From: Haladaptatus sp. DJG-WS-42
GTDB lineage: Archaea; Halobacteriota; Halobacteria; Halobacteriales; Halococcaceae
Direction: 5' to 3'
Assembly (NCBI RefSeq): GCF_037198285.1
Contig: NZ_CP147243.1
Coordinates: 2,038,422-2,102,421 of the forward strand
DNA length: 64,000 bases
The notes beneath the pieces are model-generated. The model worked only from the letters and a program-made list of their open reading frames with translations. It searched no databases and was not told where the DNA came from. Within the stretch, counting starts at the first letter, position 1; every line of letters begins with the position of its first letter. The position numbers were made by a program, and so were the translations under genes. Of the stretch, positions 1-64,000 are shown piece after piece.

Positions 1-193
1 GGTGAGTTTCGTGGCGGCGAGCACTTCTGTGAGAAACCGACTCTTGTTACCGTCGCTTGTTCGGCTGAGCAAGTGCGAACTCCAGAACTCCTTGGGCGCG
101 CGTGTTGGCCGTTTGGAGTGCGTCGTCCGGCCACGCTTCGGGATGAAACCTGCACCTGACTCTGCGCCACGTTTCGATACCACCGCTCCTCAT
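1..193 (-). pseudogene. possible broken gene fragment at the left edge
   Basis: On the minus strand an ATG at 193 opens 48 codons ending at a stop at 47-49. The C-terminal part (residues about 17-46) has protein-like composition. One base out of phase, the reading continues off the left edge as SRFLTEVLAATKLT. The two pieces join smoothly if 13 bases are removed: the hexamer CTTGTT occurs at 43-48 and again at 56-61, so a 13-bp insertion or tandem slip could have broken one original frame. The family is not recognised; a transposase tail is one possibility. Low confidence, since the piece is short and cut by the window edge. Confidence 0.25.
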
Positions 194-254
194 TCGCACC
201 CGTTTTCGCCCAGTTTCAGGAGGTTTATACGACGATACTCGCTACTCACCGCTA

Positions 255-803
255 ATGACCCGCATCGTCGTGATTAACAATCACGGGCAGTTCACCCACT
301 TAGAACACCGGGCGCTTCGTGACCTCGGCATCGACACCGACCTCATCGACAACGACACGCCACCAGAGGAGATTGACGCAGACGGCATCGTCCTCTCTGG
401 CGGCCCGAGCATGGACGACATCGGCCGCTGTGAGGAGTATTTGGAACTGGACATTCCAGTCCTCGGCATCTGTCTCGGGATGCAGATTCTCGCTGAGAAA
501 CTCGGCGGACGCGTCGGCAGCGGCGAGTACGGCGGCTACGCCGACGTGACGGTCGAAGTGCTCGATGAAGACGACCCGCTCATCGGCTCACTCGCCCCCG
601 AGACGCGCGTTTGGGCGAGCCACGCAGACGAGGTTAAAGAACTCCCAGAGGGCTTCACTCACACCGGCACGAGTGACGTCTGTGGCATCGAGGCGATGAG
701 CAACACCGAACGCGACCTCTACGGCGTCCAGTGGCACCCGGAAGTCGCCCACACCGACGAGGGCGAAGCCGTGTTTGAGAACTTCCGCGCCATCTGCGAG
801 TAA
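255..803 (+). CDS. guaAA: GMP synthase, glutamine amidotransferase subunit
   Basis: Class I glutamine amidotransferase of 182 residues. It hydrolyses glutamine and passes ammonia to the separate ATP-pyrophosphatase subunit, which converts XMP to GMP. The catalytic triad is visible: Cys73 in GICLGMQ, and His161 and Glu163 in QWHPEV. The oxyanion loop LSGGPSM lies near residue 48. Archaea typically split GuaA into two polypeptides, and this stand-alone domain has the usual length for the small subunit; the partner gene is not in this window. A short T run at 808-812 follows the stop. DUF2070 begins 35 bases downstream on the same strand. Confidence 0.95.
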   Translation: MTRIVVINNHGQFTHLEHRALRDLGIDTDLIDNDTPPEEIDADGIVLSGGPSMDDIGRCEEYLELDIPVLGICLGMQILAEKLGGRVGSGEYGGYADVTVEVLDEDDPLIGSLAPETRVWASHADEVKELPEGFTHTGTSDVCGIEAMSNTERDLYGVQWHPEVAHTDEGEAVFENFRAICE

Positions 804-838
804 CGGGCTTTTTGTCCTCTGGCTAGAATTATTTCGTA

Positions 839-2695
839 ATGACCGCCACGCAGGGTGACCTTGCGGCACTTTCTCGCTACATCTTCCGCGCACCGCGGTG
901 GTATTCGAGCCTCGCGTTCGCGCTCCTCATCGCGGCCGTCGCTGGCGTCGCCGCCTTCGACTTTCGATTCGTCCTCGAAGACGCTTGGCAGGGGATATTC
1001 TTCATTGGCTTGCCAACCGTCATCGCAAGCGCGCTGACCCCGTGGATAGACGGGAAACTCGGCGGCCAACTCACGCGCAATCGCGCCTCGTTGCTCGCGC
1101 TCGCGGGCGAACTCGTCGTGGTCGCCTTTCTCATTCTCGCGGGCATTCTCGCGGTGCTCACGCCGCTTGGCCAGGGGTTCGTCTTCGATACCTTGCTCGC
1201 CGCACTGGCGAGCGTGTTCGCGCTTCGCCTGCTCGTCGTGATGGCCGTCTCCCGAAAGTCGCTGCTCATCGCGTCGATTCCCGCGAGTCTCCACACTGTC
1301 GCCTCGGCCGTCCTCCTGTTCATCTACTCGGGAACGATGCGCTACTTCGAGATTGGCGGCCCGCTCGCTCGGTCGTTTCTTTCCCGGCCAGAGCGCGCGC
1401 CGCCGGAACTCCTCGTCGTTGTCCCACAGGACTTTCTCGTTCTCGGCGTCATCTGCGTGCTCTATGCGGGGGCTGTCTGGGCATTCCTCACCGTCATCGA
1501 CCGCCCGTGGCGGCGGAGCATGGACGTTTCCGTCCTCGACTTTATCCGGGGGTTCATCGGCCACATCGCCGAAGGGTCACGGGAACTCGAAACGTTCTTC
1601 GAGGACATCGGTGAGGAAGCCATCGTCCCCGTCACCGTCCTTTCGTTTCGGACGCCCAGTGGCACGGAGAAAGCCCGCTTTACGCTCCCGATGATACACC
1701 CCGGCCCGATGGGAGAAATCGGCGGCGGGAACCTCCCAGAGCGCGTCGCAGAGTGGTCTGATGGCGTCGCATTCCCGCCCCACGCAACCGCGGGCCACGA
1801 CTTCAACCTCGTCACCGAGCGCGAGGTCGATTCGATTCTGGATGCCGCAAGCGAGGCGTTTGCGGCCATCTCGTATGACGGTGTGGCGTCTCAAAGCGTC
1901 AGAAAGCGCGTCGGCGACGCGACGCTCATCGGGCAGGCGTTCGGCAACGATGCGTTGCTTGTTTCGACGTTCTCACCGCAGTTCGCAGACGACGTTGAGT
2001 TCTCGATTGGGATGACCGCAGGCGCTGAAGCCCGCGTCCACGGGCTGAAAGACGTGATGCTCGTAGACGCTCACAACTCGAACAACGGCCTCACCGGACC
2101 CGACCTTGGGCACGTCGTCCCCGGGAGCAAGCGCTCATACGACATGATTCAGGCGGCTGGGTCGGTGGCAGAAAGCCTCACCGACGCGCCGCGCGGCCCG
2201 GTCAAACTCGGCGTCGCGTGGGACCGGACGCCGTGGACGCCACCCGAAGGGATTGGCCCACTTGGTATCCGTGTGGCGATGGTCGAAGTCGAGGGCCAAC
2301 TCACGGCGTACGTGCTCGTCGACGGAAACAACATGGAACCGGGGCTTCGAGACCGCATCGTCGAATCGATTCCGGCCGTTGACGACGCCGAAATCATGAC
2401 CACGGACACCCACGTCGTCAACACCGTGAAGTCGGCAAATCAGGTCGGCGGCGCGATTTCACACGATGAGCTCGTCTCGCTCATTTGCTCACTCGTCGAA
2501 ACTGCCCGCGAAGACTTAGAGCCAGTCGAAGCCGGGATGGCATCCTCGCGCGCTTCGGTCACCGTCTTTGGCAACGACCGCACCGAGACGCTCGCGAGTC
2601 ACGCAAACGCGCTCATCTCGATGGGTGGCGCACTCGCCGCCGCGTTCATCATCGTCGTGTTCACCGTGAGCATTCTCATTTTCCTGCTCGCGTAG
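839..2695 (+). CDS. DUF2070 family membrane protein
   Basis: A 618-residue archaeal membrane protein of unknown function. The N-terminal part (about residues 18-225) has six or seven hydrophobic helices. A large soluble domain follows, with family-type motifs HPGPMGEIGGGNLP near residue 286, ATAGHDFN near 320 and DAHNSNNG near 410. One last helix closes the protein at about 594-617. The conserved His, Asp and Asn residues of the soluble domain look like a metal or nucleotide site, but no activity is established to my knowledge. The gene ends 2 bases before the convergent histidine kinase. The family call rests on motif recognition. Confidence 0.85.
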   Translation: MTATQGDLAALSRYIFRAPRWYSSLAFALLIAAVAGVAAFDFRFVLEDAWQGIFFIGLPTVIASALTPWIDGKLGGQLTRNRASLLALAGELVVVAFLILAGILAVLTPLGQGFVFDTLLAALASVFALRLLVVMAVSRKSLLIASIPASLHTVASAVLLFIYSGTMRYFEIGGPLARSFLSRPERAPPELLVVVPQDFLVLGVICVLYAGAVWAFLTVIDRPWRRSMDVSVLDFIRGFIGHIAEGSRELETFFEDIGEEAIVPVTVLSFRTPSGTEKARFTLPMIHPGPMGEIGGGNLPERVAEWSDGVAFPPHATAGHDFNLVTEREVDSILDAASEAFAAISYDGVASQSVRKRVGDATLIGQAFGNDALLVSTFSPQFADDVEFSIGMTAGAEARVHGLKDVMLVDAHNSNNGLTGPDLGHVVPGSKRSYDMIQAAGSVAESLTDAPRGPVKLGVAWDRTPWTPPEGIGPLGIRVAMVEVEGQLTAYVLVDGNNMEPGLRDRIVESIPAVDDAEIMTTDTHVVNTVKSANQVGGAISHDELVSLICSLVETAREDLEPVEAGMASSRASVTVFGNDRTETLASHANALISMGGALAAAFIIVVFTVSILIFLLA

Positions 2696-2697
2696 GG

Positions 2698-4773
2698 TCA
2701 GTCCTGTGCGGTCGTCGTTGCCTCTGCCGTGACGGGTGCGGCCTCGTGGAAGCGAAGCGTCACAACTGTGCCGCGCGGTTCGTTTTCAGTGATGACTAAC
2801 TCACCGTCTGCAGCCGAAACAATCCAGTGAACCAGCCACAGGCCAAGGCCGCTTGTGTGCTCTAGTTGGGATTCAATTCCACGTTTGAGCACCTCTCGCT
2901 CCATCTTGGGAATGCCGGGACCGTCGTCTGCAACGTGTATCTCAACAACATCAGTCTCAGCTTTCGTAATCGAGACGGTCACCGTGGGAACGTCTCGGTC
3001 ACTGTGCTCGATGGCATTTGTGAGCAGTTCTTCAAGCCCGACTTTGACCAGTGGGAGTGCGTTTGCCCACGCTGCATCGGGAATATCACACTCGATGTTC
3101 ACCGTCGAATACGTGGTCTGAACGGTGGCAACCACCTGTTCGACCTGCGCGACGATGTCGAGCGGGAGCACCTCTGAATCGCGGTCTAGCAGCGTGTCGA
3201 TACGCCGTGACTTTTGGCTCAGTTCGAGGAGGTCGGTGCCAGCGCGGTGGGCTTTCCCCATCCACGTGCGTACTTGTTCGCTCTCGGTTTCCTCTTGTAC
3301 CATCGAAATCGCCCCTTGTACCACGGACATCTTGTTGCCAACGTCGTGGCGCAACACCCGATTGAGCACTTGGAGTCGCTGTTCGTACTGTCTGTGCTCG
3401 GTCACGTCGTGTGCCGTCAACAGAATCGCACCGATAGCCGGATTCTCGAGGAGGTTCTCGCCTTTTGCTTCCATGACGCGCCACGACCCGTCTGCGTGCT
3501 GGACGCGAAGTTCAACCCAGTCGCTCGTCCCGCCTTGTTGGATGGTGATGAACGTCTCGAAAATTCGCTCGACATCGTCGGGATGGATGTACTCAATAAA
3601 TGGGTCGCCAAGGATGTCCACAGGGGGGTAGCCAAGCGTTCGTTCGATCGACGGCGTGACGTATTCAAACCGACCATCTTCGGTTACGAGCACGGTAACC
3701 GTCGATGCTTGTTCGACGATTGTCTGATAGCGTCGCTCGACTTTGCGCTGGGTGGTGATGTCGTGAAGGCTCAGGATAGAGCCCGACTTGTTTTGTGTCT
3801 CGAACTGAGAGCACGTGACGCTGTAGTATCGTGGCGTCTCGTCGTTCGTTGTCACGATTTCAGTGGCCGCACCTTCGTTTACGAGACACTCATGCAATGC
3901 TGGATACGCCGCGAGCGCTGTCTCTGCTCGCTCGCCAACGAGGTCTGTGCCGGTATCGAGCAGGCGGGTGACCGTTGGGTTGTAGTCAACGATGCGGTGA
4001 TTGTCATCGAGAATGATGATACCGTCATCCATCTCGTCGATGAGCGTGCGCTGTGCGATCGGAATCACATCTAAAAACTGGTACCGAAACAGGGTGTACG
4101 CGACAAGCGGGGTGGTCAGCCCAAAGGTGATCGGCGTCAGGTCTACATGTGGGAACGGGAATACTTCTGCGACGCTGGCCCAGCTTGCGAGCAGTGGGAC
4201 CACGCTTGCGAGTATCAGCAACAAGCTCTGGCGTCTGCGAATGCCGTATGTACGGTGTGCGTCGAGGGCGAGTACCCCGATGACGACTAAATCGAGGATG
4301 TACGTGTACAGGAGAAAGAGCAAGAAAACGGGGCCGGGACTGATTTCGAGAACAACTCCTGTTGAGTGGGTGTGGACGTTCACTGGCGTGAACACCAGCT
4401 GTCGATACTCGGCGCTCCAAACCAGAAGCGCGGTTGCGGCGGGGAATACGCTTATGCTGAGCAGCCCACCGGGTGTGAGCCAGCGTTGTCGGCCTGCGTA
4501 GGCAAGAATGAACACCGGCCACGCAACTGCCATGACCGCCACGCCAATCCAGACAAACCGATTCCAGAACAACTTGCCCGCGAGCGTCGTTGTAGAAAGC
4601 TGAAACCAGTAGGCAGAACACCACACGACCACGCTTCCCGTCACCGCGAGAAACGCGGTCATCCGCGGTTGTTTGAGCTTGCTTCGATGACTCAGCACAT
4701 ACACGCTCAACAGCAAAGAGATTGCACTCGCAAGGAGGAGAGGAAAGGTATAGGGCGTTGCTTGCCACGCCAT
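2698..4773 (-). CDS. sensor histidine kinase with 7-helix N-terminus and two PAS domains
   Basis: A 691-residue haloarchaeal sensor kinase. Residues 1 to about 225 form seven hydrophobic helices (histidine-kinase N-terminal 7TM type). A PAS domain follows (about 235-345, around MDDGIIILDDNHRIVDYN) and then a second PAS/PAC (about 348-470, HPDDVERI). The phospho-acceptor helix has LRHDVGNKMSVVQG near residue 480, and the ATPase domain shows the N box (NAIEHSD), G1 (DDGPGIP) and G2 (GLGLWLVHW). All key residues are present, so it should be active. It is divergent from the HalX response regulator at 4892, its probable partner. A TATA-like stretch sits at 4793-4800. Confidence 0.9.
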   Translation of the reverse strand: MAWQATPYTFPLLLASAISLLLSVYVLSHRSKLKQPRMTAFLAVTGSVVVWCSAYWFQLSTTTLAGKLFWNRFVWIGVAVMAVAWPVFILAYAGRQRWLTPGGLLSISVFPAATALLVWSAEYRQLVFTPVNVHTHSTGVVLEISPGPVFLLFLLYTYILDLVVIGVLALDAHRTYGIRRRQSLLLILASVVPLLASWASVAEVFPFPHVDLTPITFGLTTPLVAYTLFRYQFLDVIPIAQRTLIDEMDDGIIILDDNHRIVDYNPTVTRLLDTGTDLVGERAETALAAYPALHECLVNEGAATEIVTTNDETPRYYSVTCSQFETQNKSGSILSLHDITTQRKVERRYQTIVEQASTVTVLVTEDGRFEYVTPSIERTLGYPPVDILGDPFIEYIHPDDVERIFETFITIQQGGTSDWVELRVQHADGSWRVMEAKGENLLENPAIGAILLTAHDVTEHRQYEQRLQVLNRVLRHDVGNKMSVVQGAISMVQEETESEQVRTWMGKAHRAGTDLLELSQKSRRIDTLLDRDSEVLPLDIVAQVEQVVATVQTTYSTVNIECDIPDAAWANALPLVKVGLEELLTNAIEHSDRDVPTVTVSITKAETDVVEIHVADDGPGIPKMEREVLKRGIESQLEHTSGLGLWLVHWIVSAADGELVITENEPRGTVVTLRFHEAAPVTAEATTTAQD

Positions 4774-4891
4774 AGATTACTTCTATTATCAGCTAATATA
4801 CAAGCTTCGGTGAATTTCAGCCTGGAAACTGTCCCCTGTGATAATCGCTCGTTGCAGAACATTATTGTCTGTCTGTTTCCATGTGACTGTA

Positions 4892-5410
4892 ATGGGCCTG
4901 TCAAACCCCCCTGTCGTGTTGATTGTCGAAGACGAGCCCGACATCGCAGAGATGTACGACATCTGGCTCGGAAATGACTACGACAGCCGATTTGCGGCGA
5001 ACGGTGCGCAGGCTCTCTCTCATCTCGACGAAACCGTCGATGTCGTATTACTCGACCGACGGATGCCCGGGATGTCGGGTGACGAGGTGCTCGCCGAAAT
5101 CCGCTCCCGTGACGTTGATTGTCGCGTCGCGATGGTCAGTGCGGTTGACCCCGACGTTGACATCATCGAAATGGGGCTCGATGCGTATGTCGTGAAACCA
5201 CCAACCAAAGACGGTCTCAGAGACACTATTGCATCCCTCATCGAACGCGCGCCGCTCGATGCGGACGTTCAAGAATACTACTCACTCGCCGCGCGACGCA
5301 ACGCACTCGAAATCAACAACTCGCGCGATGAACTCGCAGAACTCGAGGCGTACCAGAACCTGCTTTCCAAACTCGAAAGCCACCGCGAACGCGTGGCGCA
5401 CAAACTCTGA
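4892..5410 (+). CDS. response regulator with HalX domain
   Basis: A 172-residue receiver plus HalX protein. The receiver has acidic residues Glu13/Asp14, phospho-acceptor Asp55 in VVLLDRRMPG and Lys102 in YVVKPP. The C-terminal 60 residues are a charged helical HalX module, common in haloarchaeal regulators and without a recognised DNA-binding fold. The ATG at 4892 is preferred over one 54 bases upstream because the upstream residues are Cys-rich and unlike a receiver N-terminus. It is divergently transcribed from the histidine kinase with 118 bases between them, so pairing with that kinase is likely. Output target unknown. Confidence 0.88.
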   Translation: MGLSNPPVVLIVEDEPDIAEMYDIWLGNDYDSRFAANGAQALSHLDETVDVVLLDRRMPGMSGDEVLAEIRSRDVDCRVAMVSAVDPDVDIIEMGLDAYVVKPPTKDGLRDTIASLIERAPLDADVQEYYSLAARRNALEINNSRDELAELEAYQNLLSKLESHRERVAHKL

Positions 5411-5468
5411 TCACCGTTTTTCTGTCGCTGTCGCTCGCCGGTCGTGGTTGTTGAAAGAAATGACGACG

Positions 5469-5708
5469 TTAGGCCGACTGTGCGTCGTCGAACAACTCGT
5501 CGACGGCGTCTTGTGCGGCGTGGGCCGCTTCGTCGGCTACGGCTTCTGCATCGCCGGGGGCGTTTAGGTACACATCGACTTCGAGGACGCCCTCCTCGAA
5601 GTGGACGGTGATGTCGAGGTCAGTGACCTCAGAGCGCTTGTACCGTGCGAAGATGAGTCCTTCAGCAGCCGCTGCGGCCGTCTGAACGACGTCTTCGTCG
5701 GTTGGCAT
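5469..5708 (-). CDS. DUF3194 family protein
   Basis: A 79-residue acidic protein of the archaeal DUF3194 family, function unknown. It starts directly after the prefoldin beta stop codon, the common archaeal arrangement, so the two are almost certainly co-transcribed. The sequence predicts a small alpha/beta fold: an N-terminal helix, the strand pair LDITVHFEEGVLEVDVYLN, then an Ala/Asp-rich C-terminal helix. There is no signal peptide or membrane segment. A link to chaperone or ribosome function is suggested only by the neighbourhood. Confidence 0.85.
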   Translation of the reverse strand: MPTDEDVVQTAAAAAEGLIFARYKRSEVTDLDITVHFEEGVLEVDVYLNAPGDAEAVADEAAHAAQDAVDELFDDAQSA

Positions 5709-6086
5709 TTACTGTGCTGCGCCGCCAGCGCCGCCCATTGCGCCGCCGCCGAGCATCTGCTGGAGTTCCTGCTGGAGTTCCTCGAACTGGCCTTCGACGC
5801 GCTCTTCTTGCTTCGTGAGCGTCTCGACGCGGATTTCGAGCGTGTCGACTTTGTCAGAGAGGTTCTCTTTTGCGTCCTCGTAGGTGGTCTGGACGAACAG
5901 CTCGCCGACCTCGCGGTACATCGTCGCGTCTTCGTCGATGTTTTCGAGTTCGTCGAGTGCCGTCTGAGCCTCTTGGAGCGAGGACTCTGCGGTCTGTTTC
6001 TGGGTTGCGACCTGCTGGGCTGTCTGCTGGAGACCCTGCAGTTCTTCGAGTTTCTCTTGTGCTTCCGGTGGGAGACTACCCTGCAT
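5709..6086 (-). CDS. pfdB: prefoldin subunit beta
   Basis: A 125-residue prefoldin beta subunit. Archaeal prefoldin is an alpha2-beta4 jellyfish-shaped chaperone that hands unfolded proteins to the thermosome. The sequence shows two long coiled-coil helices (about 7-52 and 72-112) flanking a short hairpin region with the family-type [17 protein letters not shown] Gly/Ala-rich tail ([12 protein letters not shown]) ends the protein. The gene sits in the conserved order L37Ae, RpoP, Pcc1, prefoldin beta, DUF3194, all on the minus strand with gaps of 0-50 bases, which suggests one operon. Confidence 0.95.
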
Positions 6087-6104
6087 ATCACCACCGTGGC
6101 GATG

Positions 6105-6416
6105 CTAACTGAAAAACCCTGTCTTGTAGTCGTGCGCGGCAAAGCCAACGTCTGCAAGCGATTCTGCGGTTTTGACCAGGGTGAGCCACGTGTTACACCC
6201 TGCGCGCAGGGCAACGAGGTCATCTGCTGACACCTCCACGGTGACGGTGGCTCCCTCGCGGGTGAGCGTGGCGCTCGTCCGGTCGCCTGCAATCTCGGCT
6301 ACTTCTTGGCGGACGCTCCGTGCCACTATGCGGGCATAGGGCGCGTCATCGTACTCGAACGTTAGAATCGCGGTATGCAATGAGGGGTCCTCGTCGGTTA
6401 GCAGTGCGTTCACCAC
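6105..6416 (-). CDS. pcc1: KEOPS complex subunit Pcc1
   Basis: A 103-residue Pcc1 homologue, the dimerising subunit of KEOPS, which makes the universal N6-threonylcarbamoyl-adenosine at tRNA position 37. The fold signature is visible: strand LHTAILTFEYDD, then the helix with Ala-Arg-Ile-Val-Ala-Arg-Ser-Val, then two strands and the C-terminal helix. No ATG lies near the expected N-terminus. Translation probably starts at one of two consecutive GTG codons (6416 or 6413). It lies between rpoP and prefoldin beta, the standard archaeal order. Confidence 0.87.
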   Translation of the reverse strand: MVNALLTDEDPSLHTAILTFEYDDAPYARIVARSVRQEVAEIAGDRTSATLTREGATVTVEVSADDLVALRAGCNTWLTLVKTAESLADVGFAAHDYKTGFFS

Positions 6417-6466
6417 ACGTCATGTTCAGCGTCGGATGACGCCACAGACGGTTGCGAGGACGCCGC

Positions 6467-6601
6467 TTATTTGACGTCGACTTCTTTGACCACGCGGCTG
6501 CGCTCTTTGAGGAGCACGCGGTGGCCACAGTACGGACAGCGGACGCCGCCGTACTCATCGAGTTCAACGTCTCGCTTGCAGCGCGAACACTTGTAGCTCA
6601 T
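6467..6601 (-). CDS. rpoP: DNA-directed RNA polymerase subunit P (Rpb12-like)
   Basis: A very short gene (44 residues). The protein begins [19 protein letters not shown] and has the zinc ribbon CSRC...CPYC, with the basic C-terminal stretch [10 protein letters not shown] typical of the Rpb12/RpoP family. It is a structural zinc protein of archaeal RNA polymerase that anchors Rpo3 and Rpo10. It lies 11 bases downstream of the L37Ae stop and about 50 bases upstream of pcc1. Length, motif and position all match the family. Confidence 0.93.
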
Positions 6602-6612
6602 GGGTGAGAGAG

Positions 6613-6897
6613 TTATTCGTCGTCGCTCGAAAGCGCCGCACGGATGGAGCGCTTGACTGCGGTTCCACCGGGCGTGGCTGGGCGGTACGAGCCGCCTGCG
6701 AACTTGTAGTCACAGCGGGCGCACTGCCAGATGCCGGTACCTTTGCGGGAGACCTTGTGGTCGCCACACTCTGGGCAGGCGTGCTTTTTGTTCGTATCCG
6801 CTTCAATCTCAGCTACACGGCGTCGCGCAACGCGACCGTAGCGTGCGCCGAACCGACCGGCGGAGCCGGTTCGTCGTCCCTTCTTTTGCTCGGCCAT
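6613..6897 (-). CDS. rpl37ae: 50S ribosomal protein L37Ae
   Basis: A 94-residue ribosomal protein, first gene of the L37Ae-RpoP-Pcc1-prefoldin operon. The basic N-terminus ([20 protein letters not shown]) and the zinc finger [19 protein letters not shown] followed by CDYKF define the family. The start at 6897 is chosen over a longer open frame because it gives the conserved N-terminus; the upstream codons are unrelated. The 231 bases between this start and the divergent MFS gene at 7129 contain no recognisable gene and should hold the operon promoter. Confidence 0.95.
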
Positions 6898-7128
6898 AAT
6901 ACGTGTCCATAACCAAAGGGGACAGATAAAGCCTTTGAGTTGCGGAAGCGCTCTGTGTGGGTTTGACAGGGGGTATCGGCCGCACGCAGACGGCCGTCGA
7001 TACAGACGCTGTGACACACTATACAACCGGTTGGAACGCCCGGAAACGACAGGGATAACCCGCCTTTCACCCACCTAGCAACACGCAATGCGTTCGATTC
7101 TGCCTCCGCTCTGGAGCGCGCTGGTTCG

Positions 7129-8349
7129 ATGAGCCGCCCGCGCACCATCATCCTCGCCGTCATCGTGAGCACCTTCTTCGTCGGCTTCGGTGGCGGCGTC
7201 GTGTTCCCCATCCTCCCAAATCTCGGGGCGCTGCTCGGCATCTCGCCGTTCGTCGTCGGCCTCATTCTGAGTGTGAACCGGTTTACGCGAGTCGTCGCCA
7301 ACACGCCTGCAGGCTCGCTCATCGACCGCATCGGGACGCGAAAACCGTTCATTGCGGGGCTGTTCATCGAAGGCCTCGCCACGCTTGGCTACGTCGTCGC
7401 GCTGAACGCCACACTCCCCGAAGTGTGGTTTCTCGCCGCCCGCATTCTTTGGGGACTCGGTAGCGCCTTCGTGTTCGCCACGGCCTACACCATCGCCGCG
7501 GACGTGAGCACCGGCACGTCTCGCGGGACGAACATGGGCGTTGTCCGCGGCGGCATGACGCTTGGGTTCCCCGCTGGACTGGTCATGGGCGGCGTCGTGA
7601 GCGACCTCTACTCGGTCACGACGGCGTTCGTCCTCGCCGCGGCGTTCGCGTTGTTTGCGAGCGCAATCGCTTATTTCGCAATTCCAGAAACGCACGTTTC
7701 CGGCCCGCAGACGAGGGTGAAGCCGTGGGACGTGGACGTGAGCGCACCTGCACTCACCATCGGTGCGGTGAACTTCGGCCTCTACTTCGCTTACCTCGGC
7801 GCGCTGTTTTCGACGCTCGTCCTCTTTCTCGACTTTCACGGCTTCAGCGTCTGGGGCTACGGGCCACAGGGGATGTCGGGGCTGTTGATGGCCGTAACGG
7901 TCGTTTCTGCGGCCGTCTTCACCTTCGGCGGCGGGAAGTTGAGCGACGACTACGGCGCGCGCATCCCCGTGTTGCTCGGCTTTCTCGTCGTCTCGTTCGC
8001 GGGGTTTGCCCTGCTCGCCGTCGCAGAGACCATCCCCACTCTCGCCGTCGCCTGCCTCCTCATCGGTATTGGACAGGGCGGCACGAGCGGACCGCTCATC
8101 GCGCTGCTTGCCGACTTCACGCCCACAGAACGGATGGGCAGAGCAACCGCGACGAACAACGTGCTCGGCGACTTGGGCGGCGGGCTCGGGCCACTGGTGT
8201 CACTGCCGCTCATCAACCTCGTCGGCTTCGCGCCGGTGTACGCCGTCTGTGCGGTCATTCCGCTCGTGGCAGGTCTCCTCCTCGTCGGGAGCATCTACTC
8301 ACAGACGGGCGAACTCAGCCCGACGACGGTGAGCCTCGCGGACGACTAA
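7129..8349 (+). CDS. MFS transporter
   Basis: A 406-residue major facilitator superfamily carrier with about twelve hydrophobic helices. The helix 2-3 loop signature reads GSLIDRIGTRKPF, and the equivalent loop in the second half reads GGKLSDDYGARIP. Substrate cannot be read from the sequence; the family includes drug and sugar exporters. It is convergent with the DUF2103 gene, with only one base between them. A second, unrelated MFS gene lies at 17906. Confidence 0.88.
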   Translation: MSRPRTIILAVIVSTFFVGFGGGVVFPILPNLGALLGISPFVVGLILSVNRFTRVVANTPAGSLIDRIGTRKPFIAGLFIEGLATLGYVVALNATLPEVWFLAARILWGLGSAFVFATAYTIAADVSTGTSRGTNMGVVRGGMTLGFPAGLVMGGVVSDLYSVTTAFVLAAAFALFASAIAYFAIPETHVSGPQTRVKPWDVDVSAPALTIGAVNFGLYFAYLGALFSTLVLFLDFHGFSVWGYGPQGMSGLLMAVTVVSAAVFTFGGGKLSDDYGARIPVLLGFLVVSFAGFALLAVAETIPTLAVACLLIGIGQGGTSGPLIALLADFTPTERMGRATATNNVLGDLGGGLGPLVSLPLINLVGFAPVYAVCAVIPLVAGLLLVGSIYSQTGELSPTTVSLADD

Positions 8350-8350
8350 C

Positions 8351-9070
8351 TTACTGGTAGCCGTCTGCTGCGAGCGCCTCGTTTAAATCCTCACGGACGC
8401 GCTCGCCCATCTCGCGGTCGCCCGCTGTCGTCACGACGCGATTTTCTTGGACGCTCGAGCCGTCGCGGAGCAGGAGTCTGACGTTGCCGTGCTCGTCCGC
8501 GCGGGTGGCTTTCGCCCGGACGCCAGTTCGTGAACCCGAACCGCCTGCGTCGATTGGGCCGGGAATGACCTTCTTCACGTTCGGGTGTTCTGCGACGAGC
8601 ATGATGACCTTCATCCCGTCTCGTTCGCCGATGAGCGTGGTGTGCGACCCGCCGAGTTTCTCTTTGGGCTTCAGGTCAACAACGTCGAGCGCTGGCTCGC
8701 CAAGCCGTGAGAGCACCGCCTCGACGGGGTCGTCCCCCGAGACGCGATAAAAGTCGTAGTGCGCCTGCGCCCGAACCGCCTGAATCACCTCGCGGTTGCC
8801 GGTCGCATACACCGCATCCGGGCGTTTGCGCTGGAGGTCGTCCGCGATGCGCCCGGCGAAGTTGCGGAGTTCGACGACGGACAACTCGTCGTTCGGCTCG
8901 GGCGTGGTGCGCACGTCGGAATGGCCGACAACGTCCTCTTCGAACAGGAAGGTGAGGGTGGCGTGGTCGCGTTCGATGTCGAGGACGACGGTGTCGCAGT
9001 TGCGCGTCTGACAGACCAGACAGTAGTCACCCGGACGGGTGAGCGACGAGGCGCACTGCCGACAGTTCAT
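8351..9070 (-). CDS. DUF2103 family zinc-ribbon protein
   Basis: A 239-residue archaeal protein that I assign to DUF2103, predicted metal-binding proteins. An N-terminal zinc ribbon (MNCRQC...CLVCQTRNC) is followed by a compact alpha/beta domain with GGSHTTLIGER and VKKVIPGPIDAGGSG. The start at 9070 places the first CxxC at the N-terminus; a start 12 bases upstream is possible. The stop is one base from the convergent MFS stop. Function unknown; no catalytic residues are identified. The upstream gene truD is on the same strand with a 39-base gap. Confidence 0.75.
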   Translation of the reverse strand: MNCRQCASSLTRPGDYCLVCQTRNCDTVVLDIERDHATLTFLFEEDVVGHSDVRTTPEPNDELSVVELRNFAGRIADDLQRKRPDAVYATGNREVIQAVRAQAHYDFYRVSGDDPVEAVLSRLGEPALDVVDLKPKEKLGGSHTTLIGERDGMKVIMLVAEHPNVKKVIPGPIDAGGSGSRTGVRAKATRADEHGNVRLLLRDGSSVQENRVVTTAGDREMGERVREDLNEALAADGYQ

Positions 9071-9109
9071 AGCAAAGGCCAACTCACAATTACAGTTAAG
9101 TAGCGTGTT

Positions 9110-10429
9110 TCACATCGCGTTCGGATCGGTCTTCAGGTACTCGCGCATGAGTACCGTCGCGTACGACCCTTTCGGCAGCGAGAAGGTGAACGTCGTGTCC
9201 GTCACGTCGAGCCCGGTCTGGAGCAAAACCGCCCGCCGAGTGCCCTTCGAATGGAACTCACCGGGCAGGTCGAAGTCCTCGCGCGTGAGGTTCTCAGCGT
9301 CGAGCACCTCGCGGGCGATGTCGCCGGGTTCACCGTCTGCGAACTCCGTCTCTGTGCCGATGAGCGGCGCGGTCACGAACGCTCGCCCGCGCTCGCAGTG
9401 GCGGTTGATGGTGTCCACGCGCGTTTCGGTCACGGCCTGCTCGCGGTCGGTGTCGGGCAACACGAGGTCGCCGGGGGCGCTCGTGTCCGCAAAACAGACC
9501 ACGTCGCCCGCCACAGCGTTGTCGAACGGTATTCCACGGGCAAGGCGCTCTGAGAGAATCTTGTTGAACAGGTAGGACTGCGCCGCGTTCACCATCAGCC
9601 GCTGGAGGTTGGTGGGCAGCGTTTCGAGCGCCTCGCGGAAGTCGTCGGGCGTCTCGCCGCCGTTCTCGACGAGTTTGTGGAGCATCGCTCGCTCGTAGCC
9701 GAGGTAGCCCGGATAGTCGTCTAAGGCGGCTTTCCAGTCGCGTGTCTCCTCGACAAAGGCGCGTGCCTCGCGCGTCTGGTCGCGCTCTCTGTCTGCGGGA
9801 TTCCCCACATATGCCAGCACCGCGTCTTCCCAATCGCCGCGGACGACGGCGAGGCCGACTTCGTGGCTGACCGGGCGCTGGCTGCCGAATCGCTGGTGGC
9901 CAAAGAAGTTCGGCACGCCGACGACACCTTCGCGGCCGCCGAACGCAGAGAGCGAATCCGTGATTTCCGGGACGTTCTCCGGGTGTTCTGCATCGCGCAC
10001 TCGAATCGAGAACTCGTTGCCTGCGAGGTCGCCAAACTGGAGGCCGCGACCCGCTCGCCCGAGCACTTCGATGTCGGCGTCTGGGATGTCTGGCAACTCC
10101 TCTGGCGTCGCGTCGTAGATGCTGAACAGCTGGGTGGTGACGGCGTGTTTGTCTTTCGTCCCGGCCCACGAGAGCCGTTCGCGGCTCACGCCCATGCGCG
10201 AGGCGACTTCTTTCGTAAACTGGTTGGTGTCCCACGATTCGAGCGTCGCCCGGAAGACGAGATAGGCGTAGGAACCGGGGTCTGCGTCCACGGGTTCGAC
10301 CGAGAATCGTTCGAGTTCACGCACCCGGAAATCTGCGGGTGAGACGCGGAGGCGGCCGCCGATGCCGTCTGCGTCGCTCACGTAGTGGTCGATACCGACC
10401 ACCTGTTCTACGGGCTGGGCCGGACGCAT
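9110..10429 (-). CDS. truD: tRNA pseudouridine(13) synthase TruD
   Basis: A 439-residue TruD-family enzyme that converts U13 of some tRNAs to pseudouridine. The catalytic Asp is Asp93 in [12 protein letters not shown]. Other family motifs are [13 protein letters not shown] and [15 protein letters not shown], with the TRUD insertion domain between them. The length is normal for the archaeal form. It probably belongs to one transcript with pth2, which lies upstream on the same strand beyond a small plus-strand zinc-finger gene, and with the DUF2103 gene downstream. The N-terminus MRPAQPVEQ is typical of haloarchaeal copies. Confidence 0.93.
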
Positions 10430-10582
10430 CAGGCACGGCCTCCGGACGGAGCAAGAGTCATATCGGGAACTTCTCGCGGACTACCTTAAGGGCACCAACC
10501 TCGGGTCGGGGGCACCTGGCGGTGACTCACTTACCCGTACGTTGGCGCGGATTCATGCCCTCTGTGCGCCTATTTCCTTGTT

Positions 10583-10705
10583 ATGGGTGTCAAACACAGC
10601 CATACAGACCATTCCGGCCACGAGCACTTCGAGTGCGCCTGCGGCGAAGTGTTCCACTCGGAAGCCGAATTAGAAAAACACAAAAAAGAAGTCCACGGCA
10701 AGTAA
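10583..10705 (+). CDS. C2H2-type zinc-finger microprotein
   Basis: A 40-residue open frame starting MGVKHSHTDHSGHEHFECAC. The C-terminal half forms a single C2H2-like finger: CAC, then Phe and Leu at the usual core positions (GEVFHSEAELEKH), then the two histidines of KHKKEVH. The cysteines are spaced CxC rather than the common CxxC. The His-rich N-terminus adds possible metal ligands. The gene lies alone on the plus strand between truD and pth2, and is followed by a T run. Small zinc-finger proteins of this size are common in haloarchaea; the role is unknown. Confidence 0.75.
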   Translation: MGVKHSHTDHSGHEHFECACGEVFHSEAELEKHKKEVHGK

Positions 10706-10714
10706 CCGACCGGC

Positions 10715-10721
10715 TTTTTTT
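10715..10721 (+). terminator. T7 run, probable archaeal terminator
   Basis: Seven consecutive T residues begin ten bases after the stop of the C2H2 microprotein and run into the stop codon of the convergent pth2 gene. Oligo-T on the coding strand is the usual intrinsic terminator in archaea. No strong hairpin precedes it. Confidence 0.55.
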
Positions 10722-11058
10722 AGAACAGCGAGAGGTCGCCCGTCACCTTGTCCACGAGGTTGTCCTGTGCGGGGCCAACGGCGAGCGTCGTGACCGTCCC
10801 CGGCTCTAACTGCGTGTGTCCGGCGTCGCGGATAATGGCGTAGGGCAGGCCCTCGGCGCGGGCTTTGTCGGCGAGTTCGAACAGTTCGGCTTCGCTGCTT
10901 GCTTTGAGGACGACCTTCTTCTGGCCCTCACCTTTCCATTTCGAGCGGGCGCGAGAGTCCGCGTCTTCGTAGGCAGAAAGCGAGGCGTGGGCGACTTGGG
11001 CGGCGAGTTTGCCCGTGCCCATGCCGATGTCCGTGCGGGCGACGATGGCTTGTTTCAT
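10720..11058 (-). CDS. pth2: peptidyl-tRNA hydrolase, archaeal/eukaryotic type
   Basis: A 112-residue Pth2. It frees tRNA from peptidyl-tRNAs that drop off the ribosome. Family signatures are [26 protein letters not shown] at the N-terminus (Lys17, Gln21 and His24 region) and the C-terminal [21 protein letters not shown], including the catalytic Asp/Thr region. The length is normal. truD lies downstream on the same strand, a pairing common in haloarchaea; a 40-codon zinc-finger gene on the opposite strand sits between them. Confidence 0.95.
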
Positions 11059-11143
11059 ACACGAGGCGAGTCGGTGGTAAACTATAGGTGTGGCTACTCG
11101 CCTGTGGGATAACTACTTAAATTATTGACGTGAATTGTGGCGT

Positions 11144-11776
11144 GTGCTCCAAACCCTCCTCTTCGACCCTGATGCGTTTTTCGCGGACAATCCGTGGGCG
11201 GATGACTTCGTGGCCGCGGCTGGGGCCGTGGCTGCCGTCGCCGTCGTTACCGTCCTCAACCTTCTGCTCATCGGCGTGATTCTCACCCAAAAAATCGATG
11301 GAACCGTCACCCAGAACGGGCGGCAAGTCTCGATGGATTCGATTTTCTGGGATGTCCTGTTCGGTCAACTGTTTACGGTTTTCTTCGCCGTGTTCCTCGG
11401 CTGGGTGCTCCTCACGGTGTTGCTCCACATTGGTATCAAACTCGCAAACGGTGAGGGAACGTTCAGGGACTCGCTCCGCATCACTGGCTGGGCAATGGTG
11501 CCAACGATTTTTACCGCCTTCCTCGGGACGCTGTCGGTCTATCTCACGCTTCGCGGCCAACCGGTGACCAGTTCGACCAGTCAACTCACCGCGCTCGTTG
11601 CGCGTATGGAGGGCGGCACTGGTGTGCTTGGCATCTTCGTCGCGCTCATCGGCACCGTGTGGCAGGGTTATATCTGGACGTTTGGCATCAAACACTTCCA
11701 CAGCCTGAAACTCGACACTGCCATGGGCGTCGCCGGGATTGTCGCGCTCATCTTTTTCCTCTTCTCTGTGATTTGA
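11144..11776 (+). CDS. Yip1-domain integral membrane protein
   Basis: A protein of about 210 residues with five hydrophobic helices (first at about 25-48, last at about 190-208), resembling the Yip1 family. The N-terminal LLFDPDAFFAD element is the amphipathic lead-in usual for these proteins. No ATG is available at the N-terminus. GTG at 11144 is taken as the start, and TTG at 11135 is an alternative that adds three residues. The function of Yip1 proteins in archaea is not established. It is divergent from pth2 with 85 bases between the starts. Confidence 0.7.
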   Translation: MLQTLLFDPDAFFADNPWADDFVAAAGAVAAVAVVTVLNLLLIGVILTQKIDGTVTQNGRQVSMDSIFWDVLFGQLFTVFFAVFLGWVLLTVLLHIGIKLANGEGTFRDSLRITGWAMVPTIFTAFLGTLSVYLTLRGQPVTSSTSQLTALVARMEGGTGVLGIFVALIGTVWQGYIWTFGIKHFHSLKLDTAMGVAGIVALIFFLFSVI

Positions 11777-11838
11777 AGATAGATTTGCATTCGCCCCAAC
11801 CAGCGCCTTTTACGACCCCCGGTGTGCGATAGAGTGAT

Positions 11839-12426
11839 ATGATACTATCAGACGCGGACATCCGCGAGCGACTCACGGACGGTGACCTCGTCGTTGGCCC
11901 CTTAGACGACCCGGAACTCCAGATTCAACCGGCAAGCATCGACCTCCGGCTTGGCCCCGAGTTCCTCGAATTTCAGCGCGCGAACATCCCGTGTATCCAC
12001 CCGAACCGCGACGATGAAGTGGGAAAATACGTCAAAGAAACCGTCGTCGAAGATGGTGAGGAGTTCATCTTGCACCCCGGCGACTTCGTCCTCGGAACGA
12101 CCATCGAGCGCGTCGAAATTCCGGCAGACCTGCTTGCGCACGTCGAAGGCCGCTCCTCGCTCGGTCGGCTCGCCATCGTCGTCCACGCCACGGCGGGCGT
12201 CGTAGACCCCGGCTACCGTGGCCAAATCACGCTCGAACTCTCGAATCTCGGCACGGCTCCGGTCGCGCTCACCCCGGGCATGCGCATCTCGCAACTCATC
12301 TTCACGGAACTCAAAACCCGCGCAGAGCGCCCGTATGGGTCGTCTCGCGGCTCGAAGTACCAAGACCAGGTCGGCCCACAGGCGTCGCGGATTGGGGGTG
12401 ACCGGGAGTTCGGTGGCGACCAGTGA
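11839..12426 (+). CDS. dcd: dCTP deaminase
   Basis: A 195-residue trimeric dCTP deaminase that forms dUTP (or dUMP in bifunctional forms) for dTTP synthesis. Visible motifs are the substrate loop RSSLGRLAI, and [19 protein letters not shown] with the catalytic Glu, followed by [12 protein letters not shown]. The C-terminal nucleotide-closing tail [14 protein letters not shown] is present. Its stop TGA overlaps the GTG start of thiR by four bases, so the two are translationally coupled. Whether it also acts as a dUTPase cannot be told from sequence alone. Confidence 0.94.
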
Positions 12427-13319
12427 GATTCGTCGAAGAAATCGTCGTAGACGAGTTCCTGCCGACGTTTCGCTCGATGCTCGCAGAAGCCCTGCGCGAG
12501 CGCGGCCTGACCCAGAGCGAGGTCGCATCCGTCCTCGGCATCAGCCAGAGTGCGGTCTCAAAATACGCCCACGGCGAGGTGACGCGAAACGAGCAAATCC
12601 TCGCAGACCCGCGTGTCGAACAACTCGTCACCCGGCTCGCAGACGGGCTCGCGGCGGGCGATATGAGTCCGGTACAGGGACTCGTTGAGACTGAGGTCCT
12701 CATCCGCAAACTCGAACGCGGCGACCTCCTCGCGCAACTCCACGAAGCGGAGATGCCGGCGCTTTCGCGTTTCGATGGTTCGCTCTCGATTCACGACCCG
12801 GAAAGCGGTCTCAGAGCGTCAGAGCGCGCGCTGTCGTCGGCTCGACGCGGCGTGCGCACCCTCCAGAACACGAGCGGGTTTGCGACGCTCATTCCAAATG
12901 TGGGGTCGAACCTCGTCGAGTGCCTGCCGGATGCGACGACCATCGACGACGTGGTGGGCGTCCCCGGGCGCATTTTCGACGTGAAAGGGCAGGCAACCGT
13001 CCCCGGCGACCCGGAGTTCGGCGTGAGCGAGCACCTCGCGGGCGTCTTGCTCGCCGCGCGCAGAAACGGCAACCCGGCGCGCGCGGTGCTCAACATTCGC
13101 TACGACGAGGCCATCGTCGCCGCACTCGAGGCGACCGACGCGAAAGCCGTCTCCTTCGATGCCCAACTCCCGCTTGACGAAGCCATCGACGCCGCGCTCG
13201 CAGACACGCCCGACGCGGACGTGCTCTACCAGCCCGGAAGCTTCGGCATCGAACCCATCACCTACCTCCTCGGGCGCGACGCCCAAGCCGTTGCAGAGCG
13301 TATCCGGGACTTGGTATGA
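12423..13319 (+). CDS. thiR: HTH transcriptional regulator with ThiN-like domain (ThiR)
   Basis: A 298-residue protein with an N-terminal helix-turn-helix of XRE type (residues about 18-58, [25 protein letters not shown]) and a C-terminal thiamine-phosphate-synthase-like (ThiN) domain from about 125. In ThiR proteins the ThiN domain senses thiamine phosphate and the HTH controls thiamine genes. A thi4 gene and a palindrome in its promoter lie about 1.9 kb away (15229-15254), supporting this role. It starts with GTG overlapping the dcd stop and ends in an ATGA overlap with the methyltransferase, so the three form one operon. Confidence 0.88.
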
Positions 13320-13987
13320 GCGGCATCGCCGACGCACAAGATTTCTACGGCCGGTGGGCGCGACTCTACGACGTGATCGCGACGCACACGCCGGGCGTTG
13401 GCTCGATACGTGACACCGCCGTCTCGACGCTCGCGCTCGAACCCGGCGATACGGTCGTCGACATGGGCTGTGGGACGGGGGTGAACTTCCCCTTTATCCG
13501 CGAGCAAATCGGACCCGACGGGACGCTCGTGGGCATTGACTATACGTCTGAGATGCTCGACCACGCCCGCGACCGCATCGACCGCGAAGGCTGGGACAAC
13601 GTTCACGTCGTCCGTGGTGACGCGAGCAGGCCACCCATATTCGGGCCTGTAGACGCCGTGTTTTCGTCGTTCGTCGTTGGCATGCTCGCAGACCCGGCGC
13701 GCGTCGTTGACGACTGGATTGCTCTGTTGCGTCCGGGCGGCCGCATCACGCTGCTCGATGCGGCCCAGAGTTCACACCTCGCAGGCGAGCCGTTCAACCT
13801 CCTCTTTCAACTGTTCGTCCTCGCGTCGTCGCCGCCTGGAACCAGCCGTCGGCACGAAATTCCGCCGTGGGAGGTGCTCGATGAACGCGTGGCCGCTGCT
13901 CGACGGACGCTCGAACATCGCACGACGGGGCGCCATCACGCAGCGCACGCGCTCGGTTTCGTGCAGGTGACCGGCGGCACCGTCTGA
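13316..13987 (+). CDS. class I SAM-dependent methyltransferase
   Basis: A 223-residue methyltransferase of the UbiE/Methyltransf_25 type. Motif I is VVDMGCGTGVNF (about residues 47-58), with GIDYTSEMLDHARDR as the acidic loop, and motif IV/V is near DAVFSSFVVGML and LRPGGRITLLDAA. The substrate is unknown; related proteins methylate quinones, small molecules or lipids. The start ATG overlaps the thiR stop by four bases. The last 40 residues are Arg/His-rich and less conserved-looking. Confidence 0.87.
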   Translation: MSGIADAQDFYGRWARLYDVIATHTPGVGSIRDTAVSTLALEPGDTVVDMGCGTGVNFPFIREQIGPDGTLVGIDYTSEMLDHARDRIDREGWDNVHVVRGDASRPPIFGPVDAVFSSFVVGMLADPARVVDDWIALLRPGGRITLLDAAQSSHLAGEPFNLLFQLFVLASSPPGTSRRHEIPPWEVLDERVAAARRTLEHRTTGRHHAAHALGFVQVTGGTV

Positions 13988-14038
13988 CAGGTCTGAAAAA
14001 CAGTAAGGTTTGATACGCTCGCCGCCTAACTCTAAGAT

Positions 14039-14305
14039 ATGGTGGGTGCTAGCAAACAACATGGGGGCGCCGTCGGCGACGATGTTGATACCTGTCCGCA
14101 CGTCGGGGCGGTCGCACACCATGCGTTTGGGCTGCTCGGTTTAGCGATTGTACTGGTTATCCTCGCAAGCGCCTACTCGATATTCTACCTGTTCGCACAG
14201 GGATTTGGCGTGCTCGCCTCGACCGCCATCGTGTTCGCCGTCCTCCTGTTGTGGGTCGGCGTTTGGCTGTCGATGGAGGTCGCGTGGACGCGACGGACGG
14301 CTTAG
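14039..14305 (+). CDS. small membrane protein, unknown
   Basis: An 88-residue protein with two strong hydrophobic helices (about 27-52 and 58-78) separated by a short turn. The N-terminus carries a few Cys/His residues ([10 protein letters not shown]) that could bind metal or haem, but no family motif is recognised. Its stop overlaps the convergent thi4 stop by four bases, and both reading frames show normal haloarchaeal codon use. Product real, function unknown. Confidence 0.65.
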
Positions 14306-15228
14306 TCGTCTGCAGGCGCGACTTCCGGGCGGAGGGTGACGGGCTCTGCGTCCACGTCTAACTCGTCCAGTGCAGCTTGGGCAGCTTTTTTCCCCGAGAG
14401 CAACATCGCGCCGAAGGTCGGCCCCATGCGCGGCAGGCCGTAGGTCGTTGCGGTTGCCATGCCTGTGACGATGACGCCCGGGTGGGTGAGGCCCGTGTTT
14501 TCGACGACGGCGTCCTCGGACTTGCCGACCCACATCGAGTCGTGACCGGGCGAGTCGTGACCGGGTGCGCCGTACTCGCCGGAGCCGGTTTTGTCCATGC
14601 CGGTGTTGTGTTCTGCAGCGTGGTCGAGACCGGGCGCGGAGAACACGCCTCGCTCTCTGAGTTTGCTGATGACGAGGGCGTCGTGGCCCGTGCCGTCGAT
14701 GACGAGGTCGCTTTCTACGGCTACGGGGTCAACGCACGTGAGTTCGCGCGGCAGGGCGTGGACGGGCGTCCAGTTCATCACGATACCGCCGACGCGGTGG
14801 TCCTCGCGCACCACGATGTCCGTGAACTCGGTCATATTCTGTATCTTCGCACCCGCAGCACACGCTGCCTTGATGAGCGCGGATGTCGCGTAGGGGCCAT
14901 CTGCGAGATAGAGCCCCGCTGTGTCCGTTTCTTCGTACGGGACACCGAGTTCGGCGAGCACGCGGTGGGCCGGACTCCGGACGGTAATCTTGTTCATCAA
15001 GAAGCCGCCGAGCCAGAACCCACCCCCGAGGTAGTTGTTCTTCTCTACGACCATCGTTTTCACGCCACGACTCGCCAACTCTCTGGCCGCGATGAGTCCT
15101 GATGGACCACCGCCGACGATGATAACGTCGGATTCAACGTGGTCTAAAAACTCCTCGCTCCACGATTTGGCGATTGCGCTTGTCACTGCTGCCTCACTCG
15201 CTGGACTGAATGGGTCGAACTGGGCCAT
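14302..15228 (-). CDS. thi4: thiamine thiazole synthase Thi4 (cysteine type)
   Basis: A 308-residue Thi4. It builds the adenylated thiazole precursor of thiamine from NAD and glycine. The Rossmann motif [20 protein letters not shown] starts at residue 34, and [15 protein letters not shown] follows. Cys165 in ELTCVDP sits where yeast and Haloferax enzymes have the sulfur-donating cysteine; methanogen homologues carry His. It is therefore predicted to be a single-turnover enzyme that gives up its own sulfur. The region [17 protein letters not shown] has a short duplicated Pro-Gly-His-Asp. A palindrome sits directly in front of the start (15229-15254). Confidence 0.94.
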
Positions 15229-15254
15229 ACCACCTAGTGATATTACTAAGTGGT
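15229..15254. promoter_or_regulatory. inverted repeat in the thi4 promoter, likely ThiR operator
   Basis: Arms ACCACCTAGT (15229-15238) and ACTAAGTGGT (15245-15254) are reverse complements at 9 of 10 positions, with a 6-base spacer. The element touches the thi4 start codon on one side and a TATA-like TTAATA (15255-15260, minus strand) on the other. A bound protein would therefore cover the transcription start of a leaderless mRNA. ThiR, encoded nearby, is the natural candidate; the link is inference. Confidence 0.65.
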
Positions 15255-15260
15255 ATTAAT
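15255..15260 (-). promoter_or_regulatory. TATA-like box of thi4
   Basis: TTAATA on the minus strand, 27-32 bases upstream of the thi4 ATG. This is the distance expected when transcription starts at or next to the start codon. Confidence 0.5.
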
Positions 15261-15269
15261 GCCTTCTGG

Positions 15270-15530
15270 TCAGTTCGACTCGTGGTCTACTGGGTGCAAC
15301 TCGTCGGTTCGTCGCCAGTGTCGGTACTGGCGGGGTCGGAACACGGTTGGAGGGCTCACCGAGAGATGGCGGGAAAGGGCGCTCACGAGGACGGCCGAGA
15401 CCAACACAACGGTACAGAACAAGCTCAGGGTAACGCTCAACTGCTCTGTGTACGTCGCGGTGGCAACAGCAAGAAGCAGCGTGCCCACGACGAGGCGAAG
15501 GAGGCGGTCTGTTCCGGCGTCGGTCTGCAT
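15270..15530 (-). CDS. small membrane protein, DUF2892/YgaP-like
   Basis: An 86-residue protein starting MQTDAGTDRLLRLVVGTLLL. Two hydrophobic helices (about 10-28 and 31-50) and the opening TDRLLR resemble the DUF2892 family of small two-helix proteins. The C-terminal 35 residues are polar and Arg/His-rich. The start at 15530 is preferred because it puts the typical TDR motif near the N-terminus; the longer open frame overlaps the end of the coaA-type gene. It probably follows the CoA genes in the same transcript. Family assignment tentative. Confidence 0.6.
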   Translation of the reverse strand: MQTDAGTDRLLRLVVGTLLLAVATATYTEQLSVTLSLFCTVVLVSAVLVSALSRHLSVSPPTVFRPRQYRHWRRTDELHPVDHESN

Positions 15531-15585
15531 CGCATCCCTACAGAGGCGCGCAACCGGCCTAATCTCGAAGCCCAACCAGTTCGGG

Positions 15586-16338
15586 TTACTCTCGGTCGAT
15601 ACCAGTTCGAATCGCTTGCTCTGCGGCGTCGAGGGTGGCCTCGCGGTCGAAATCTGCGACGATGGCTTCGAGTTCCTCACGAGCGGCGTCTTGCAGGTCG
15701 CGGGCGTGGCGCGTGATGTTCGGAATCGCCCGCATCACGTTGTCGATGACGGGAACCGCGGCCATCTGCGGGGAGCGCGACTTCGGGTTCAGGTCGACGA
15801 CGATTTCGGTTTTCCCCATCGCACCGAGTGCTTCTGCGCGGTCACCATCTTCGAGTGGGACGAGCACCACATCGGCGTCGAAGATGCCGTCTGCATCCAC
15901 CTTGCCGCGCTCGTGGCTCAGGCCCGGAATCCGTGCGTCTGCAGTCAGCCCTTTCACGTCGTCTGCACCGTGTTCTGTGAGGTGGTCGGCGATGGCTTGC
16001 ATGCGTTCTGGCGTGCGATTGAACAGATTCACCTCGATGTCTGCGCCCGTCGCTTCAGCCAGTTCGACGATTTCACCCGGGACGAGCGCCGCGACGTTGC
16101 CGTTCACCGAGAGCACGGCGTGGTCTGCGAGCAGAAGGTGGGCGGCCGCGGCGCGGGCGGCGGCGTCGGCGCTCGGCAGCGTTTGTTCTCCGAGCAGGTA
16201 GTCGTAGGCCTCGCCGCGCCCTTCGGCGATGAGCCCTTGGAGGCTCGTAATGCCCTTTTTTACCCCTTGTTCGATACGGTGTCGCGTGAGCAGCGATGCG
16301 TATCGAGGGTGGTCTTCTGGAACCTCGATTTCGCTCAT
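15586..16338 (-). CDS. 4-phosphopantoate-beta-alanine ligase (archaeal PPS)
   Basis: A 250-residue phosphopantothenate synthetase (former DUF137). It joins 4-phosphopantoate and beta-alanine with ATP, the archaeal route to CoA. The N-terminal signature IPEDHPRY-like (VPEDHPRYASLLTRHRIEQG) is followed by GITSLQGLIAEGRGEAYDYLLGE, the nucleotide part SVNGNVAALVPGE, and DLNPKSRSPQMA near the C-terminus. The start at 16338 (MSEIEVPEDHPR) gives the normal N-terminus. It lies 37 bases downstream of pantoate kinase, the preceding enzyme, in the same orientation. Confidence 0.92.
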   Translation of the reverse strand: MSEIEVPEDHPRYASLLTRHRIEQGVKKGITSLQGLIAEGRGEAYDYLLGEQTLPSADAAARAAAAHLLLADHAVLSVNGNVAALVPGEIVELAEATGADIEVNLFNRTPERMQAIADHLTEHGADDVKGLTADARIPGLSHERGKVDADGIFDADVVLVPLEDGDRAEALGAMGKTEIVVDLNPKSRSPQMAAVPVIDNVMRAIPNITRHARDLQDAAREELEAIVADFDREATLDAAEQAIRTGIDRE

Positions 16339-16375
16339 TACCACTGTTTGAGCCGTCCACCTGAAAAATCGCGCG

Positions 16376-17209
16376 TTACTCAGCCAGGGTGGCTCCCGGC
16401 GGATGAATCCGACACGCAGACGCGTCGTAGCCAGCATCGGTGAGCCCCGTCCCGAGGGCGAACACCGTCTGGCCGAGCATCGCCATCGCCGCCTGCCCGC
16501 CGTCTGCCCGGACGGCGTCGATTGTCTCCGCTACTTCGGGCGTCAGCAAGTCCGCCTCACGGGCGAACTTCCGTGAGGCAATCATGAATCGCGTGAGCGT
16601 TGGCTCCTCCATCAGATAGGTCAGCGCGCGCTCGCCTGCATTCGTGAGCTGCTCTGTGTCGCCGGTGATGATGTCGGCGGTCGAAAGCGACCCAAACGTA
16701 CAGTATTCGACGCGCGCTAAGGCGGGGATCCCGTCCAACAGGCCGTAACCGGGCGCGCCGGGTTCAAGTCGGACGGGGACGCCACCTCGGGATTGGGCCA
16801 CCACGTCGCCGAGACCGGTTCCGGCGGTCACCTCACCAGCGTGGGCGAGGCCGACGAGCGCGTTTTCAGAGCGGTGACAATCGAAAACAGCGTTCGCGCC
16901 GAGTGCCGCGCCGAGGGCGGTTGCCCCGGAGACACCAAAGCCCGCGCTGATTGGCAAGTCGGTCGTCGCCGTCACCGTACACGAAACGTCAAGCGCTGTG
17001 AGTACGTGGTTTACTGCGGTCATCTCCGCTTGCTGGCCGTTGAGCGTGACCGTCGTTTCGTCCGCCGGTTCGACGGTGACGCGGACGCCGTCAGAAAGGG
17101 TAAGCCCCGCCCCGCGCGACCCGGCACGGAGTGGGTCGTCGTGGTGATGGGCGCTGAAAAAACCGGTGACGTGGCCGGGAACGAACGCGTCCGCACGCTC
17201 GTGGCTCAT
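16376..17209 (-). CDS. pantoate kinase
   Basis: A 277-residue GHMP-superfamily pantoate kinase, which phosphorylates pantoate before the ligase step of archaeal CoA synthesis. The N-terminus FVPGHVTGFFSAH is characteristic, and the GHMP glycine-rich loop is PISAGFGVSGATALGAALG (about 106-124). EVTAGTGLGDVVAQSRGG is the second family motif. It is the first gene of the pair with the ligase at 15586. The upstream 72 bases to the PPOX gene contain no recognisable gene. Confidence 0.92.
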   Translation of the reverse strand: MSHERADAFVPGHVTGFFSAHHHDDPLRAGSRGAGLTLSDGVRVTVEPADETTVTLNGQQAEMTAVNHVLTALDVSCTVTATTDLPISAGFGVSGATALGAALGANAVFDCHRSENALVGLAHAGEVTAGTGLGDVVAQSRGGVPVRLEPGAPGYGLLDGIPALARVEYCTFGSLSTADIITGDTEQLTNAGERALTYLMEEPTLTRFMIASRKFAREADLLTPEVAETIDAVRADGGQAAMAMLGQTVFALGTGLTDAGYDASACRIHPPGATLAE

Positions 17210-17281
17210 CGCGTGTCTGCCTCCCGTGCCCAGTCGCCCAGCATTGTCTACTCGCCGTTCGGTTACCCGCTTGTAAAACGC

Positions 17282-17857
17282 TTACAGTTTGCCGTCGCTG
17301 AAGAAGCCGGTTCGCTTTGCCTCGTCGTCGTCGGTGCCCCACGGCGGGCTGAACTCCTCGATTGAGAGCTGTGGGAGGTGTTTCGCGCAATGAATGTACG
17401 CTTCCTCGACTTCGAGTTCGACCCACACCTTCTTGCGGTCGGTTCCGGCGGGGTCAGTAACCCCTGCAATCTCCTCACGAAGCCGTGCAGGGCCGTTTAC
17501 GTGCAGGCCGACTGTCGTGTCCCACCAGTCAACGAACGTGAGGCTTGCGTACGGGTTTTCTTCGATGTTCCCGAGCGAGGCGTGGACGCCGTTGCCCCGA
17601 TATTCAGGATACGCGAGCGTTTTCTCGTCTACGACGGTGACGAACCCGCGAGGCCCGAGACGGGGCGAGCAGTCGGTGTGACCGTTGCCGTCCGCAGTGG
17701 CGAGAAAGAACATGATGCGTTCTGCGATGAATCGCTGCATCACGTCGTTTAGCTCCTCGTGCATGCTGTCTTCGTAGAAGCGCAGCGCCTGTTCTTTGGT
17801 TCCAAACCGCTCCTGCAGGGTGTGCTCGCCGTCGCTGCCCGGCAGCTCGTCGCTCAT
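17282..17857 (-). CDS. pyridoxamine 5'-phosphate oxidase family protein
   Basis: A 191-residue PPOX-type split-barrel flavoprotein. The core FFLATADGNGHTDCSPR followed by GFVTVVDEKTLAYPEYRGNG matches the FMN-binding beta-barrel of this superfamily, and the strand NPYASLTFVDWWDTTVGLHVNG follows. The C-terminus VEEAYIHCAKHLP is also typical. Members oxidise or reduce varied substrates or bind F420 or haem. True PdxH activity is unlikely to be assignable from this sequence. It lies upstream of pantoate kinase on the same strand. Confidence 0.82.
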   Translation of the reverse strand: MSDELPGSDGEHTLQERFGTKEQALRFYEDSMHEELNDVMQRFIAERIMFFLATADGNGHTDCSPRLGPRGFVTVVDEKTLAYPEYRGNGVHASLGNIEENPYASLTFVDWWDTTVGLHVNGPARLREEIAGVTDPAGTDRKKVWVELEVEEAYIHCAKHLPQLSIEEFSPPWGTDDDEAKRTGFFSDGKL

Positions 17858-17905
17858 TGTGGCCGCTTGGGAAGTCGAGACTATGGGCGTATCGGTTTCG
17901 GGAGT

Positions 17906-19111
17906 TCAGTCGCTCTCGCCGCGCACAACGAGGGGTTCGCCACCCGTGAGTGGGACGTTTCCGATGATGACGTACAGGCCACCCACGAGCAGAATCCCAC
18001 CAAGCGCGACGACCGCCATCGCCGGAGACGTGGCATCGGCCAGTGCGCCGCTGCCGAGTTTGAGTGGCACGCTCGCCACCGAGACGGCCATCGACATCGC
18101 GGAGAGGACGGTCGCTCGCCCGACCGAGGGCATCCGGTCGTTCAGGTGCTGTTCGACCATCGGCAACGCCGCGTTGAACGTCGTGTGCATGAGCAAGAAC
18201 GCCGGAAGCGCCACGAGCGGGACAGCGAGCGTGAACACCAAACTCACACCCAGCGCAACCGACGCGGCCATCAGCCAGCGCTGGACGCCAATCGTCTCTT
18301 TGATGCGGTCTGCGTAGCCCGACGCAATTGCCCCTGCCACCGCGAACGCGGCGTACATGATGCCCAACTCGCCAAAGCCGAGGCCGATTCGCGTGCTCAC
18401 CGGCTGGACGAGAATCTCGATGCTCCACGTCGCGGCGTAGAACAGCGCGACGAACATGACGAACGCCCTGAGCGGCGGACGAAACAGCTTTCGCTGGATG
18501 ACCTCACGGACGTGGGCGAGCGAGAGCGACTCCGCATCTGACGCCGCCTCGATGGTCGGCTCCGGCATCGTGAGCAGGACAACCGCGCTCACCACGCCAA
18601 GCGCCGAAAACGCCACAAACGGATAGCGGATGTCTACGTCCGCGAGCCACCCTGCCGCGAGTGACGAGGCTGCGCCCGTGATGAGCAGCACCGAAAAGCC
18701 CCGCCCGCGAACGCGCGTGAACGTCGCCTCCGCGCCGTACTGCTTCAGCGTGTCGTAGAGCCACGCGCTGTCGTTGCCAGAGCGCATGGTGATGGCGATT
18801 GCCCAGATGAAGTAGACGACGAGGAACGTCTCGAAGCGCTGGGCAACCGCGAACGCGAGCGAACAGGCGCTCACGATGAGCGCGCTCAACAGCATGCTTG
18901 TCCGCCGTCCAATTGAGTCACCGAGGTAGCCCGTCGGCACTTCCGCGAGGACGATGGTCACCGCGAACACCGCATCGAGCACCATAATCTCGGTAAACGA
19001 GAGATTTCTCGATTCGAGTAAGACGACCCAGATGGGCGCGATGAACCCGAACGACGCGCCTGCCATGTAGATGTAGTAGCGTAAAATCAGGCTCGTCTGT
19101 GTACGTGTCAT
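17906..19111 (-). CDS. MFS transporter
   Basis: A major facilitator carrier of about 401 residues with twelve predicted helices. The helix 2-3 signature is GYLGDSIGRRTSMLLSA, with a related loop DRIKETIGVQRW in the second half. The substrate is unknown. The start at 19111 (MTRTQTSLILRYYIYMAG) is preferred over an ATG 12 bases upstream. The gene is separated from aspS by 290 bases of repeat-rich DNA. Confidence 0.87.
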   Translation of the reverse strand: MTRTQTSLILRYYIYMAGASFGFIAPIWVVLLESRNLSFTEIMVLDAVFAVTIVLAEVPTGYLGDSIGRRTSMLLSALIVSACSLAFAVAQRFETFLVVYFIWAIAITMRSGNDSAWLYDTLKQYGAEATFTRVRGRGFSVLLITGAASSLAAGWLADVDIRYPFVAFSALGVVSAVVLLTMPEPTIEAASDAESLSLAHVREVIQRKLFRPPLRAFVMFVALFYAATWSIEILVQPVSTRIGLGFGELGIMYAAFAVAGAIASGYADRIKETIGVQRWLMAASVALGVSLVFTLAVPLVALPAFLLMHTTFNAALPMVEQHLNDRMPSVGRATVLSAMSMAVSVASVPLKLGSGALADATSPAMAVVALGGILLVGGLYVIIGNVPLTGGEPLVVRGESD

Positions 19112-19306
19112 CCCCATCCCCACCTGTCTCTAGAGGGAGGAACGCGGGAGGGAAAGCCGTTCCTGAAGCGCAGTGTTGACACTGCGCAGGTTAGTGAGAG
19201 AAAATGGTTGGTAGTGATTCGCTTCCCGAGTTTTCGCCCTACGGGCTCAGACGTTGGCGATTTGGCGAGAGTCGCTTACGCGCCTCTCGCTAACAGTCAG
19301 GTCTCT

Positions 19307-19343
19307 GCCTACGGCGAGAGACGCTGACGGTCTCTTGGGAACA
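19307..19343. repeat. duplicate of the aspS 3' end
   Basis: This 37-bp stretch matches 19400-19436 at 35 positions, offset by exactly 93 bases (31 codons). Read on the minus strand it encodes [11 protein letters not shown] and a stop, nearly the same as the true AspRS C-terminus. It lies in the region just beyond the aspS stop codon, among short imperfect palindromes such as GTCTCTGCCTACGGCGAGAGAC (19301-19322). The origin is unclear: local duplication or scar of an excised element. Confidence 0.7.
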
Positions 19344-19399
19344 CCGTCGGACTTCACTGCGTTTGCCCGACGAGCTCCCAATCGACATGTTGCGTCGTC

Positions 19400-19436
19400 G
19401 CCTACGGCGACAGACGCTGTCGGTCTCTTGGGAACA
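19400..19436. repeat. aspS 3'-end copy of the 37-bp repeat
   Basis: The functional copy: it contains the aspS stop codon (19402-19404) and the last eleven codons. It forms the second member of the pair with 19307-19343. The two differ only at two positions, both of which preserve the ability of the flanking bases to form a small hairpin around CCTACGG. Confidence 0.7.
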
Positions 19437-20706
19437 GAACCGCTTCACGAATGTTGGACAGTCCGAGCATCGTCATGACGAGACGCTCGACACCGTACGC
19501 CCAGCCTGCGTGTGGCGGCATACCGTACTTGAACATCTTGGTGTAGTACTCGAAGGCGTCCGGGTCGAGACCCTGCTGTTTGAAGCCTTCGACGAGGTTG
19601 TCGTAGCGGTGTTCACGCTGGCCACCGGAGACGAGTTCCATGCGTGGGTGCATGAGGTCGAAGCCTTTCGAGAGGTCAGGCTCGTCGTCGTAGTCCTGGA
19701 TGTAGAACGGCTTGATTTCGCTTGGCCAGTCGATGATGAAGTAGTGGCCGCCAACGTCCTGCCCGAGTGCTTTCTCGCCCTCGGTCGGGAGGTCGTCGCC
19801 CCAGACGAGTTGCTCGTCCAGTTCGCCCGTCGCGTTGATGCGCTGGATGGCTTCCTCGTAGGTCAGGCGTGGGAAGTCGGCTTCTGGCACTTCGAACTCG
19901 TCTTCGAGGCCGAGGAGTTCGAGTTCGCGCTGGCAGTTTTCTGCCACGGCAGAGTAGGCTGCCTTGAGCGTCCCCTCACACACGTCCATCGCTTCTTGGT
20001 GGTCGATGAACGCGCTCTCGAAGTCGATCATGGTTGCTTCGTTCAGGTGGCGCGGCGTGTTGTGCTCTTCTGCGCGGAAGATTGGACCGATTTCGAACAC
20101 GCGCTCTAAGCCGGAGCCGACCATGAGCTGTTTGAACAGCTGTGGCGACTGGTTCATGAACGCTTCTTGCCCGAAGTAGGTGATTGGGAACAGTTCCGTA
20201 CCACCCTCGGTGCCGGTTGCGACGATTTTTGGCGTGTTAATCTCGGTGCCACCAACGGAACGGAAGTAGTCGCGCACGGCGCGGAGGACTTCGGCACGAA
20301 TCTCGAAGATGGCCTTTGTCTCGTCGCGGCGGGCGTCTAAGGTGCGGTTGTCGAGGCGCGTCGAGAGTTCAGCGTCGACTTTTCCCGACGGGTCGAGTGG
20401 CAGTTCTGGCTCTGCTTCTGCGAGCACTTCGATGGAGTCGGGGACGATTTCGACGCCGGTTGGCGCGCGTGGCTCTTCTTCTGCGAGGCCCGTGACCTGC
20501 ACGACGCTTTCGCGCGAGACGTGCGTGCCCGTCTCGACGAGGTCGTCGTCCATCTCGTCTTTCTCGAATTTGACCTGAATCTTGCCAGTCTTGTCTCGAA
20601 CGATGAGGAACGCAATGCCACCGAGGTCGCGCGTCTCGTGCGCCCACCCCGCGATAGTGACCGTTTCGCCGGGCGAAACGTCTGCCGTGTGTGTCCGGTC
20701 TTCCAT
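19402..20706 (-). CDS. aspS: aspartate-tRNA ligase (archaeal type)
   Basis: A 434-residue class II synthetase. The N-terminal OB-fold anticodon domain (about 1-105, starting with [10 protein letters not shown] and containing [19 protein letters not shown]) is followed by the catalytic core. Motif 2 is [21 protein letters not shown] and motif 3 is [16 protein letters not shown]. Because gatB is present in this genome, the enzyme may be non-discriminating and also charge tRNA-Asn with Asp for later amidation, as in other haloarchaea; sequence alone does not prove it. The ATG at 20706 is chosen for its fit to the family. The last codons are duplicated downstream. Confidence 0.94.
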
Positions 20707-21337
20707 ACCGGCGCATTTGGAGGCACTCCCTTTAACACCCGCGTTTTTACCGCTCACACCCACCTCCTAAACCGAGGCCCAATCGCAGCACGGACTCCGT
20801 GCAAATTCTGCAATACACTGGCTCACGTGACTATACGAATTAGTATACAGAACCCCGCTACGCGCCTCCACTCTTCCATTCACACGCCATGGACTTACTA
20901 TCCTGTGTGAGATTTATGTCGTACTTACCAATGCTAGTAACTCTGACAATCCATAAACGAATAATTTCAATTTACAGATAATATCGGTTCCGTTTCACTG
21001 TTATTTCCGAGAGGCTGAGGCGGTGTATGCGGTGGTATTCTCATTCTACCAAGATACTTATTTTCTGCTACGTTAGTGCTTCTCTGTACAACAGCTGCGT
21101 GAACAATCTCCGTTCCTAACTACTCTCAGTCAACTGGTGAGAAACTGCCCCCGAACATATTCAAAATTTGCAACGTTCGATTAACCTTATCTTAAGAGAG
21201 CGCATTGTATAGTTTGGTTAAAGGTAACCAGCATGGTGGGCGTGGGGGCCCAAGGGGAAGACAATGTGGGGAACGGCCAGTGTATCTGTGCCAATCAGTG
21301 TCTCTTGGTAACTCGTACGTGCATTTAGTGCTCAACG
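20707..21337. other. gene-free AT-rich spacer
   Basis: This stretch of 631 bases separates divergent aspS and the DUF7344 gene. GC content falls well below that of the neighbouring genes from about 20820 to 21230. No convincing gene is seen. An inverted repeat TATAC/GTATA with a 6-base spacer lies at 20832-20847. A TATA-like TTAAAG is 24-29 bases upstream of the aspS start on the minus strand. Confidence 0.6.
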
Positions 21338-21346
21338 GTGATATAC

Positions 21347-21970
21347 ATGAGTTCACTACAGTCCGTCGCACAAGACGCAAACATGGGGGGAGACGTTGCT
21401 ATTAGAGCAGAGCCGCTTGACAAGGACGTCATCTTCGAAATATTGAAGAACCGCCGTCGCCGCGATGCGCTCCGCTATCTCGAAGAGAACGGGGGAACGG
21501 CCCGACTCGACGAGCTCGCAGAGTACATCGCAGCGAAAGAAAACAACATTACGGTCATGGAACTGTCCTCAGACCAGCGAAAGCGGGTGTACATTGGCCT
21601 CTACCAATGCCACCTGCCGAAGATGGACGGTGCTGGCGTTATCGCGTTCAACAAGAATCGCGGGACGATTCAGCTCCTCGATGCTGCTGGCCAGCTTGAC
21701 CCGTACCTGACGGAGACGCAGCCAGAAGCCGCATCGTCGCTTGGCAAGTACGTGATGGCCGTCGCCATCACCATCGGCCTCGGCGTCGCAGCCGCGCTCA
21801 TAGGCCTCTCGCCGTTCACGGCGATTCCCGGCCTTTGGTGGGCCGCGCTCAGCACGGCGACGCTCGTCGCCGTCACTGGCGTGCAACTCTACCAGCAGTA
21901 TCTCCCGGACGGCCGCCTGTTCGAACTGCTGTCTGCTCTTCGCGCCCAACAGGTCAACCCTGCTGACTAA
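21347..21970 (+). CDS. DUF7344-type regulator with C-terminal membrane helices
   Basis: A protein of about 207 residues. Its N-terminal winged-helix-like domain (about 23-115) has VIFEILKNRRRRDALRYLEE and VYIGLYQCHLPKMDGAGVI, the pattern of the haloarchaeal DUF7344 family. Two hydrophobic helices follow (about 135-155 and 162-180). A paralogue with the same layout is at 54090. It is probably a membrane-tethered DNA-binding regulator. The ATG at 21347 is preferred, since a TATA-like CATTTAGT lies 19-26 bases upstream; GTG at 21338 and ATG at 21383 are alternatives. Target genes unknown; it borders the glycan cluster. Confidence 0.78.
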   Translation: MSSLQSVAQDANMGGDVAIRAEPLDKDVIFEILKNRRRRDALRYLEENGGTARLDELAEYIAAKENNITVMELSSDQRKRVYIGLYQCHLPKMDGAGVIAFNKNRGTIQLLDAAGQLDPYLTETQPEAASSLGKYVMAVAITIGLGVAAALIGLSPFTAIPGLWWAALSTATLVAVTGVQLYQQYLPDGRLFELLSALRAQQVNPAD

Positions 21971-22071
21971 CGGCTCTCTGTCTTTTTTCCGCACCTGAAA
22001 TGGCCGCTGACCGGCCCACTCTTTTGTGAGCGAACATACATATTCGATGACACCCTTTGAATAACGTGAAT

Positions 22072-22536
22072 ATGGGACGGATGGGGGGAAACGGAGACGG
22101 AGGAATGACGAGCCAACGCGTCCTCGACCTGCTCGGTGATGCGGTTGCGCGCGAGATTTTACAGGCGGGCGTCCACGGGCCAGTGACGATAGACGACCTC
22201 ACGGCGCGCACGTCGGTGTCGCAATCGACGGTCTATCGGCGCGTCTCTGCGCTCGTCGAAAGCGGCCTCATGCGCGAAGAACACGGCGTGACGAGCACCC
22301 CGAGCAAGCGCGCATACACCACGACAACCGAGCACATTGGCATCGACCTTGCCGAAGACGACATTCGCGTGCACCTCGACCCGGAGGTGCCGTACGCGAA
22401 TGCCGCCCGCGAAATCACGGTAGAGCCGTTACGCGTTGACCTCGACACACGAACGGTGACCATCGAACTCTCGCTCGACGATGCGCTGTTCGAACAGTTC
22501 CAACGGCTGTGGGAACTGCAACAGGAGTCGAAATAG
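22072..22536 (+). CDS. winged helix-turn-helix regulator
   Basis: A 154-residue small regulator. An ArsR-type winged helix spans about 12-70 (VLDLLGDAVAREILQAG, then VSQSTVYRRVSALVESGLMRE as the recognition region). The C-terminal half is acidic with predicted beta strands (EITVEPLRVDLDTRTVTIELSL) and could bind a ligand or dimerise. ATG at 22072 is taken as the start; TTG 22057, GTG 22066 and ATG 22105 are in frame. It follows the DUF7344 gene on the same strand with 101 bases between them. Targets unknown. Confidence 0.8.
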   Translation: MGRMGGNGDGGMTSQRVLDLLGDAVAREILQAGVHGPVTIDDLTARTSVSQSTVYRRVSALVESGLMREEHGVTSTPSKRAYTTTTEHIGIDLAEDDIRVHLDPEVPYANAAREITVEPLRVDLDTRTVTIELSLDDALFEQFQRLWELQQESK

Positions 22537-22574
22537 GTTAGCGTTCAAATAGATTCGGTGCGTAGAGAACGGGT

Positions 22575-22799
22575 ATGGCTAGTGACCGACCGGCTTCGGT
22601 GGCCAAAGCAGACCACTACCGACTGCCTGATGGCACGATAGAGATCGTGTTTGCCGTCGAGGGTGGGCGCGTACTCACGTTCAGAGAGTACCCATCACCA
22701 GCAGCGTTCTCCACGGCGGTAGCAGATGGTGAGTATCTCGGCAGCCACGCGGGCGTCGCGGACCTCCCGAATGTGGAAGCGTTCCGTAATGATTTGTAA
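22575..22799 (+). CDS. small haloarchaeal protein, unknown
   Basis: A 74-residue acidic soluble protein. The segment YRLPDGTIEIVFAVEGGRVLTFREYPS suggests a beta-hairpin, followed by a helical C-terminus (FSTAVADGEYLG). Codon use is typical for the window. No known domain is recognised. It lies 38 bases after the winged-helix regulator in the same direction and is likely co-transcribed. It is the last gene before the glycan region. Confidence 0.6.
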   Translation: MASDRPASVAKADHYRLPDGTIEIVFAVEGGRVLTFREYPSPAAFSTAVADGEYLGSHAGVADLPNVEAFRNDL

Positions 22800-22979
22800 C
22801 CTCACGGCTCGCGAAACTGTCCACTAACCGTGATACTATCCAGAGCGTTTATCAGCCGACAGACCGAAAATACAGTTGCTCAGGGCCGCGACGCACCTAT
22901 GCCAGTTCGCGTGCCAGCGACTATTGTGGTTGCGGCCCAGAGCCATTCTTCATTCAGTAACATATCAGCAGCCAACGGC

Positions 22980-23915
22980 TCAGGCGCGGCCTGACACACG
23001 CGGCCGCTTTGCACCCTGTGAACGCCGTTTTTGGCCACCGAACGCTTCTGCGAGCTGGCCGTAAGCTTTCGCCAGTCGAAGGACGTAAAACAGCCCAAAT
23101 ACGCCGCCTTTCTCGCGCACGCTGAGCGCTTCCCAGCCCGTGACGAGCGTCCGCAGCGCCCTCGGCGTCGGCGGTAGATAGGCCCCCGGGTTCATCAGCC
23201 CCCTGCGTGGGTGCCCGTATCGCGCGGGATACAGCTCCCGGAGTTGGGTTTTCCCGCGCCCGATGCGGATTGCTTTTTTCACGAGCGAGCGCACCGAGGT
23301 TCGCGCCGGGTGGCGTGCCACGATGTCGGGGGCGTAGGCGAGCCGGTAGCCTGCCGCCGCCACACGGTTGCCGAATTCGAGGTCGCCACTCGACGTGAGG
23401 CGGTCGTCGAACGCGCCGAGTTCGTCCACCAGACTCGTGCGCACCACGAGACAGCACGTCGGTGCGAACGCAAGCCGCGAAACGAAGTAGTCCACGCGCA
23501 AGTCGGTCAGTCGGTTGTACTTTCCGGCGAACGTCTCGCTGCCCGGCGAGTAGAGTTCTACCGCACACGCCAGATAGGACACGTCTCTGCTCATCTGCGC
23601 GATGACGGCTTCGAGCCAGTCAGGTTCGACCGTCACATCCGCGTCTACGAACGCGAGCAACTCGCCTGTCGCGTGGCGAATGCCGCGATTGCGTGCGGCG
23701 TAGGAACTCTGAACGTCGGCTTCGACGTGCAGCTGAATGCGCGAATCACGCGCCGCAAACTCCCGTACCACCGCACGGGTGTCGTCGGTCGAGTTGTTGT
23801 CCACGACGAGCACCTCGAAGTCGTTCTCTGTCTGGTCGAGAAGCGACGAGAGCGTGAGCGCTATCCCATCGGGGTCGTTGAAAACAGGAACGATAATCGA
23901 GGCCTGTGGGGCCAT
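22980..23915 (-). CDS. glycosyltransferase family 2
   Basis: A 311-residue GT-A glycosyltransferase. The nucleotide-binding start SIIVPVFNDPDG and the DNNSTDDT element are followed by AARNRGIRHATGELLAFVDADV with the metal-binding DxD (Asp91/Asp93). A C-terminal hydrophobic or amphipathic part (about 255-290) may touch the membrane. No signal peptide, so it acts in the cytoplasm. Donor and acceptor are unknown. It is the downstream partner of the small CxxC gene at 23917, one base away. First gene of the glycan cluster. Confidence 0.88.
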   Translation of the reverse strand: MAPQASIIVPVFNDPDGIALTLSSLLDQTENDFEVLVVDNNSTDDTRAVVREFAARDSRIQLHVEADVQSSYAARNRGIRHATGELLAFVDADVTVEPDWLEAVIAQMSRDVSYLACAVELYSPGSETFAGKYNRLTDLRVDYFVSRLAFAPTCCLVVRTSLVDELGAFDDRLTSSGDLEFGNRVAAAGYRLAYAPDIVARHPARTSVRSLVKKAIRIGRGKTQLRELYPARYGHPRRGLMNPGAYLPPTPRALRTLVTGWEALSVREKGGVFGLFYVLRLAKAYGQLAEAFGGQKRRSQGAKRPRVSGRA

Positions 23916-23916
23916 C

Positions 23917-24138
23917 TCAGTCGCTGCCGTGGCGGTCTGTCCACTCGCTCACCGCGGCCGAATCGTAGCGGACGGTCAGCGTTTTCGGTTTTGTCACGGC
24001 TTCTTTGTTGCGGGCACGCCAGCGGCCAGATGCGTAGTAGAGCGTCCGTGTTTCGGCCGCTTCTTTCCCGAGCAAGGGCTGGCACAGCGCACAATCACTG
24101 GTGCGCCCGCCGGGACGGTGGGGACATCGTTCGCTCAT
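23917..24138 (-). CDS. small Cys-rich protein, unknown
   Basis: A 73-residue protein. The N-terminal part CPHRPGGRTSDCALC looks like a zinc knuckle, while the rest is basic and polar (TLYYASGRWRARNKEAVTKP). The stop is one base before the GT2 start codon, so it is likely co-transcribed with the glycosyltransferase. No family recognised. Kept because the Cys pattern and the tight spacing are unlikely by chance. Confidence 0.55.
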   Translation of the reverse strand: MSERCPHRPGGRTSDCALCQPLLGKEAAETRTLYYASGRWRARNKEAVTKPKTLTVRYDSAAVSEWTDRHGSD

Positions 24139-24383
24139 ACCTGCTTCATTCGGGAACGAATCGCTTAGTTATGAGAGCGCTTCTCACGCCTGAATTCGAG
24201 GATAACGCGGTTAACCCTCGGTTTCAGCGACTGGTGTGTGCCCCTTTCACACAGATGCGCTCATTCCACAGACATGATGTGAGGAAATTCCCGCGTTTTC
24301 GAGCGCCTGCTGGCCTCTGTGGTCGTGAACGCTGTTTAACCAGTCTATACTCTTGCACATTCCACACCTTCTCTCGCATAGGA

Positions 24384-25508
24384 ATGTTTTCAGTTGCGTT
24401 CGTGGGAACGGGAGCAAAGCAAGAAGCCCCCGGTAAACAGGGCTTTGCGATGGCGTATCGCCACGCCGCGGCGTATGCTCGACTCCCACAGTGTCGGTTG
24501 ATTGCGTGTGCAGATATCGTTCCGGAGAACGCCCGCGCGTTCGCGGATTCCTTCGACATCGCGGGCGTCTATGAGGACTACGCGGCGATGCTCGACGCCG
24601 AGAACCCGGACATCGTGAGCGTCGCCGTTCCGCCGGGGATTCACGCGAGAATCGTCATCGACTGTGCCCGTCACCCGTCGGTGCAGGCCATCCATTGTGA
24701 GAAGCCGATGGCGCTCACGTGGGGCGACTGCAAGGAGATGGTCGCCGTCTGCAAAGCGGAGGGCGTCCAACTCACGTTCAACCACCAGTACCGCTTTGGC
24801 AAGCCGTTTCGCCGCGCGAAAGAACTCCTCGATGCGGGCGACATCGGAAGCCTCCAGCGCGTCGAATTTTCCGATAGAGACCTCTACGACACGGGCACGC
24901 ACCTGTTCGACCTCGCGAACTACCTGACCGACGGTTCGCCGGTCGAATGGGTACTCTGTCAAATCGACTACTCGGAGGAGAATCGCTGGTTCGGCGCGCA
25001 CAACGAAAATCAGGGCCTCGCCCAATGGAAGTACGCCTCCGGAGTTTTTGGCCTCGCTGCAACCGGCTGGGGGCGCGACCTCATCGGATGCTATCTCCGT
25101 CTCGTGGGCACCCACGGCGTCATCGAAATCCGCGAGGGAAAACCCGCGCTGTTCGTCCGCACGAGCGGCGAGTGGCAAGCAATCGACACCGACGGCGAGG
25201 GCATCTACGGCCCGCCAAAGCAGGGGCGCGTTGGTGCGCTGCTCTCGCGGGTCGGCAGAGGCGACGAACCGCTTTCCTACATCGACCGGGCAATCGCGTC
25301 GGTGGTTGACTGCCTCGAAACCGGCCGCGACTGTGAGTTACGCGGCGAGAACGCGCTCGCTGCAACCGAAGTCATCTTCGCCTGCTGGGAATCTGCGCGG
25401 CGGCGAGGTCGGGTCACGCTGCCGCTCACAATCGAGGATAACCCGCTGCAGGCCATGGTTGACGCTGGCGACTTACACCCCGAACCAAACACTTCACCGA
25501 CCGCATGA
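24384..25508 (+). CDS. Gfo/Idh/MocA family oxidoreductase
   Basis: A 374-residue NAD(P)-dependent sugar oxidoreductase. An N-terminal Rossmann domain (MFSVAFVGTGAKQ...) is followed by the family motif AIHCEKPMALTWGD (the conserved EKP) and an alpha/beta C-terminal domain with THLFDLANYLTDG. The substrate is unknown; such enzymes act on nucleotide sugars or free sugars. The start at 24384 gives the standard N-terminus; a longer open frame upstream is rejected because it runs antisense through the GT2 gene. TCTATACT at 24344-24351 is a TATA candidate. The stop overlaps the next glycosyltransferase start by four bases. Confidence 0.9.
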   Translation: MFSVAFVGTGAKQEAPGKQGFAMAYRHAAAYARLPQCRLIACADIVPENARAFADSFDIAGVYEDYAAMLDAENPDIVSVAVPPGIHARIVIDCARHPSVQAIHCEKPMALTWGDCKEMVAVCKAEGVQLTFNHQYRFGKPFRRAKELLDAGDIGSLQRVEFSDRDLYDTGTHLFDLANYLTDGSPVEWVLCQIDYSEENRWFGAHNENQGLAQWKYASGVFGLAATGWGRDLIGCYLRLVGTHGVIEIREGKPALFVRTSGEWQAIDTDGEGIYGPPKQGRVGALLSRVGRGDEPLSYIDRAIASVVDCLETGRDCELRGENALAATEVIFACWESARRRGRVTLPLTIEDNPLQAMVDAGDLHPEPNTSPTA

Positions 25509-26383
25509 GTGCGGTGACTGCCTCCCTCGATGCCCGCGACACGGCTCACATCGAGTCGATAACTGACTACACCATCCCAACCCACGAGGTGCTCGCAACC
25601 GTGGTCGTCACCACCGCCGCGGCCGACCGTGATTTGTTCACAACGGTGCTCGATGCGCTTGACTCACAGACTGAGACTGCCTACGACGTCATCGTGGTAG
25701 ACCGGGGAACCGGGTGGAACCTGTCTGCGCTCCTCGCTACGACCCGCCGCGTCAGGCTCGCCGTTCGGGTCACAAACGACACTGGGCCAGTGCTCGCGCG
25801 CAATATCGGCGCACGGCTCGCGACCGGGCCGTTGCTCATCTTCCTCGATGACGACGCAATCCCCACCGCAAGGTTCGTCGAAGCCCATCTGCGCGCCCAC
25901 CGGGTGAACAACATCGTCGCCGCCCGTGGCCGCGTGCTCCCGCACACCTCCCACCTCTACAACGCAACGCAGCCCGCCTATAATCTCGGCTCGATGCAGT
26001 TTCCGACGTATCTCGACCTCGTGGGAAACGTTTCGTTCGACCGTGACACCTTCTACTCGCTCGGTGGGTTCGACCACCGAACCACTGGAATGGCGGCGCT
26101 TGACTGGACTGCTCGCGCGCTCGCCGCTGGCATTTCCCGCGAGGAACTCATCTACTACCCCGAGGCGGTCACCAGCCACGACTACGCTACCGATTTCTGG
26201 TCGTACATCCACAGACGTCGACAGGACGCGACCGTGGCTGGCACAGCGCCACACTTCTCTGCGGTCGTGGCCGAATACGACGACCGACCGGCAGCCGAAC
26301 AGCCACCGCTCGCCCGCCGCGACCGGCTGAAACTCAGGCTCCTCACGTCACTCGCCGCGCCGCTCATCACACGACCGACCTAA
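25505..26383 (+). CDS. glycosyltransferase family 2
   Basis: A 292-residue GT-A enzyme. After a variable 28-residue N-terminus come ATVVVTTAAADRD and YDVIVVDRGTGWN, then PLLIFLDDDAIP with the metal-binding Asp run (115-117). YYPEAVTSHDYATDFWSYIHRRRQD fits the acceptor side of GT2 enzymes. The opening motif is divergent from the usual VxVPxYN. Coupled to the Gfo/Idh gene by an ATGA overlap, so the two probably act on the same glycan. No membrane segments are seen. Confidence 0.83.
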   Translation: MSAVTASLDARDTAHIESITDYTIPTHEVLATVVVTTAAADRDLFTTVLDALDSQTETAYDVIVVDRGTGWNLSALLATTRRVRLAVRVTNDTGPVLARNIGARLATGPLLIFLDDDAIPTARFVEAHLRAHRVNNIVAARGRVLPHTSHLYNATQPAYNLGSMQFPTYLDLVGNVSFDRDTFYSLGGFDHRTTGMAALDWTARALAAGISREELIYYPEAVTSHDYATDFWSYIHRRRQDATVAGTAPHFSAVVAEYDDRPAAEQPPLARRDRLKLRLLTSLAAPLITRPT

Positions 26384-26467
26384 TCCCGCTGTTTTTGCGC
26401 GTCTGTCGTCACAGACTGCCCTGTCGAGTGTCGTGTTGCCTGTTCGAGAAAGAGTGAGAAAAGACGC

Positions 26468-27130
26468 TTAGAACAGCCCGAAGCCACCGAGTTGCGAGAG
26501 TGCGAGATGTGCCCCGACGACGATGCCGAAGACGCCCGCAGTGGCCTTCAGATAGGTCGAAAACTGCGTGTCGAGAGTGCGCCCCCAGAGGAAGGAGACG
26601 GCGGCCATCGTCGCAATGGTGAGGACGCTGAACGTCCCGAGGAAGGTGAGCGCGGTCTCGACCGTCGGCGCAGACGAAACGAGTGCGATGACGAGGACGC
26701 CGCTGCCCGCGAAGCCGTGGAGCACGCCAACGAGAAATGAGTCGTCGTCTACGTGCTGGTGGTCGAAGCCGAGCGAGAGGCTGCCGATGCGCAGGTGCGC
26801 GTGTACGTCTTCGCCGTGGCTGTGGGCGGCCATGTCAACGCCGCCGCCGAGCGAGTAGAGCATGCGCGCCCCGAGGAACACGAGGACGCCACCGACGACG
26901 AGTTCGAACAGGTGGGTAATCGATTCGGGGAGGTGGATGCCAAGGGCGACGAACAGCACGCCAATGGCGATGATGGGGAGCGAGTGCCCGATTCCCCACG
27001 ACGCGCCGACGACACCCGCGCGGTCTGTGTCGGCTTCGACCAGCGTCGCAACCGCCGCGAGGTGGTCTGTTTCGAGTGCGTGACGGACGCCGAGAACCGC
27101 ACCCGCGGCGGCCGCCGAGAGAAGTGGCAT
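26468..27130 (-). CDS. NiCoT/UreH-like membrane protein
   Basis: A 220-residue membrane protein with about six helices. The signature HALETDHLAAV (HX4DH) in the first helix is that of nickel/cobalt transporters and their UreH-like relatives. A loop HSHGEDVHAHLRIGSL and DHQHVDDD adds metal-binding His residues. Nickel or cobalt transport is the likely role, but direction and ion are not determined. The ATG at 27130 is favoured over GTG at 27151, because a CTATAATTAG box at 27151-27160 sits 21-30 bases upstream of it. It interrupts the glycan cluster without obvious functional link. Confidence 0.8.
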   Translation of the reverse strand: MPLLSAAAAGAVLGVRHALETDHLAAVATLVEADTDRAGVVGASWGIGHSLPIIAIGVLFVALGIHLPESITHLFELVVGGVLVFLGARMLYSLGGGVDMAAHSHGEDVHAHLRIGSLSLGFDHQHVDDDSFLVGVLHGFAGSGVLVIALVSSAPTVETALTFLGTFSVLTIATMAAVSFLWGRTLDTQFSTYLKATAGVFGIVVGAHLALSQLGGFGLF

Positions 27131-27150
27131 GTCAAAAAGTTCCAGCACCA

Positions 27151-27160
27151 CTAATTATAG
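27151..27160 (-). promoter_or_regulatory. TATA box of the NiCoT-like gene
   Basis: CTATAATTAG on the minus strand, 21-30 bases before the ATG at 27130. It fits a leaderless transcript and decides the start codon between 27130 and the upstream GTG codons. Confidence 0.55.
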
Positions 27161-27180
27161 GTGCTGATACTGGCAGGCGT

Positions 27181-28350
27181 TCAGTCGTCTGCGACGCCCT
27201 GCTCGCCGCCTTCGTTGTACCACACATCGACGTGTCGCTCTGGCTCGTAGGGTTTGCCTACAATATCGAGGCGGCCGTCGTTGTTCAGGTCGACGACCTT
27301 CGCCTCGTGGGTCGGGATGCCTTCTGCGATGACCTCCGCCTCGAACGTGCCGTCGCCGTTGTTATGGAAGATGAACTGGCGCGGGTTCGCGTGCTCGCCG
27401 AGGCCCATTTCTGCAACGTAGATGTCGAGACGGCCGTCGCCGTCGATGTCCGCGACCTGCAGGCTGTGCGGACAGAACAGGTCTTCGTGGAGGAACGTTG
27501 CCTCCCACGTCGGCGGGTCGAGGATGGCAACTCGTCCGGCGTGCGTGCCGTAAGTGGGGGAATCTCCTTCTGCGAGGATGATTTCTAACTCGCCGTCGTC
27601 GTCGATGTCTGCGACGGCGGTGCGGGTGTAGTCCCAGCCCGGCGAAATCTCCTCGTGGTGCCACTGCCCGCCTTTTTCTTCCGGTTGCGAGAAGATGTGC
27701 GGCCCGGCGACCACTTCGGTCTGCCCGTCGCCGTCTATGTCTACCGCGACGAGGCCTTCGATGGCCAGTCCTTCGGCGATGACGTGGAGGTTTGCTTCCG
27801 GCCACGGCGACTGGGTTGGGTCGTCGGGAACGTCGTAGTAGAAGATGACCTTGCTCTCCTGTGAGAGGCCAATAACCTCGTTTTCGCCGTCGTCGTCCAC
27901 ATCTGCGACGGCGATGTCATGGTACTTGTCGTACTTGTCGTGAATCAGGTGTTCCGCCCACGGCTGCGTTGGGTCTTCGGGTTGTTCGAGCCAGAACAAC
28001 TTCGTGCCGCGATAGCCCTGCCCGACGACCAAATCGACGCGGCCGTCGCCGTTGATGTCGCCAAGGGCGTTGCCGAAGACGTACAAATCGGAGGACAGAG
28101 AGAGTTTGTGACGCGTCCAGCCCGGATTCTCGTACCAGAAAATGCTCGTCTCTTTCAGTCCGAGCATGTCCTTGAGCCCGGCGAGATTCGGGAGGTTACT
28201 GTACTTCCCACGAATCTTGAGGTTCTTCATCGCCCCCATGCCGCCGACGATCACGTCCTGATAGCCGTTGCCGGTCAGGTCGGTCGTAAGGCAGATACCG
28301 AGGCGAGTGCACGGGGGGCTGGGGTCGATGGTTTCGTGGCGAAACTCCAT
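27181..28350 (-). CDS. FG-GAP/VCBS repeat beta-propeller protein, no signal peptide
   Basis: A 389-residue protein with about six or seven FG-GAP/VCBS repeats. Each has a calcium-type loop such as DINGDGRVD, DVDDDGENE, DIDGDGQTE, DIDDDGELE, DIDGDGRLD or DLNNDGRLD. Neither the start at 28350 nor the alternative GTG at 28428 gives a secretion signal, although such propellers are mostly extracellular. The start at 28350 (MEFRHETIDPSPP) is chosen for its fit to related proteins. The alternative would overlap the flippase stop by four bases. Expected to bind glycans or proteins; role unknown. Confidence 0.85.
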   Translation of the reverse strand: MEFRHETIDPSPPCTRLGICLTTDLTGNGYQDVIVGGMGAMKNLKIRGKYSNLPNLAGLKDMLGLKETSIFWYENPGWTRHKLSLSSDLYVFGNALGDINGDGRVDLVVGQGYRGTKLFWLEQPEDPTQPWAEHLIHDKYDKYHDIAVADVDDDGENEVIGLSQESKVIFYYDVPDDPTQSPWPEANLHVIAEGLAIEGLVAVDIDGDGQTEVVAGPHIFSQPEEKGGQWHHEEISPGWDYTRTAVADIDDDGELEIILAEGDSPTYGTHAGRVAILDPPTWEATFLHEDLFCPHSLQVADIDGDGRLDIYVAEMGLGEHANPRQFIFHNNGDGTFEAEVIAEGIPTHEAKVVDLNNDGRLDIVGKPYEPERHVDVWYNEGGEQGVADD

Positions 28351-28424
28351 TGGCGATGAGACGTGACGGTGCGGGTTTGTAAGCGACTGCTTAAACGACA
28401 GTTCGGCTACCGGCGGCGCGCTCG

Positions 28425-29924
28425 TCACCCCTTAACGACGTTGCCAATCGTTCGAAGATTCTTGCCAAGCCCCCAGCCAAAGCGCGTCATGAGGACGAGC
28501 ACAATCGCGCCGTAGACGGCGGCACCGACGAGTACGAGGACGACGAATTCGAGCAACGGTGGAAGCGTGAGGAATGACTGGGCAGCCCAGACAACACCAC
28601 CCATCGAGAGGCTCGCCACGAGCGGGTAGGCAATCTCACGGAAGAACCGGGCGTAGGTCGTTTCGACGGTTTTGACGACGAGGTAGATGTCGAGGGGGAC
28701 GGAGGGGAACAGGTAGGTTGCGACCACTGCCCCCGCCGTGCCCACAATACCGAACTGGAGCGTCGCCGGAATGATGATGAGCGCGAGGAAGATGGTGCGA
28801 AGCGTCGAAACCTTCGTCGCGTAGTCGGGGTGGCCGCGCGCCTGCCACACCGGGCCGAACGTCATGTTCATCGAGACGAGGAAGGCGTACACGCCGATGA
28901 GTTGGATGGGGACGATGATGGGTTCCCACACCTCACCGAGGAAGGCGATGACGAACGTTGGAGCGACGGCCACAATGCCCACCGCGAGCGGGAAGGAGAC
29001 GGCAGTTGACACCTGAATCATCTGGAAAAACGCCTCTCGCAAGGCGGGCACGTCGTCTTGGAGTTTCGAATAGCTCGGGAACGCCACCGACGAAATCACG
29101 GCAGCAATCTCGGTGGCCGGAGCCATCGCAAACTGATAGGCGAGTTGGTAGAAACCGAGCGAGGTTGCGTTCAACAGCCACCCGACCACGGCGTCGTCAC
29201 CTTGGCTGTAGAGAAAGGTGATGATGCCGCCGCCGGTCACCCACTTGCCGTAGCCGAACAGTTCGCGGGCAGCGGGCAGGTCGAAGGCGAGCGAGGGGCG
29301 GAAGTCGTGGGCCAGATACGAGACGGCGAGTCGTGCGGCATCAGCGAGCACGTAGCCGAGGACGAGCGCCCAGACCGAACCGTAGGCGAGGGCGATGGCC
29401 ACCGCCACGATGAAGTTGGTAAACGACCCCGACAGCTGGTAGACGAGCTGTTTGTGGAATTCCAGATTCTTCTGGAAGTAGATGATGCCCGGATTCCGGA
29501 TGCCGGTAAGAAGGGGTGAAATCGCCACCACCTGCAAGATCGGCAGCGCGCGGGGTTCGTGAAACAGGTCCGCGACGAACGGTGCGACCGCGAACGTCAC
29601 CGCGGCGAGGAGAACCCCTCGCGTGACCTCCATGCTCCACGCGGTGTTGAGGTAGTGGTCAACGTCCTCCTCGCGCTGGTAGATGAGCGCCTGATTCAAT
29701 CCCAGATTCGAGAGCCTGCGGAGCGCCGTCGCGGTGAGCAGTGCAATCCCCATCAGCCCGAAGTCGGCTGGTTCGAGCAGGCGCGCGAGGATGATGAGCA
29801 ACACGAGTTGCAGGCCGCGGTCGGTCAGATTCGATACCGTCACCCAGATGCCGCCTTTGATAGTTTTGTCTGCAAGCGAGTCGCCGGGCAGCAACCGGCG
29901 GATGAGGCTGCCTGCGCGACTCAT
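28425..29924 (-). CDS. oligosaccharide flippase (Wzx/MATE-like)
   Basis: A 499-residue polysaccharide biosynthesis protein with 12-14 predicted helices. The opening TIKGGIWVTVSNLTDRGLQ and LLEPADFGLMGIALLTATAL match the WzxC-type lineage, which moves lipid-linked oligosaccharides across the membrane. GYGKWVTGGGI near residue 215 is also typical. Found upstream of the FG-GAP gene and divergent from a GT2 gene at 30167. A TTATAACAAT element lies 87-96 bases upstream (30011-30020). The lipid carrier and glycan are not known. Confidence 0.9.
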   Translation of the reverse strand: MSRAGSLIRRLLPGDSLADKTIKGGIWVTVSNLTDRGLQLVLLIILARLLEPADFGLMGIALLTATALRRLSNLGLNQALIYQREEDVDHYLNTAWSMEVTRGVLLAAVTFAVAPFVADLFHEPRALPILQVVAISPLLTGIRNPGIIYFQKNLEFHKQLVYQLSGSFTNFIVAVAIALAYGSVWALVLGYVLADAARLAVSYLAHDFRPSLAFDLPAARELFGYGKWVTGGGIITFLYSQGDDAVVGWLLNATSLGFYQLAYQFAMAPATEIAAVISSVAFPSYSKLQDDVPALREAFFQMIQVSTAVSFPLAVGIVAVAPTFVIAFLGEVWEPIIVPIQLIGVYAFLVSMNMTFGPVWQARGHPDYATKVSTLRTIFLALIIIPATLQFGIVGTAGAVVATYLFPSVPLDIYLVVKTVETTYARFFREIAYPLVASLSMGGVVWAAQSFLTLPPLLEFVVLVLVGAAVYGAIVLVLMTRFGWGLGKNLRTIGNVVKG

Positions 29925-30134
29925 CGCTCCGTCCCTCGCTTACTTGTCGATAGCCCCACCCACAAAGCACGCGATTCTCTCATTGGGACGTAGATGGGTC
30001 ACATTCAGCAATTGTTATAACAGAGTTAATGAGGAAATGACGTCCCTATCTGCAGTCGTGACGGGATGCGATTCTCTCCTGTGCTGGCCCAACGGCTGGC
30101 GATTCTGTCGGACCGCAGACGTGACAGGAACGGG

Positions 30135-30142
30135 CTAACAAT
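30135..30142 (+). promoter_or_regulatory. CTAACAAT promoter element of the GT2 gene
   Basis: CTAACAAT lies 25-32 bases upstream of the ATG at 30167, where a TATA box would sit for a leaderless mRNA. The same TAACAA(A/T) core recurs upstream of several genes in this region. Confidence 0.45.
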
Positions 30143-30166
30143 GTAGCGCACGGTCGAAGAACTACT

Positions 30167-31135
30167 ATGACCGGTCGGGAAACAGGGCCGCTCGTGAGCG
30201 TTATCGTGCCGACGTTTAACCGACCCGCTGCGCTCAGAGCGGCCGCAGAGAGCGTCAACGCCCAGACGTACGACTCGATTCAACTCATCGTCGTTGACGA
30301 TTCGACCACACCCGCAGAAACCGCGCTCACGGGCCTCGACCTCGATGCAATCGCGGAAATTCACTTCATTCGGTCTGGGAACCCACAGGGCGCGGCCGCC
30401 GCGCGCAACCGTGGCATTGCCGCCGCAGATGGCACCTACGTTGCCTTCCTCGACGATGACGACCGGTGGGACTTGGAGAAAATCGAGAAACAGGTCGAAG
30501 CCTTCGAGGCTGCGGCTCCCGACGTTGGCGTGGTGTACACCGGCCAACGCTACGTCGATGAAGCCGGGCGCACGACCACGATTCGGACGCCGACCACGCA
30601 CGGCTGGGTAACGAAGCAACTGCTCGCGGGTGCGCCACTCGCTCCGTTTTCGACGGTGATGGTGCGTGCGTCGGCAATTGAGGAAGCCGGGACGATAGAC
30701 GAACGCTTCCCCATCTGGGAAGACCGTGAGTGGTATCTCCGGCTCTCGATGGTGTGTCAGTTTGTCGCCGTACCAGAACCGCTCGTCATCCGGAAGATGG
30801 GTGACCACGGCCAGCTTTCGAGCGACTTTGCCCGGATTCGAGACGTGTCCTATCCACTGTTTCTCGACACCCACGCGCCACTCGCCGCGTCCTACGGGAT
30901 GGAACGCGCCTTTGCGGCGTCGATGGCGCGGATGCTCGCCGTCGCCGCCCTCGACACCGGCCACTACAAAGACGCCCGCCACGCTTCGTTGCGGGCGATT
31001 CGAGCAGGGCCGACGAACGGCACGTCGTGGGTGTATCTCGCGCTTTCACTTGGCGGTCGTTTCACCTACCGTCTCGCCCAGGTGCTCAAACGCCGACTTT
31101 CGACGCCTCAGGCTTCGAACAACACGTCGCCGTAG
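30167..31135 (+). CDS. glycosyltransferase family 2
   Basis: A 322-residue GT-A glycosyltransferase. The start LVSVIVPTFNRPAALRAAAESV and IVVDDST are standard, AARNRGIAAADGTYVAFLDDDD carries the DxD-type metal site (96-99), and IWEDREWYLRLS fits the acceptor/catalytic ED motif. Cytoplasmic, with no membrane segment. Donor unknown. Its 3' end overlaps the convergent lipoprotein gene by 28 bases, so the tails of both proteins share DNA. Preceded by a TAACAAT element. Confidence 0.9.
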   Translation: MTGRETGPLVSVIVPTFNRPAALRAAAESVNAQTYDSIQLIVVDDSTTPAETALTGLDLDAIAEIHFIRSGNPQGAAAARNRGIAAADGTYVAFLDDDDRWDLEKIEKQVEAFEAAAPDVGVVYTGQRYVDEAGRTTTIRTPTTHGWVTKQLLAGAPLAPFSTVMVRASAIEEAGTIDERFPIWEDREWYLRLSMVCQFVAVPEPLVIRKMGDHGQLSSDFARIRDVSYPLFLDTHAPLAASYGMERAFAASMARMLAVAALDTGHYKDARHASLRAIRAGPTNGTSWVYLALSLGGRFTYRLAQVLKRRLSTPQASNNTSP

Positions 31136-32781
31136 ACGCGGACGGTCGGCTCGGAACTGGATGCTGCGCTGATGTCGGCAATTCTGATGACCGACTCGTG
31201 GGTGCCGCTCACGAACGGTGGCGCGGCGGTGACGATGCAGGCATCCGAGCGTTCGCCCGAAAGCTCGTGAAGGAGTGGGATGTCGTCGAGTGAAAGCTCC
31301 TGTGAGGTGAGCTGTGGGAGGTCGCCGAGTTCGACAAGACATTGGCCGTCCGCGATACTGCTGTACTGAACCGTGATAGGGTAGCGCCCGGCGTCGATTT
31401 TCCCGCCGTCGATGAGACAGCCAACCGTGTCGATGAACCGAATCCCATCACGCTCTGCGCCCGGCTGTTCGATGATGCAGTTGCTGATGACCGAATCCGT
31501 GCCGCCTTCGATGCGAATGGCTTCGCCGCCGCGCGCTGTCCCCGTGATGGTGACGTTCTCGAGCGAAATCCAGTGTGGCTCTGGCGGCACTTGCTGGTAG
31601 GGTCGCCACGGCAACTCGCCGGGTTTCGCTCGCCGTATCGCGGGCGTGTCATCGAGGTCGCAGACGATGGTCGTGTCTTTGACAATCATGCTCCGACCTT
31701 GCGGTGAGAGTTCGATGAGCGACTGGGATTTTGGCGAGTCGCGGGCAAGCACGGTACAGTTTCGAATCTCCGCGCCGGGTTCGATGGCCGGAACGTTGAG
31801 TTGGACGCCGGTTTCGACCACGATTGCGCGAGTGTTGAAGCCCGTCTCAGTGGTTTCGAGCGGCGGCCCGGTGTATTTGTTGAGGTCGATTTCGATGGTA
31901 CAGTTTTCAGCGTAACTGCCCTTCCCGCCGAGGCGGATGCTCGAGGCGTTGTTGTTGAGAAAGTACGAATCGACAATTTGCACCTTCCCCGGGGTGCGCG
32001 AGGTGTAACAGGCGTTGTTCCCGAACTCGCGGAAATCGCACTCTTCGATGCGGATGGTTCCCTTGTTGTCCCAACCAACCCAGACGGCAATTCGCCCGTT
32101 GCCGTTCACGTAGGCGTCGATGCGCGAGCCCTGTTTCGAGACGGCTCTGCGGAGCGTGCCAACACCGTCAGGGTCGCTCACCGAGAGGAGAAAGGCACTC
32201 ACCTGCCCGCTGATGGTATCGACGCCTCTACCGAGGTACTCCACGTCTTCGACGTGAAACCGGCTTCGCGCTTGGATGCGGATGCCCGCCGTCGTATCAG
32301 GCGCAGAGAGGTCGATGTCGATGTTCTCGATGATGATTTCGTCGTGAACACCGCCGTTGGTATCGAGCAGGATGCTATCGAAGCCCGTTGGGGGAACAAA
32401 CGTCACGTCGCCCTCGCCGAGCAAGCCCACCGTGTCCGCACCGAACGTAAACCGTCCGTCCAACTGATAGCGACCTGCTGGGACACGAATGAGCGTGCCC
32501 GCTGTCGCCGCGGTTGTCAAAATCTCGTTGATTGGCTCGGTGCCGGTCGGGTCTGCCCCGAGGTCTTCGACAATATCTACGTCTCGCGAAAACTGGATAC
32601 CGTGGCGAAGCAGCTCCGGTGGGCCGTCCGGCGTTTGCGTCGGGGTCTCCGTTGGTGTTTCGGTGGGTGTCTCGGTCGTCGTTGGCGTCGGCTCCTGTCT
32701 GACCTGACAGCCCGCAAGCCCACCCAGGGCGGCCGCTCCGAGTGCGGTGAGATAGCGTCGTCTGGACGAGGGCGGGCCCAT
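31108..32781 (-). CDS. Tat-exported beta-helix lipoprotein
   Basis: A 557-residue surface protein. A twin-arginine signal (SRRRYLTALGAAALGGLAGC) ends in the lipobox LAGC, predicting a Tat-exported lipoprotein. A Pro/Thr/Glu linker (TPTETPTETPT) follows. From about residue 60 a right-handed beta-helix runs to about 490, opening with DIVEDLGADPTGTEP, the Pectate_lyase_3-like entry motif. It shares long near-identical stretches with the 864-residue paralogue at 32887 (for example CDFREFGNNACYTSRTPG). Possibly a polysaccharide lyase, epimerase or binding protein; catalytic residues are not assigned. Confidence 0.85.
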   Translation of the reverse strand: MGPPSSRRRYLTALGAAALGGLAGCQVRQEPTPTTTETPTETPTETPTQTPDGPPELLRHGIQFSRDVDIVEDLGADPTGTEPINEILTTAATAGTLIRVPAGRYQLDGRFTFGADTVGLLGEGDVTFVPPTGFDSILLDTNGGVHDEIIIENIDIDLSAPDTTAGIRIQARSRFHVEDVEYLGRGVDTISGQVSAFLLSVSDPDGVGTLRRAVSKQGSRIDAYVNGNGRIAVWVGWDNKGTIRIEECDFREFGNNACYTSRTPGKVQIVDSYFLNNNASSIRLGGKGSYAENCTIEIDLNKYTGPPLETTETGFNTRAIVVETGVQLNVPAIEPGAEIRNCTVLARDSPKSQSLIELSPQGRSMIVKDTTIVCDLDDTPAIRRAKPGELPWRPYQQVPPEPHWISLENVTITGTARGGEAIRIEGGTDSVISNCIIEQPGAERDGIRFIDTVGCLIDGGKIDAGRYPITVQYSSIADGQCLVELGDLPQLTSQELSLDDIPLLHELSGERSDACIVTAAPPFVSGTHESVIRIADISAASSSEPTVRVYGDVLFEA

Positions 32782-32806
32782 TAGCTACAAAAGACGACAG
32801 ACGCGT

Positions 32807-32814
32807 ATTGTTAT
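32807..32814 (-). promoter_or_regulatory. ATAACAAT promoter element of the lipoprotein gene
   Basis: Minus-strand ATAACAAT, 26-33 bases before the ATG at 32781, the normal TATA position for a leaderless transcript. It shares its core with elements at 30135, 43398, 53748, 51487 and others. Confidence 0.5.
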
Positions 32815-32886
32815 TCCGCGATTATCGGGAGAAGTCGGGGGAGTTCAGGGTGGCGGGCGTGTGGCGCAAACTGACTGACGGCGGCG

Positions 32887-35481
32887 TTAGCCGTCTAAGT
32901 CTTCGAAGGTTATCGACGCAGAGCCACAGACTTTGAATCGCGTCACATCACCCTTGAACCGGTAGGCGTCGACGCCCTCTGCGACCACGCCGACTGCCTT
33001 GCCGTCAGAGACGGTGTCTTCCATCCGGTCCCACGTTGTCGCGTCTTCGGGAGCCGTACTGAGCGCGTCGCTGCGTTCGAGTTCGCCGTCAACGGCGATG
33101 CGGTAGCCCGTCACGTCGTCGCTCAGGCTCCCGTTGATGACGAGGAGGTTCGGCAGTTCGGGCACCTTCCCGATTGCCTCGTGTGGGTGGACTCGCTCGC
33201 CGTCTAAGAGGATGATTCCGGGGCCCTCTGCAGCGATGGTGGTGATTTCACCCGTAAACTTGTAGGCGTGAGTGGCGCTTCCGACCGCGCCTTCGACCGT
33301 CGTGCCGAAGACGTTTGCATCGAGGCCGAGACTGCTCTCTGCGGCCTCTGCAACCTCACCGCTCACGTTGAAATAGTAGGTCGTCGGCCCGTCGCTCGTC
33401 CCTGCAAAGGCGAGCGTGTGGGTTTCGCGTTCGGTCGCTGCGTCGTCGGCCGTCTCGCCAGACGACGCACTGCTTGAACTACTCGAACCGGACGAGGAAT
33501 CACTTGAACCGGACGAAGAACCGCTTTCGGTGCTCGTAGAGCCACCGTCCGTCTCCGTTTCGGCGGCGTCTTCCGTGGACAAATCCGACGTTGAGGAACT
33601 GCTCTCTGTTGTGTCGACCGAGTCACCGAACGAATCTGGGTTCACCGCTTCGCCGTTGACCGTAATCGTTGGGTCGCCACCAGAGAGACTGAAGTCGGTG
33701 ATTTCGCCGGTGAAGGTGTAGCTGTCGATGCCACCTTCGACCTGCCCGCTCGCGGTGGAGCCAGAGAGCGAATCGTTGTCGTCTATGGTCGCGCCGTTCG
33801 CGTCGCTCTTTTGGAGGTCGCCGCTCACCGAGAATGCGTACTCGCCGGGTGATTCGACGCCGTTAATGCTGAGGATATTTTCGCCGTCCGTGTCAGCGGT
33901 TGCCGTCGATTCTTCGGTCTCTTCTGCCGTCGTTTCGGAGCCTGACGACGATTCACTCGATTCGGTCGTCGTCTCGTCTGCGGGTTGTGATTCGACAGGC
34001 TCACTCGATGCGCCGATATCCGTACTCGGGACGGGACAGGTCCCAGACTGCTCGATGCCGCTCGTGTCGCCCGTCGAGTTCTGGTAGTCAACGGCCGTGC
34101 CGCTCACGTTGACGGTGGAGTTCGTCACGTCCACGTCGCTCGAATTGACGATGCGCACGCCGTCGCGGTCGCTGCCAGTCTGCTGGATACAGCAGTCTTT
34201 GACGTAGCTCGCGTCTGCGCTGTCGATGAAGACGGCTTCGCGCCCGTTTGCGCTCCCGGTAATGCTACAGTTTTCGAGGCGGACGTAGTGGGGTTTCGGT
34301 GGGACTTGCTGGTCTGGCCGCCACTGAATCGCGCCGGGTTCGCCCCGGCGGACGGCGGGGGTGTTCGGCAGGTCACACTGGATGCGGGTGTTCTTGACCG
34401 TCACACTGCGCCCCTGTGGGGAGAGGTTGATGAGGCCGATGCCCTGTGGGGCGTTGCGGCCGATGATGTCACAGTCGATGATTTCTGCGCCCGCCGGGAT
34501 GGCCGGAACGTCCTGCTGGACGCCTTGGTCGATGGAAATGCCGCGGATGCCGAACTCGTTTTCTGTGTCGATTGGCGTTGGACCAGTGTACTTGTCGAAG
34601 TCGATTTCGAGCACACAGTTTTTGACGTAGCTTCCCTCGCCGCTCAGACGGATCTGGGAGGCGTTGTTGTTGCAGAAGTACGAATCGACGATTTGGACGT
34701 TTCCGGGTGTGCGCGAAGTGTAACAGGCGTTGTTCCCGAACTCGCGGAAATCACACTGCTCTAAGCGAATCGTCCCTTTGTTCGACCAGCCAATCCAGAC
34801 GCCGATGCGCCCGTTGCCGCCTTCGTAGCCGTCGAATCGAGAGCCTTTCTTGGCGACGGCGTTTCTGAGGACGCCTTCCCCGTCTTCGCTTTCGAGCGCG
34901 AGGAGGAACGCGCTTGTCTGTCCGCCACTGGAGGTGAGCCCGCGACCGAGGTACTCTACGTCCTCAATGTGAAACTTCGTTTGGCATTTGAGTCGGATGC
35001 CAGCAGTCGTGTTCGAATCGCGGATGTCGATGTCGATGTTCTCGATGAGCAGTTCGTCGTACCCAGACCAACTGTCGATAAGCAGGTCATCGAAGCCAGC
35101 CGGAGGAACGAACTGCACGTCGCCCTCGCCGAGGAACCCGAGTCGGCTGTTACGTGGGATGTATTTGCCGCTAAATTGGTAGGTTCCTTCAGGGAAGGTA
35201 ATGAGCGTGCCATCGCTCGCCGCCTCGTTGATGGCGGCGTTTACGGGTTCGTTGCCGGTTGGGTCTGCACCGTAGTCCTCGACGATATTGACGACCCGGT
35301 CGAAACTGATCCCGTGTCGGGTCGTCGCAGCCGCCGCGCCACCGCTCGCGACTGCCGTCGCGGTGGTACCAGCTGCTGCCGCGTACGCACCCATTCTCAG
35401 ATAATCGCGACGGTTGAGGAGCGTACTGTCCCCATCTTCCGCCGATTGTTTTCGCTGTTCGCGTGCCAGTTTGCGTGCCAT
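32887..35481 (-). CDS. Tat-exported beta-helix protein with three C-terminal repeat domains
   Basis: An 864-residue secreted protein. A long Tat signal (NRRDYLRMGAYAAAAG) ends in Ala-rich residues near 50, without a lipobox. Residues about 55-487 form a beta-helix closely related to the lipoprotein at 31108. Then come a Ser/Glu/Thr linker (488-534), repeat R1 (535-622), a Ser-rich linker (623-687), R2 (688-777) and R3 (778-864). The repeats share a hydrophobic strand, YxFxVSGE and an aromatic FTGEIT element. The start at 35481 fits a TATA box at 35510-35519. Role in surface glycan processing is inferred. Confidence 0.85.
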   Translation of the reverse strand: MARKLAREQRKQSAEDGDSTLLNRRDYLRMGAYAAAAGTTATAVASGGAAAATTRHGISFDRVVNIVEDYGADPTGNEPVNAAINEAASDGTLITFPEGTYQFSGKYIPRNSRLGFLGEGDVQFVPPAGFDDLLIDSWSGYDELLIENIDIDIRDSNTTAGIRLKCQTKFHIEDVEYLGRGLTSSGGQTSAFLLALESEDGEGVLRNAVAKKGSRFDGYEGGNGRIGVWIGWSNKGTIRLEQCDFREFGNNACYTSRTPGNVQIVDSYFCNNNASQIRLSGEGSYVKNCVLEIDFDKYTGPTPIDTENEFGIRGISIDQGVQQDVPAIPAGAEIIDCDIIGRNAPQGIGLINLSPQGRSVTVKNTRIQCDLPNTPAVRRGEPGAIQWRPDQQVPPKPHYVRLENCSITGSANGREAVFIDSADASYVKDCCIQQTGSDRDGVRIVNSSDVDVTNSTVNVSGTAVDYQNSTGDTSGIEQSGTCPVPSTDIGASSEPVESQPADETTTESSESSSGSETTAEETEESTATADTDGENILSINGVESPGEYAFSVSGDLQKSDANGATIDDNDSLSGSTASGQVEGGIDSYTFTGEITDFSLSGGDPTITVNGEAVNPDSFGDSVDTTESSSSTSDLSTEDAAETETDGGSTSTESGSSSGSSDSSSGSSSSSSASSGETADDAATERETHTLAFAGTSDGPTTYYFNVSGEVAEAAESSLGLDANVFGTTVEGAVGSATHAYKFTGEITTIAAEGPGIILLDGERVHPHEAIGKVPELPNLLVINGSLSDDVTGYRIAVDGELERSDALSTAPEDATTWDRMEDTVSDGKAVGVVAEGVDAYRFKGDVTRFKVCGSASITFEDLDG
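32890..33879 (-). repeat. three tandem ~88-residue domain repeats within the beta-helix protein
   Basis: Coding DNA of repeats R1 (33616-33879), R2 (33151-33420) and R3 (32890-33150). Shared pattern: Leu-x-Ile/Phe-x-Gly; Tyr-x-Phe/Ile-x-Val-x-Gly-Glu/Asp; then Gly-x-Val; Tyr-x-Phe-x-Gly-Asp/Glu-Ile/Val-Thr; and a closing strand. R1 and R2 are separated by a long Ser-rich linker, while R2 and R3 are adjacent. I do not recognise the domain as a named family. Confidence 0.7.
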
Positions 35482-35992
35482 TGCAATTGTTAAGGACAAG
35501 TTATAGGGCATAAATATTTTGTTTCTGACATTAGTCCGATTCCATGATTGTCTTACTTACATACTAATTTTTCTGTGAATATATTTGGAAACAACCTATC
35601 TAGCGAGTAGATGATTCATCCGTTCCTAACTGTACTGGCGACAGTATTATTCCCAAATTAACTGGGTGCATGCGGCTGAATTTGGCCAGAGCAGCCGTTT
35701 GGACTGTCCATTTCGTAAAACTGTGCGTTCCGCAAGACACTCGGAATACAGCGAGTCAATCGACAGATTATTCAAATAAATAGCATTTTTCACGCTGTGT
35801 TGTATGAGGTCATTTCACATACAACTACACACCTATCTCCGAGATTATGGGTCTCATTTTTGTCACCTCTATGGTCGAGGGACACCGATACCGTTTGCCT
35901 CCGGGATTTCTTTGCGATTGTGACGCATTCTCGACCGGACGTGGTCGGCTCATCGGGTCAGGCGCAATCGATCCAAAGCAGTCCGTGCGCGC
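35482..35992. other. gene-free AT-rich spacer
   Basis: This 511-base gap lies between the beta-helix gene and the AI-2E gene end. It has low GC compared with its neighbours. It holds the beta-helix promoter (TATA-like run 35510-35519) and no convincing gene; a 104-codon open frame on the plus strand has atypical composition and runs into the AI-2E gene. Confidence 0.6.
35510..35519 (-). promoter_or_regulatory. TATA box of the beta-helix protein gene
   Basis: Minus-strand AT-only run (AAATATTTATG region) 29-38 bases before the ATG at 35481. It supports the MARKLAREQ start rather than an upstream ATG inside the box. Confidence 0.5.
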
Positions 35993-37243
35993 TTAGCTCC
36001 CCTCCGCTGGCGACGGCGAGTCGGTTCCGTCTGGTTCGGTTGGCGCGGGCAGTTTCTCTGCATCCGCCGCTGCGTCGTGCTCGGCCTCGTCTGGCTGTCG
36101 GTGCGGATTGACGAGCCACGGGAAGACGATTCGCGAAAACTCGTAGACGACGGCCAAGATGAGCGGGCCAAGGAAGATGCCGTACCAGCCAAACAGGAGC
36201 GGGCCGAAGGTGTAGGCGAGAATCACCGCGCCGATGTGGAGCGACCGGCCGCTCACGTAGGGGCGAAGCAGTTGGTCTGGAATCGTATCGACAATCACGA
36301 TGGAGACCACGCTGAACACGACCGGGAACCAGAGCGCCTCGGGCGCGACGAGCGCCGCCCGCGCGAAGAGGAACACCGCAACCGGCACCCAGACGAGTTT
36401 CATGCCGATTACTGGGACGAGACTTGCAACGCCGACGAGCAACCCCACGAGCGCGGGTTCGGGGATTGCAACGGCGTCCGGGGCGAACAGGTTGAGGACG
36501 ATGTAGGTGACCACGCCGAGAATGCCCGTCGCAAGTGCGTTCAGAATGTTCCCGAAGTATATCGACTTCAGATCCGCATCGACCGTCTCGAAGTAGTGTT
36601 CGAGCGGGTTGTCGTCTCTGAGAATCGTCTGTCTGCCCCACGCCACAATCCGGTAGTCGTCTTTGAGGAGGAAAAACGCAATCAAGAGCGCGATAAAGGC
36701 GTGAAAGCCGACGTTCAAGAGCGTCGAGAGCGAGGCAACCAGCACGTCAGAAAGCTGGGAGAGCACGTCACCGAGGCCGGAATCAGCGAGCTGGCCCGGG
36801 TTCGTGATGAGCAGGCGAAGCGTCTCCTCCGATTCGTGGAGGACACTCGTGAGGTCGAGATACGGTTCGATGAGCGCGGTCAACTCGCTTTGGCGCTCTG
36901 CATCGAGGAACTGTGAGACGGCGTTGATGACGATGGCAAGCGCCCATCCGACGAGGACGAGCACCGGAATCGTCACCATGATGAGCGTGACGACGACGGC
37001 AAACAGGCGACGTTCGATGCGTTTGTGCACCTGTCGGAACACCGGCCGCGTCACGTAGTACATGAACAGGCCGAGGACGACCGTTCCGATGAACTGCCAG
37101 ACGATGAACGACAAGGTGAGAAGCAACAGGATTGCGACCACCCACAACACGGCTCTGTCTCTGCGCATGCCGCCAAAAAACGGGAGTCTGCGCAGTGAGT
37201 GCTCGCTTGGCAAACTGCTGTCTGTGTGGTTTTCTTCTGCCAT
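35993..37243 (-). CDS. AI-2E family transporter
   Basis: A 416-residue permease of the AI-2E (former UPF0118/TerQ) family, with about eight helices. The N-terminal pair AVLWVVAILLLLTLSFIVWQF and a helical hairpin are followed by a polar, amphipathic central stretch (about 110-190) and the C-terminal helices with PEPALVGLLVGVASLVPVIGM, IPDQLLRPYVSGRSLHIGAVILAYTFG and GIFLGPLILAVVYE. The start at 37243 (MAEENHTDSS) is chosen; a 43-residue extension is unlike the family. Substrate unknown; not evidence for quorum sensing. Sits within the glycan region on the minus strand. Confidence 0.87.
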   Translation of the reverse strand: MAEENHTDSSLPSEHSLRRLPFFGGMRRDRAVLWVVAILLLLTLSFIVWQFIGTVVLGLFMYYVTRPVFRQVHKRIERRLFAVVVTLIMVTIPVLVLVGWALAIVINAVSQFLDAERQSELTALIEPYLDLTSVLHESEETLRLLITNPGQLADSGLGDVLSQLSDVLVASLSTLLNVGFHAFIALLIAFFLLKDDYRIVAWGRQTILRDDNPLEHYFETVDADLKSIYFGNILNALATGILGVVTYIVLNLFAPDAVAIPEPALVGLLVGVASLVPVIGMKLVWVPVAVFLFARAALVAPEALWFPVVFSVVSIVIVDTIPDQLLRPYVSGRSLHIGAVILAYTFGPLLFGWYGIFLGPLILAVVYEFSRIVFPWLVNPHRQPDEAEHDAAADAEKLPAPTEPDGTDSPSPAEGS

Positions 37244-37355
37244 GATACAGGCGGTTACCCACGACTGTCCCCTCGCCCCCACTGACGAACAGTAACGGAC
37301 TCGCTTCTGAAGTGGTTGGCTCTCTGTCGGCTTAATCGTCCCGGCTGTGAACCGC

Positions 37356-38930
37356 CTATTCGAGGTAGCCAAGCCCGCGCAGTCGGTCTTCGACGTCGCG
37401 ATAATCTTCTTCTACCACACCAGTGGCCTGCGAGCGCGTGTACTCGCGGGTTTCGACCGCGTGTGTGGATTCGGCCGTGAAAATTTCCGTGAGCACGCGC
37501 CCATCCGCCGCGCTCGCAACCGGTTCGCCCGCTGCGTGGAGCACGGTTGGCGCGACATCCACGACCGTCGCATCGTGCACAGAGACGCCCGCTTCGATGT
37601 CCGGTCCCCACGCGAGGAAGATACCTTCCGGCCGGTGGTAGGCCTCTGCAACCGGCGAATCTGCGATGATGTGTGGCGACAGCGTTGGCTCGATGTGATA
37701 GCCCTCGTTTGCCGTCACGACGATGTCCGGGCCGTCAGGGTCCCGAGCGTTCAGCGTCGCGCCGTCGTACACTGTGAGCACGCGCTCGCCCGTCTCCGGG
37801 TCGGTCAGCTGTTCTAACACCCCCATGAGGTGGGTTTTCACCCGGGCTTTGTCGGCGGGGGCGACGACACCTTTCTCGAACCGTTCGGTGTCGTTCACGT
37901 AGATGCTTCCAAGCCCGTGGAGGAACGCCGTTGTCTGGCTGTGGTCTACGTCGTGGAGTTCGTGGGCGCCGGGAATCTGGCGGGCAGCGGCGGTCACGAG
38001 TTCGGCTGGAAGCGCGTGAACCAGTCGGTGCTCGGTGAGTCCAATCCGGGCGAGCGCGTCGAGTACGCGTGGCTTCGTGATGCCGAGAGTCGAGAGTACG
38101 CCTCGGGTCCCAGCCTGTGATTTCGGGACGAGGAAGCCTTCTTCGACGAGCAATCGATTGACGCTCACGACCCGCTCTATCGGGCCGAAACCGTGGTCAG
38201 AGACGACGAACAGCGTTGCGTCGCGCTCGGTCGCGTACGCCATCACTTCACCGAGAATCTCATCGAGCAGTTGGTAGTGCGCGAGTATCACCGTCTCGTC
38301 CCAGATGAGGTGCTGGAGGCGGTCTGGGGCCACGTAGACGAAGAAGAACAATCGCCACTCATCGTCTGCCATGAGCAGGCGCATCAGTTTGCGTCGGGTC
38401 TCAACGAGTTTCGTGAGCGCGGAACGAAACTCGGATTTTCGCCCGTCGTACTCGTGCCACTTGAGTTCGATTTGATAGTCCGGAATCTCGCGCTTGATTT
38501 GCGCTTCGAGCGATTTTGGCGAGGCAAAGCGCGCAGAGAGTGAGGGCGTCATCATCCCGGTCACGAGTTTCCCGTCGATGGGGGCGGGCGGGTAGGTCAT
38601 TGGCAGGTTCGCCACCACTGCGGGCGTGAGCATCTCCCAGAGCGTCGGCTCACGGATGTCGTTTCGCGTGTAGGGACGCTGGGTGTAGTTTCCCGCTACC
38701 TTCATGAACTCGTAGATGCCGTGGCGGTCTGGCCACGTCCCGGTCGCGATGGATGGCCATGCAACCGGGGTGTTCGCCGGTTTCGAGCTTTCGAGTGGCC
38801 CGCTTGCCCCCTCGGTGATGAGTCGTGCAAAATTCGGCAGGTCCCCGGTCTCCGCCCATTTTTCGATGAGGTTCCACGGAATCCCGTCGAGGCCGAGGAT
38901 GAGCGCCCGGCTACTGGTGTCTGTGACCAT
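37356..38930 (-). CDS. alkaline phosphatase superfamily phosphodiesterase/phosphotransferase
   Basis: A 524-residue type I phosphodiesterase/nucleotide pyrophosphatase-fold protein. The metal site starts with Asp15 in ILGLDGIPW, and the likely nucleophile is Thr54 in NTPVAWPS. ATGTWPDRHGIYEF and VVSDHGFGP add the further Asp/His ligands. There is no signal peptide or membrane helix, which points to a cytoplasmic site. In glycan clusters such proteins may transfer or remove phosphate-linked groups on sugars; the activity here is not established. TTAACAAT lies at 33-40 bases upstream of the start. GT4 is upstream on the same strand. Confidence 0.85.
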   Translation of the reverse strand: MVTDTSSRALILGLDGIPWNLIEKWAETGDLPNFARLITEGASGPLESSKPANTPVAWPSIATGTWPDRHGIYEFMKVAGNYTQRPYTRNDIREPTLWEMLTPAVVANLPMTYPPAPIDGKLVTGMMTPSLSARFASPKSLEAQIKREIPDYQIELKWHEYDGRKSEFRSALTKLVETRRKLMRLLMADDEWRLFFFVYVAPDRLQHLIWDETVILAHYQLLDEILGEVMAYATERDATLFVVSDHGFGPIERVVSVNRLLVEEGFLVPKSQAGTRGVLSTLGITKPRVLDALARIGLTEHRLVHALPAELVTAAARQIPGAHELHDVDHSQTTAFLHGLGSIYVNDTERFEKGVVAPADKARVKTHLMGVLEQLTDPETGERVLTVYDGATLNARDPDGPDIVVTANEGYHIEPTLSPHIIADSPVAEAYHRPEGIFLAWGPDIEAGVSVHDATVVDVAPTVLHAAGEPVASAADGRVLTEIFTAESTHAVETREYTRSQATGVVEEDYRDVEDRLRGLGYLE

Positions 38931-38990
38931 CGTTACTATCGCCAACAAGGCGGGGGATGGGCATTGTTAATCAGCGACTACACCACCGAT

Positions 38991-40106
38991 TCACTCGATA
39001 ACGACCGGTGGGGTGTCTCGGTCTATCTCGTATGGACGGCCGAGCAGGCGGGCGTACAGCGCGGTCAACTGAACGGCAACCTCCTGCCAGGTGTACCCCT
39101 CTTCGACGAGCGTGCGATTTCGCTGGGCCATGTTCCGAACCAGCTTCGGGTCTGCGAGGAGCGCCGACAGCGCCGCTGTGAGGGCGTCTGCAGCTCCCGG
39201 CGTGACGAGTCGCCCGTTTTCAGCGCGGATGAGTTCAGGGATGCTGCCAACCGGCGTGGAGAGAATCGCGTTGCCGCCCGCCATTGCCTCAAGAATCCCA
39301 ATCGGCAGCCCCTCTGCGTGCGTCGGGAGAACGTAAATCGAGGCGCTGTCGAGCAGTGCGCGCTTCTCGGCTTCACTCACGTATCCGACGTAGGAGACGC
39401 TCTGATACCGCGCGGCAAGCCCCTCTGCGAGGTGTGAAAGCGGGCCTTTTCCGGCAATCGTGACGCGAAACGCCAGTCCGGCGTCGGTCAACTGTTCGAC
39501 TGCCGTTACGAACTCACGAATCCCCTTTCGCTCAACGTGATTCGAGATAAATACGACGTGGGGGGGCGTCACGTCGAAGTGTGGGTCGTACTCATCAGGG
39601 TCAATGGCGTTCGGAAGGACGAACAACTGCGTCCGACCGGAGACGGGTTCGAGGATGTGCTTCCAATACACAGAGAGGACGATTATCGCGGTCGCGGCGG
39701 CGAACACCCGTCGTTGGAGAACGCGCACCAGCCACGACTCTGACTGGACGAACGTGTCGAACGCAGAGCCGTGGACGTGGAGCACCGTCGGGCGTCGCCA
39801 CAGGTAGCGCGAGACGAACACGAACCACGACGAGAGATAGAACGACCGCTCGTGTGAGGTGTGGACGTGGACGATGTCTGGGCGCGACTGAAACGGAAAG
39901 CGCAGGGCGCGCTTGCCCGCGTGGAGCAACTCACGCGCGAGCCACCACCGCCCCTTACCATCTGCGCTGGGCGCGACATCGTAGGTCTCCATCCGCACCG
40001 ACGGCGGCAGGTGCTCGTGCTGTGCGGCGATGTAGCGCGCAATCCCACCGGTCTCTCTGTTTGCTGGGCCAACGACGAGCACTGCAATCTCGGGTTTTGG
40101 GTTCAT
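38991..40106 (-). CDS. glycosyltransferase family 4
   Basis: A 371-residue GT-B glycosyltransferase. The N-terminal domain has the acceptor-side ETGGIARYIA loop, and DIVHVHTSHERSFYLSS follows. The donor domain begins near FVLPNAIDPDEYDP, has GKGPLSHLAEGLA, and the nucleotide-sugar motif PTHAEGLPIGILEAMAGGNAIL with the conserved EGLP...E. Retaining GT4 enzymes add sugars to lipid-linked glycans. It lies 25 bases downstream of the large membrane protein gene, probably in one transcript. Cytoplasmic face. Confidence 0.92.
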   Translation of the reverse strand: MNPKPEIAVLVVGPANRETGGIARYIAAQHEHLPPSVRMETYDVAPSADGKGRWWLARELLHAGKRALRFPFQSRPDIVHVHTSHERSFYLSSWFVFVSRYLWRRPTVLHVHGSAFDTFVQSESWLVRVLQRRVFAAATAIIVLSVYWKHILEPVSGRTQLFVLPNAIDPDEYDPHFDVTPPHVVFISNHVERKGIREFVTAVEQLTDAGLAFRVTIAGKGPLSHLAEGLAARYQSVSYVGYVSEAEKRALLDSASIYVLPTHAEGLPIGILEAMAGGNAILSTPVGSIPELIRAENGRLVTPGAADALTAALSALLADPKLVRNMAQRNRTLVEEGYTWQEVAVQLTALYARLLGRPYEIDRDTPPVVIE

Positions 40107-40131
40107 GGATGGGTTTGCTGGCTCACGAGGG

Positions 40132-42045
40132 CTACCTGAACGTCCCTTCGGGGACGGGCGGGCGCAAGCCGATCTCGACGTAGAACTCGTAGAACTCGCC
40201 GTTCGACTGCACGAGGTGGACGTTACGCTCGCGGGTTATCGCGGCGAAACTCTCGCGTGAGTAGCGAAGCTCCTTGTACGCGACCACCTCGCGTTCGATG
40301 TCTGTCTCAGTGATGACCAGCCAGTGGTTGCGCCTGACGACCTCCTCTGGATGGGTCTCGAAGTACCCCTTCAACCCGGTGAGCATCCCCTCCTCGGTCA
40401 CGGGGCCACTGTGGACGACGAACGGCTCGTCGTAGTAGGCCGCCTCATACCGGTCCATCCCGGTACGAATCGCGGCGTACCAAATCGTCTTGTCAGCTGG
40501 CTGGGCGTTGAACGACGCTTGGTAGCCCTCCATGTGCTGGGCCGAGACGTGCTGGCCGGGGAGGAAAATGTACGGCGAGGGGAACATGCTCACGACCGAG
40601 AGCACGACGACGAACACCGCACACATCAGTAAGATAGGGCGGAGCAACGTGCGCACCGACGAGGTGTCGAGCGAGCGGTTGAACTGATGGACGCCAACCG
40701 CGCCGAGAATCGTGGCAATGACCATCCCAAAGCCGAGGTGACGGAAGAAGTACGTCGAAACGTCACCGATGAACTGGGCGGCCACGATGGGGACGAGCGC
40801 GAGCGACCCCCACAAGAAAAAGGGGAGCATGCTGTCGATGCGGCTTGCTGTTCGCTTCCCGCGAATCCGACCCAGTACCAGCATGGCCGCGAGCGCGAGG
40901 TAGCCCGCGCTCACGAGGAACAACTTGAGAAACAGCTCAAAGATGCTCACCCCGATGTCGCTCGCAGAGTCGGACTGTGTGCTCACGACCTCGCCTGCGA
41001 CTTCAGTGCCGAAGAACAGCCCTTCGATGGCTGCGAGCGTCTGGTCTAGCGTGTTGAACGTCGATTGGTGCTGGTCAACCCAGAAGACGAAGATGATGAG
41101 CAAGATGAGCGCCTGTCCGTAGATGACGCGGTAGTAGGCGGTTGGATTCTCCGGGCGGGCGAGTCGGTAGAGCAGTTGGACGCCAACTATTCCGAAGACA
41201 AACAGGAGGACGTTGAGCGTGAGTTGCGGGTGGAGGATGACGAGGACGAACGCCGTCGCGGGCATGAGCAGCGTGACTGCGGTGATGCGGCGCGGGAGGC
41301 GGTCGTCGTCTGCCTCGTGTACCATGTGCTTGACCATGAGGAAGAGGAAGACGGGGAAAAACAGCGTCGCGAGCGTGAACGGGTGAAAGGAGAGGTGGGT
41401 TGCGAGGCTGTTGATGGGCAGCAATAACAGTGCAGAAAACGCCGCAATTGTCGTCACGCGCTGGTCGGGGAAGATGAGCCGCGCGGTGAGCGGGACGAAC
41501 ATGAAGTAGAGGACGAGAAACACCATGACGGTGAGCATCATCGCGGTCGGCATTGCGACGCCGGTTGCACGAGAAAGCGTGGCCGCGAACAGATGGCTCC
41601 CCGGATAGGGGATGCTGTAGACGGTGAACACCCCTGCATTGAGCGAGCGCGCCCAGCCGAGGTGGATGAGTGCGTCGAGCAGTCCGTAGAAGTAGTAGCC
41701 CCGAATCAGCGGCAGGCCAACGATGGACGTTGTCGCGGCCCCGGCGAGCAGCACGCTCGCGGTGCGGACGGTGCGGCCCGACGCGTAGAAGGCAATGATA
41801 ATCGAGATGAGTAGTGCGACGCCGACGCCGACCCAGTAGCCGACGGGCGTTGCCTGGTAAATCGAGAGCTCGTAGTTCGTCGCCGGGTTGCCGCGGGCGA
41901 CGAACACCGCCGCCATGAGGCCAAGAAAGCCGATTGTGAGTGCGACTTTTTCGCCACGACGTCGGGCGTACGAGCTATCGACCACGACATCGTGACGGTG
42001 TTTCGTGAATGCGCCGTCTACCAGTCGGTCAACCGCAGATTCCAT
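40132..42045 (-). CDS. multi-helix membrane protein of the glycan cluster
   Basis: A 637-residue membrane protein with about twelve to fourteen helices (from about residue 35 to 500) and a soluble C-terminal region of about 130 residues. The arrangement (multi-helix plus C-terminal extracellular part) resembles GT-C or O-antigen ligase-like proteins. No WWDYG motif of oligosaccharyltransferase AglB is seen, so it is not AglB. The start at 42045 (MESAVDRLVDG) is favoured. A TATAACAAAG element sits 67-76 bases upstream. Polymerase, ligase or sugar-transferase roles remain open. Confidence 0.75.
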   Translation of the reverse strand: MESAVDRLVDGAFTKHRHDVVVDSSYARRRGEKVALTIGFLGLMAAVFVARGNPATNYELSIYQATPVGYWVGVGVALLISIIIAFYASGRTVRTASVLLAGAATTSIVGLPLIRGYYFYGLLDALIHLGWARSLNAGVFTVYSIPYPGSHLFAATLSRATGVAMPTAMMLTVMVFLVLYFMFVPLTARLIFPDQRVTTIAAFSALLLLPINSLATHLSFHPFTLATLFFPVFLFLMVKHMVHEADDDRLPRRITAVTLLMPATAFVLVILHPQLTLNVLLFVFGIVGVQLLYRLARPENPTAYYRVIYGQALILLIIFVFWVDQHQSTFNTLDQTLAAIEGLFFGTEVAGEVVSTQSDSASDIGVSIFELFLKLFLVSAGYLALAAMLVLGRIRGKRTASRIDSMLPFFLWGSLALVPIVAAQFIGDVSTYFFRHLGFGMVIATILGAVGVHQFNRSLDTSSVRTLLRPILLMCAVFVVVLSVVSMFPSPYIFLPGQHVSAQHMEGYQASFNAQPADKTIWYAAIRTGMDRYEAAYYDEPFVVHSGPVTEEGMLTGLKGYFETHPEEVVRRNHWLVITETDIEREVVAYKELRYSRESFAAITRERNVHLVQSNGEFYEFYVEIGLRPPVPEGTFR

Positions 42046-42111
42046 CCGCTCTAAATTTGTTCGATCTGGGTGCACAGACGGCTCCTTGTCTCTATCAGCC
42101 CACAGACAGGC

Positions 42112-42119
42112 TTTGTTAT
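42112..42119 (-). promoter_or_regulatory. ATAACAAA element upstream of the membrane protein gene
   Basis: Minus-strand ATAACAAA, 67-74 bases before the ATG at 42045. It matches the element seen at other glycan genes; here the distance implies a leader of about 40 bases. Confidence 0.4.
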
Positions 42120-42162
42120 AGCAGGAATAATGCACATACACGTCCTGAAAGCCGTGTTTTCT

Positions 42163-43371
42163 TCAGCGCACATCGGTCGCCTCCGGTGGCTGTACGTTCG
42201 CTTCTCTGTACGCTAGTGCGTACGCAGAAATGGCGTAGGCCATCCACGCCTCTGCCCAGCGCATCAAGACGATGCGCCTCGTGTAAAACCGCTCTCTGCG
42301 GTAGTAAAACCGGCCATCCCCCGCGTAGAGCGTTTTTCGCGTCCACTCGAGAATCCGCGCCGCGAAGGCGAGGTCACCTGCTCGCGTGAACACGATGATA
42401 CCTTGTGCGGCGGCGTGAATGTCGCGCGGGAAGGTTCGTTTCTCGTCCCAGCGGGGCGCGCCGTCTCGCTCAAACAGGTGGTCGCGGTAGAACTGCAGAC
42501 TGCGGTCGAGCGCCGGAGAAAACCGCGTTGCATCGACCTGTTCTGCGTAGCGCAGGAGACACTCGATGATGAAGCCGTTGTGGTGGCCGTCCATCGAGAG
42601 GTGCGACGCCTCTCGTGGGTCGCGGTAGTACCAGCCGCCCACGGGAGTTTGGCGGGCGACGACGAACGAGAGCAACGCAGTCGCCTTTTCGGCGTACGCC
42701 TCGGTTCCCGTGTGCTCGTAGAGATCACAGAATAGGCTCGCCGCAAGCGCGATGGCGTTCAGCGTGTGGTAGGTCGCGTCCTCAGCGGCGACGTAGGTGA
42801 TGTAGGCTCCATCGGCGGTTTCCGTGTAGTTGAGGTCGCGCGTGAGGAACTCCGCGGCGCTCTCTGCCAGCGTCGCGTACTCGGGGTCGAACGCCGACAG
42901 CGCGAGGAGCGCACGCACGCCGTAGGTGGTCGAAACCACGTCGCCTTCGGTAGGTAAGCGCCGGCTGCCGAGGTCTTGGAGGGCGTGAGCGTGACCGCCA
43001 CAGAAGCCGTGATAGCCCGCTCGACGGTTGTCTCCGAGCCAGTCTGCGAGTCGCGTGGCTTCCGCGTCGTAGTCCACCTCGTCGAGCCCAAGCAGGCTGG
43101 CGTTTCGGTTTGCGAGCGCGAACAGCGCACTCCCCTTGAAGCTCTGGCGTTGTTCGACGAGAAACAGCCGTCTGAGGTTTATCGGGGCGCGTTTTATCCC
43201 CTCTTGGATCACGAGATTGAGCCACTGGTTCTCGATGGGAATCGCCTCAAGCAGCTGGCTGCTCATGCCGTCTGCGTAGTCCCAGCCGGTGTACGACCGC
43301 GTTCGGGCGTATCGGAGCGTCTCCGCGAGTAGCGATTCGGCTTCGACGGCGTGACCCGGAGCGGACGTCAT
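42163..43371 (-). CDS. (alpha/alpha)-barrel protein of the glycan cluster
   Basis: A 402-residue soluble protein made almost entirely of alternating helices. Aromatic and Gly-rich turns such as GGWYYRDPREASHLSMDGHHNGFIIE and FPRDIHAAAQGIIVF match an (alpha/alpha)6 toroid, as in uronate epimerases, lyases and glycoside hydrolases. No signal peptide. No catalytic residues can be named with certainty, though conserved His, Asp and Arg occur in the turns. An ATAACAAT box (43398-43405) is 27-34 bases upstream. Likely acts on the cluster's glycan; exact family unknown. Confidence 0.7.
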   Translation of the reverse strand: MTSAPGHAVEAESLLAETLRYARTRSYTGWDYADGMSSQLLEAIPIENQWLNLVIQEGIKRAPINLRRLFLVEQRQSFKGSALFALANRNASLLGLDEVDYDAEATRLADWLGDNRRAGYHGFCGGHAHALQDLGSRRLPTEGDVVSTTYGVRALLALSAFDPEYATLAESAAEFLTRDLNYTETADGAYITYVAAEDATYHTLNAIALAASLFCDLYEHTGTEAYAEKATALLSFVVARQTPVGGWYYRDPREASHLSMDGHHNGFIIECLLRYAEQVDATRFSPALDRSLQFYRDHLFERDGAPRWDEKRTFPRDIHAAAQGIIVFTRAGDLAFAARILEWTRKTLYAGDGRFYYRRERFYTRRIVLMRWAEAWMAYAISAYALAYREANVQPPEATDVR

Positions 43372-43397
43372 TCACCGAACAAAGGGAGTCACAACGA

Positions 43398-43405
43398 ATT
43401 GTTAT
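43398..43405 (-). promoter_or_regulatory. ATAACAAT promoter element
   Basis: Minus-strand ATAACAAT, 27-34 bases before the ATG at 43371. Same sequence and nearly the same spacing as at 32807-32814. Confidence 0.5.
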
Positions 43406-43562
43406 GGCGAGCGTGTGCGCGATTGCGTGACTGTAATGACTGCTTATAGAAACCGGTCGAATCGCGGTTCTCTACCCCCACCACATTATGTCGCCCTTAC
43501 AGTGACTCTGGGAAAATATGCGCCGATTAGTAACGCCGCTCGCCCACCTGTTTCTGGCAGAG

Positions 43563-44651
43563 ATGCGATACCTGTTTTTTACAAACACCCCCGCCCACGT
43601 CCACCTCTACAAACACGCCGTCCGTCGCCTCGAAGCCGCGGGACACGACGTCCTCGTCCTCGGCAGGGATTACGGCGTCACCGTCCCGTTACTTTCGTAC
43701 TACGAACTGCCGTACCGCGTCTACGGGAAATGCGGACCGTCGAAAAACTCACTGCTCCGAAATTTGCCCAGTCAGTTTGCCACCATCTTCCGGGAGGCTC
43801 GTCGCTTCGACCCCGACCTCATCTTCGGGATGGGGTCGTACGCCGCGTTCGCCGGGGCGGTCTCGCGCACACCCGTCGTCCTCATCCTCGACTCTGAGCC
43901 AACGAACATCGACCACTTCGTCTCCCGCCCGTTCGCCACGGCAATACTGACGCCACGCGCCTTCCACAAAGACCTCGGCGCGAAACACGTCCGCTTTGCG
44001 GGCTTCAAAGAGACGGCCTATCTCCACCCGGACGTGTACGCGCCGAATCCCGACATCCGCGAGCTGCTTGGCCTCGGCCCCACCGAACGCTTCGCCATCG
44101 TCCGCTTCAACGCCTTTGGCTCACACCACGACGTTGGCCACGCCGGATTCAGTCCGGCTCAGCGCCGCGAACTCATCGAAGCGCTCGCGGCCCACGTCAC
44201 GGTGTTCGTCTCAGACGAATCGGAGGCGATGGAGTTTGACACCCTTCCGGCACGACGCTTCGCGTTGCATCCGGGCTTGCTCCACGATGCCCTCGCCGCT
44301 GCTGATTTACTTGTTGCAGACACCCAGACGATGGTCACGGAAGCCGCCTTGCTCGGGACGCCCGCCATCCGGTCGAACTCGTGGGTGGGCGCAGACGACA
44401 TGGGCAACTTCACCGACCTCGCCGCCCACGGCCTCATCTACAACATCCGGGCGTTCGATGACGTGCTCGACACCGCCACCGCGCTCGTCGCAGACGAAGC
44501 TGCGAAAGACGAGTGGGCCGAAAAACGCGATGCCTACGTCGCGGACAACGTGAATCTTACCGACCTCATCGTGAGCGTTGCAGAGCAGTTGGGCGACACA
44601 ACCGGCCTCGACCTCACCGCAGACATCACCCCCGTCAGACCCGCTGCCTGA
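43563..44651 (+). CDS. DUF354 family GT-B-like protein
   Basis: A 362-residue protein. The start MRYLFFTNTPAHVHLYKHAV is the DUF354 hallmark, followed by two Rossmann-like halves: FDPDLIFGMGSYAAFAGAVS in the first, and LIEALAAHVTVFVSDESEAM plus LLVADTQTMVTEAALLGTPAIRS in the second, recalling UDP-GlcNAc 2-epimerase and MurG folds. DUF354 proteins sit in archaeal glycan clusters and are predicted glycosyltransferases; activity unproven. A start at 43518 (MRRLVTPLAH) is possible but the family begins at MRYLFF. Plus-strand gene amid minus-strand neighbours. Confidence 0.82.
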   Translation: MRYLFFTNTPAHVHLYKHAVRRLEAAGHDVLVLGRDYGVTVPLLSYYELPYRVYGKCGPSKNSLLRNLPSQFATIFREARRFDPDLIFGMGSYAAFAGAVSRTPVVLILDSEPTNIDHFVSRPFATAILTPRAFHKDLGAKHVRFAGFKETAYLHPDVYAPNPDIRELLGLGPTERFAIVRFNAFGSHHDVGHAGFSPAQRRELIEALAAHVTVFVSDESEAMEFDTLPARRFALHPGLLHDALAAADLLVADTQTMVTEAALLGTPAIRSNSWVGADDMGNFTDLAAHGLIYNIRAFDDVLDTATALVADEAAKDEWAEKRDAYVADNVNLTDLIVSVAEQLGDTTGLDLTADITPVRPAA

Positions 44652-44732
44652 CTGTTCTCCACGCCGCGCTGACAGTCTTCTGTTCCCCACAGTTTGGTGA
44701 GTGCTATCACCTCAGCCGACGTTATGTATCGC

Positions 44733-45194
44733 ATGGCAGAACTCACCACCTCCGTCGACATCGACGCCCCACCAGCAACGGTCTGGCAGGTACTCACTGA
44801 CTTTTCGAGCTATCCGGGGTGGAACGACTACATGCACATCTCCGGCCAGCCAACGGTCGGCTCGCGCCTCCATGTCAGCCCCGGTCCCGCTGCCGGACGA
44901 TTGCCGACGTTCAAACCGCGCGTGCTCACCGCAGACGAGAATCGCGAGTTGCGCTGGCTCGGACATTTCTACGTGAACGGCCTGTTCGACGGCGAACACC
45001 GCTTCGTTATCGACGACCTCGGCGACGGTCGCTCACGGTTCACGCAGTCAGAAACGTTCTCGGGACTGCTCGTCGGCCCGTTCAACCGCCTCATGAGCAG
45101 TCAGACCGAGCGAAACTTCAACGCCGTGAACGCGGCGCTCAAAGAACGTGCAGAATCGCTCGAACAAGCAGCGCATTCAGATACCGCCGCCTGA
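44733..45194 (+). CDS. SRPBCC domain protein
   Basis: A 153-residue START/SRPBCC fold protein with a deep hydrophobic ligand cavity. The family pattern is complete: LTTSVDIDAPPATVWQVLTDFSSYPGWNDYM at the N-terminus, then a six-strand sheet with FDGEHRFVIDDL and SRFTQSETFSGLL, and the long C-terminal helix (NRLMSSQTERNFNAVNAALKERAE). The start at 44733 (MAELTTS) is chosen; 44724 is alternative. Likely binds a small hydrophobic ligand. It is convergent with the 2-epimerase gene at 45196, one base between stops. Confidence 0.87.
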   Translation: MAELTTSVDIDAPPATVWQVLTDFSSYPGWNDYMHISGQPTVGSRLHVSPGPAAGRLPTFKPRVLTADENRELRWLGHFYVNGLFDGEHRFVIDDLGDGRSRFTQSETFSGLLVGPFNRLMSSQTERNFNAVNAALKERAESLEQAAHSDTAA

Positions 45195-45195
45195 G

Positions 45196-46284
45196 TCAAT
45201 TTTTCACGGCGAGCGGCGCTTCACGAGAGAGTATGTCTGAGAGTTTCGCGGCAGCGTGTCCGTCGCCGTAGGGCGTTGGCTTTGCGTCCACATTCAACGC
45301 GAACTCGTGGGTCAACCCGGCACGAATCGCGTCAGGGGCTGCGCCAACAAGGATGTTCCACCCGGCCTCGACCGTCTCCACCCACTCAGTCTCCTCGCGG
45401 AGGGTGACGCAGGGCGTGTCGAGGAAGAAGGCCTCTTTTTGAATCCCGCCGGAATCGGTCGCCACGCGCTCTGCGCCCGCGAGCAGGCGGACGAGGTCGC
45501 GGTAGCCAACCGGCGAGATGAGCCGCAGATTGTTGTGGGCCATGTCGAGCAGTTCGAACTCCTCTAACCGGGCGACGGTACGTGGATGTGCCGGGAACAC
45601 GACCGGGAGTGGCGCATCACCGAGTGTCTGGATAATTCGCTTCAGCGTTTTCGGGTCGTCCGTGTTCGCTGGGCGGTGGATTGTTGCGAGGAGGTACTCG
45701 CCGTCACGCAAATTGAGACAGTCGAGAATTGGTGACTCCGCCATCGCCCGGTCGTGGACCGCGAGGATGGCGTCGTACATCACATCGCCGGTGAGGTGGA
45801 CACCGTCGGTGATGCCTTCGTTTGCGAGGTGCGATACGGCCGTCTCGGTCGGTGCGAACAGCAGGTCAGACGCGTGGTCGGTGAGCACGCGGTTTACCTC
45901 CTCTGGCATCTCTCGATTAAAGCTTCTGAGCCCGGCTTCGACGTGCGCGAGCAGGCAGTCTCGCTTCGCTGCAACCATCGCTGCGGCGAGCGTCGAGTTG
46001 GTATCGCCGTAGACGAGCACCACATCTGGTTGTTCGTCGTCGAACACGGCGTCCAGCTTCTCCATCATCGCCGCCGTCTGGCGAGCGTGTGGCCCGGAGC
46101 CAACGCCGAGGTTGTAGTCCGGCTCTGGAATCCCGAGTTCGGTGAAAAACACCGCAGACATCGTTTCGTCGTAGTGTTGGCCGGTGTGGACGAGTACTTC
46201 CTCGTGGTCGCGGCGCAGCGCCTGCGAGACGGGGAACGCCTTGATGAACTGTGGGCGTGCGCCCACGACAGCACAGATTTTCAT
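45196..46284 (-). CDS. UDP-N-acetylglucosamine 2-epimerase (WecB/WbpI type)
   Basis: A 362-residue non-hydrolysing 2-epimerase. The motifs are MKICAVVGARPQFIKAFPVS, VHTGQHYDETM (35-41), GDTNSTLA (93-100), HVEAGLRSFNREMPEEVNR, HLTGDVMYDA and the nucleotide-binding SGGIQKEAFFLDTPCVTLREETEW. In the context of this operon, the likely substrate is UDP-GlcNAc(3NAc)A, giving the mannuronate epimer (WbpI role), rather than plain UDP-GlcNAc (WecB role). Sequence alone does not separate the two. Last gene of the operon; start overlaps the GT2 stop by four bases. Confidence 0.92.
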   Translation of the reverse strand: MKICAVVGARPQFIKAFPVSQALRRDHEEVLVHTGQHYDETMSAVFFTELGIPEPDYNLGVGSGPHARQTAAMMEKLDAVFDDEQPDVVLVYGDTNSTLAAAMVAAKRDCLLAHVEAGLRSFNREMPEEVNRVLTDHASDLLFAPTETAVSHLANEGITDGVHLTGDVMYDAILAVHDRAMAESPILDCLNLRDGEYLLATIHRPANTDDPKTLKRIIQTLGDAPLPVVFPAHPRTVARLEEFELLDMAHNNLRLISPVGYRDLVRLLAGAERVATDSGGIQKEAFFLDTPCVTLREETEWVETVEAGWNILVGAAPDAIRAGLTHEFALNVDAKPTPYGDGHAAAKLSDILSREAPLAVKN

Positions 46285-47378
46285 TGCGTATCACGTCGGT
46301 TCGGTTCGATAGCGGGCGAGGATTCGGCTGGCGGCGACACCGAGCGAGAGACGGGTTCCATCGCGTGGTCACCCTGTCCGTCACCCGGCTTGTGATGGAC
46401 GAGGATGACGAGGTGCGCGTTTCGTTCGACGTCAGCGCTCACCGCGAGAATGAGCAAGAGCGCAGAGAGCCAGAACATCGTAATCGTCAACATCACGTCG
46501 GCCATCATCGCCACGCCGGTAAGCGCGTCGCGAATGGTGAGTGCGGCGGCGACGATGCCGATGAGCAGGCCACACAACCCGAAGATGTAGCCGAACACCG
46601 CCGGGTGGAAGTCGTAGACGAAGAACTTCATCTTAAGCCGCCAGAGGAACGTCCGAAACAGGATGTACGAGAGGTGCGGGACGAACGTCGAGTAGCGAAT
46701 ATCGCTGATTTCGTCGCCGTAAATCGAGGGATGGGCAACCTCAGCGAGCCGCTGGTCGTAGACGTTGAGCATGACGAGCAAGTCGTTCTCGAAGCCGTAG
46801 CCCTCGTAGAGCTCCTCGAACGGGATGGTCTTGAGCGCATCCACAGAGATTGCAGAATAGCCGTTTTGCGGGTCAACCATCTTCCAGTAGCCACTTGCAA
46901 CCTTCGTCAGGCCGGTGAGAATCGAGTTGCCGAACACCCGCCACCGGCTCATCCCCTCGCGGTACTCTTTGTACCAAAGGCGATTTCCCTTCACGAAGTC
47001 GGCCACGTCGTCGACGATGGGGTCGAGCATGCGCGGGAGTTGGCTTGGATCCATCTGCCCGTCGCCGTCCATTCGCGCGACGATGTCGAGGCCGTCTGCG
47101 AGCGCGAGCGCGTAGCCTTGTTTCACACAGCCGCCAACGCCCACGTTTCGTGGGTTGTCCATCGGGACGACCCGCTGGTCGTAGCCCGCTTCGCTCGCCA
47201 CCGTCTGGTTTGCTCTGGCCGCGCTCTCTTGAATTACGTCCCACGTGTGGTCGGTCGAGCGGTCGTTAAACACGTAAATCCGGTCGATATACTCAGGAAT
47301 CGTTTCGATGACAGTCCCAATGAGTTGTGACTCGTTGTATGCGGGCACGACGATGCCGACACGTTGCCCGCGGTACAT
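46281..47378 (-). CDS. membrane-anchored glycosyltransferase family 2
   Basis: A 365-residue GT2 enzyme with a C-terminal membrane part. VGIVVPAYNESQLIGTVIETIP and the metal site MDGDGQMDPSQLPRM (Asp104/Asp106) are typical of dolichyl-phosphate glycosyltransferases such as AglJ and DPM1. Two helical segments (about 245-285 and 290-315) anchor it. It probably transfers the first sugar to a polyprenyl phosphate, or uses the sugar produced by this operon. Begins directly after the stop of the dehydrogenase gene (47379). The extreme C-terminus is polar. Confidence 0.87.
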   Translation of the reverse strand: MYRGQRVGIVVPAYNESQLIGTVIETIPEYIDRIYVFNDRSTDHTWDVIQESAARANQTVASEAGYDQRVVPMDNPRNVGVGGCVKQGYALALADGLDIVARMDGDGQMDPSQLPRMLDPIVDDVADFVKGNRLWYKEYREGMSRWRVFGNSILTGLTKVASGYWKMVDPQNGYSAISVDALKTIPFEELYEGYGFENDLLVMLNVYDQRLAEVAHPSIYGDEISDIRYSTFVPHLSYILFRTFLWRLKMKFFVYDFHPAVFGYIFGLCGLLIGIVAAALTIRDALTGVAMMADVMLTITMFWLSALLLILAVSADVERNAHLVILVHHKPGDGQGDHAMEPVSRSVSPPAESSPAIEPNRRDTQ

Positions 47379-48719
47379 CTATCGACTCCCGATAGTGTAG
47401 ACGCGGTGGTCTGCCGCCCGCCCGTGGAGGGTGCCGCGTCCGTCGATGACGGCCACGTTGTCGAAGCGCGACCAGTCGATATCATCGAACTCCTCGTGTG
47501 GCGTGACGAGAATCACACCATCCACGTCGTAGGCTTCCTCGTCGTCGAGCGAGACGCGAACCGCGTCGAACTCGCTCGTGTCGTCTAAGATGGGGTCAAC
47601 CGCGAGTACGTGTGCACCCATCCGCCGGAGCGACTCGATGAGCGGCTTTGCGGGTGCGGCGCGCGTCTCTTTGATGGCTGGCCGGTAGGTCAGCCCGAGC
47701 ACGAGGATGGTCGATTCCGCAATCTGCTTCCCGCTGGCTTCGAGTTCCTCGCGCATTTTTCCGGCGGTGAACTCGGGCATGCTGTCGTTGACCTCGCGAG
47801 CGGTGCGGAGCAACGGCATGTCGCCTTCCACCCGGCGCATGACGAAGTACGGGTAGTAGGGGATGCAGTGGCCGCCAACGCCCGGCCCCGGCGAGTGGAG
47901 GTGGCAGAACGGTTGGCTGTTCGCCACCTCGATGGCTTCGTTCACGTCCACGCTGAGGTCGTCTGCGTGGCGGGCCAGCTCGTTTGCGAGCGCGATGTTC
48001 ACGTCGCGGTAGAGGCCTTCGAACAGCTTCACGGCCTCCGCGGTGGTCGCATCCGAGACAACGAGCACGTCGTTCGAGTTGATTTCGTGGTAGATGAGTT
48101 CGGCCACACGGGCGCTCTCTGCGTCCACGCCACCGACGACCTTCGGGTATGCGCCGCGAATGTCCTCTAAGGCGCGGCTGCTCGAGGTGCGCTCCGGACA
48201 GAACGCGACCCCAAATTCGCCAAACGAGAGTCCGCTCTCTGCTTCGAGCAGCGGGACGACGAGGTCTTTGCTCGTGCCCGGCGGCACGGTGCACTCGATG
48301 ACGACGAGGTCGCCCGGCTTGAGGCCGCGCCCGATTTTCCCGACCGCATCTTCGAGAATCGAGAGGTTGGGGTCTTTCTCCTCGGTGATTGGCGTCGGCA
48401 CGATGACGACGTGGACGCGGGCCTCTGCGACCGCAGTGTCGGCTTCCGTCGTCGCGCGGAGTTTCCCGTCCATCACGAGTTCGGCGACGAGTTCGTCGAG
48501 GCCGGGTTCGCGTTCGATGGGGCACTCGCCGCGGTTGATGGCCTCGACGACGGCGGGGTTTACGTCCACGCCGATGACGTTGCTCGTTGCCTCTGCGTAG
48601 CACGCAGCGAGCGGGAGCCCCATCTTCCCGAGTCCGAACACGGAGACGGGAATCTCTCCCGATACGAGTGCGTGACGTTGGTCTTCGGGCGATGCAGTCG
48701 AGTTGTAGAGTCCCTTCAT
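47379..48719 (-). CDS. nucleotide-sugar dehydrogenase (WbpA/WecC type)
   Basis: A 446-residue UDP-sugar 6-dehydrogenase. The Rossmann motif VSVFGLGKMGLPLAACYAE (25-43) and FCPERTSS precede the catalytic Cys285 in GPGVGGHCIPYYPYF. The C-terminal domain begins ESTILVLGLTYRPAIKETRAAPAKPLIE. It oxidises the C6 alcohol of UDP-GlcNAc (or UDP-ManNAc) to the acid with two NAD. In the operon it fills the first step (WbpA) of the diacetamido-uronate pathway. Substrate inferred from the neighbours. Its stop adjoins the GT2 start; its own start overlaps the Gfo/Idh stop by four bases. Confidence 0.92.
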   Translation of the reverse strand: MKGLYNSTASPEDQRHALVSGEIPVSVFGLGKMGLPLAACYAEATSNVIGVDVNPAVVEAINRGECPIEREPGLDELVAELVMDGKLRATTEADTAVAEARVHVVIVPTPITEEKDPNLSILEDAVGKIGRGLKPGDLVVIECTVPPGTSKDLVVPLLEAESGLSFGEFGVAFCPERTSSSRALEDIRGAYPKVVGGVDAESARVAELIYHEINSNDVLVVSDATTAEAVKLFEGLYRDVNIALANELARHADDLSVDVNEAIEVANSQPFCHLHSPGPGVGGHCIPYYPYFVMRRVEGDMPLLRTAREVNDSMPEFTAGKMREELEASGKQIAESTILVLGLTYRPAIKETRAAPAKPLIESLRRMGAHVLAVDPILDDTSEFDAVRVSLDDEEAYDVDGVILVTPHEEFDDIDWSRFDNVAVIDGRGTLHGRAADHRVYTIGSR

Positions 48720-49702
48720 TCGGTGAGTACCTTTGCTTTCATCTCGCTCGCAGACGCGAGCCCGTCGATTTCGCGGGCGACCTCGATTGCGCGAAGCGCC
48801 TGCGCTGCGGTCACGAGCGGCTGGCTGCCGGTTGCGACCGCGTCGATGAACGCGCTGAGTTCGCGTTTGAGTGGTTCGCCCGTCTCGACGAGCGGCCGTT
48901 CGGTCACGCTCTCGAAGCGCTGGCGCATCTTCCCGCTCTCGTCCGTGTACTGCGGGTGGAACTGGCGGTGGATGCGCACCGTCTGGTCGATATAATCGAC
49001 TTCAATCTGGCACTCGCGGGCGGTGACGTTGAGCGTCCGCACCTTTTTCTGGGTGAGGCGGCTCGCGGTGAGCACGCCAAGGACGCCGTTTTCGAAGGCG
49101 ACTTGCGCGGTTGCGTGTTGCACCCCGCGCGCCCCGGTTGCCGAAATCCGCTCGATGGGGCTGTCCACGAGCGTCAGGAGGATGTCGATGTCGTGAATCA
49201 TGAGGTCCATCACGGCGCTGTCTTCGATTTGGCGCGCCAGCGGTGGGCCAAGGCGGTGGGCTTCGATGGCGATGACATCGAGGTCGGAGATGAGTTCGAG
49301 CAGCGCGCCCACGGCTGGGTTGAACCGCTCGATGTGGCCGACTTGGATGATGACGCCGTATTCTTCGGCGAGTTCCATGAGTTCGCGCCCTTGGGCTAAG
49401 TCGTCAACGAACGGTTTTTCGATGAGGACGTGGACGCCGCTCTCGATGCACTTGCGCGCCACTTCGTAGTGGAACTGGGTCGGAACGGCAATCGAGATGA
49501 GGTCTGCTTGCTCGATGATTTCGTCCAGCGAGAGTGCGGTCGTCCCGAAGGTTTCTGCCACGTCGTGGGCGGCCGCTTCGTTCGCGTCACAGACGCCAAC
49601 GAGGTGGACTTTCGAGAGTTCGCTATAGATGCGGACGTGATTGCGTCCCATCACGCCGGTTCCGATAACGCCTGCGTTCAGTGTGCCGTTTGTCTGGCTC
49701 AT
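48716..49702 (-). CDS. UDP-GlcNAcA 3-dehydrogenase-like Gfo/Idh protein (WbpB type)
   Basis: A 328-residue Gfo/Idh/MocA oxidoreductase. The Rossmann motif NAGVIGTGVMGRNHVRIYSE at residue 9, the conserved Glu-Lys-Pro (95-97 in VLIEKPFVD) and DLMIHDIDILLTLV are present. In the Wbp route WbpB oxidises C3 of UDP-GlcNAcA to a ketone, which the aminotransferase then aminates. The adjacent aminotransferase gene, with which it overlaps by four bases, makes this step the best match. The start at 49702 (MSQTNGTLN) fits. Other 3-dehydrogenase substrates cannot be excluded from sequence. Confidence 0.88.
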   Translation of the reverse strand: MSQTNGTLNAGVIGTGVMGRNHVRIYSELSKVHLVGVCDANEAAAHDVAETFGTTALSLDEIIEQADLISIAVPTQFHYEVARKCIESGVHVLIEKPFVDDLAQGRELMELAEEYGVIIQVGHIERFNPAVGALLELISDLDVIAIEAHRLGPPLARQIEDSAVMDLMIHDIDILLTLVDSPIERISATGARGVQHATAQVAFENGVLGVLTASRLTQKKVRTLNVTARECQIEVDYIDQTVRIHRQFHPQYTDESGKMRQRFESVTERPLVETGEPLKRELSAFIDAVATGSQPLVTAAQALRAIEVAREIDGLASASEMKAKVLTE

Positions 49703-50805
49703 AGTTGTCCCTCCGTGTAGACGGTCACCGCATCCGCGATACGCTGGACGTCCTCGGCCGAGAGCGTCGGGTGGACCGGCAGCGAGAGCACTTCGTTCGC
49801 TGCGCGCTCCGATTCCGGCGCGTGGAACGTGATGTCCGCATAGGCCGGTTGCTGATGGATTGGTTTCGGGTAGTAGACGCCCGAGTCGATTCCCCACTCA
49901 TCGAGGTGTGCCATGAGCCCGTCGCGGTTCTCAGTCCGAATCGTGTACTGGTGGTAGACGTGCGTCCGGTCTGCGGGCACGTGTGGCGTGACAACGTCAC
50001 CGTCTGCGAGTGCCTCGGTGAGGAAGGCGGCGTTGTCCTGTCGCGCCTGCGTGAAGGCTGGGAGTTTTTCTAACTGGGCGCGCCCGATGGCCGCGCCGAT
50101 GCTGGTGAGTCGGAAATTGTGCCCAACCTCTGAATGTTCGTAGGTGCCCACACGACCGTGGTTGATGTAGCGCGCGGCGCGCTCTGCAACCGCCTCGTCG
50201 TCGGTGAGAATCATGCCACCTTCGCCGGTGGTCATGTTTTTCGTCGGGTAGAACGAGAAGCAGGCGGCGTCGCCGAGCGAGCCAACGCGCGTTCCGTTCA
50301 CCGTCGCGCCGTGTGCTTGGGCGGCGTCCTCGATGAGGGCAAATCCAAACTCATCGCGGAGTTCGGCAAGGTGCGCCATATCCGCGGGCAGGCCGTAGAG
50401 GTGGACGGCGAGCACGCCGTCGATTTGTTCGCCCGCGCGAAGCTGTGCTTCGAGCGCGTGCGGGTCGATGTTGTACGTCGCCGGGTCGATATCGACGAAG
50501 CCGACGTCAGCGCCCGCGAGGCGGATGCCGTTTGCGCTCGCGATAAACGAGAACGGGGAGGTGACGATGCGAGACCCCTGTCCGAGCCCGAGGCCGATGA
50601 AGGCGGCGTGGAGGGCGGTCGTCCCGTTCGAGACGGCGACGCCGTGGGCCGCGCCACAGTAGGCGGCGAACTCGTTTTCGAACGCCCGGACTTCCGGGCC
50701 GTCTGCGAGCTGGCCGCTTTCCATAACGGCGACGACGCGCGCGATTTCTTCTTCGCCCATGCGTGGGTCGGCGAGGTGGATTCGCTGGTCGGGAATCGAC
50801 ATCAT
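49699..50805 (-). CDS. DegT/DnrJ/EryC1 aminotransferase (WbpE type)
   Basis: A 368-residue PLP-dependent sugar aminotransferase. The cofactor-binding lysine is Lys189 in ACFSFYPTKNMTTGEGG, and the family elements VSNGTTALHAAFIGLG, FALIEDAAQAHGA and HVYHQYTIRTENRDGLM are present. It should transfer an amino group from glutamate to C3 of the keto-sugar made by the WbpB-type enzyme. The start at 50805 (MMSIPDQ) overlaps the acetyltransferase stop; a second ATG is at 50802. The operon order wbpD, wbpE, wbpB, wbpA, GT2, wbpI is tightly packed. Confidence 0.92.
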   Translation of the reverse strand: MMSIPDQRIHLADPRMGEEEIARVVAVMESGQLADGPEVRAFENEFAAYCGAAHGVAVSNGTTALHAAFIGLGLGQGSRIVTSPFSFIASANGIRLAGADVGFVDIDPATYNIDPHALEAQLRAGEQIDGVLAVHLYGLPADMAHLAELRDEFGFALIEDAAQAHGATVNGTRVGSLGDAACFSFYPTKNMTTGEGGMILTDDEAVAERAARYINHGRVGTYEHSEVGHNFRLTSIGAAIGRAQLEKLPAFTQARQDNAAFLTEALADGDVVTPHVPADRTHVYHQYTIRTENRDGLMAHLDEWGIDSGVYYPKPIHQQPAYADITFHAPESERAANEVLSLPVHPTLSAEDVQRIADAVTVYTEGQL

Positions 50806-51437
50806 GCGATCTGATTTCCTCCCTGCAGCGACTCCGGCAGCGGGCGGTAGGTCGCGGGCACGCCGAGGGCGAGCGTGCGCGGTGGCACGTCCTCTACGAC
50901 GAGCGCTCCAGCGGCGATAAAGGACGCTTTGCCGACAGTGACGCCCGGCAGAATCGTCGCGTTCGCGCCAACCGAAACACCGTCTTCGAGAGTCGGCCCA
51001 ACCAAGTCGAACTCCTTTCGAATCGGGTACATGTCGTTGGTCATCGTGACCGCCGGGCCAACGAACACGTCGTTACCGATGGTGGTGTTCGTCGGGATGT
51101 AGACGTTTGTCTGCAGGCTCACGCGCGAGCCGATGGTCGTCTGCCCGTCGATGACGGTGTTGGTTCCGACGAGCACGTCATCACCGATGGTGGTTCCCTC
51201 GCGGATGACTGCGTTGTGACCAGTTCTGAGATTGTCGCCAATCGTCACGTCGGCGTAGATGTTGGTTCCCGCGCGGATGGCCGCGCAGTTGCCGATGGTC
51301 GTTGGACGTTTGTGTACGTCGTAGGCGGTCGCAAGATAGACGCCGTCTTCGATACGGCAGTGGTCTCCAAGCTGTACTTGTTGCGGTGTCTGTTCCCCCG
51401 CATTCACCGGCTGACTGTTATCGTAGCTGTGACTCAT
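50802..51437 (-). CDS. hexapeptide N-acetyltransferase (WbpD type)
   Basis: A 211-residue left-handed beta-helix acetyltransferase. Hexapeptide repeats such as IGDDVLVGTNTVIDGQTTIGSRVSLQTNVYIPTNTTIGNDV run through it, and the C-terminal VTVGKASFIAAGALVVEDVPPRTLALGVPA matches WbpD relatives. It would acetylate the C3 amino group to give UDP-GlcNAc(3NAc)A. ATG at 51437 follows a GGAGG-like sequence (51444-51449 region), so translation there is likely though an ATG at 51464 is in frame. First gene of the operon; two TAACAA elements are upstream (51487-51494 and 51515-51522). Confidence 0.9.
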   Translation of the reverse strand: MSHSYDNSQPVNAGEQTPQQVQLGDHCRIEDGVYLATAYDVHKRPTTIGNCAAIRAGTNIYADVTIGDNLRTGHNAVIREGTTIGDDVLVGTNTVIDGQTTIGSRVSLQTNVYIPTNTTIGNDVFVGPAVTMTNDMYPIRKEFDLVGPTLEDGVSVGANATILPGVTVGKASFIAAGALVVEDVPPRTLALGVPATYRPLPESLQGGNQIA

Positions 51438-51486
51438 AACTCCCTGCCCTCCCCCCGTTTCCACGATACCCCGTGTTGGTGGTGGG

Positions 51487-51494
51487 CTTGTTAT
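51487..51494 (-). promoter_or_regulatory. ATAACAAG promoter element of the diacetamido-sugar operon
   Basis: Minus-strand ATAACAAG, 50-57 bases before the ATG at 51437 and 23-30 bases before an in-frame ATG at 51464. Transcription probably starts near 51464, giving a short leader with a GGAGG-like ribosome-binding sequence. A second copy (ATAACAAA) is at 51515-51522. Confidence 0.45.
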
Positions 51495-51623
51495 CTGAAT
51501 GCCTCTTTTCGCGCTTTGTTATTCAGGTACTGACCATCGGAAGTCTGGGATTTATTTGCAGAAAGGAATGACAAACCGGGCGTACTGTCGTGCGATTTTC
51601 GAATATATCAGTCGTTAATCTGC

Positions 51624-52208
51624 TCAGTCTCGCGGAGCCGATCGCTCACGACGCCGCCGGCCCGAAAGCGAGAGTCCGGGGTGGCCATCGAGCAGCCAGA
51701 GACCAAACGCAGCAAACAGCAGCCCGAACTCGAAAAGGAGGTAGGCTGTGGCTTCCGGCGTTCCAAGCACGTCCACGTACTGGCCGAAGTAGTAGATGAA
51801 GTTCGCAAGCAAGCCGGGGCGCGTGCTCGACTCGACTTGGATGAGCGGCCAGAAAAACGAATCAAACTTCGGCGGGCTGCCAAGCGCGAGCGGATACAGC
51901 GCGTCGGCTGGAAGGTGAAGCAGATACCCAACGCCGAACGCCGTTCCAACGTCTCGTCGCCCGCGAAACAGCGCGACAATCCACACGAGCGTGACCACCG
52001 GGACGGCAATGAGCACCGAATGAGCGAGCGACGTCCCACTCGGGAGGATGGCGAACGTCCAGCCAAGCGGTTTGTCGATGAGGTCTGGGAACTGCGACCC
52101 AAGCGCCACGGCGAGGGCGGCACCCGCAGAGGGACCTTTGCGGTGGGTGAGGTGCACGGACAGTGAATACACGAGGTAGCCAACCGCGAGGTGTTCCCAG
52201 GGCCACAT
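51624..52208 (-). CDS. DUF457/YdjM-like membrane protein
   Basis: A 194-residue membrane protein with four or five helices. The opening MWPWEHLAVGYLVYSL with a metal-binding His and the ALGSQFPDLIDKPLGW motif match the DUF457/YdjM family, often labelled metal-dependent hydrolase. LPSGTSLAHSVLI and GYLLHLPADALYP supply further conserved His and Asp. Function unknown. It follows the DUF1616 gene, two bases away, and probably belongs to the same transcript. The C-terminus is Arg-rich. Confidence 0.82.
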   Translation of the reverse strand: MWPWEHLAVGYLVYSLSVHLTHRKGPSAGAALAVALGSQFPDLIDKPLGWTFAILPSGTSLAHSVLIAVPVVTLVWIVALFRGRRDVGTAFGVGYLLHLPADALYPLALGSPPKFDSFFWPLIQVESSTRPGLLANFIYYFGQYVDVLGTPEATAYLLFEFGLLFAAFGLWLLDGHPGLSLSGRRRRERSAPRD

Positions 52209-52210
52209 AC

Positions 52211-53200
52211 TTAGGCAGCCTCAGTAACCGTCACCCAGAGATAGAGTTGCCGGTAAGCGTTGGCCTGCGTCGGCGTCTCCGGGGCGTCCCCCTTGTAGAG
52301 GAGGTACGCGATTCTGAGGTCGTCGCCCGTCGTCTCGGGCGTCACCGCGTGCGGAGCAACCCAGCGGTCGCCTTCCGCAACTGTCTCAGAAAAGCGGTCG
52401 AGTTCGGCGGTTCCCGTCACCTGTCCCGCCTCGTTCACGCGCTGTATCTGGACGACGACGGTGTAGGTGACCGATTCTTGCTCGAAATTCGAGACAGCAA
52501 ACACCAACTCAGCCGACTCGCCGCGAACCAACTCGGTTGGATATCCTCCAGCGATGAGCTGACCGTTCTCTTCTGCGAGCAATTGGAAGTCGGTGTACGT
52601 TTCACCCGACTCCGGTGCGACGAGCGCAAAGCCAAGCCCTGTGAGCGACCCGGCGATAGCGACCACCAATACGAGCGTAATCGCGACATCGACGGACTCG
52701 GTTTGCTGGTGCCAGCACCGAATCGCCTCGTACTGTTCGTGAGGAACCAACGCGAACCGGGTTGCTTCTGGCACGCGCAACCGGCGCAACGCCCCGAGCA
52801 GTGAGAAGCTAATCGTCAGGAACGAGACGGCGGTGACGAGCGGACCAACTGAGAGGCCAAAGGCTGTCTGCGAGATGAAAAACGCGGTGAGAATCACGAC
52901 CACGAGGCTGAATGCCACCGAGAGCGCGAGGCGCTCTGCGATGTCAAGACTTGGTACCACGCGGTCTGTGTCGGCGGTCTCGTCATGACGGTGTGTGTGT
53001 CCCGGAAATGCGACCGTCGTCAGGGCGAACCCTGGAAGGAAGGCTAACGCAAGCAGTGAGAGAAGGATGCGAACCGGCGACGCCGCGTCGAGCAGGATGA
53101 TGACCTGTGAGAGGATGACGAGAACGATGACGATGCTCACGTCCCACGGCAGTCGGCGGTCGCTCGTTTCACTGCCGAGTCCGACGCTCAACGGTTTCAT
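52211..53200 (-). CDS. DUF1616 family membrane protein
   Basis: A 329-residue protein. Four hydrophobic helices (about 22-70 and 90-140) are followed by another near 170-190 and then a predicted extracellular beta-rich domain (about 195-329, QLLAEENGQLIAGGYPTELVRGESAELVFAVSNFEQE). This layout matches archaeal DUF1616 proteins, common next to polysaccharide clusters. The C-terminal domain resembles an immunoglobulin-like fold; role unknown. In this window it sits at the edge of the glycan region and precedes DUF457. Confidence 0.82.
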   Translation of the reverse strand: MKPLSVGLGSETSDRRLPWDVSIVIVLVILSQVIILLDAASPVRILLSLLALAFLPGFALTTVAFPGHTHRHDETADTDRVVPSLDIAERLALSVAFSLVVVILTAFFISQTAFGLSVGPLVTAVSFLTISFSLLGALRRLRVPEATRFALVPHEQYEAIRCWHQQTESVDVAITLVLVVAIAGSLTGLGFALVAPESGETYTDFQLLAEENGQLIAGGYPTELVRGESAELVFAVSNFEQESVTYTVVVQIQRVNEAGQVTGTAELDRFSETVAEGDRWVAPHAVTPETTGDDLRIAYLLYKGDAPETPTQANAYRQLYLWVTVTEAA

Positions 53201-53431
53201 CAGCTCCCTCTGGCTGTCGTGGGCGTGTCGAATCGGTCGTGGGTCTCCGCGTTCATTCTTGGCTGGTACACGCGAGGAATCTGCTTTGTTAGTCGGAAGC
53301 TATCTGCCGTCTGGCTGTGGCTACTGGCGAGAGTCCACATGAGAAAAAGCGATGTTATCCGTGCGATACTGCAATAGGAGTGTTCGAACTGTGACAGCCC
53401 GCGGACAGTCTGTCGCTCCCATGTCTCCCGG

Positions 53432-53722
53432 TTACATCACGGCGCTTAGATACTGACGTTCCCATTCGCGGCGCTTTTCGATGAGGTCTTTCCCCCGTTG
53501 GGTGATGTTGTAATAGTTCGTGCGCCGGTCGATCTGCCCTTTCTCTACCAGCTCCTTTTCGACAAGGGTATCGAGATTTGGATACAGTCGCCCGTGGTTG
53601 ATTTCCCCGACGTACTGTTCGAGTTCTTCTTTGATTGTCTGCCCTGACGGTTTGTCTTTGCCGTTAATGACGTACAGCAGGTCACGCTGGAAGCCTGTCA
53701 GTTCGAACATCTCCATTGACAT
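53432..53722 (-). CDS. PadR family transcriptional regulator
   Basis: A 96-residue winged-helix protein of PadR type. MFELTGFQRDLLYVINGKDKPSGQTIKEEL is the typical N-terminus, INHGRLYPNLDTLVEKELVEKG the recognition helix and wing, and RRTNYYNITQRGKDLIEKRREWERQ the C-terminus. Usually a homodimeric repressor. Start at 53722 (MSMEMFEL), with ATAACAAA at 53748-53755 26-33 bases upstream. It is divergent from the DUF7344 gene across a 367-base gap with two inverted repeats. Target genes unknown. Confidence 0.88.
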   Translation of the reverse strand: MSMEMFELTGFQRDLLYVINGKDKPSGQTIKEELEQYVGEINHGRLYPNLDTLVEKELVEKGQIDRRTNYYNITQRGKDLIEKRREWERQYLSAVM

Positions 53723-53747
53723 GTAAAGCAATACTTGCGCTAGGGAT

Positions 53748-53755
53748 TTTGTTAT
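53748..53755 (-). promoter_or_regulatory. ATAACAAA promoter element of padR
   Basis: Minus-strand ATAACAAA, 26-33 bases before the padR ATG at 53722. Same core and spacing as upstream of the lipoprotein and (alpha/alpha)-barrel genes. Confidence 0.45.
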
Positions 53756-53890
53756 CCACCCGTGAATGTCTGTTAATTGCGAAACACTATCCGGGTTGTA
53801 TCTGTACGCTGTCGTGTAATGCATGCTTTCGCGAACACGTTCCGTTCAATCTGAATAAACGCCATAACACGCCCAGTTCGGGCGAATAAG

Positions 53891-53916
53891 GCAGATACGG
53901 GCAAAATAGTATCTGC
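53891..53916. repeat. inverted repeat GCAGATAC-N10-GTATCTGC
   Basis: Perfect 8-bp arms with a 10-base spacer in the padR/DUF7344 intergenic region. Total length fits a dimeric winged-helix operator or a small hairpin. PadR is the nearest dimeric candidate; binding is inference. Confidence 0.6.
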
Positions 53917-53934
53917 TTTCACCACGGTAACCAC

Positions 53935-53976
53935 ACCGATTAGGAGATACCTGTTCCTGACGTATCATTAATCGGT
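53935..53976. repeat. inverted repeat ACCGATTA-N26-TAATCGGT
   Basis: Perfect 8-bp arms, 26-base spacer; outside the arms further AACCA/GGTT pairing is partly possible with one shift. It lies beside a TATA-like TTTATAAC, upstream of the DUF7344 gene at 54090. Confidence 0.5.
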
Positions 53977-54089
53977 GGTTTATAACGACTCTGTAACAAA
54001 GTCGGTCGCTCAAGTATAGGTGGTTGTTCGGGCACATGATGCACACAAGGGTGGGCAGGGATGTCCGTGGTCGCTCTCAGGAGCTGAAC

Positions 54090-54641
54090 ATGTCACAGAC
54101 GACGGATACACTCTCAAAAGATAACATATTCGAGGTATTGAGCAGTTCTCGGCGTAGATACGTCATCTACTACCTCTACTCGCACGAGGGAAAAGCAGAG
54201 CTGAAAGAGTTGGCGACACACATCGCCGCGTGGGAAAGTGGTGAGCCACTCGACGCCATCACTGATGAAGAGACCAGACGAGTCTACATCTCGCTCTACC
54301 AGACGCATCTGCCCAAACTCGCCGAGTTCGACATCGTTCGCTACGATAGCGACGCCCGTATTGCAGAACTCACCGCCAAGGCAACCCAACTGTCTCGCTA
54401 TCTCGACTCAGAGCCAGCGCCGACGCTTCCGTGGCCGCTCTACTACGCGGTCCTCTCGGTCGTCAGTTTGTTCTTGCTTGTTGGGTTATGGCTGCAGTTT
54501 CCACCATTTAACTCGATGAACGGCACCTCTGTCGCGTTCATCATCGCGATCGGCGTCATTGGTATCACGGTCGTCCACTATCTCTACACCCGCCAACGCG
54601 GCGGGAAGGATATGACCTCAATTGAGTCGCTTATCGAATGA
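54090..54641 (+). CDS. DUF7344-type regulator with two membrane helices
   Basis: A 183-residue protein, paralogue of the gene at 21347. The N-terminal domain has IFEVLSSSRRRYVIYYLYSHEGKAELKELATHIAAWE and RVYISLYQTHLPKLAEFDIVRYD. Two helices follow (about 113-135 and 145-165). It should be a membrane-tethered winged-helix regulator. ATG at 54090 (MSQTTDTLSKD) is favoured; an upstream ATG would add 22 residues unlike the family. The stop is followed by the Nudix gene 65 bases later. Targets unknown; it brackets the glycan region with its paralogue. Confidence 0.78.
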   Translation: MSQTTDTLSKDNIFEVLSSSRRRYVIYYLYSHEGKAELKELATHIAAWESGEPLDAITDEETRRVYISLYQTHLPKLAEFDIVRYDSDARIAELTAKATQLSRYLDSEPAPTLPWPLYYAVLSVVSLFLLVGLWLQFPPFNSMNGTSVAFIIAIGVIGITVVHYLYTRQRGGKDMTSIESLIE

Positions 54642-54705
54642 CCAACAATCGGGATGGTCTTTAGGTCGAGAGTAACTAATGTGACGGCTCTCGTTTTTGT
54701 TTCCC

Positions 54706-55143
54706 ATGATTTCACAGTGGGTGGACACTGTCCCCAAAGCCTGTGCTTACGTCACCCGAGAGGTCGATGGCTGCCCGCAGTTGCTCGTGTTCAACGAGGC
54801 TGCCGTTTCCGGTCTGCAGATTCCAAAAGGCACCATCGAGCACGCAGAGTCGCCGTACGAAGCCGTGCTCAGAGAGGTCGCAGAGGAAAGCGGGCTCACC
54901 GACTTCTCAGCCATCCGCCCACTCGGTGCAGATACGTGGACGCGCGAGAAAGCAGACCGCCTGAAACACTACCGCAGATATTTCTTTCACCTCGAAGTCG
55001 ATGAGCAGCGCGACGCGTGGGACCACACCGTCACGGGTCGGGGCGAAGAGGTCGGTGACGTGTATTCGTACTCGTGGGTGCCATTGCCGACCGATGCCAC
55101 GTTCAGACAGAATCTCGACGCACAGCTCTCGAAGCTCGTCTAA
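54706..55143 (+). CDS. Nudix hydrolase
   Basis: A 145-residue Nudix protein with the full 23-residue box (residues 42-64): Gly42, Glu48, Arg56-Glu57, Glu60-Glu61 and Gly63 are all in place, so magnesium-dependent diphosphatase activity is likely. N-terminal strand KACAYVTREVDGCPQLLVF supports the fold. The substrate is unclear; Ap4A-like or nucleotide-sugar diphosphates are possible. Start ATG 54706. It overlaps the convergent HalOD1 stop by four bases. Confidence 0.9.
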   Translation: MISQWVDTVPKACAYVTREVDGCPQLLVFNEAAVSGLQIPKGTIEHAESPYEAVLREVAEESGLTDFSAIRPLGADTWTREKADRLKHYRRYFFHLEVDEQRDAWDHTVTGRGEEVGDVYSYSWVPLPTDATFRQNLDAQLSKLV

Positions 55144-55484
55144 CGCTGGTCTGCGAGCCGTACCGTGGTTTCGTGGTGGGGTGTAATCGAGATGTGGCCG
55201 CTGCTGTGGACGCTCACCTCGTAGTTTTGGATTGAAAAATGGATGTACCCAGCGCCGCGCGGTCGTCCGTCCGGCTGAGCGTGAAACAGGCGGTCAAGGG
55301 CGTCAGGGTCGATGACGTCGTTGAGCGGGCCAAGTTCGTTCGGTGATTGCTCACTAATCGACGTGAGCGCGTCCATGATTGTCGTTCCGATGCCGTCGTT
55401 GCCCGGTTCGTGGTAGCTGTGATAGGCCTTTGCGTGTTGCTCGTGCAACGGTACCGTTCGGTTAGCAGTTTGGTGTGAATCCAT
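55140..55484 (-). CDS. HalOD1 output domain protein
   Basis: A 114-residue protein matching the HalOD1 haloarchaeal output domain: IMDALTSISEQSPNELGPLNDVIDPDALDRLFHA followed by the beta-hairpin GYIHFSIQNYEVSVHSSGHISI. The N-terminal 35 residues are polar and His-rich. HalOD1 domains occur at the ends of signalling proteins or alone; the ligand or partner is unknown. It is convergent with the Nudix gene. No receiver domain is attached here. Confidence 0.82.
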   Translation of the reverse strand: MDSHQTANRTVPLHEQHAKAYHSYHEPGNDGIGTTIMDALTSISEQSPNELGPLNDVIDPDALDRLFHAQPDGRPRGAGYIHFSIQNYEVSVHSSGHISITPHHETTVRLADQR

Positions 55485-55843
55485 CGTAGGTGGGGTGAAA
55501 TATGGGGGTGCTCAAATACGTGCGTGCATCGTGTTGACTGCGGATTTTCTACATTCGCTTGTGAGTCGAACCAGTATATAGTCATTCGGGTTTCGGCGGC
55601 ACATAAATACAAAATTGTTTTGAAATACTGAGTGTCTGCAATATCTAGATGGGCGTTCTAGGGGTAGTATATTCGGGTTAATCCATATAGTGGTTCAAAT
55701 ACTATGTCTCCGCTATCTGGTAAATTTGTCGAACAATCTGCCAGTGGCCACATTATTTAAATACGGTGTTCTGCACCGCTACCGGCCCAGATTGCCGACA
55801 CCTGGTGCTGTGTGGTCGTCGAACGCCGGAAAACTCTCAGCAG
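55485..55843. other. gene-free AT-rich spacer
   Basis: A gap of 359 bases upstream of the HalOD1 start and downstream of the GGGP synthase stop. GC is low in its middle (about 55600-55770). No gene-like frame; a 77-codon open frame on the plus strand has non-protein composition. A short T-arm-like sequence near 55691 is not part of a tRNA. Confidence 0.55.
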
Positions 55844-56548
55844 TTAGTTCGCGTCTTTTGCGCCGCGAACGGTCGCTTCGACGGCATCAACGCCCTCGTC
55901 GTGAACGAGGTCACCAACGATGATGGTATCGGAGACTTCCGCCATCTCGTAGGCCGTGTCGTAATCACCGATGCCGCCGCCGTAGAACAGCGTCGCGTCG
56001 TCGAGGGCGTCGTGAGCCGCCTTTACGGTCTCTGGGTCGCCAAGCGTACCCGAGTACTCGATGTAGACGATTTCCTGCCCGAACATGTGCTCTGCCACCT
56101 CGGCGTAGGCCGCCACGTCGTCCGGTTCGAGGTCGCAGTTCGCTTGCGTGTACTCAGCGACCGACGACTCGGGGTTGAGGACGATGTAGGCTTCTGTCGT
56201 CGTCATCTCCCAGTCGATGCTGTCGTCTAAGCGAACCCATTCTTTGTGTGCGCCGGTCATCCACGTCATGTCGCCCGCGTTGAACACGACTGGGATGAGG
56301 TAGCCGTCGAGATAATCGGAGTGGACGACCGCCCCGGCGTGGCTCGGTTCGATGTAGAGCGGCGTGTCGTACTTTCCACAGGCATCGACGACGCGAGCCA
56401 TCTTCTCCTCGGTCATGCCCGTCGTGCCACCGATTTCGATGGCATCGGTTCCCGTCGCACACACGTCTTCGAACGTCTCGCCATCGGCGAGTGTCTTGTC
56501 TGGGTCGAGCTTCACGATGTGGTCCCAGTCATCCCACGGATTTCGCAT
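55844..56548 (-). CDS. geranylgeranylglyceryl phosphate synthase
   Basis: A 234-residue PcrB/GGGPS-family TIM-barrel enzyme. It forms the first ether bond of archaeal membrane lipids from sn-glycerol-1-phosphate and geranylgeranyl diphosphate. Motifs include HIVKLDPDK at the N-terminus, [52 protein letters not shown] and [12 protein letters not shown], the phosphate-binding loop. Length is normal for haloarchaea. The stop is followed by the AT-rich spacer. topA is upstream on the same strand, 40 bases away. Confidence 0.94.
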
Positions 56549-56588
56549 ACGCTTTCAAATCCAACGGCTGACTAAAACCCCTTCGGCC

Positions 56589-59072
56589 TTAGTCTGCTTG
56601 GGCTTGCCACTCGCGGACACGGTCTGCGCTCACGCCCTGTACCTGGTCTGCAACGTCTTCCGGGCTGGCGCTTTTCAGGTCATCTAAGCTCTCGATGCCC
56701 GCATCTTTGAGCTTCTCTGCGGTCTTCTTGCCGACCCCCGATAAATCTTCAATATCTGTCACTTCGTTGCGCGACTTGTACTCGACGTAGTTGCAAATCG
56801 GACAACCGAGTTGCCACGGTTCGTCGCCGCTGTGAACGACGAGTTCCGGCAGGTCGTGTTCCTCACACCGTTCTTCGGTGACCTCAATCTCGCCACGACG
56901 TGGCAGTGGCAGCGAGTAATCACAGTCTGGATAGCGCGTACAGCCGACGAGCCGCGACCCCGTCCGGAGGCGCTTGATGGCGAGTTCGCCGTCGTGTTCC
57001 TCACCGCATTCCGGACAAGTGCCGATGACTTCGTCTTCCTGTTCGTCCGCCTCGTCTGCCTTACACTGCGGACAGCCGTGGACGAACGTCTGACGACCGG
57101 CGAGCATCTTGACGTGGCGCAACTCGTGGTCCTCGCACGTCTCATCTAAGATGAGTGGCTTGCCCGTCGAGGGGAGTGGGAGGGTGTACGTACACTCCGG
57201 ATAGCCGTCACAGCCAACGAAGTACGAACCACGGCGGGAGCGACGAACCAGCAGGTCGTTGCCGCAGTCGGGACACGGCCCGAGCGTCTTGTCCGCCTTG
57301 AGCGACTTCTGGATGTGCTCGCCAATCTTCTCGCGGGAGGCTTCGAGTTCCTCGAACACCTCCTCTAACATCTCCCGTGACTCGGTGGTCACCTCGTCGA
57401 GCGTGGCCTCGCCACGGGCGATTTTCTGCATGTCGGCTTCGAGCTGGCTCGTCATCTCCTCGGTGACGAGGTTTTCTGCGTAATCTTCGCCCGCTTCCAC
57501 GACGGCCATGGCGAGGCGGGTCGGGCGCGGTGGGTCGGATTCGACGTAGCCCCGGTCGTAGAGTTTCTCTAAGGTTTCGTGGCGGGTCGCTTTCGTGCCA
57601 ATCCCCATCTTCTCCATCGTCTCGATGAGCCGTGACTGACCGTATCTGCGCGGCGGCTGGGTCTGTTTGTAGTCGTTTCGCACGTTGCTGACCGCGAGTT
57701 CCTCGCCTTTGTCCACGTCGGGGACGAAGTTCTCGTTGGTTGAATAGTACGGATAGACGGCGTGGTAGCCGGGTTCGAGCAGGCGCTTGCCGTTCGCTTT
57801 GAGGCTGAGGCCTTCTGCCTCCGCGACCACGCGCAGGTGTTCCCACTTCGCGGGGTCTGCACACGTCGCGAAGAAGCGACGAACGACGAGTTCGTACACT
57901 TCCCACTCCGCCTCGCTGATTTCGGTCGGTGTCGGAATCTCGCCCGTCGGGTGAATCGGCGGGTGGTCGGTCGTCTCGCTGTCGCCCCGGGTCGGTTCGA
58001 TGTCCTCGACCTCCAGCAGCGATTTCGCGTCCTCGCCGAAGGTGCGGTGGTTCTGGAACGTTTCCAGTAAGTCGCGCACGTCCAAGTCGTTCGGGTACAC
58101 CGTGTTGTCCGTCCGTGGATAGGTGATGAACCCGGAGGTGTAGAGGTCTTCTGCGATGCTCATCGCGCGCTTTGCCGAGTGGCCGAGCGACCCCGCCGCG
58201 CGGATGAACTGCGTCGTGTTGAACGGCGCTGGCGGGTCGTCGGTGCGCGTCCGGCGGTTGACCGACGTGACCGTCGCCGCGTCCACCGTCTGGAGCGTCT
58301 CGAACACCTCAGCAGCAGTGGCTTCGTCCCAAACCCGCTCTGCTTCCGTGCCGTCGTCTGCCTCGTAGAAGTACTGCGCTTCGAACGCTTCGGCGTCTTT
58401 GGTGAGGTCTGCAAACAGCTCCCAGTAGTCTTCAGGGTCGAACGCCTCGATTTCGCGCTCGCGGTCGACGATGAGTTTGAGCGTCGGACTCTGGACGCGA
58501 CCCACGCTGATGAAGTCGTTGCCCAACTGCCGAGCCGAAAGCGAGAGGAAGCGTGTGAGTGCTGCCCCCCACACGAGGTCGATAATCTGTCGTGCCTCGC
58601 CGGAGGCCGCGAGGTCGAAGTCGAGGTCGTCAGGGTCGTTGAACGCCTTCGTAACCTCGTTTTGCGTAATCGAGGAAAAGCGCACGCGCCTGACGGGTAC
58701 GTCTTCGTTCACTTCGCGGACGAGTTCGTAGGCTTCCTTGCCAATCAACTCGCCTTCGCGGTCGTAGTCGGTCGCAATCGTGACCGCGTCTGCCTTCCGC
58801 GAGTAGAGGCGCAGTGTGCGGACGATGTTCTCTTTGGTCGCCGTTTTGACGACCTGTGCGCCGATGAGCTCGACCGGCTCGACGTCGCGCCAGTCTGAAT
58901 ACTCGGGCGGAAAGTCCACGTCCACGACGTGGCCGGACAGCCCGATGACGCGCTTGTCTGCCCAGCGATAGACGTTGACGCCGTGTTCGCGCTCGACGCT
59001 CGCGTGCTCGCCGGAGAGAATGTCGGCAATGCGGCGGGCAGCGATGTCCTTTTCTGTAATTATCAGCTCCAC
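56589..59072 (-). CDS. topA: DNA topoisomerase I (type IA)
   Basis: An 827-residue type IA topoisomerase. The Toprim domain (1-140) has MELIITEKDIAARRIADIL and the acidic triad DYDREGE (102-108). The active-site tyrosine is Tyr318 in GFITYPRTDNTVYP. After the core come three zinc-ribbon modules (CPDCGND..., CPQCKADE..., CPECGEEHDGELAIKRLRTGS... and CPICNYV) and a C-terminal helix-hairpin-helix (VTDIEDLSGVGKKTAEKL). It relaxes negative supercoils. The C-terminal zinc set and HhH are typical for haloarchaeal TopA. Confidence 0.95.
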   Translation of the reverse strand: MELIITEKDIAARRIADILSGEHASVEREHGVNVYRWADKRVIGLSGHVVDVDFPPEYSDWRDVEPVELIGAQVVKTATKENIVRTLRLYSRKADAVTIATDYDREGELIGKEAYELVREVNEDVPVRRVRFSSITQNEVTKAFNDPDDLDFDLAASGEARQIIDLVWGAALTRFLSLSARQLGNDFISVGRVQSPTLKLIVDREREIEAFDPEDYWELFADLTKDAEAFEAQYFYEADDGTEAERVWDEATAAEVFETLQTVDAATVTSVNRRTRTDDPPAPFNTTQFIRAAGSLGHSAKRAMSIAEDLYTSGFITYPRTDNTVYPNDLDVRDLLETFQNHRTFGEDAKSLLEVEDIEPTRGDSETTDHPPIHPTGEIPTPTEISEAEWEVYELVVRRFFATCADPAKWEHLRVVAEAEGLSLKANGKRLLEPGYHAVYPYYSTNENFVPDVDKGEELAVSNVRNDYKQTQPPRRYGQSRLIETMEKMGIGTKATRHETLEKLYDRGYVESDPPRPTRLAMAVVEAGEDYAENLVTEEMTSQLEADMQKIARGEATLDEVTTESREMLEEVFEELEASREKIGEHIQKSLKADKTLGPCPDCGNDLLVRRSRRGSYFVGCDGYPECTYTLPLPSTGKPLILDETCEDHELRHVKMLAGRQTFVHGCPQCKADEADEQEDEVIGTCPECGEEHDGELAIKRLRTGSRLVGCTRYPDCDYSLPLPRRGEIEVTEERCEEHDLPELVVHSGDEPWQLGCPICNYVEYKSRNEVTDIEDLSGVGKKTAEKLKDAGIESLDDLKSASPEDVADQVQGVSADRVREWQAQAD

Positions 59073-59238
59073 GAGGCAACACCCCGCGAGATTGCAGTCA
59101 TTACCACCGACCTACGCGCAGGTTGTTTCTATACTTTTCGCCGTAAAACCGCCACACAGCGCCCGTGCGCGTCGTGCGCTTGCGCACGCGAGAGTGAAAA
59201 CCGATTGCCTCTTACCCCGTCGCGCCAAAGCCGCGGGC

Positions 59239-59715
59239 ATGGACAAGGGAACCGTCCGCGTCCTCGAATTCATCGCGGCGCAACTCGTTCTCATCTCGGT
59301 GGGCGTCCACCTCTTTCTTGGCATCCCCCGCGTGCTCATCTACGCTCGCCCAAGCGCCGTCTCCTACTATCTGAACTCTGCGGCGTTCCCTGACCCACGC
59401 CCATTTCTGTTCACGGTGTCCGCCGTCGTCGTCCTTGTTGGCCTCTACGCGCTGTTCAACGGGCTTCTCCCCCGCAAGAACCTCTACCTCCTCGGGATTG
59501 CCATGATGTGCACCTACATCGGCAGTTGGGTGCTCTGGCACACCGTCGTCAACCACGGTCAAGTGTTCCTCGCCGCAGGCGGCCACACCCACGGCGGGGG
59601 CATCCTCACGACGGTCATTCAGCACCTCGTCGAAGTGCCCTTAGACGCCGCCTCGAAGCTCTCTGAGGCGGGCGCGGCGCTCATCTTCGGCTTGCTCTAC
59701 TGGAAAACGGATTAG
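59239..59715 (+). CDS. membrane protein, unknown
   Basis: A 158-residue membrane protein with four helices: about 7-27, 53-75, 80-105 and 130-150. VLWHTVVNHGQVFLAAGGHTHGGGILTTVIQHLVEVP contains several His residues near the membrane and could bind metal or haem; no known family motif is recognised. ATG at 59239 is the first with a normal N-terminus (MDKGTVRVLEF). The 3' end overlaps the subtilase-like gene by four bases. Convergent arrangement. Confidence 0.7.
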   Translation: MDKGTVRVLEFIAAQLVLISVGVHLFLGIPRVLIYARPSAVSYYLNSAAFPDPRPFLFTVSAVVVLVGLYALFNGLLPRKNLYLLGIAMMCTYIGSWVLWHTVVNHGQVFLAAGGHTHGGGILTTVIQHLVEVPLDAASKLSEAGAALIFGLLYWKTD

Positions 59716-61292
59716 GGCTCGGTGGCCATGCCGGTATCGCGCGGTTCGTAGGCCTCTTTCGCCCGTTCGTAGGCCGCTGAGACGTTTATTTCGCCGTAGC
59801 CGCTCGCCGCATCCACACCGTCTGCGTCCATGTCGGTGGCCGACTCGGTGAGCAAGTTGGCAATCTCATCGCTCGACAGGCTCGGGTACGCGGATTTCAC
59901 GAGTGCAGCAGCCCCCGCGACGTAGGACGCCGACACGGACGTCCCAGCGGAGACGCCCGCGATGTCAACGCCGCCAACCCCACCCGGCGCGACGAGGTCA
60001 ACGCCGGGGTCGCCCGTTGCGGTCGGCCCGCGCGAGCTAAACGCGGCAACCGACCCGTTCTCGCTCGCGCCCACGGTCACCACCGACGGCGCGGTCGCCG
60101 GGGCGGCGAGACTCCCCTCCGCGGTCGCATACGTCAGCGTGTGGCTGGTCGAAAACAGGTTGAGCGTCGCGTTCCCGGTGGTGTCCTCGCCGTAGATGGC
60201 AACGTAGTACTCGCCTTCGGGAACCACCACGGAGATGCGTTCGAGCCCTGCTTCGCGGCTGGTCGATTTGGCGACGACGGTGTCTTGCCCGCCGGTTTCA
60301 CGAAGCAGATAGAGGTCGTAGTCCTCGCTCGTGTTCCACGAAAGCGTCAGGTGTACCTCGCCCTTGACGGGGTCGCCACCGGCGAGTGCGTTGCCTTCGA
60401 CACCGTCTGCAAACGCGACCCACGGCTCGTCTGAGTCGGTCAGTTTGCCTTGCCAGTGGCGGTCTGCGTAGTTTCCGGCGGAGGTGACAAACAGCACCTC
60501 TTCGCTCGCGCGAGCAGCGATGTCGTTGATTGTGGACTCGCTCTCACCGTGGTCGAAGTAGCTGCCCGCATCGAGAATGATGTCCGCCTCAGAATCAAGT
60601 AACCACGTCACCGCTGCGTCGTACTCGTCGGTCGTCGTCTCTGTGCCAACGTCCGCGAGATAGAGCGTCGCGTTCGGCGCGGTGTCCGCGACGATGCTTG
60701 CGACCGCTGTGCCGTGTGCGTCTGCAGCAGGTGGCGAGTCTTCGGTCGAGAACGTCCGGTACGCGCCGACGGAGTCTGCGATTTCGGGGCTGCTCACGCG
60801 AAAGCCCCTTCCGACGATGCCCACAGTCACGTTTTCACCCGAGATTCCGTCCTGCTGGAGTGCAGCCGCGCCAATCGTCTCGACGCCTGCCGCCACGCGA
60901 TTTTTGAGTCGTGGCATGTGCGGTTGGCTCTCGATGAGGATGGTTTCGGTGCTCGGGTCTGCAGAGAGCATCGTAATCTCAGAATACGGAATCGAACCGT
61001 GGAGATACTGGATGCCTTCACGCTCCTCTACGCGCTCTATCTGGAGACTATGGCCCGTCGGAAGCGGCGCGCCCTGTTTCAACATCACGACGACTTGCGC
61101 GTCGCGGTCTACCTGCTCGTGGCGAAACGACGCTTCGACGGGGCGAATCTGCTCTTCGAGTTGTGCGAGGCGTTCCTGACTCGGCCCGTCGAACTGCTCG
61201 CCCGTATCGAACACGAAACTAGGAGCGACGGCGACAGCCACAAGTGCGAACACCACCGAAAAAGCCGCAAACTGCCCCCAACGCTCCCACAT
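59712..61292 (-). CDS. subtilisin-like (S8) protein lacking the catalytic aspartate
   Basis: A 526-residue exported protein with an N-terminal hydrophobic helix (8-28) and an inhibitor-like segment (about 60-120). The subtilase core has VTVGIVGRGFRV, where the catalytic Asp is replaced by Gly161. His193 (DAHGTAVASI), oxyanion Asn274 (FVTSAGN) and Ser452 (AGTSVSAS) remain. An insertion of about 110 residues (310-390) with HLTLSWNTSEDYDLYLL and VPEGEYYVAIYG looks like a pre-peptidase C-terminal domain. It is the last gene of a two-gene set with the membrane winged-helix regulator. Probably inactive or altered as protease. Confidence 0.85.
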   Translation of the reverse strand: MWERWGQFAAFSVVFALVAVAVAPSFVFDTGEQFDGPSQERLAQLEEQIRPVEASFRHEQVDRDAQVVVMLKQGAPLPTGHSLQIERVEEREGIQYLHGSIPYSEITMLSADPSTETILIESQPHMPRLKNRVAAGVETIGAAALQQDGISGENVTVGIVGRGFRVSSPEIADSVGAYRTFSTEDSPPAADAHGTAVASIVADTAPNATLYLADVGTETTTDEYDAAVTWLLDSEADIILDAGSYFDHGESESTINDIAARASEEVLFVTSAGNYADRHWQGKLTDSDEPWVAFADGVEGNALAGGDPVKGEVHLTLSWNTSEDYDLYLLRETGGQDTVVAKSTSREAGLERISVVVPEGEYYVAIYGEDTTGNATLNLFSTSHTLTYATAEGSLAAPATAPSVVTVGASENGSVAAFSSRGPTATGDPGVDLVAPGGVGGVDIAGVSAGTSVSASYVAGAAALVKSAYPSLSSDEIANLLTESATDMDADGVDAASGYGEINVSAAYERAKEAYEPRDTGMATEP

Positions 61293-61315
61293 ACGTATAC
61301 TCCCGCAATTAATCG

Positions 61316-61951
61316 TTAAATTCTTTCTCTTTTAGGAGTCGTCTGCTCTTGGACGTAGAGCCAGCCTGCGACGAGTGCGAGGACGAGCGCGCCACCGGCG
61401 AAAAACAGCGCACCGGGTGGGACGGCGTCGAAGAACGACAGCACGCTTCCCGACGACCCGACGGAGTCGGGTACGCGCGGGAGGCTTCCGGGGCTGCCAA
61501 CGCCGACGACGGTCGTCTGGACGAGCAGTTCGACGAGCAGGCTGGCGACGGCGAGGACGCCCACGGCGGCGAACAGCCGCTTGAGCGAATCGACGAAGCC
61601 GTCTTTTTTCTCTTCCCGCCCGACGAACACCACGAGCGGTTCCTGTGCCGGGGCATAGACGTTCATCTCACGACCCTTTGGTGAATAGCGCATGTCTGCG
61701 ACGCGAATCAGTCCCGCGTCGTCTAAGTTGGTGAGGTGATGGCGCACGTTTTGGAGCGAGGTCCCCACGGAATCGGCCAACTCAGAGGCTACCTGTGGCT
61801 CTTTGTGGAGTTCCGTGAGAATCGCCCGTGCCGTCTCGGACGCGAGCGACGATAGCAGGTCGCCTGCGTCCTCGTTGTCTAGCCAGAGCGTTCGCAGCTC
61901 GCCCTCTTGGTTCGAGAGGGCATCGCTGTCGGAGGGCATCAACCCTGACAT
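61316..61951 (-). CDS. membrane-anchored winged-helix regulator (ArsR-like)
   Basis: A 211-residue protein. An ArsR-like winged helix spans about 32-95 (ASETARAILTELHKEPQVASELADSVGTSLQNVRHHLTNLDDAGLIRV). Then come a charged stretch and two membrane helices (about 128-148 and 178-200), with an extracytoplasmic loop of about 28 residues between them. The layout (cytoplasmic DNA-binding part, periplasmic-side loop) fits a tethered transcription factor. The downstream subtilase-like gene begins 23 bases later, so they likely act together. ATG at 61951; ATG at 61939 is an alternative. Confidence 0.82.
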   Translation of the reverse strand: MSGLMPSDSDALSNQEGELRTLWLDNEDAGDLLSSLASETARAILTELHKEPQVASELADSVGTSLQNVRHHLTNLDDAGLIRVADMRYSPKGREMNVYAPAQEPLVVFVGREEKKDGFVDSLKRLFAAVGVLAVASLLVELLVQTTVVGVGSPGSLPRVPDSVGSSGSVLSFFDAVPPGALFFAGGALVLALVAGWLYVQEQTTPKRERI

Positions 61952-62019
61952 TGTTCTGGATACGATGTGGAGCCATATTAAGCCCCATTGCCACCCGTCT
62001 AGAATTGTGAACGTCCGTC

Positions 62020-63507
62020 TCAGGCGTCGAGGCGTTCCCGTAACAGCTTGTTGACGGTTCCGGGGTCTGCACTCCCGCCGGTTTTCTGCATCACTTGCCC
62101 GACGAGGAAGTTAAGCGCGCTCCCCTCGCCGCTGTGGTAATCGGAAACGGCGTCTTCGTTCTCCTCGATGGCCGCCTCGACCGCCTGCTCGACCTCGCCC
62201 GTATCGGCCTTCCCGAGGCCCGCTTGCTCGACAATCGTGTCGGGGTCTTGGCCCTCGTCGAGCATCGTGCGCATGACGGTTTCCTGGGCGTGTTTCACGG
62301 TAATCTCTTCGTCGTCTACGAGTTCGATGAGGCGCATGAACTCGTCTAAGCGGTCTGCGACGTCCGTGATCTCCATGTCGCGGTAGTTGAGTTCGCCAAG
62401 CAAGCTGTCCGCGACCCACGTCGCCGCGAGGTCGGGGTCGAACTCCGTGGCCACGCGCTCGTAGAAGTCGGCCACCTGCTTGGTGGACGTGAGCTTCGAG
62501 GCGGCTTCAGCCGACAGGTCGTACGCTTCTTGGAACCGCTCGCGGCGAGCGTGGGGCAGCTCTGGAATGTCGAGTTCCGCTTTCCAGTGGGCGACCTGCA
62601 GCGGCGGGAGGTCTGCCTCGCCGAAGTAGCGATAGTCTTTCTCCTCTTCTTTCGAGCGCATCGAGACGGTGATGCCCCGTGATTCGTCCCAGTGTCGGGT
62701 CTCCTGTTCGACCTCGCGCCCGCGCATGACGGCGTTTTTCTGGCGGGTAACTTCGTAGGCGAGCGCTTTCTCTGCGCCCTTGTGACTGGAGATGTTCTTC
62801 ACTTCGGTGCGGTTTGCGGCGGCGAGGTTTTCGTCGCTAATCGAGCCGTCCGCTTCGACCTTGTCCGCGCCGATGAGCGAGATGTTGGCGTCGATGCGCA
62901 GCGAGCCGTCGCGCGTGGAATCGAACACGCCGAGGTAGTCGAGCACTTCCTCTAACTTCTTCAAGAAGGCGCGCACCTCACCCGGCGAGCGGAAGTCGGG
63001 CTTCGTCACGATTTCCATGAGCGGCGTCCCCGCGCGGTTGTAGTTCACGAGGACGTAATCCGCGGTGTCGATGGAGCCGCCGACGTGTTGGAGGCTGCCG
63101 GGGTCTTCTTCAAGGTGGGCGCGTTCGATGCCGATGACGCGCGAGTCGCCTTTGACGTTCACTTCGAGTTCGCCGTCCTGGCAGATCGGTGCGTCGTACT
63201 GCGTAATCTGGAAGTCTTTGGGCAGGTCGGGGTAGAAGTAGTTTTTCCGGTGGAAGGTGGTCTCTTCGGGGATGGTTGCTTTCAGTGCCTTGCCGATCTT
63301 GACGGCGGCTTCGACGGCCCCTTCGTTGAGGACGGGCAGCGCCCCGGGGAGCCCAAGACAGACGGGACACGTGCGGGAATTTGGCTCCGCGTCGGCCGCG
63401 TCAGTCGAACACCCACAGAAAATCTTCGTGGCAGTCTCTAGCTGGACGTGGACCTCTAACCCAATCACGACGGCAAGGTCCTGCGTCTCGGCAGCTTGTG
63501 CGGTCAT
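62020..63507 (-). CDS. gatB: Asp-tRNA(Asn)/Glu-tRNA(Gln) amidotransferase subunit B
   Basis: A 495-residue GatB. Kinase-like core signatures: VIGLEVHVQLETATKIFCGCSTD with GEPNSRTCPVCLGLPGALPVLN (Cys ligands of a zinc site), YFYPDLPKDFQITQYD, and the GatB C-terminal YqeY-like domain (from about 330). With GatA and GatC it converts mis-acylated Asp-tRNA-Asn or Glu-tRNA-Gln to the amide forms. In haloarchaea it mainly serves Asn, since GatDE handles Gln. The partner subunits are not in this window. Complete and well matched. Confidence 0.95.
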   Translation of the reverse strand: MTAQAAETQDLAVVIGLEVHVQLETATKIFCGCSTDAADAEPNSRTCPVCLGLPGALPVLNEGAVEAAVKIGKALKATIPEETTFHRKNYFYPDLPKDFQITQYDAPICQDGELEVNVKGDSRVIGIERAHLEEDPGSLQHVGGSIDTADYVLVNYNRAGTPLMEIVTKPDFRSPGEVRAFLKKLEEVLDYLGVFDSTRDGSLRIDANISLIGADKVEADGSISDENLAAANRTEVKNISSHKGAEKALAYEVTRQKNAVMRGREVEQETRHWDESRGITVSMRSKEEEKDYRYFGEADLPPLQVAHWKAELDIPELPHARRERFQEAYDLSAEAASKLTSTKQVADFYERVATEFDPDLAATWVADSLLGELNYRDMEITDVADRLDEFMRLIELVDDEEITVKHAQETVMRTMLDEGQDPDTIVEQAGLGKADTGEVEQAVEAAIEENEDAVSDYHSGEGSALNFLVGQVMQKTGGSADPGTVNKLLRERLDA

Positions 63508-63685
63508 TAGCCGCGATTTGATGGCAGGCGGCTAAAGACTAACGGGAACGGGCTGCCACCGGGTTTGGAATTTCATCCAATTTTTGTTGAGATATTGTGT
63601 GATATTATCAACATTATCTCGGGTAGCTGAACATTCTTATATACTAGTGTGATAACCTCACAACTCACACGAGAAAAACTACCAC

Positions 63686-64000
63686 ATGTCATCTGATTCA
63701 TCACGGTGGGAACCAATCCGCACCGCTGGGCGCTGGTCTGAACACCTTCGGACTCATGGAACCGTTTTCGCAATCGTCGTCATCGCCGAACTCATCGGAA
63801 CACAGGTCTTCCCTCTCGGGCCGGGACAGGTCGTGTTACTCCCGATGCTGTTCGCCGTCATTCTCGGGATTTCGCTCAGCTATAGCGTGCTCGGGAAAGT
63901 TGTCGAACCGCTTCGCAACGTCGTTTCAAAAGAGGTGAGCACGATTGCTTCGCCGCTACTCATCATCGCACTCATGCCGCTTGGTGTGAAATACGGCTCG
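63686..64000 (+). CDS. DUF3100-like membrane protein, partial
   Basis: First 105 residues of a gene cut by the right end. The sequence THGTVFAIVVIAELIGTQVFPLGPGQVVLLPMLFAVILG with at least two helices matches the start of DUF3100 membrane proteins, whose function is unknown. ATG at 63686. A TATA-like TTATATACT lies at 63637-63645. The remaining part is beyond the window. Confidence 0.7.
   Translation, partial: MSSDSSRWEPIRTAGRWSEHLRTHGTVFAIVVIAELIGTQVFPLGPGQVVLLPMLFAVILGISLSYSVLGKVVEPLRNVVSKEVSTIASPLLIIALMPLGVKYGS

Follow-up and report, generated by a model that had tools for sequence, protein, structure and literature searches.

The locus described here raises the question of what a subtilisin homologue without its catalytic Asp is doing directly downstream of a regulator that is predicted to sit in the membrane. 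It lies in the window, by which we mean the whole stretch of 64,000 nucleotides of Haladaptatus sp. DJG-WS-42 that was analyzed. An earlier note on this DNA had read the second gene either as a dead protease that senses a ligand or peptide outside and signals to the regulator, or as an altered triad with slow activity. Both genes are on the minus strand, with the regulator upstream and a gap of 23 bp before the subtilase. The features of the regulator are given below with their evidence in brackets.

61316..61951, minus strand: winged-helix regulator of 211 aa, predicted to be membrane-tethered (ORF, Pfam, model)
61700..61846, minus strand: HTH_20 DNA-binding domain, residues 36-84 (Pfam; Foldseek)
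61505..61579, minus strand: predicted transmembrane helix 1, approximately residues 125-149 (model helix 113-149; hydrophobicity)
61418..61504, minus strand: predicted outer loop, residues 150-178, disordered in the model (model)
61457..61480, minus strand: loop motif PRVPDSVG, residues 158-165, the window's form of PRxxD (compared loops of regulator-first pairs)
61340..61417, minus strand: predicted transmembrane helix 2, residues 179-204 (model)

The regulator had been described as a DNA-binding domain with two helices and a short outside loop. This description agrees with the Pfam matches to HTH_20 (E 4e-13, 49.5 bits against a cutoff of 27) and PF24267 HVO_1552_C (E 9e-14, 52.0 bits against a curated cutoff of 27) and with the model, in which the winged helix is followed by helix 113-149, the disordered loop 150-178 and helix 179-204. 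The orientation in the membrane with the loop outside was inferred from hydrophobicity and charge. The profile score above the cutoff together with the HTH places the protein in the HVO_1552_C family (PF24267), and the archaeal ArsR-type regulators PH1932 and Phr are the top Foldseek matches of its model. The features of the subtilase homologue are as follows.

59712..61292, minus strand: exported subtilase homologue of 526 aa with Gly at the Asp site (ORF, Pfam, model)
61212..61274, minus strand: N-terminal hydrophobic helix, residues 7-27, signal peptide or membrane anchor (model)
60927..61109, minus strand: prodomain-like segment, residues 62-122 (AlphaFold model)
60810..60812, minus strand: Gly161 codon GGA at the catalytic Asp position (profile alignment, codon check)
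60714..60716, minus strand: catalytic His193 (alignment)
60471..60473, minus strand: oxyanion-hole Asn274 (alignment)
60123..60446, minus strand: inserted beta-sandwich (jelly-roll-like) domain, approximately residues 283-390 (model strands; Csp fold matches)
59937..59939, minus strand: nucleophile Ser452 (alignment)

The Peptidase_S8 profile PF00082 matches this protein with E 2e-26, and in a fold search of its AlphaFold model (pLDDT 89.8, pTM 0.86) subtilisin chains match the core with a TM-score of about 0.8 by target length. The modelled order is the N-terminal helix, the prodomain-like segment (strands 64-71, 84-91 and 94-102, helix 103-110, strand 115-120), the subtilase core, a beta-rich insert and then the Ser452 region, which bears out the beta-sandwich that had been predicted before Ser452. 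The Pfam search gave no prodomain match in the window subtilase, and no lipobox was found in its N-terminal helix (residues 7-27). The ORF and the alignment confirm that His193, Asn274 and Ser452 are retained and that the Asp site reads VGIVG161RGF. The Asp-His-Ser triad of the S8 family is thus incomplete, Gly161 replacing Asp beside His193 and Ser452, and the protein is classed from its sequence as a subtilase homologue of putative peptidase status.

All three species of the genus carry Gly161: the subtilases of the two other species are 89% and 76% identical to that of the window, and both have Gly. The Gly codons of the three species are GGA (window), GGC and GGT, and GGA is two substitutions away from any Asp codon; a sequencing error or an isolated change was therefore rejected. 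Within the genus the NG86 dN/dS values are low, 0.14-0.16 in the subtilase and 0.07-0.08 in the regulator, which indicates purifying selection on the pair, and a decaying pseudogene was likewise rejected at a subtilase dN/dS of about 0.15. Outside the genus, most orthologues at this locus, with the pair between gatB and topA, retain Asp (for example L069, L071 and L180), so the pair does not depend on the loss of Asp. The idea of a conserved Asp-to-Gly change therefore holds in part: the change is fixed in the genus and recurs elsewhere, but most same-locus orthologues in other genera do not have it. The Gly of the genus would be either a derived loss or a state common to the Haloferacaceae branch, and the latter would require a regain of Asp.

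The distribution of the pair was profiled by searches of three haloarchaeal families, in which subtilase relatives were found in 65 of 146, 72 of 171 and 13 of 28 genomes; some of these matches are long unpaired proteins, and a scan of named genomes supplied further sequences. The regulator lies less than 300 bp away on the same strand for 118 of the 132 distinct subtilase sequences and within 1 kb for 2 more. There are 120 non-identical haloarchaeal loci with both genes on the same strand, mostly spaced by 0-105 bp, in a sample that is phylogenetically uneven and redundant, with some genomes possibly in two collections. The two genes are probably cotranscribed. At two loci with related sequences and Gly at the Asp site (L179 and L181), no regulator was seen at one, and at the other the distance to it is 774 bp.

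Two gene orders occur among the pairs, regulator-first (the window's group) and subtilase-first, and the ORF-based ordering misplaced two or three loci (L087, L092, L212). Three neighbourhoods were seen, namely gatB/topA, a NAD(P)HX-epimerase-like gene with a DinG/XPD-type helicase gene, and, in the subtilase-first group, a DUF7827 surface protein gene. The window has the first of these.

62020..63507, minus strand: gatB, conserved syntenic neighbour outside the module (gatB adjoins the pair in 21 regulator-first loci)
56589..59072, minus strand: topA-like topoisomerase gene, conserved syntenic neighbour outside the module (synteny)

With two gene orders and three neighbourhoods the pairing is not mere synteny, and synteny alone was rejected as its cause. 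The regulator and subtilase genes form, as judged from these loci, a conserved unit in many haloarchaeal genera; the expectation of the same pair in other haloarchaea was borne out, and the genes are not apart in most relatives. One of the carriers is Haloarcula hispanica ATCC 33960 (HAH_RS18460/HAH_RS18465), which is culturable.

Some neighbours deserve mention on their own account. A gene for a small membrane protein without a Pfam match (59236-59715, plus strand) is convergent with the window subtilase, and other genera also have it at their gatB-topA locus. The gene for the DUF7827 (BGTF-type) surface protein is convergent with and adjoins the pair in 54 subtilase-first loci (for example L289:3845-7709, L182 and L244), and its product may be a target, substrate or ligand of the pair; in the window's genome the single DUF7827 gene lies far from the pair.

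The residue at the Asp site was read from profile-alignment columns. It is Asp in 75 of the 120 pairs, Gly in 42 and Ser, Val and Ala in one each, Asp being absent in 45. His and Asn are present in 120 of 120 and Ser in all 119 complete pairs, the remaining ORF being frameshifted or cut before Ser. The Asp loop has the canonical form D-x-G in only 8 pairs, D-x-x-G in 55 and D-x-D in 11, is otherwise altered in 1 and has no Asp in 45. A quick ML tree built without the trait columns requires a minimum of 8 switches between Asp and non-Asp, which become 12 losses when a regain of Asp is disallowed, and the repeated loss selectively concerns Asp alone. A run of eight losses all at Asp would be improbable if the triad residues had equal odds, approximately (1/3)^8, a figure which ignores rate differences and regains. 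As a control, other haloarchaeal subtilases were aligned with MAFFT, and all 34 carry the complete triad of Asp, His and Ser. Asp is also missing in 4 of 12 unpaired relatives, so its loss is not specific to pairing; a strict link between the two was rejected on this count and on the 75 pairs that retain Asp.

Other changes around the site were recorded. HGT at the catalytic His has become HDT in 30 pairs, always with Asp-to-Gly (for example L248, L249, L205, L206 and other Haloferacaceae), and this may possibly be a relocation of the triad acid; Asp at both the triad position and after His was found in none of the 120 pairs. One locus nested in the HDT branch (L209) has Asp and HG again, both sites being canonical. 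In subtilase-first pairs Asp is retained with an additional residue after it (VDVTGF, VDPTGF), and GTS is often GSS. An Arg beside the empty Asp site was considered as a fixed anion ligand and is not supported, as it occurs both with and without Asp.

Because only Asp is lost and His, Asn and Ser are kept, a dead protease is not the likeliest form of the sensor, and the pattern points to retained Ser-His chemistry. A pure pseudoprotease would cleave nothing, and its cleft would bind a peptide, a ligand or the regulator loop and signal by conformation, as proposed for CspC of Clostridium difficile. The loss of Asp agrees with such a protein, as does the beta-sandwich insert within a Csp-like three-part architecture. 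Active subtilisins normally need a prodomain, and there is no room for one in many family members, which also favours it. The window subtilase, unlike these members, retains a prodomain-like segment, and every complete pair has kept Ser, His and Asn, although constraints of fold or binding instead of catalysis could account for the retained Ser and His. The pattern is the opposite in CspC, a true pseudoprotease of the same architecture, where Asp remains and Ser and His are gone (PMC6636752), and we regard a pure pseudoprotease as possible yet rather unlikely.

The regulator family can work alone, because it is widespread without the subtilase: PF24267 was found in 359 of 392 haloarchaeal genomes, and a related subtilase is absent beside all 30 of its best-scoring members. 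The adjacency of the genes could mean that the regulator merely controls the neighbouring subtilase gene while sensing the membrane by itself, the two proteins never touching. The mostly unpaired state of the family is in keeping with this account, and autoregulation is common in ArsR-type regulators. Against it stand the survival of the pair through reversal of gene order and in three neighbourhoods, and two properties of the sequences. The first is a loop motif specific to paired regulators. A P-R-x-x-D-like motif was found by pattern in 48 of 53 regulator-first loops, and the five misses are loops shortened by the parser, whose full tails show PRVPD, PRVGE or RSPD. Unlike the window regulator, most of the top PF24267 members lack a subtilase neighbour, and their loops, rich in Gly/Ser/Thr, do not contain PRxxD; among 30 unpaired paralogues with such loops the loose pattern occurs in 2. 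What the subtilase-first loops share instead is a PAS-type stretch (56 of 66 by pattern). The second is that subtilase and regulator distances correlate beyond the gatB control (partial r 0.47, permutation p 0.0005, 20 loci), which is consistent with contact between the two proteins, short of proof. A link through the operon only is thus considered quite improbable.

The layout of the regulator also recalls SREBP, which has two helices and a short loop, and it is conceivable that the winged helix is freed in two steps, by a cut of the subtilase in the outer loop and then a second one by an intramembrane protease, in the manner of S1P and S2P. Asp is retained in 75 of the 120 pairs and M50 proteases are present in the window's genome, but these are near universal (14 of 14 control genomes), the window enzyme has no triad acid and the Asp loop is altered in most pairs. 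A CPBP-family intramembrane protease gene, a candidate second cutter, is divergent from the subtilase in 14 Haloarcula-type loci (for example L289:2432-3283 and L159), whereas none was seen beside the pair outside this group among the pair loci examined. Such a release by two cuts appears improbable to us.

We prefer, tentatively and with a little less than even confidence, to read the pair as a co-component-type module that is conserved in haloarchaea and signals across the membrane, with an attenuated or gated Ser-His subtilase as its sensor. The subtilase homologue would be exported and probably stay at the membrane, where its cleft would engage the short outer loop of the two-helix regulator, and the state of this contact would set DNA binding by the cytoplasmic winged helix. 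Ser, His and the oxyanion Asn would be kept under selection while the triad acid is removed, as in the window, or moved or displaced. With an attenuated triad the sensor would therefore act slowly, once, or only with an extra factor that completes the site.

A bolder proposal, which we hold to be very improbable, is a natural anion-gated protease switch. A small anion would fill the Asp-to-Gly pocket and restore the charge relay, so that the external level of an anion or salt is passed to the tethered transcription factor; in the Haloferacaceae branch the Asp would instead have moved to the residue next after His. Brine contains molar chloride, which makes a chemical rescue of the Gly site conceivable. 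The candidate anions would be nitrite, formate or the multimolar chloride of brine, by analogy with engineered D32G subtilisin. The latter is rescued strongly by nitrite and also by azide, while formate and chloride act weakly at 10 mM (PMC7935941).

That engineered enzyme resembles the window subtilase at the active site. The subtilisin BPN' variants D32A/D32G (PDB 3BGO, 3F49, 6UBE) are anion-triggered, and the nitrite-dependent ones have Gly (PMC7935941). In them and in the window subtilase the same residue is changed with His and Ser kept, and their structures are among the fold matches of the window model; they are engineered and anion-dependent, whereas the window protein is natural and the likeness comes from sequence and fold. 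The top solved-structure matches of the model are C. difficile CspA, the CspC-CspA complex, C. perfringens CspB and subtilisins. The Csp subtilases (CspA, CspB, CspC) share with the window protein a prodomain, a subtilase core and an inserted jelly roll, although the prodomain is absent in many of its relatives. Two of them, CspA and CspC, have signalling roles and have lost catalytic residues (PMC6636752). Identity to the window subtilase is approximately 15%, the NCBIfam CspBA profile scores 20 against a cutoff of 1250, so that the protein is not a Csp by sequence, and the Csp proteins act in spore germination and not on a tethered regulator.

For the module as a whole, membrane-bound transcription regulators are widespread in archaea (PMC10269533), and a search of the open literature, subscription papers being outside its scope, gave no work on HVO_1552 or on the regulator-subtilase pair and no description of a subtilase partner of a tethered regulator. 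The one-step transmembrane switch outside standard systems, as the earlier note called it, has a precedent in the co-component systems of enteric bacteria (ToxR/ToxS, VtrA/VtrC), which join a tethered regulator to an external partner (PMC9214523). Both have a winged-helix regulator, tethered in co-component systems and predicted to be so here, beside an exported partner in a conserved cassette, seen here as a same-strand gene pair at 120 loci, and in co-component systems the signal crosses the membrane without phosphotransfer, as is proposed for the pair. The co-component partner is a lipocalin-like barrel of the VtrC/ToxS kind and its regulator has a single helix and a periplasmic domain, whereas here the partner is a subtilase and the archaeal, ArsR-like regulator ends in two helices with a loop between them. 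Co-component proteins form an obligate ligand-sensing heterodimer outside the cytoplasm, while the pair is known here from genes and single-chain models. Since its partner is a subtilase, the pair would at most work like a co-component system and not be a member by descent. What may be new is therefore the subtilase as sensor partner and the archaeal setting, the type of switch being already known. Signalling from outside to the genes is poorly known in haloarchaea beyond two-component systems, and the natural series of Asp, Gly, Gly with a relocated Asp and an inserted residue offers a test of how far a serine protease can be attenuated and still be selected. If a tethered regulator is accompanied in many genera by a fixed subtilase sensor, co-component signalling would gain a new type of input.
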